Positions 1 through 6,381 of a DNA stretch of 6,381 bases are shown in pieces (position 1 is the stretch's first letter; the number at the start of each line of letters is the position of its first letter). The position numbers and the translations under genes were made by a program. Below the pieces are notes generated by a model that saw only the letters and a list, made by a program, of their open reading frames with translations, ran no database searches and was not told the DNA's origin. Origin of the DNA: a bacterium (GTDB lineage: Bacteria > KSB1 > UBA2214); contig JAKQKF010000232.1 of the NCBI GenBank assembly GCA_029560815.1, forward strand, positions 1-6,381, written 5' to 3'.

Positions 1-231
1 TGCGCCTGCGGCGGGGATGTATTCTATGACAGCTATAACATGTACGGCGGGGTGGACAAGGTCATCCCGGTGAATTTCTACGTTTCGGGCTGCCCGCCAC
101 GGCCGGAGGCGATCCTCTACGGTGTGGCCGTCGCCCTGGGACTGGCGCCCAAAAAGGTGGCCAAAAAGTCGATCAGCGATCTGCCGGACACTCTGGATCT
201 CAATCCTCCCATGCTGGAGCTGCGCAAATAA
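1..231 (+). CDS. NuoB-like small subunit of a group 4 [NiFe]-hydrogenase/complex I family (C-terminal part)
   Basis: The frame is open from base 1, so only the last 76 codons are present; the stop is TAA at 229-231. This subunit carries the proximal [4Fe-4S] cluster that passes electrons between the large catalytic subunit and the rest of a membrane complex. Visible here are a Cys at codon 1 (CACGGD), the segment [17 protein letters not shown], and [13 protein letters not shown] with the last cluster Cys at codon 31. The FYDSYN...GGVDKVIPV wording is closer to Ech/Mbh-type hydrogenase small subunits than to respiratory NuoB, which usually reads YHYSYSV..GCD; this assignment is from memory of the families. 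The tail after the GCPP motif is short, as usual. The neighbouring hydrogenase-like sensor supports a hydrogenase role. A quinone-linked complex I subunit remains the alternative. Confidence 0.85.
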
Positions 232-237
232 ATTTGC
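224..237 (+). repeat. Small inverted repeat across the stop codon, followed by a T-rich tract
   Basis: GCAAAT and ATTTGC are perfect complements separated by two A residues and span the TAA stop of the upstream gene. A T-rich stretch follows at 233-262 (TTTACTTGTTCTTTTT and TATTTT). The stem is only five to six base pairs and AT-rich, so it would be at best a weak intrinsic terminator. It may be chance. Confidence 0.25.
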
Positions 238-262
238 TTTACTTGTTCTTTTTCGCTATTTT
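234..262 (+). promoter_or_regulatory. Candidate sigma70-type promoter for the sensor-kinase cassette
   Basis: TTGCTT (234-239) and TATTTT (257-262) are separated by exactly 17 bases. The match to consensus is 3/6 for the -35 box and 4/6 for the -10 box. The site lies in the only AT-rich stretch of the 129-base gap, about 100 bases before the start codon of the sensor kinase. The spacing is good but the boxes are weak, and the sigma-factor preference of the organism is unknown. Confidence 0.3.
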
Positions 263-297
263 ACCCGGAGAGAATTGCGGTCAGCAGGATCCCGGGC

Positions 298-327
298 CCC
301 CTCCCGAAGCGTTCCGAGCGGGGCGGG
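298..327 (+). other. GC-rich hairpin in the leader of the sensor kinase gene
   Basis: Bases 298-306 can pair with 319-327: eight of nine positions pair (one G-U) with a single C-C mismatch around a 12-base loop. No T-run follows, so it does not look like an intrinsic terminator. If the promoter at 234-262 is real, this structure would lie in the 5' leader of the sensor mRNA. A role is not shown by the sequence. Confidence 0.3.
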
Positions 328-360
328 TCAGGTTTCAGCCAACGCAAGCATGGGCGACCG

Positions 361-2409
361 ATGGATCCCATTGTAACCACCATAGAGAACCGCTGCAAGC
401 GCTGCTATCTCTGCGTCCGCCGCTGCCCTGCGAAGGCCATCCGCGTCGAGAACGGACAGGCCAAGGTGATGGCAGAGCGCTGCATCACCTGCGGTTACTG
501 TGTGCGCGTATGCCCTCAGCACGCGAAGCACATCCGTGATGGAATCGTGCATACCCGCGAGCTGCTCTCCGGCGAGGAGGAGACCATCGCCCTGCTGGCG
601 CCCTCATTTCCCGCGGCTTTCACCGGCGTGCGCCCGCTGCAGGTGGTGGAGGGGCTGCACAGGCTCGGCTTTGCCAGGGTCTACGAGGTGGCCCTGGGTG
701 CGGATCTGGTCGGGGCTGAATATGCCCGGCTCAAAGAGGCCGACATCATGCCGATCATCGTCACCTCGCCCTGCCCTGCGATCGTCAATTTCATCGAAAA
801 ATATTACCCCGAGCTTCTGCTGATCCTGGCGCCGGTGGTCTCGCCGATGATCGCTCTGGCGCGGCTGATCAGATCGCAGTGGCACCCGAAAGCCCGTATG
901 GTCTTCATCGGACCCTGCATCGCCAAAAAGAGGGAGATGGATGATCCCAAGACCGGCGGCCTCATCGACGAGGTGCTCACCTTCGAAGAGCTGACGGCCC
1001 TCTTCCGCAGCGAAAAGATCGAACTCGTGCGGCTGCCGGACCGGGCCCCCGATGGGCCTGAAGCGGGCATCGGCCGGGCTTTTGCCGTTTCGGGCGGACT
1101 GCTCGATACGGCCCGCATCCCGGGCGGCACCCTGCAGAACAAGGTGATCGTCACCGAGGGGCGGGACCGGATCCTCGACGCCCTGCACAAGGTGAGCGAG
1201 GGCAACATCGAGGCCCGTTTCCTCGACCTCCTCTTCTGCGAAGGCTGCATCAATGGTCCGCAGATGGACAACGATCTTTCCGGCTTTGTCCGCAAGGACA
1301 AGGTGATCCATTTTCTCCACCACAGCGATGAGAACACTTCTTTTCAGGAACGCAGCCGCTGGATGGAGAAGATCAAGCCCGTCGATCTCAGCCGTGAATT
1401 CACCCGCGAGGAGATCTCGCTGCCCCTGCCCTCGGATGAAAAGCTGGCGGAGATCCTCGCCATCACCGGCAAGAAAACGCCGGAGGACGAACTTAACTGC
1501 GGCGCCTGCGGCTATCCGACCTGCCGCGAGAAGGCTATTGCGGTCTATCAGGGCATTGCTGAGGCGGAGATGTGTCTGCCCTACCTGATCGACCAGCTGC
1601 AAAAGACCGAGGGTGAGCTGACCGCCTCCAACGTGGAGCTGAAAAGGTCGATCGAAACCCTGCGGCGAACCCAGGCGCAGCTGCTGCAGTCGGAAAAGAT
1701 GGCCTCCGTCGGCGAACTCGCCGCCGGTGTGGCGCACGAGCTCAACAATCCGCTCGGCGGCATTCTCATCTACACCAGCCTGCTGCTGGAGAAAGCCGCC
1801 AACGGGGCGCAGGATAGAGAAGATCTCGAACTGATCAGGGCGGAGACCGAACGCTGCAAAAAGATCGTACGCGGCCTGCTCGATTTTTCGCGTCAGACGC
1901 GCATCGAGGCGGCTATTGCCGATCTCAACCAGATCCTGGCCGGCACTCTTGCCCTGGTGACTCAGCAGGCCCTCTTTCACAATATCAAGGTGGAGCAGAA
2001 TTACCTCCCGGGCCTGCCCAAGGTCTTTGTCGATATCGGCCAGATCCAGCAGGTTCTGCTCAATATCATCCTCAACGCCGTCGAGGCGATGCACGAAAAG
2101 GGGACGCTGACCATCACGACCACGTCGGACCCGGCCAAACAGCAGGTCATGCTGACCATCCGTGATACAGGCAAGGGGATGAGCCCGGAGCTTCTGGCCA
2201 GGATCTTTGAACCCTTTTTCACGACCAAACCGCGCGGGGTCGGCACCGGGCTCGGACTCTCCATCGCCTACGGGATTATCCAGCGCCATCATGGCGAGAT
2301 TCTGGTCAAAAGCACACCGGGTGAAGGCAGTGAATTCACGATCGTTCTGCCGGAGGCGGAGAAGATGGTCATGACCGATATCGAGCTGGCAGGAATCGAA
2401 AAGGAATAG
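361..2409 (+). CDS. [FeFe]-hydrogenase-like iron-sulfur sensor histidine kinase
   Basis: This 682-residue protein is probably a soluble sensor kinase; no signal peptide or membrane segment is seen. Domains in order: two [4Fe-4S] ferredoxin motifs (C12, C15, C18, C22 and C41, C44, C47, C51); an [FeFe]-hydrogenase large-subunit-like domain at about 75-320; a four-Cys Fe-S domain (C380, C383, C388, C405, PF04060 type); a coiled coil at about 408-445; HisKA with VAHELNNP (H459 phosphoacceptor); and HATPase_c with N572, DTGKG at 602-606, FEPFFTTK and GTGLGLS. The H-cluster motifs are altered: L1 is TSPCP (C138), L2 is the normal PCIAKKRE (C186), and L3 is CEGC (C293, C296). Sensing redox state or H2 rather than catalysing H2 turnover is inferred. 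ATG 361 has no clear Shine-Dalgarno sequence; the frame is open upstream to 232 but has no other ATG, GTG or TTG start there, and the ferredoxin motif at residue 12 fits this start. The stop lies 18 bases before the next start. Confidence 0.93.
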   Translation: MDPIVTTIENRCKRCYLCVRRCPAKAIRVENGQAKVMAERCITCGYCVRVCPQHAKHIRDGIVHTRELLSGEEETIALLAPSFPAAFTGVRPLQVVEGLHRLGFARVYEVALGADLVGAEYARLKEADIMPIIVTSPCPAIVNFIEKYYPELLLILAPVVSPMIALARLIRSQWHPKARMVFIGPCIAKKREMDDPKTGGLIDEVLTFEELTALFRSEKIELVRLPDRAPDGPEAGIGRAFAVSGGLLDTARIPGGTLQNKVIVTEGRDRILDALHKVSEGNIEARFLDLLFCEGCINGPQMDNDLSGFVRKDKVIHFLHHSDENTSFQERSRWMEKIKPVDLSREFTREEISLPLPSDEKLAEILAITGKKTPEDELNCGACGYPTCREKAIAVYQGIAEAEMCLPYLIDQLQKTEGELTASNVELKRSIETLRRTQAQLLQSEKMASVGELAAGVAHELNNPLGGILIYTSLLLEKAANGAQDREDLELIRAETERCKKIVRGLLDFSRQTRIEAAIADLNQILAGTLALVTQQALFHNIKVEQNYLPGLPKVFVDIGQIQQVLLNIILNAVEAMHEKGTLTITTTSDPAKQQVMLTIRDTGKGMSPELLARIFEPFFTTKPRGVGTGLGLSIAYGIIQRHHGEILVKSTPGEGSEFTIVLPEAEKMVMTDIELAGIEKE

Positions 2410-2415
2410 CGTATG

Positions 2416-2421
2416 AGGAGA
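2416..2421 (+). promoter_or_regulatory. Ribosome binding site that fixes the start of the first receiver gene
   Basis: AGGAGA lies six bases before ATG 2428. An in-frame ATG at 2413 immediately precedes this motif and would place the ribosome binding site inside the coding region. The later start is therefore preferred, and it also aligns the acidic triad at residues 11-13 with that of the next receiver. Confidence 0.75.
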
Positions 2422-2427
2422 AGCAGC

Positions 2428-2871
2428 ATGGCCGAACAGGGAAAAATATTGCTGGTCGATGATGATCCCGATTTCAACATCATCAACCGCACCATACTCG
2501 AAAGCGACGGCTACTACGTCGAGGAGGCGAAGGACCCCGAGAGCGCCTGGGAGAAGATCCTGAGCTGGAAGCCGGACCTCATCTGCCTCGATGTCATGAT
2601 GCCAACCGGTACGGAGGGCTTTCATTTCGCCTACAAGGTCAGGCGCGATGAGGCGACCCGGCATATTCCCATCCTTATGATCACGGCGATCCACCAGCAC
2701 AGTGATTTCCGTTTCTCCACCGAGGATGGCGAATATCTGCCCGTCGACGAATTTGTCGAAAAACCGATCAAGCCCGAGGTGCTGCTGGCGAAGGTCAAAG
2801 CCCTGATCGCTGCGGCCCGCCCGGCACTGCCCAGGCCGGCCGACGACAAGGGCATCGGCCTGAAAAAATAA
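2428..2871 (+). CDS. Single-domain response regulator (receiver 1)
   Basis: A 147-residue CheY-like receiver with no output domain. Visible residues are the acidic triad D11-D13 (LLVDDDPDF), the phosphoacceptor D55 (CLDVMMP), the switch T86 (LMITA) and K112 (EKPIKP). The T86 to K112 gap is about four residues longer than in CheY and carries the acidic/aromatic stretch FRFSTEDGEYLPVDEF. A Pro/Lys-rich tail of about 20 residues follows the fold. It lies 18 bases after the Fe-S sensor kinase, which makes it the natural phosphate acceptor of that kinase (inference). It is clearly related to the next gene: both share LLVDDDPDF, a PILM-T strand, the F-FS-ED loop and KP-KP. With no DNA-binding domain, its output is probably a protein contact or phosphate transfer. 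Confidence 0.92.
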   Translation: MAEQGKILLVDDDPDFNIINRTILESDGYYVEEAKDPESAWEKILSWKPDLICLDVMMPTGTEGFHFAYKVRRDEATRHIPILMITAIHQHSDFRFSTEDGEYLPVDEFVEKPIKPEVLLAKVKALIAAARPALPRPADDKGIGLKK

Positions 2872-2891
2872 AACTAACCTGGACCCTCTAC

Positions 2892-3308
2892 ATGGAAAAG
2901 AAAAAACGCATACTCCTGGTCGATGACGACCCCGACTTTGTCGACATCAACCGCATGATCCTTGAGGCGGCCGATTACATAGTCGATGAAGCCGATACCG
3001 TCGCCATCGCCCTGCAGCGGCTCGAGGAGGAGTCCTACGATCTTTTGATCATCGATCTGATGATGGAGGAGCGCGACTCGGGCTTTACTCTCACGTACGC
3101 CGTACGCAGTGATGAACGGCTGCGGGATCTTCCCATCCTCATGCTGACTTCGGCCCAGGAAAAGACCGGCTTCAGCTTTCAATTCAGTGAAGATCGGGAG
3201 TGGATGAAAGTGGATGATTTCGCCGCCAAGCCGCTCAAACCCGCCGAGCTGGTAGCGAGGATCGAAAAACTGACCGGGAAAGGCACTCCGCATGATGCAA
3301 AGCCGTGA
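2892..3308 (+). CDS. Single-domain response regulator (receiver 2)
   Basis: A 138-residue receiver, tandem paralogue of the preceding gene. D11-D13, phosphoacceptor D55 (IIDLMM), T86 (LMLTS) and K113 (AKPLKP) are all present, so it should be phosphorylatable. Position 58-59 reads EE where most receivers have a Pro after the MM pair. The same extended stretch between T86 and K113 is present (FSFQFSEDREWMKVDDF). The start has only a weak ribosome binding site (TGGA about 11 bases upstream), but alignment of residue numbering with receiver 1 supports ATG 2892. The end overlaps the next gene by 17 bases, which suggests translational coupling to the hybrid kinase. There is no output domain. Phosphate donor and target are not shown by the sequence. 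Confidence 0.92.
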   Translation: MEKKKRILLVDDDPDFVDINRMILEAADYIVDEADTVAIALQRLEEESYDLLIIDLMMEERDSGFTLTYAVRSDERLRDLPILMLTSAQEKTGFSFQFSEDREWMKVDDFAAKPLKPAELVARIEKLTGKGTPHDAKP

Positions 3309-4779
3309 GGCGAGGATCCTAGTGGTGGACGACGAGGAGATCATCCGCATCGGCTGCCAGCGCATCCTGCAAAGTCCCGGTTTCAGCGTCGACCTGGCGG
3401 AGAATGGACGCATCGGCTGGGAGATGGTACAGAAAAACAGATATGATATGATCCTGGTCGATCTGATGATGCCGGAGATGGGCGGACTGGAGGTGCTTGA
3501 AAAGGTCCAGGCTTATGACGAGCAGATCATCACCATCATCATCACCGGTTTTGCCACTATCGAAACGGCAGTGGATGCGATGCGCAGAGGGGCCTATGAT
3601 TATCTGCCCAAGCCCTTCTCTCCGGAAGAGCTGCGCACCAAGATCCGCCGCGGCCTGGAGAAGCGCTGGCTGCTCCTCGAAGCGGAGAACCTGCGCCGGG
3701 AGCGCGATCGCAATCTGCTCGAATTGTCGAATGAAAAATCGCGCACGATGACGCTGATCAACTGCATGAGTGAGGGTTTGATCGCCACCAACCGCGCCGG
3801 ACAGATCGTGCTGATGAATCCGGCGGCCCAGAAGCTGCTCAATCTGCCGCCGGAGAATGTCGTCGGCTCCACGGTCGAGGGGCTGCTCGGTAATCCGGAA
3901 CTGGAAAAACTTATCGCCGGAGAGCTGGAGACTGTTGCCCGGACGGCCACCGTCACCAGCACCGAGTTCGCTGTCGCTGGAGAGCGCTTTCTCCAGTCGA
4001 ATACTGCCCCCCTGCACGACGACAAAGGCGAGGTCTGGGGCAGCGTGACGGTCCTGGTCGATATAACCGAAGACAAAAAACTCGATCAGCTCAAGAGCGA
4101 TTTCGTCAGCCTCGTCAGCCATGAACTCAAGTCGCCGGTGGCGGCAATCGCCGGCTATCTCAATCTCATCATCGATGGACTCACCACCGGCAAGCCGGAG
4201 AAGGAGCGGGAGATCATCCAGCGCTCGCGCGACAAGGCCGACAGCTTGCTGATGTTGATCAACGACCTGCTCGACATGTCGCGCGCCGAGCGCCGCGGCG
4301 TCGCCAAGGTGAAAGAGCCGCTCCAGCTGGCGCCCATTCTTGAGGAGACCCTGCAGTTCTACCAGAACGAAGCCGCGGCCAAGTCGCTCTCGATCAGCAT
4401 GGAAGGGGTCGATAACCTGCCCGAGGTGGTGGGCAACCGCGATGACCTGGCGCGCCTCTTCGCCAATCTGGTCAGCAACGCCATCAAGTACACGCCGGAA
4501 AAAGGCGAGGTCAGGGTGACAGGCCGCAAGCGCAACGGCCATATCGAGGTGGCGGTCAGCGACACCGGCATCGGCATTTCCAAAGAGGAGATGCAAAAGG
4601 TCTTTGGCGAATTCTTCCGCGCCCGTAACGCCCTGGCGCACAAGATCTCCGGCACCGGCCTGGGGCTGGCCATCTGCCGCCGCATCATTGATGACCATCA
4701 CGGCCAGATCACGGTCGAGAGCGAAATCGACAAAGGCTCCACCTTTCGCGTCATCCTGCCGGTCCGCTCCGGCCAGTGA
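3292..4779 (+). CDS. Hybrid sensor histidine kinase, REC-PAS-HisKA-HATPase
   Basis: A 495-residue soluble kinase with an N-terminal receiver. The receiver (about 7-122) has D13/D14, phosphoacceptor D57 (LVDLMMPEMGG), T85 and K107 (LPKPFSP), with normal CheY-like spacing. A charged helix (about 120-150) leads to a PAS domain (about 152-260: CMSEGLIATNRAGQIVLMN and a closing VLVDITE). HisKA has FVSLVSHELKSP with H277; HATPase_c has N396 (SNAIKYTP), DTGIG at 424-428, FGEFFRA and GTGLGLA. There is no membrane segment. It starts ATGATG at 3292, inside the previous gene, with GGGAAAGG at 3276-3283 as a plausible ribosome binding site; ATG 3295 is an equivalent alternative. Position and architecture suggest the REC accepts phosphate from a partner kinase, such as the Fe-S sensor, and tunes this kinase. 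That is inference, and the PAS ligand is unknown. Confidence 0.94.
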   Translation: MMQSREARILVVDDEEIIRIGCQRILQSPGFSVDLAENGRIGWEMVQKNRYDMILVDLMMPEMGGLEVLEKVQAYDEQIITIIITGFATIETAVDAMRRGAYDYLPKPFSPEELRTKIRRGLEKRWLLLEAENLRRERDRNLLELSNEKSRTMTLINCMSEGLIATNRAGQIVLMNPAAQKLLNLPPENVVGSTVEGLLGNPELEKLIAGELETVARTATVTSTEFAVAGERFLQSNTAPLHDDKGEVWGSVTVLVDITEDKKLDQLKSDFVSLVSHELKSPVAAIAGYLNLIIDGLTTGKPEKEREIIQRSRDKADSLLMLINDLLDMSRAERRGVAKVKEPLQLAPILEETLQFYQNEAAAKSLSISMEGVDNLPEVVGNRDDLARLFANLVSNAIKYTPEKGEVRVTGRKRNGHIEVAVSDTGIGISKEEMQKVFGEFFRARNALAHKISGTGLGLAICRRIIDDHHGQITVESEIDKGSTFRVILPVRSGQ

Positions 4780-4808
4780 AATCGCCTGTCAATGGACACT
4801 CCTTGCAG

Positions 4809-4818
4809 AAGGAAGAGG
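4809..4818 (+). promoter_or_regulatory. Ribosome binding site that fixes the start of the DRTGG gene
   Basis: AAGGAAGAGG ends three bases before ATG 4822. An in-frame ATG at 4792 would add ten residues (MDTPCRRKRT) unlike the family, whose members begin close to an M-L-x-x-I pattern. The strong site therefore favours 4822. Confidence 0.7.
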
Positions 4819-4821
4819 ACC

Positions 4822-5163
4822 ATGCAACTGCGCCAGATGATTGAAACGATGGACCTGAAGGTGCTCAGCGGTGATCCCGAACTGCCGGTCGAGGTGAGCA
4901 GCGCCTATATCTCAGACATCCTTAGCGACGTGATGGCCAAGGCTGTCAAGGGGTCGGTCTGGATCACCAACCAGACCCACATGAATGTCATCGCCATCTG
5001 TTTTTTCAAGAGCCTGGCCGCTGTGGTCCTGCCCGACGGCCTCGAACCGGACGAGACCGTTCTGGCCAAAGCGCGGGAAAAGAATATCCTGCTCCTGTCG
5101 ACGCCCTTTTCTGCATTTGAAGTGGCGGGCAAATTGTACGCTTTAGGCCTGCGCGGACTATAG
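4822..5163 (+). CDS. Stand-alone DRTGG-domain protein, hydrogenase-associated type
   Basis: A 113-residue single-domain protein resembling the DRTGG family (PF07085), often annotated loosely as an HPr serine kinase-like regulator although it has no kinase domain. Visible family features are a short N-terminal helix (MQLRQMIETMDLKVL), AYISDILSDVMAKA at about 28-41, GSVWITNQTHMNVIAI at about 44-59, a hydrophobic strand LAAVVLPDG, and STPFSAFEVAGKLYALG near the end. The literal DRTGG string is absent, as is common in this small type. Such genes are frequently found beside [FeFe]-hydrogenase and Fe-S sensor genes in anaerobes (family knowledge, recalled). It starts 42 bases after the hybrid kinase and so probably belongs to the same operon. 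A ligand-binding or regulatory role is likely; substrate and partner are unknown. Confidence 0.82.
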   Translation: MQLRQMIETMDLKVLSGDPELPVEVSSAYISDILSDVMAKAVKGSVWITNQTHMNVIAICFFKSLAAVVLPDGLEPDETVLAKAREKNILLLSTPFSAFEVAGKLYALGLRGL

Positions 5164-5190
5164 TGCCGGCTCTAACTTAGGAGAGAAGAG

Positions 5191-5670
5191 ATGGCCAACC
5201 TTTTTCTTGCCCATGAAATCGTCGCGATGAACGTGACCGAGGAGCGCAATGGCGCTCTCTTTTATGAGTCCCTTGCCCAGAGTGCCGAAAGCGCGGCGCT
5301 GCGCACCGCCGCCGCTGCAATTGCCCGGCAGGAAAGAGCGCATGAAGAACGTTTTGCCCAGCTGGCCGAGAGCCTGGAACAGCCGCCATCGGCGGAGAGC
5401 TATGCCGGCGAGTACGAAGCCTACCTCGAGCAGCTCTGGCAGAACAAGATGTTCACGGATGAGCAGGACGCCATTGACACCGCTGCCAGCCTCGATGACC
5501 TCGCCGCAGTCGAGTTCGCCATGGAGACCGAAGAGGCGACCCTCAACCTGCTGCGCCAGCTGGTCAAAGAGATCGATCCCCGCGATCTCGCGGTCGTGCA
5601 GGAGACCATCGTCGAGGAAGAGGCCCATCTGGATCAGTTGCGCCTGGTGCTGCATCAGCTGCGCACCTGA
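5191..5670 (+). CDS. Ferritin-like diiron protein, rubrerythrin family without rubredoxin domain
   Basis: A 159-residue four-helix protein, nearly all helical. Both ExxH pairs of a diiron site are visible: E48-x-x-H51 (RQERAHEE) in the second helix and E143-x-x-H146 (VEEEAHLDQL) in the fourth. Acidic partners lie in helix one (E17/E18, EERNGALFYESLA) and helix three (E112-E115, METEEATLNLL). There is no CxxC pair, so the rubredoxin domain of classical rubrerythrin is absent. The family commonly reduces peroxide or handles iron and O2 in anaerobes, which would suit protection of Fe-S and hydrogenase proteins (inference). AGGAGA at 5179-5184, six bases before ATG 5191, supports the start. It lies 27 bases after the DRTGG gene and is likely the last gene of the operon. 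Confidence 0.85.
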   Translation: MANLFLAHEIVAMNVTEERNGALFYESLAQSAESAALRTAAAAIARQERAHEERFAQLAESLEQPPSAESYAGEYEAYLEQLWQNKMFTDEQDAIDTAASLDDLAAVEFAMETEEATLNLLRQLVKEIDPRDLAVVQETIVEEEAHLDQLRLVLHQLRT

Positions 5671-5694
5671 CCCTGGAGCCGCCGCATAAAAGAT

Positions 5695-5723
5695 TTGCCC
5701 CCTTGCAAAAAAATTCCTATCTT
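5695..5723 (+). promoter_or_regulatory. Candidate sigma70-type promoter upstream of the SGNH-like fragment
   Basis: TTGCCC (5695-5700) and TATCTT (5718-5723) are separated by 17 bases, each matching 4/6 of the consensus. The site sits in the 152-base gap after the diiron gene, next to a run of seven A residues. It could drive the short secreted ORF or, if that ORF is dead, the peptide transporter at 6041. Prediction by eye only. Confidence 0.3.
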
Positions 5724-5739
5724 TCACTCCACTGCGACG

Positions 5740-5764
5740 GGCCTCCGGCATCGTACCGGCGGCC
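5740..5764 (+). other. GC-rich hairpin in the gap after the diiron gene
   Basis: Bases 5740-5748 can pair with 5756-5764 with one T-C mismatch and a seven-base loop. No T-run follows, so an intrinsic terminator is not supported. It could be a leader structure or a partial transcription end for the upstream operon. No other feature was recognised in this gap. Confidence 0.3.
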
Positions 5765-5822
5765 ACGCAGTGACCGCACCACAACAGCCTGGCACAGCTC
5801 CGGACAAGTAAAGAGAGTAAAG

Positions 5823-5981
5823 ATGCGCTGCAGTAACATGCTGATTTCGCTGTTCCTCCTGCTCGGCGCGACCCTCCTCAACGGGCAGGAGCTGCTCCCG
5901 CAGGATGGGGATGTGGTCGTCACCCTGGGCAACAGCATCACCGGGCTGGGCGCAAGCCCGGCCGGGGAAGAAGCTTGTTAA
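5823..5981 (+). pseudogene. Probable remnant of a secreted SGNH/GDSL-type hydrolase gene
   Basis: A 52-codon ORF starts with a signal-peptide-like segment (MRCSNMLISLFLLLGATLL). After a short linker it reads DGDVVVTLGNSITGLG, which matches the first block of SGNH hydrolases with the nucleophile Ser at residue 38 in GNSIT. Whole enzymes of this family are about 200 residues or more, and the Gly, Asn and Asp-x-x-His blocks are missing. After the TAA stop, the -1 frame reads LLKPLVDEIFNQWQVIP up to a second stop at 6026-6028, which could be the C-terminal end of a gene with a large internal deletion. Upstream AAAGAGAGTAAAG is a poor ribosome binding site. A genuine small secreted peptide cannot be excluded. 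Confidence 0.5.
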
Positions 5982-6040
5982 AGCCCCTGGTGGACGAGAT
6001 TTTTAATCAATGGCAGGTCATCCCCTAACTCAGGAGCCCT

Positions 6041-6381
6041 ATGAAGACCAAATTCCCGCAGACCTTCTGGACGGCAAACACCATCGAACTCTTCGAGCGC
6101 GGGGCCTATTACGCCATCGCTTCGTTCGTCGTCATCTATCTCAATGAGACCCTGGGCATGGCCCCGACCAAGGCCACCTTCCTCAACGGGACGCTGCTCT
6201 GGGGGCTGGTCTACTTTCTGCCTATCCTCAGCGGCACCCTCGCCGACCGCTTCGGTTTCAAGCGTTCTCTGGTGTTCGCCTTTGTGCTTATCACCCTCGG
6301 CTACCTGACCATGGGTACCCTGCAGCAGTTCTGGCCGGCCCTGCTCGGCCATACAGCGGGGCACATCGACTATACCATCCC
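6041..6381 (+). CDS. POT/PTR-family peptide:proton symporter (N-terminal part)
   Basis: The first 113 codons of an inner-membrane major-facilitator transporter, cut by the window edge; the family is typically about 450-550 residues. The N-terminus FPQTFWTANTIELFERGAYYA holds the ExxER-type motif of helix 1, which is characteristic of proton-coupled oligopeptide transporters. Further hydrophobic segments follow: AIASFVVIYL, then LLWGLVYFLPILSGTLADRF with the MFS-type GxLADRFGFKR loop, then LVFAFVLITLGYLTMG. AGGAG at 6032-6036 precedes ATG 6041 by four bases. The frame stays open to base 6381. It is unrelated in function to the signalling cassette and probably starts a separate unit. Substrate (di- or tripeptides) is inferred from the family. 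Confidence 0.88.
   Translation, partial: MKTKFPQTFWTANTIELFERGAYYAIASFVVIYLNETLGMAPTKATFLNGTLLWGLVYFLPILSGTLADRFGFKRSLVFAFVLITLGYLTMGTLQQFWPALLGHTAGHIDYTI

Follow-up and report, generated by a model that had tools for sequence, protein, structure and literature searches.

A sensor histidine kinase built on an [FeFe]-hydrogenase H-domain that may work without an H-cluster

The window, the whole stretch of 6,381 nucleotides analysed here, encodes a hydrogenase-like sensor histidine kinase of 682 residues, preceded by the 3′ end of a membrane-complex gene and followed by a conserved cassette that runs from two stand-alone receiver proteins to a rubrerythrin-like protein (Table 1). The nearest relative of the kinase, at locus L001 of genome G001, is 93% identical. 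No DNA-binding output domain was found after the kinase within the window, where positions 2413-4779 hold the two receivers and a hybrid kinase, and Rfam gave zero matches across the window at the gathering score. A short open reading frame at 5823-5981 has a signal-peptide-like start, the string VVVTLGNSITG and an early end. We take the string to be reminiscent of the start of an SGNH/GDSL hydrolase, and the frame is possibly a gene remnant.

Table 1. Features of the window, with the loops and domains of the kinase listed below its gene.
Feature	Position	Strand	Basis and conservation
NuoB/HyfI-like small subunit of a group 4 [NiFe]-hydrogenase-type membrane complex, 3′ end	1..231	+	PF01058, E 9.7e-9
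Hydrogenase-like sensor histidine kinase, 682 aa	361..2409	+	Translation and Pfam domain search
N-terminal 2x[4Fe-4S] ferredoxin domain, C12-C51	394..513	+	PF13237/PF00037
[FeFe]-hydrogenase H-domain, residues 74-300	580..1260	+	PF02906, E 8.4e-48
L1, TSPCP (T135-S-P137-C138-P139)	763..777	+	Translation; relay Cys replaced by Pro, cubane C138 retained
L2, PCIAKKRE (P185-C186-I-A-K189-K-R-E192)	913..936	+	Translation; cubane C186 and K189 retained
L3, CEGC (C293-E-G-C296)	1237..1248	+	Translation; both Cys retained, one residue shorter than CxxxC
C-terminal FeS domain, Cx2Cx4Cx16C (C380, C383, C388, C405)	1492..1581	+	PF04060, E 1.7e-10
Kinase core, HisKA and HATPase_c	1711..2358	+	PF00512, E 5.5e-15; PF02518, E 3.2e-27
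Stand-alone receiver protein RR1	2413..2871	+	PF00072; neighbour kept in L001, L002, L003 and L005, absent in L004
Stand-alone receiver protein RR2	2892..3308	+	PF00072; neighbour kept in L001-L005
Receiver-PAS-histidine kinase hybrid	3292..4779	+	PF00072, PF08448, PF00512, PF02518; kept in L001-L005
Small DRTGG-domain protein	4822..5163	+	PF07085; kept in L001-L005 and beside the paralogue in L164
Rubrerythrin-like protein, last of the conserved cassette	5191..5670	+	PF02915; present in L001, L002 and L003

The fold of the H-domain, detected through PF02906, is retained in the predicted structure model too, and the Pfam domains of the kinase core are intact; the Pfam search found no PAS domain in the protein, the histidine kinase being fused directly. 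The earlier note had described the three ligand loops from the DNA letters, and the translation agrees with it throughout: L1 has lost the relay cysteine to proline and kept the ligand cysteine (the noted span of 763-780 included the next Ala codon), L2 is intact, and L3 is one residue short and followed by I-N-G-P rather than GGG. A canonical CxxxC elsewhere in the H-domain, which would have told against that description, is absent, as the only cysteines the domain contains are C138, C186, C293 and C296, all four of the [4Fe-4S]H cubane ligands. By motif alignment, the positions of C299 (the relay cysteine), M353 and M497 of CpI are occupied by P137, G184 and L291. K189 we take to be a ligand-binding residue for the [2Fe]H site.

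Whether a CxxC loop is usual in this subfamily had been left as a question, and the homologues answer it in the affirmative. Among the best 120 of 7950 matches to the window sensor, L3 reads xCxGC in 119, the exception being P0073 with CDGGC; with the query counted, CxGC is found in 120 of 121 proteins, and the relay position of L1 is Pro in 114, Ala or Ser in five and without a regex match in two. In the 82 genomes of the phylum that holds the window's nearest relatives (around G002, and including G001), kinase-fused proteins carry C(x)xGC in 48 of 48 callable cases, a total that omits two G003 kinases binned as A-like, both of which enter the later counts. FeS-domain sensors without a kinase carry CxxxC in 11 of 13 cases from the same genomes, the other two being truncated reading frames. 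For these tallies ‘HK’ was assigned by an H-box regex, with CCxGC scored as CxxC, and the PF02906 table received 135 of 141 rows, small fragments being omitted and two pieces of one G051 gene merged. In the tree, which came from a quick search with SH-aLRT support only and a long-branch warning, a different regex coloured the CCxGC rows as CxxxC. On these sequences, the kinase-fused subfamily typically has CxxC in L3, and the altered loop is no peculiarity of the window protein.

A sister set, the best 120 of 7500 matches to the Bacteroidales kinase of G007, has CCxGC as L3 in 119 of 120 and Asp at the relay position in 119 of 120. CCxGC contains both spacings simultaneously, CxxC and CxxxC, and is a possible intermediate between them. 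These Bacteroidota-type kinases (P0122-P0241; for instance L161:12360-14348 on the reverse strand) thus combine CCxGC with an L1 of S/TSDCP, whose Asp is protonatable, and the G007 member sits inside a complete maturase operon. Five of the sister kinases (P0127, P0151, P0154, P0221 and P0230) are encoded on contigs of 3.7-4.6 Mb. For a working H2-sensing kinase, the sister set is the more promising group.

The loops themselves are poor guides to the loss of an H-cluster. The relay cysteine is not conserved in the characterised, H2-active enzymes of groups C and D, where Ala mostly stands in its place (available part of PMC10407848), and the Met353/Met497 positions are Gly/Ser in TmHydS and Ser/Leu in TamHydS (PMC8163306). 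The three CpI residues replaced in the window protein are therefore not required in those groups, and since H2-active enzymes do without the relay cysteine, the change in L1 alone says little. The earlier note's use of the Cys-to-Pro change as evidence for non-catalysis is not supported, and we rejected L1 Pro as a sign of H-cluster loss, as SQPCP occurs together with a canonical CxxxC L3 in HydEFG-positive G008 and G009 (Lachnospiraceae-type). Nor can weight be put on the missing GGG, which is also wanting in CxxxC sensors of the phylum set (for example CEGGCINGP and CAGGCVNGP). The CxxC of L3 was dropped as a sign as well: it is present in maturase-positive genomes, and it is not the marker of H-cluster loss because canonical-L3 proteins too occur in maturase-less genomes (CxxGC sensors in eight genomes, with TSCCP in addition in G051).

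The distribution of the maturases HydE, HydF and HydG is more telling. PF02906 occurs in 46 of the 82 phylum genomes, among them all seven in which HydG exceeded the cut-off; HydE was found in the identical seven and HydF in five of them, and G053 gave a HydE-like match under the cut-off. The kinase is present in 35 genomes of the phylum, 31 of which have none of the three maturases over the cut-off and four of which (G026, G041, G042 and G054) are maturase-positive. G001, source of the closest kinase, is one of the 31, and G001-G005 all keep the cubane cysteines while the maturases are absent; for HydF these five gave low partial matches only, of a type that also rang in 14 of 14 control genomes. 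Among 198 Bacteroidia genomes centred on G007, taken as a control set, PF02906 was found in five and HydG in four, all within those five. The comparison of HydG among PF02906 genomes (7 of 46 in the phylum against 4 of 5 in Bacteroidia) gives a Fisher p of 0.006, or 0.02 to 0.03 without the centre genome G007 or additionally without five query-found genomes, values that are descriptive since the genomes are related. Because HydE and HydG were found in the same 7 of 82 genomes, random assembly gaps explain the pattern poorly, and on this agreement and the Bacteroidia control we judged an assembly artefact unlikely, genome completeness values not being given. As a separate observation, locus L118 (G051:C2:953492-959387) encodes a TSCCP/CxxxC hydrogenase-like protein together with a CxxxC sensor in a genome (G051, contigs of 2.6 and 1.2 Mb) where HydE, HydF and HydG are all absent over the cut-off; either part of this genome is missing, or maturases can be absent even where the motifs are intact.

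We then compared the window protein and 47 rows from maturase-less genomes, 48 in all, with eight maturase-positive rows. All 16 cluster cysteines are invariant in 48/48 and 8/8, in part through the choice of rows, which needed the C-terminal FeS pattern and xCxGC in L3 and so partly built in the conservation of C293, C296 and C380-C405. C138, C186 and the eight ferredoxin cysteines, which were not selected for, are likewise kept in all 48 and all eight, and the cysteines of L1, L2 and L3 show no variation in A1, an alignment of 56 sequences. The ligands of four cubanes are thus all retained where, on present knowledge, the [2Fe]H subsite cannot be made. K189 is retained in 45 of the 48 rows and is Q in three (G064, G067 and G068), in which both residues before C186 are altered as well and C186 is retained. 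That the H-domain is a remnant serving only as scaffold or docking platform, its cubane having no part in signalling, would agree with the absent maturases, the lost relay cysteine and the altered pocket residues of those three rows; we nevertheless regard it as very improbable, given the invariance of the L1 and L2 cysteines across all 48 rows and, with L3, across A1.

Because 31 of 35 kinase-bearing genomes are without HydE, HydF and HydG while the cubane cysteines are fixed, a non-catalytic redox sensor with [4Fe-4S] clusters only is the best reading. The earlier note had allowed for such a sensor or for a dedicated H2 sensor; the survey strengthens the first, and the second becomes less likely in this lineage.

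The surroundings of the kinase bear on both. The truncated gene at the start of the window has full-length orthologues in L001, L002, L003 and L005, at the end of membrane-complex genes that encode, upstream of the kinase, a 49-kDa/[NiFe] large subunit and NuoH-like, HyfH-like, HyfE-like, antiporter-like and NuoB-like proteins; the large subunit retains its C-terminal DPCxxC motif. L004 has none of these genes upstream of its kinase, and the equivalent kinase of G051 is 9 kb away from a large-subunit gene. A second setting, that of a paralogue in G046 and G051, reads NuoE-NuoF-HydA-like-HK-RR-RR-RR/PAS/HK-DRTGG-PHP, after which comes another NuoF-HydA-like pair (domains searched in G051 only); L1 of the HydA-like protein there is TSCSP. 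Maturase-positive G007 shows the gene order NuoE-NuoF-HydA(TSCCP)-HK-RR-RR/HK-HydG-HydF-HydE, and G227 has HydA with canonical TSCCP, the kinase and hydG inside 7 kb. In the fragmentary assembly of G006, where both PF02906 matches are such kinases, one has an NtrC-type sigma-54 regulator after it and then, 2-3 kb downstream of the kinase, hydG. To judge from these gene orders, the kinase belongs to ferredoxin/NADH-linked hydrogenase operons with or without the ability to make an H-cluster.

It is the maturase-positive operons that keep alive the alternative of a true group C H2 sensor, in which the CxxC loop would carry the cubane and [2Fe]H of a complete H-cluster and H2 binding would drive the kinase. 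The same type of kinase lies beside canonical HydA and HydG in G007 and G227 and upstream of hydG in G006, and is found also in the four maturase-positive genomes of the phylum; K189 is kept in most maturase-less rows; group C and D enzymes turn over H2 without the relay cysteine (PMC10407848, PMC8163306), and TamHydS likewise has Leu at the M497 position (PMC8163306). All of this speaks for an H2 sensor, and the operons, the four genomes and K189 also count against an H-cluster-free kinase, but the absence of maturases from most kinase-bearing genomes, the shortened L3, the Pro in L1 and the report that the CpI variant M497L did not integrate [2Fe]H properly (available part of PMC10055695) make the H2 sensor an unlikely choice in this lineage.

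Two further observations deserve mention. Among the A-like rows of the G002 phylum, 65 of 72 have a HydA-like L1 of TSCSP or TSCSS, in which the cubane-ligand Cys has become Ser (examples at L010-L013, L019-L022 and L056-L081), with three TSCC and four unread; 55 of the 65 are in maturase-less genomes and ten in maturase-positive ones, two of them directly beside hydG (G041 and G042). Owing to those ten, we rejected TSCSP in neighbouring HydA-like proteins as proof that no H-cluster is made. Ser at this place is on record for BfuA of Hydrogenedentota (PMC11406978).

The second, which lies outside the window, concerns the operon that immediately precedes the kinase orthologues, namely its gene for the large subunit of a group 4 [NiFe]-hydrogenase. 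In G001, G002 and G003 this gene has an in-frame TGA at the second Cys of the N-terminal RICGIC (L002:2527-2529; L171 and L172 at 1348-1350; L173 on its reverse strand). The frame stays open on either side of the TGA, DPCFSC is unaltered, and the equivalent position is Cys in 113 of 113 homologues with a readable motif (120 among the matches listed). The sequence points to selenocysteine, which would make the N-terminal motif CxxU; a review of 2026, in its available part, gives large-subunit Sec as UxxC and [NiFeSe] enzymes only from sulfate reducers and methanogens (PMC13188914). For this reading speak the 10-11 of 13 codons identical per pair after the TGA and a 7-bp hairpin; against it, the hairpin does not exceed shuffled sequences in stability (z -0.42 to -0.64) and the codons before the TGA are also well kept (21-22 of 30). 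Rfam matched no SECIS family in L171-L173, and ARAGORN confirmed tRNA-Sec in G003, G005 and G051, while none was found in G001 and G002.

Returning to the kinase, we propose, with a probability of roughly 0.57, that it is a sensor histidine kinase built from an [FeFe]-hydrogenase H-domain and working without an H-cluster in this lineage, and that it probably senses the electron pressure of the cell rather than H2 itself. The cysteines of L1, L2 and L3 would bind an ordinary [4Fe-4S] cubane that lacks the [2Fe]H subsite, as the absence of maturases in relatives suggests. The ferredoxin domain would be the electron inlet, fed by reduced ferredoxin or a neighbouring complex, and kinase activity would be set by how far the cubanes of the H-domain and of the C-terminal domain are reduced. 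Judging from the neighbouring genes, phosphate may pass to RR1, RR2 and the receiver-PAS-kinase hybrid, and the output may be the tuning of ferredoxin-linked hydrogenase complexes to the redox poise of the cell. If the kinase responded to H2 at all, it would do so indirectly, by way of the hydrogenase, whichever it is, that reduces the ferredoxin pool. Nar1 offers a characterised precedent by analogy, the neighbours in both settings are ferredoxin- or NADH-linked complexes, and the three maturase-less rows that lost K189 to Q yet keep C186 point the same way. Against the redox switch stands, by analogy, TamHydS, whose C-terminal cluster gave no response to H2 and so need not respond to it (available part of PMC13104023).

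A labile cluster could also report damage: the cubane, or a second cluster occupying the vacant pocket in the way suggested for Nar1, would fall apart under O2, NO or oxidative stress and thereby switch the kinase. Nar1 clusters are rapidly destroyed by O2, with a [2Fe-2S] cluster proposed in the emptied cavity (PMC12621388), and a rubrerythrin-like gene ends the cassette in the window, L001, L002 and L003. BLAST, however, found no such gene beside the kinase in L004 or L005, and the remaining neighbours are energy-metabolism complexes, so that we rate this sensor as somewhat less probable still than the H2 sensor.

What is new here is genomic, a sensor kinase kept where the maturases are absent. 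It is an even bet whether the H-cluster-free, [4Fe-4S]-only redox kinase extends to a widespread class derived from [FeFe]-hydrogenases, in which lineages lost the maturases and kept the sensor, the loop went from CxxxC to CxxC, the protein reads ferredoxin poise and a further small cluster may occupy the vacated pocket, as has been suggested for Nar1. If so, sequence alone would not justify treating a PF02906 kinase as an H2 sensor, with consequences for the automatic annotation of ‘sensory hydrogenases’ in metagenomes. The way in which group C sensors signal would also become testable, since this kinase type occurs both in maturase-positive and in maturase-less genomes.

The TmHydS-like putative sensory type is presumably the kinase-linked C1 of HydDB. 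With TmHydS, of group C (M2f), the window protein shares the N-terminal 2x[4Fe-4S] domain, the H-domain, the Cx2Cx4Cx16C cluster, a C-terminal signalling module, the missing relay cysteine and Gly at the M353 position (PMC8163306, PMC10407848); it differs in its directly fused kinase without a Pfam PAS domain, in the CxxC of L3 and in having near relatives without HydEFG. TamHydS, of group D (M2e), has the same three-part FeS layout, a replaced relay cysteine and Leu at the M497 position, and the Cx2Cx4Cx16C spacing is that quoted for M2e/M2f enzymes (PMC8163306), but TamHydS is kinase-free and H2-active once [2Fe]H is supplied, whereas the window protein has its own kinase and a shortened L3. 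In openly licensed literature, nothing nearer to the kinase question was found than a remark on the group C1 proteins of Hydrogenedentota, which share with the window kinase a HATPase_C domain on a hydrogenase-derived sensor; motifs P1-P3 are hardly detectable in them, 21 of 53 adjoin group A3 genes, and the authors doubt that they sense H2, with no mention of the CxxC form, of retained cubane cysteines or of a maturase survey (available part of PMC11406978). HylA of the formate-linked HylABC is another hydrogenase homologue that abandoned the H-cluster, as the window protein may have done, but it is an enzyme subunit without L1, L2 and L3 altogether (available part of PMC6085437), whereas the window protein retains the cubane cysteines. 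Nar1/IOP1 has the H-domain fold and a cubane, and its authors infer that [2Fe]H is missing since the maturases are lacking (available part of PMC12621388), the same argument that we draw for the kinase from its relatives. Nar1 is a kinase-free eukaryotic FeS-trafficking factor; the window protein, if our reading is true, would be its bacterial counterpart, an H-domain that has outlived its organometallic site and now serves a kinase as a simple FeS redox sensor.
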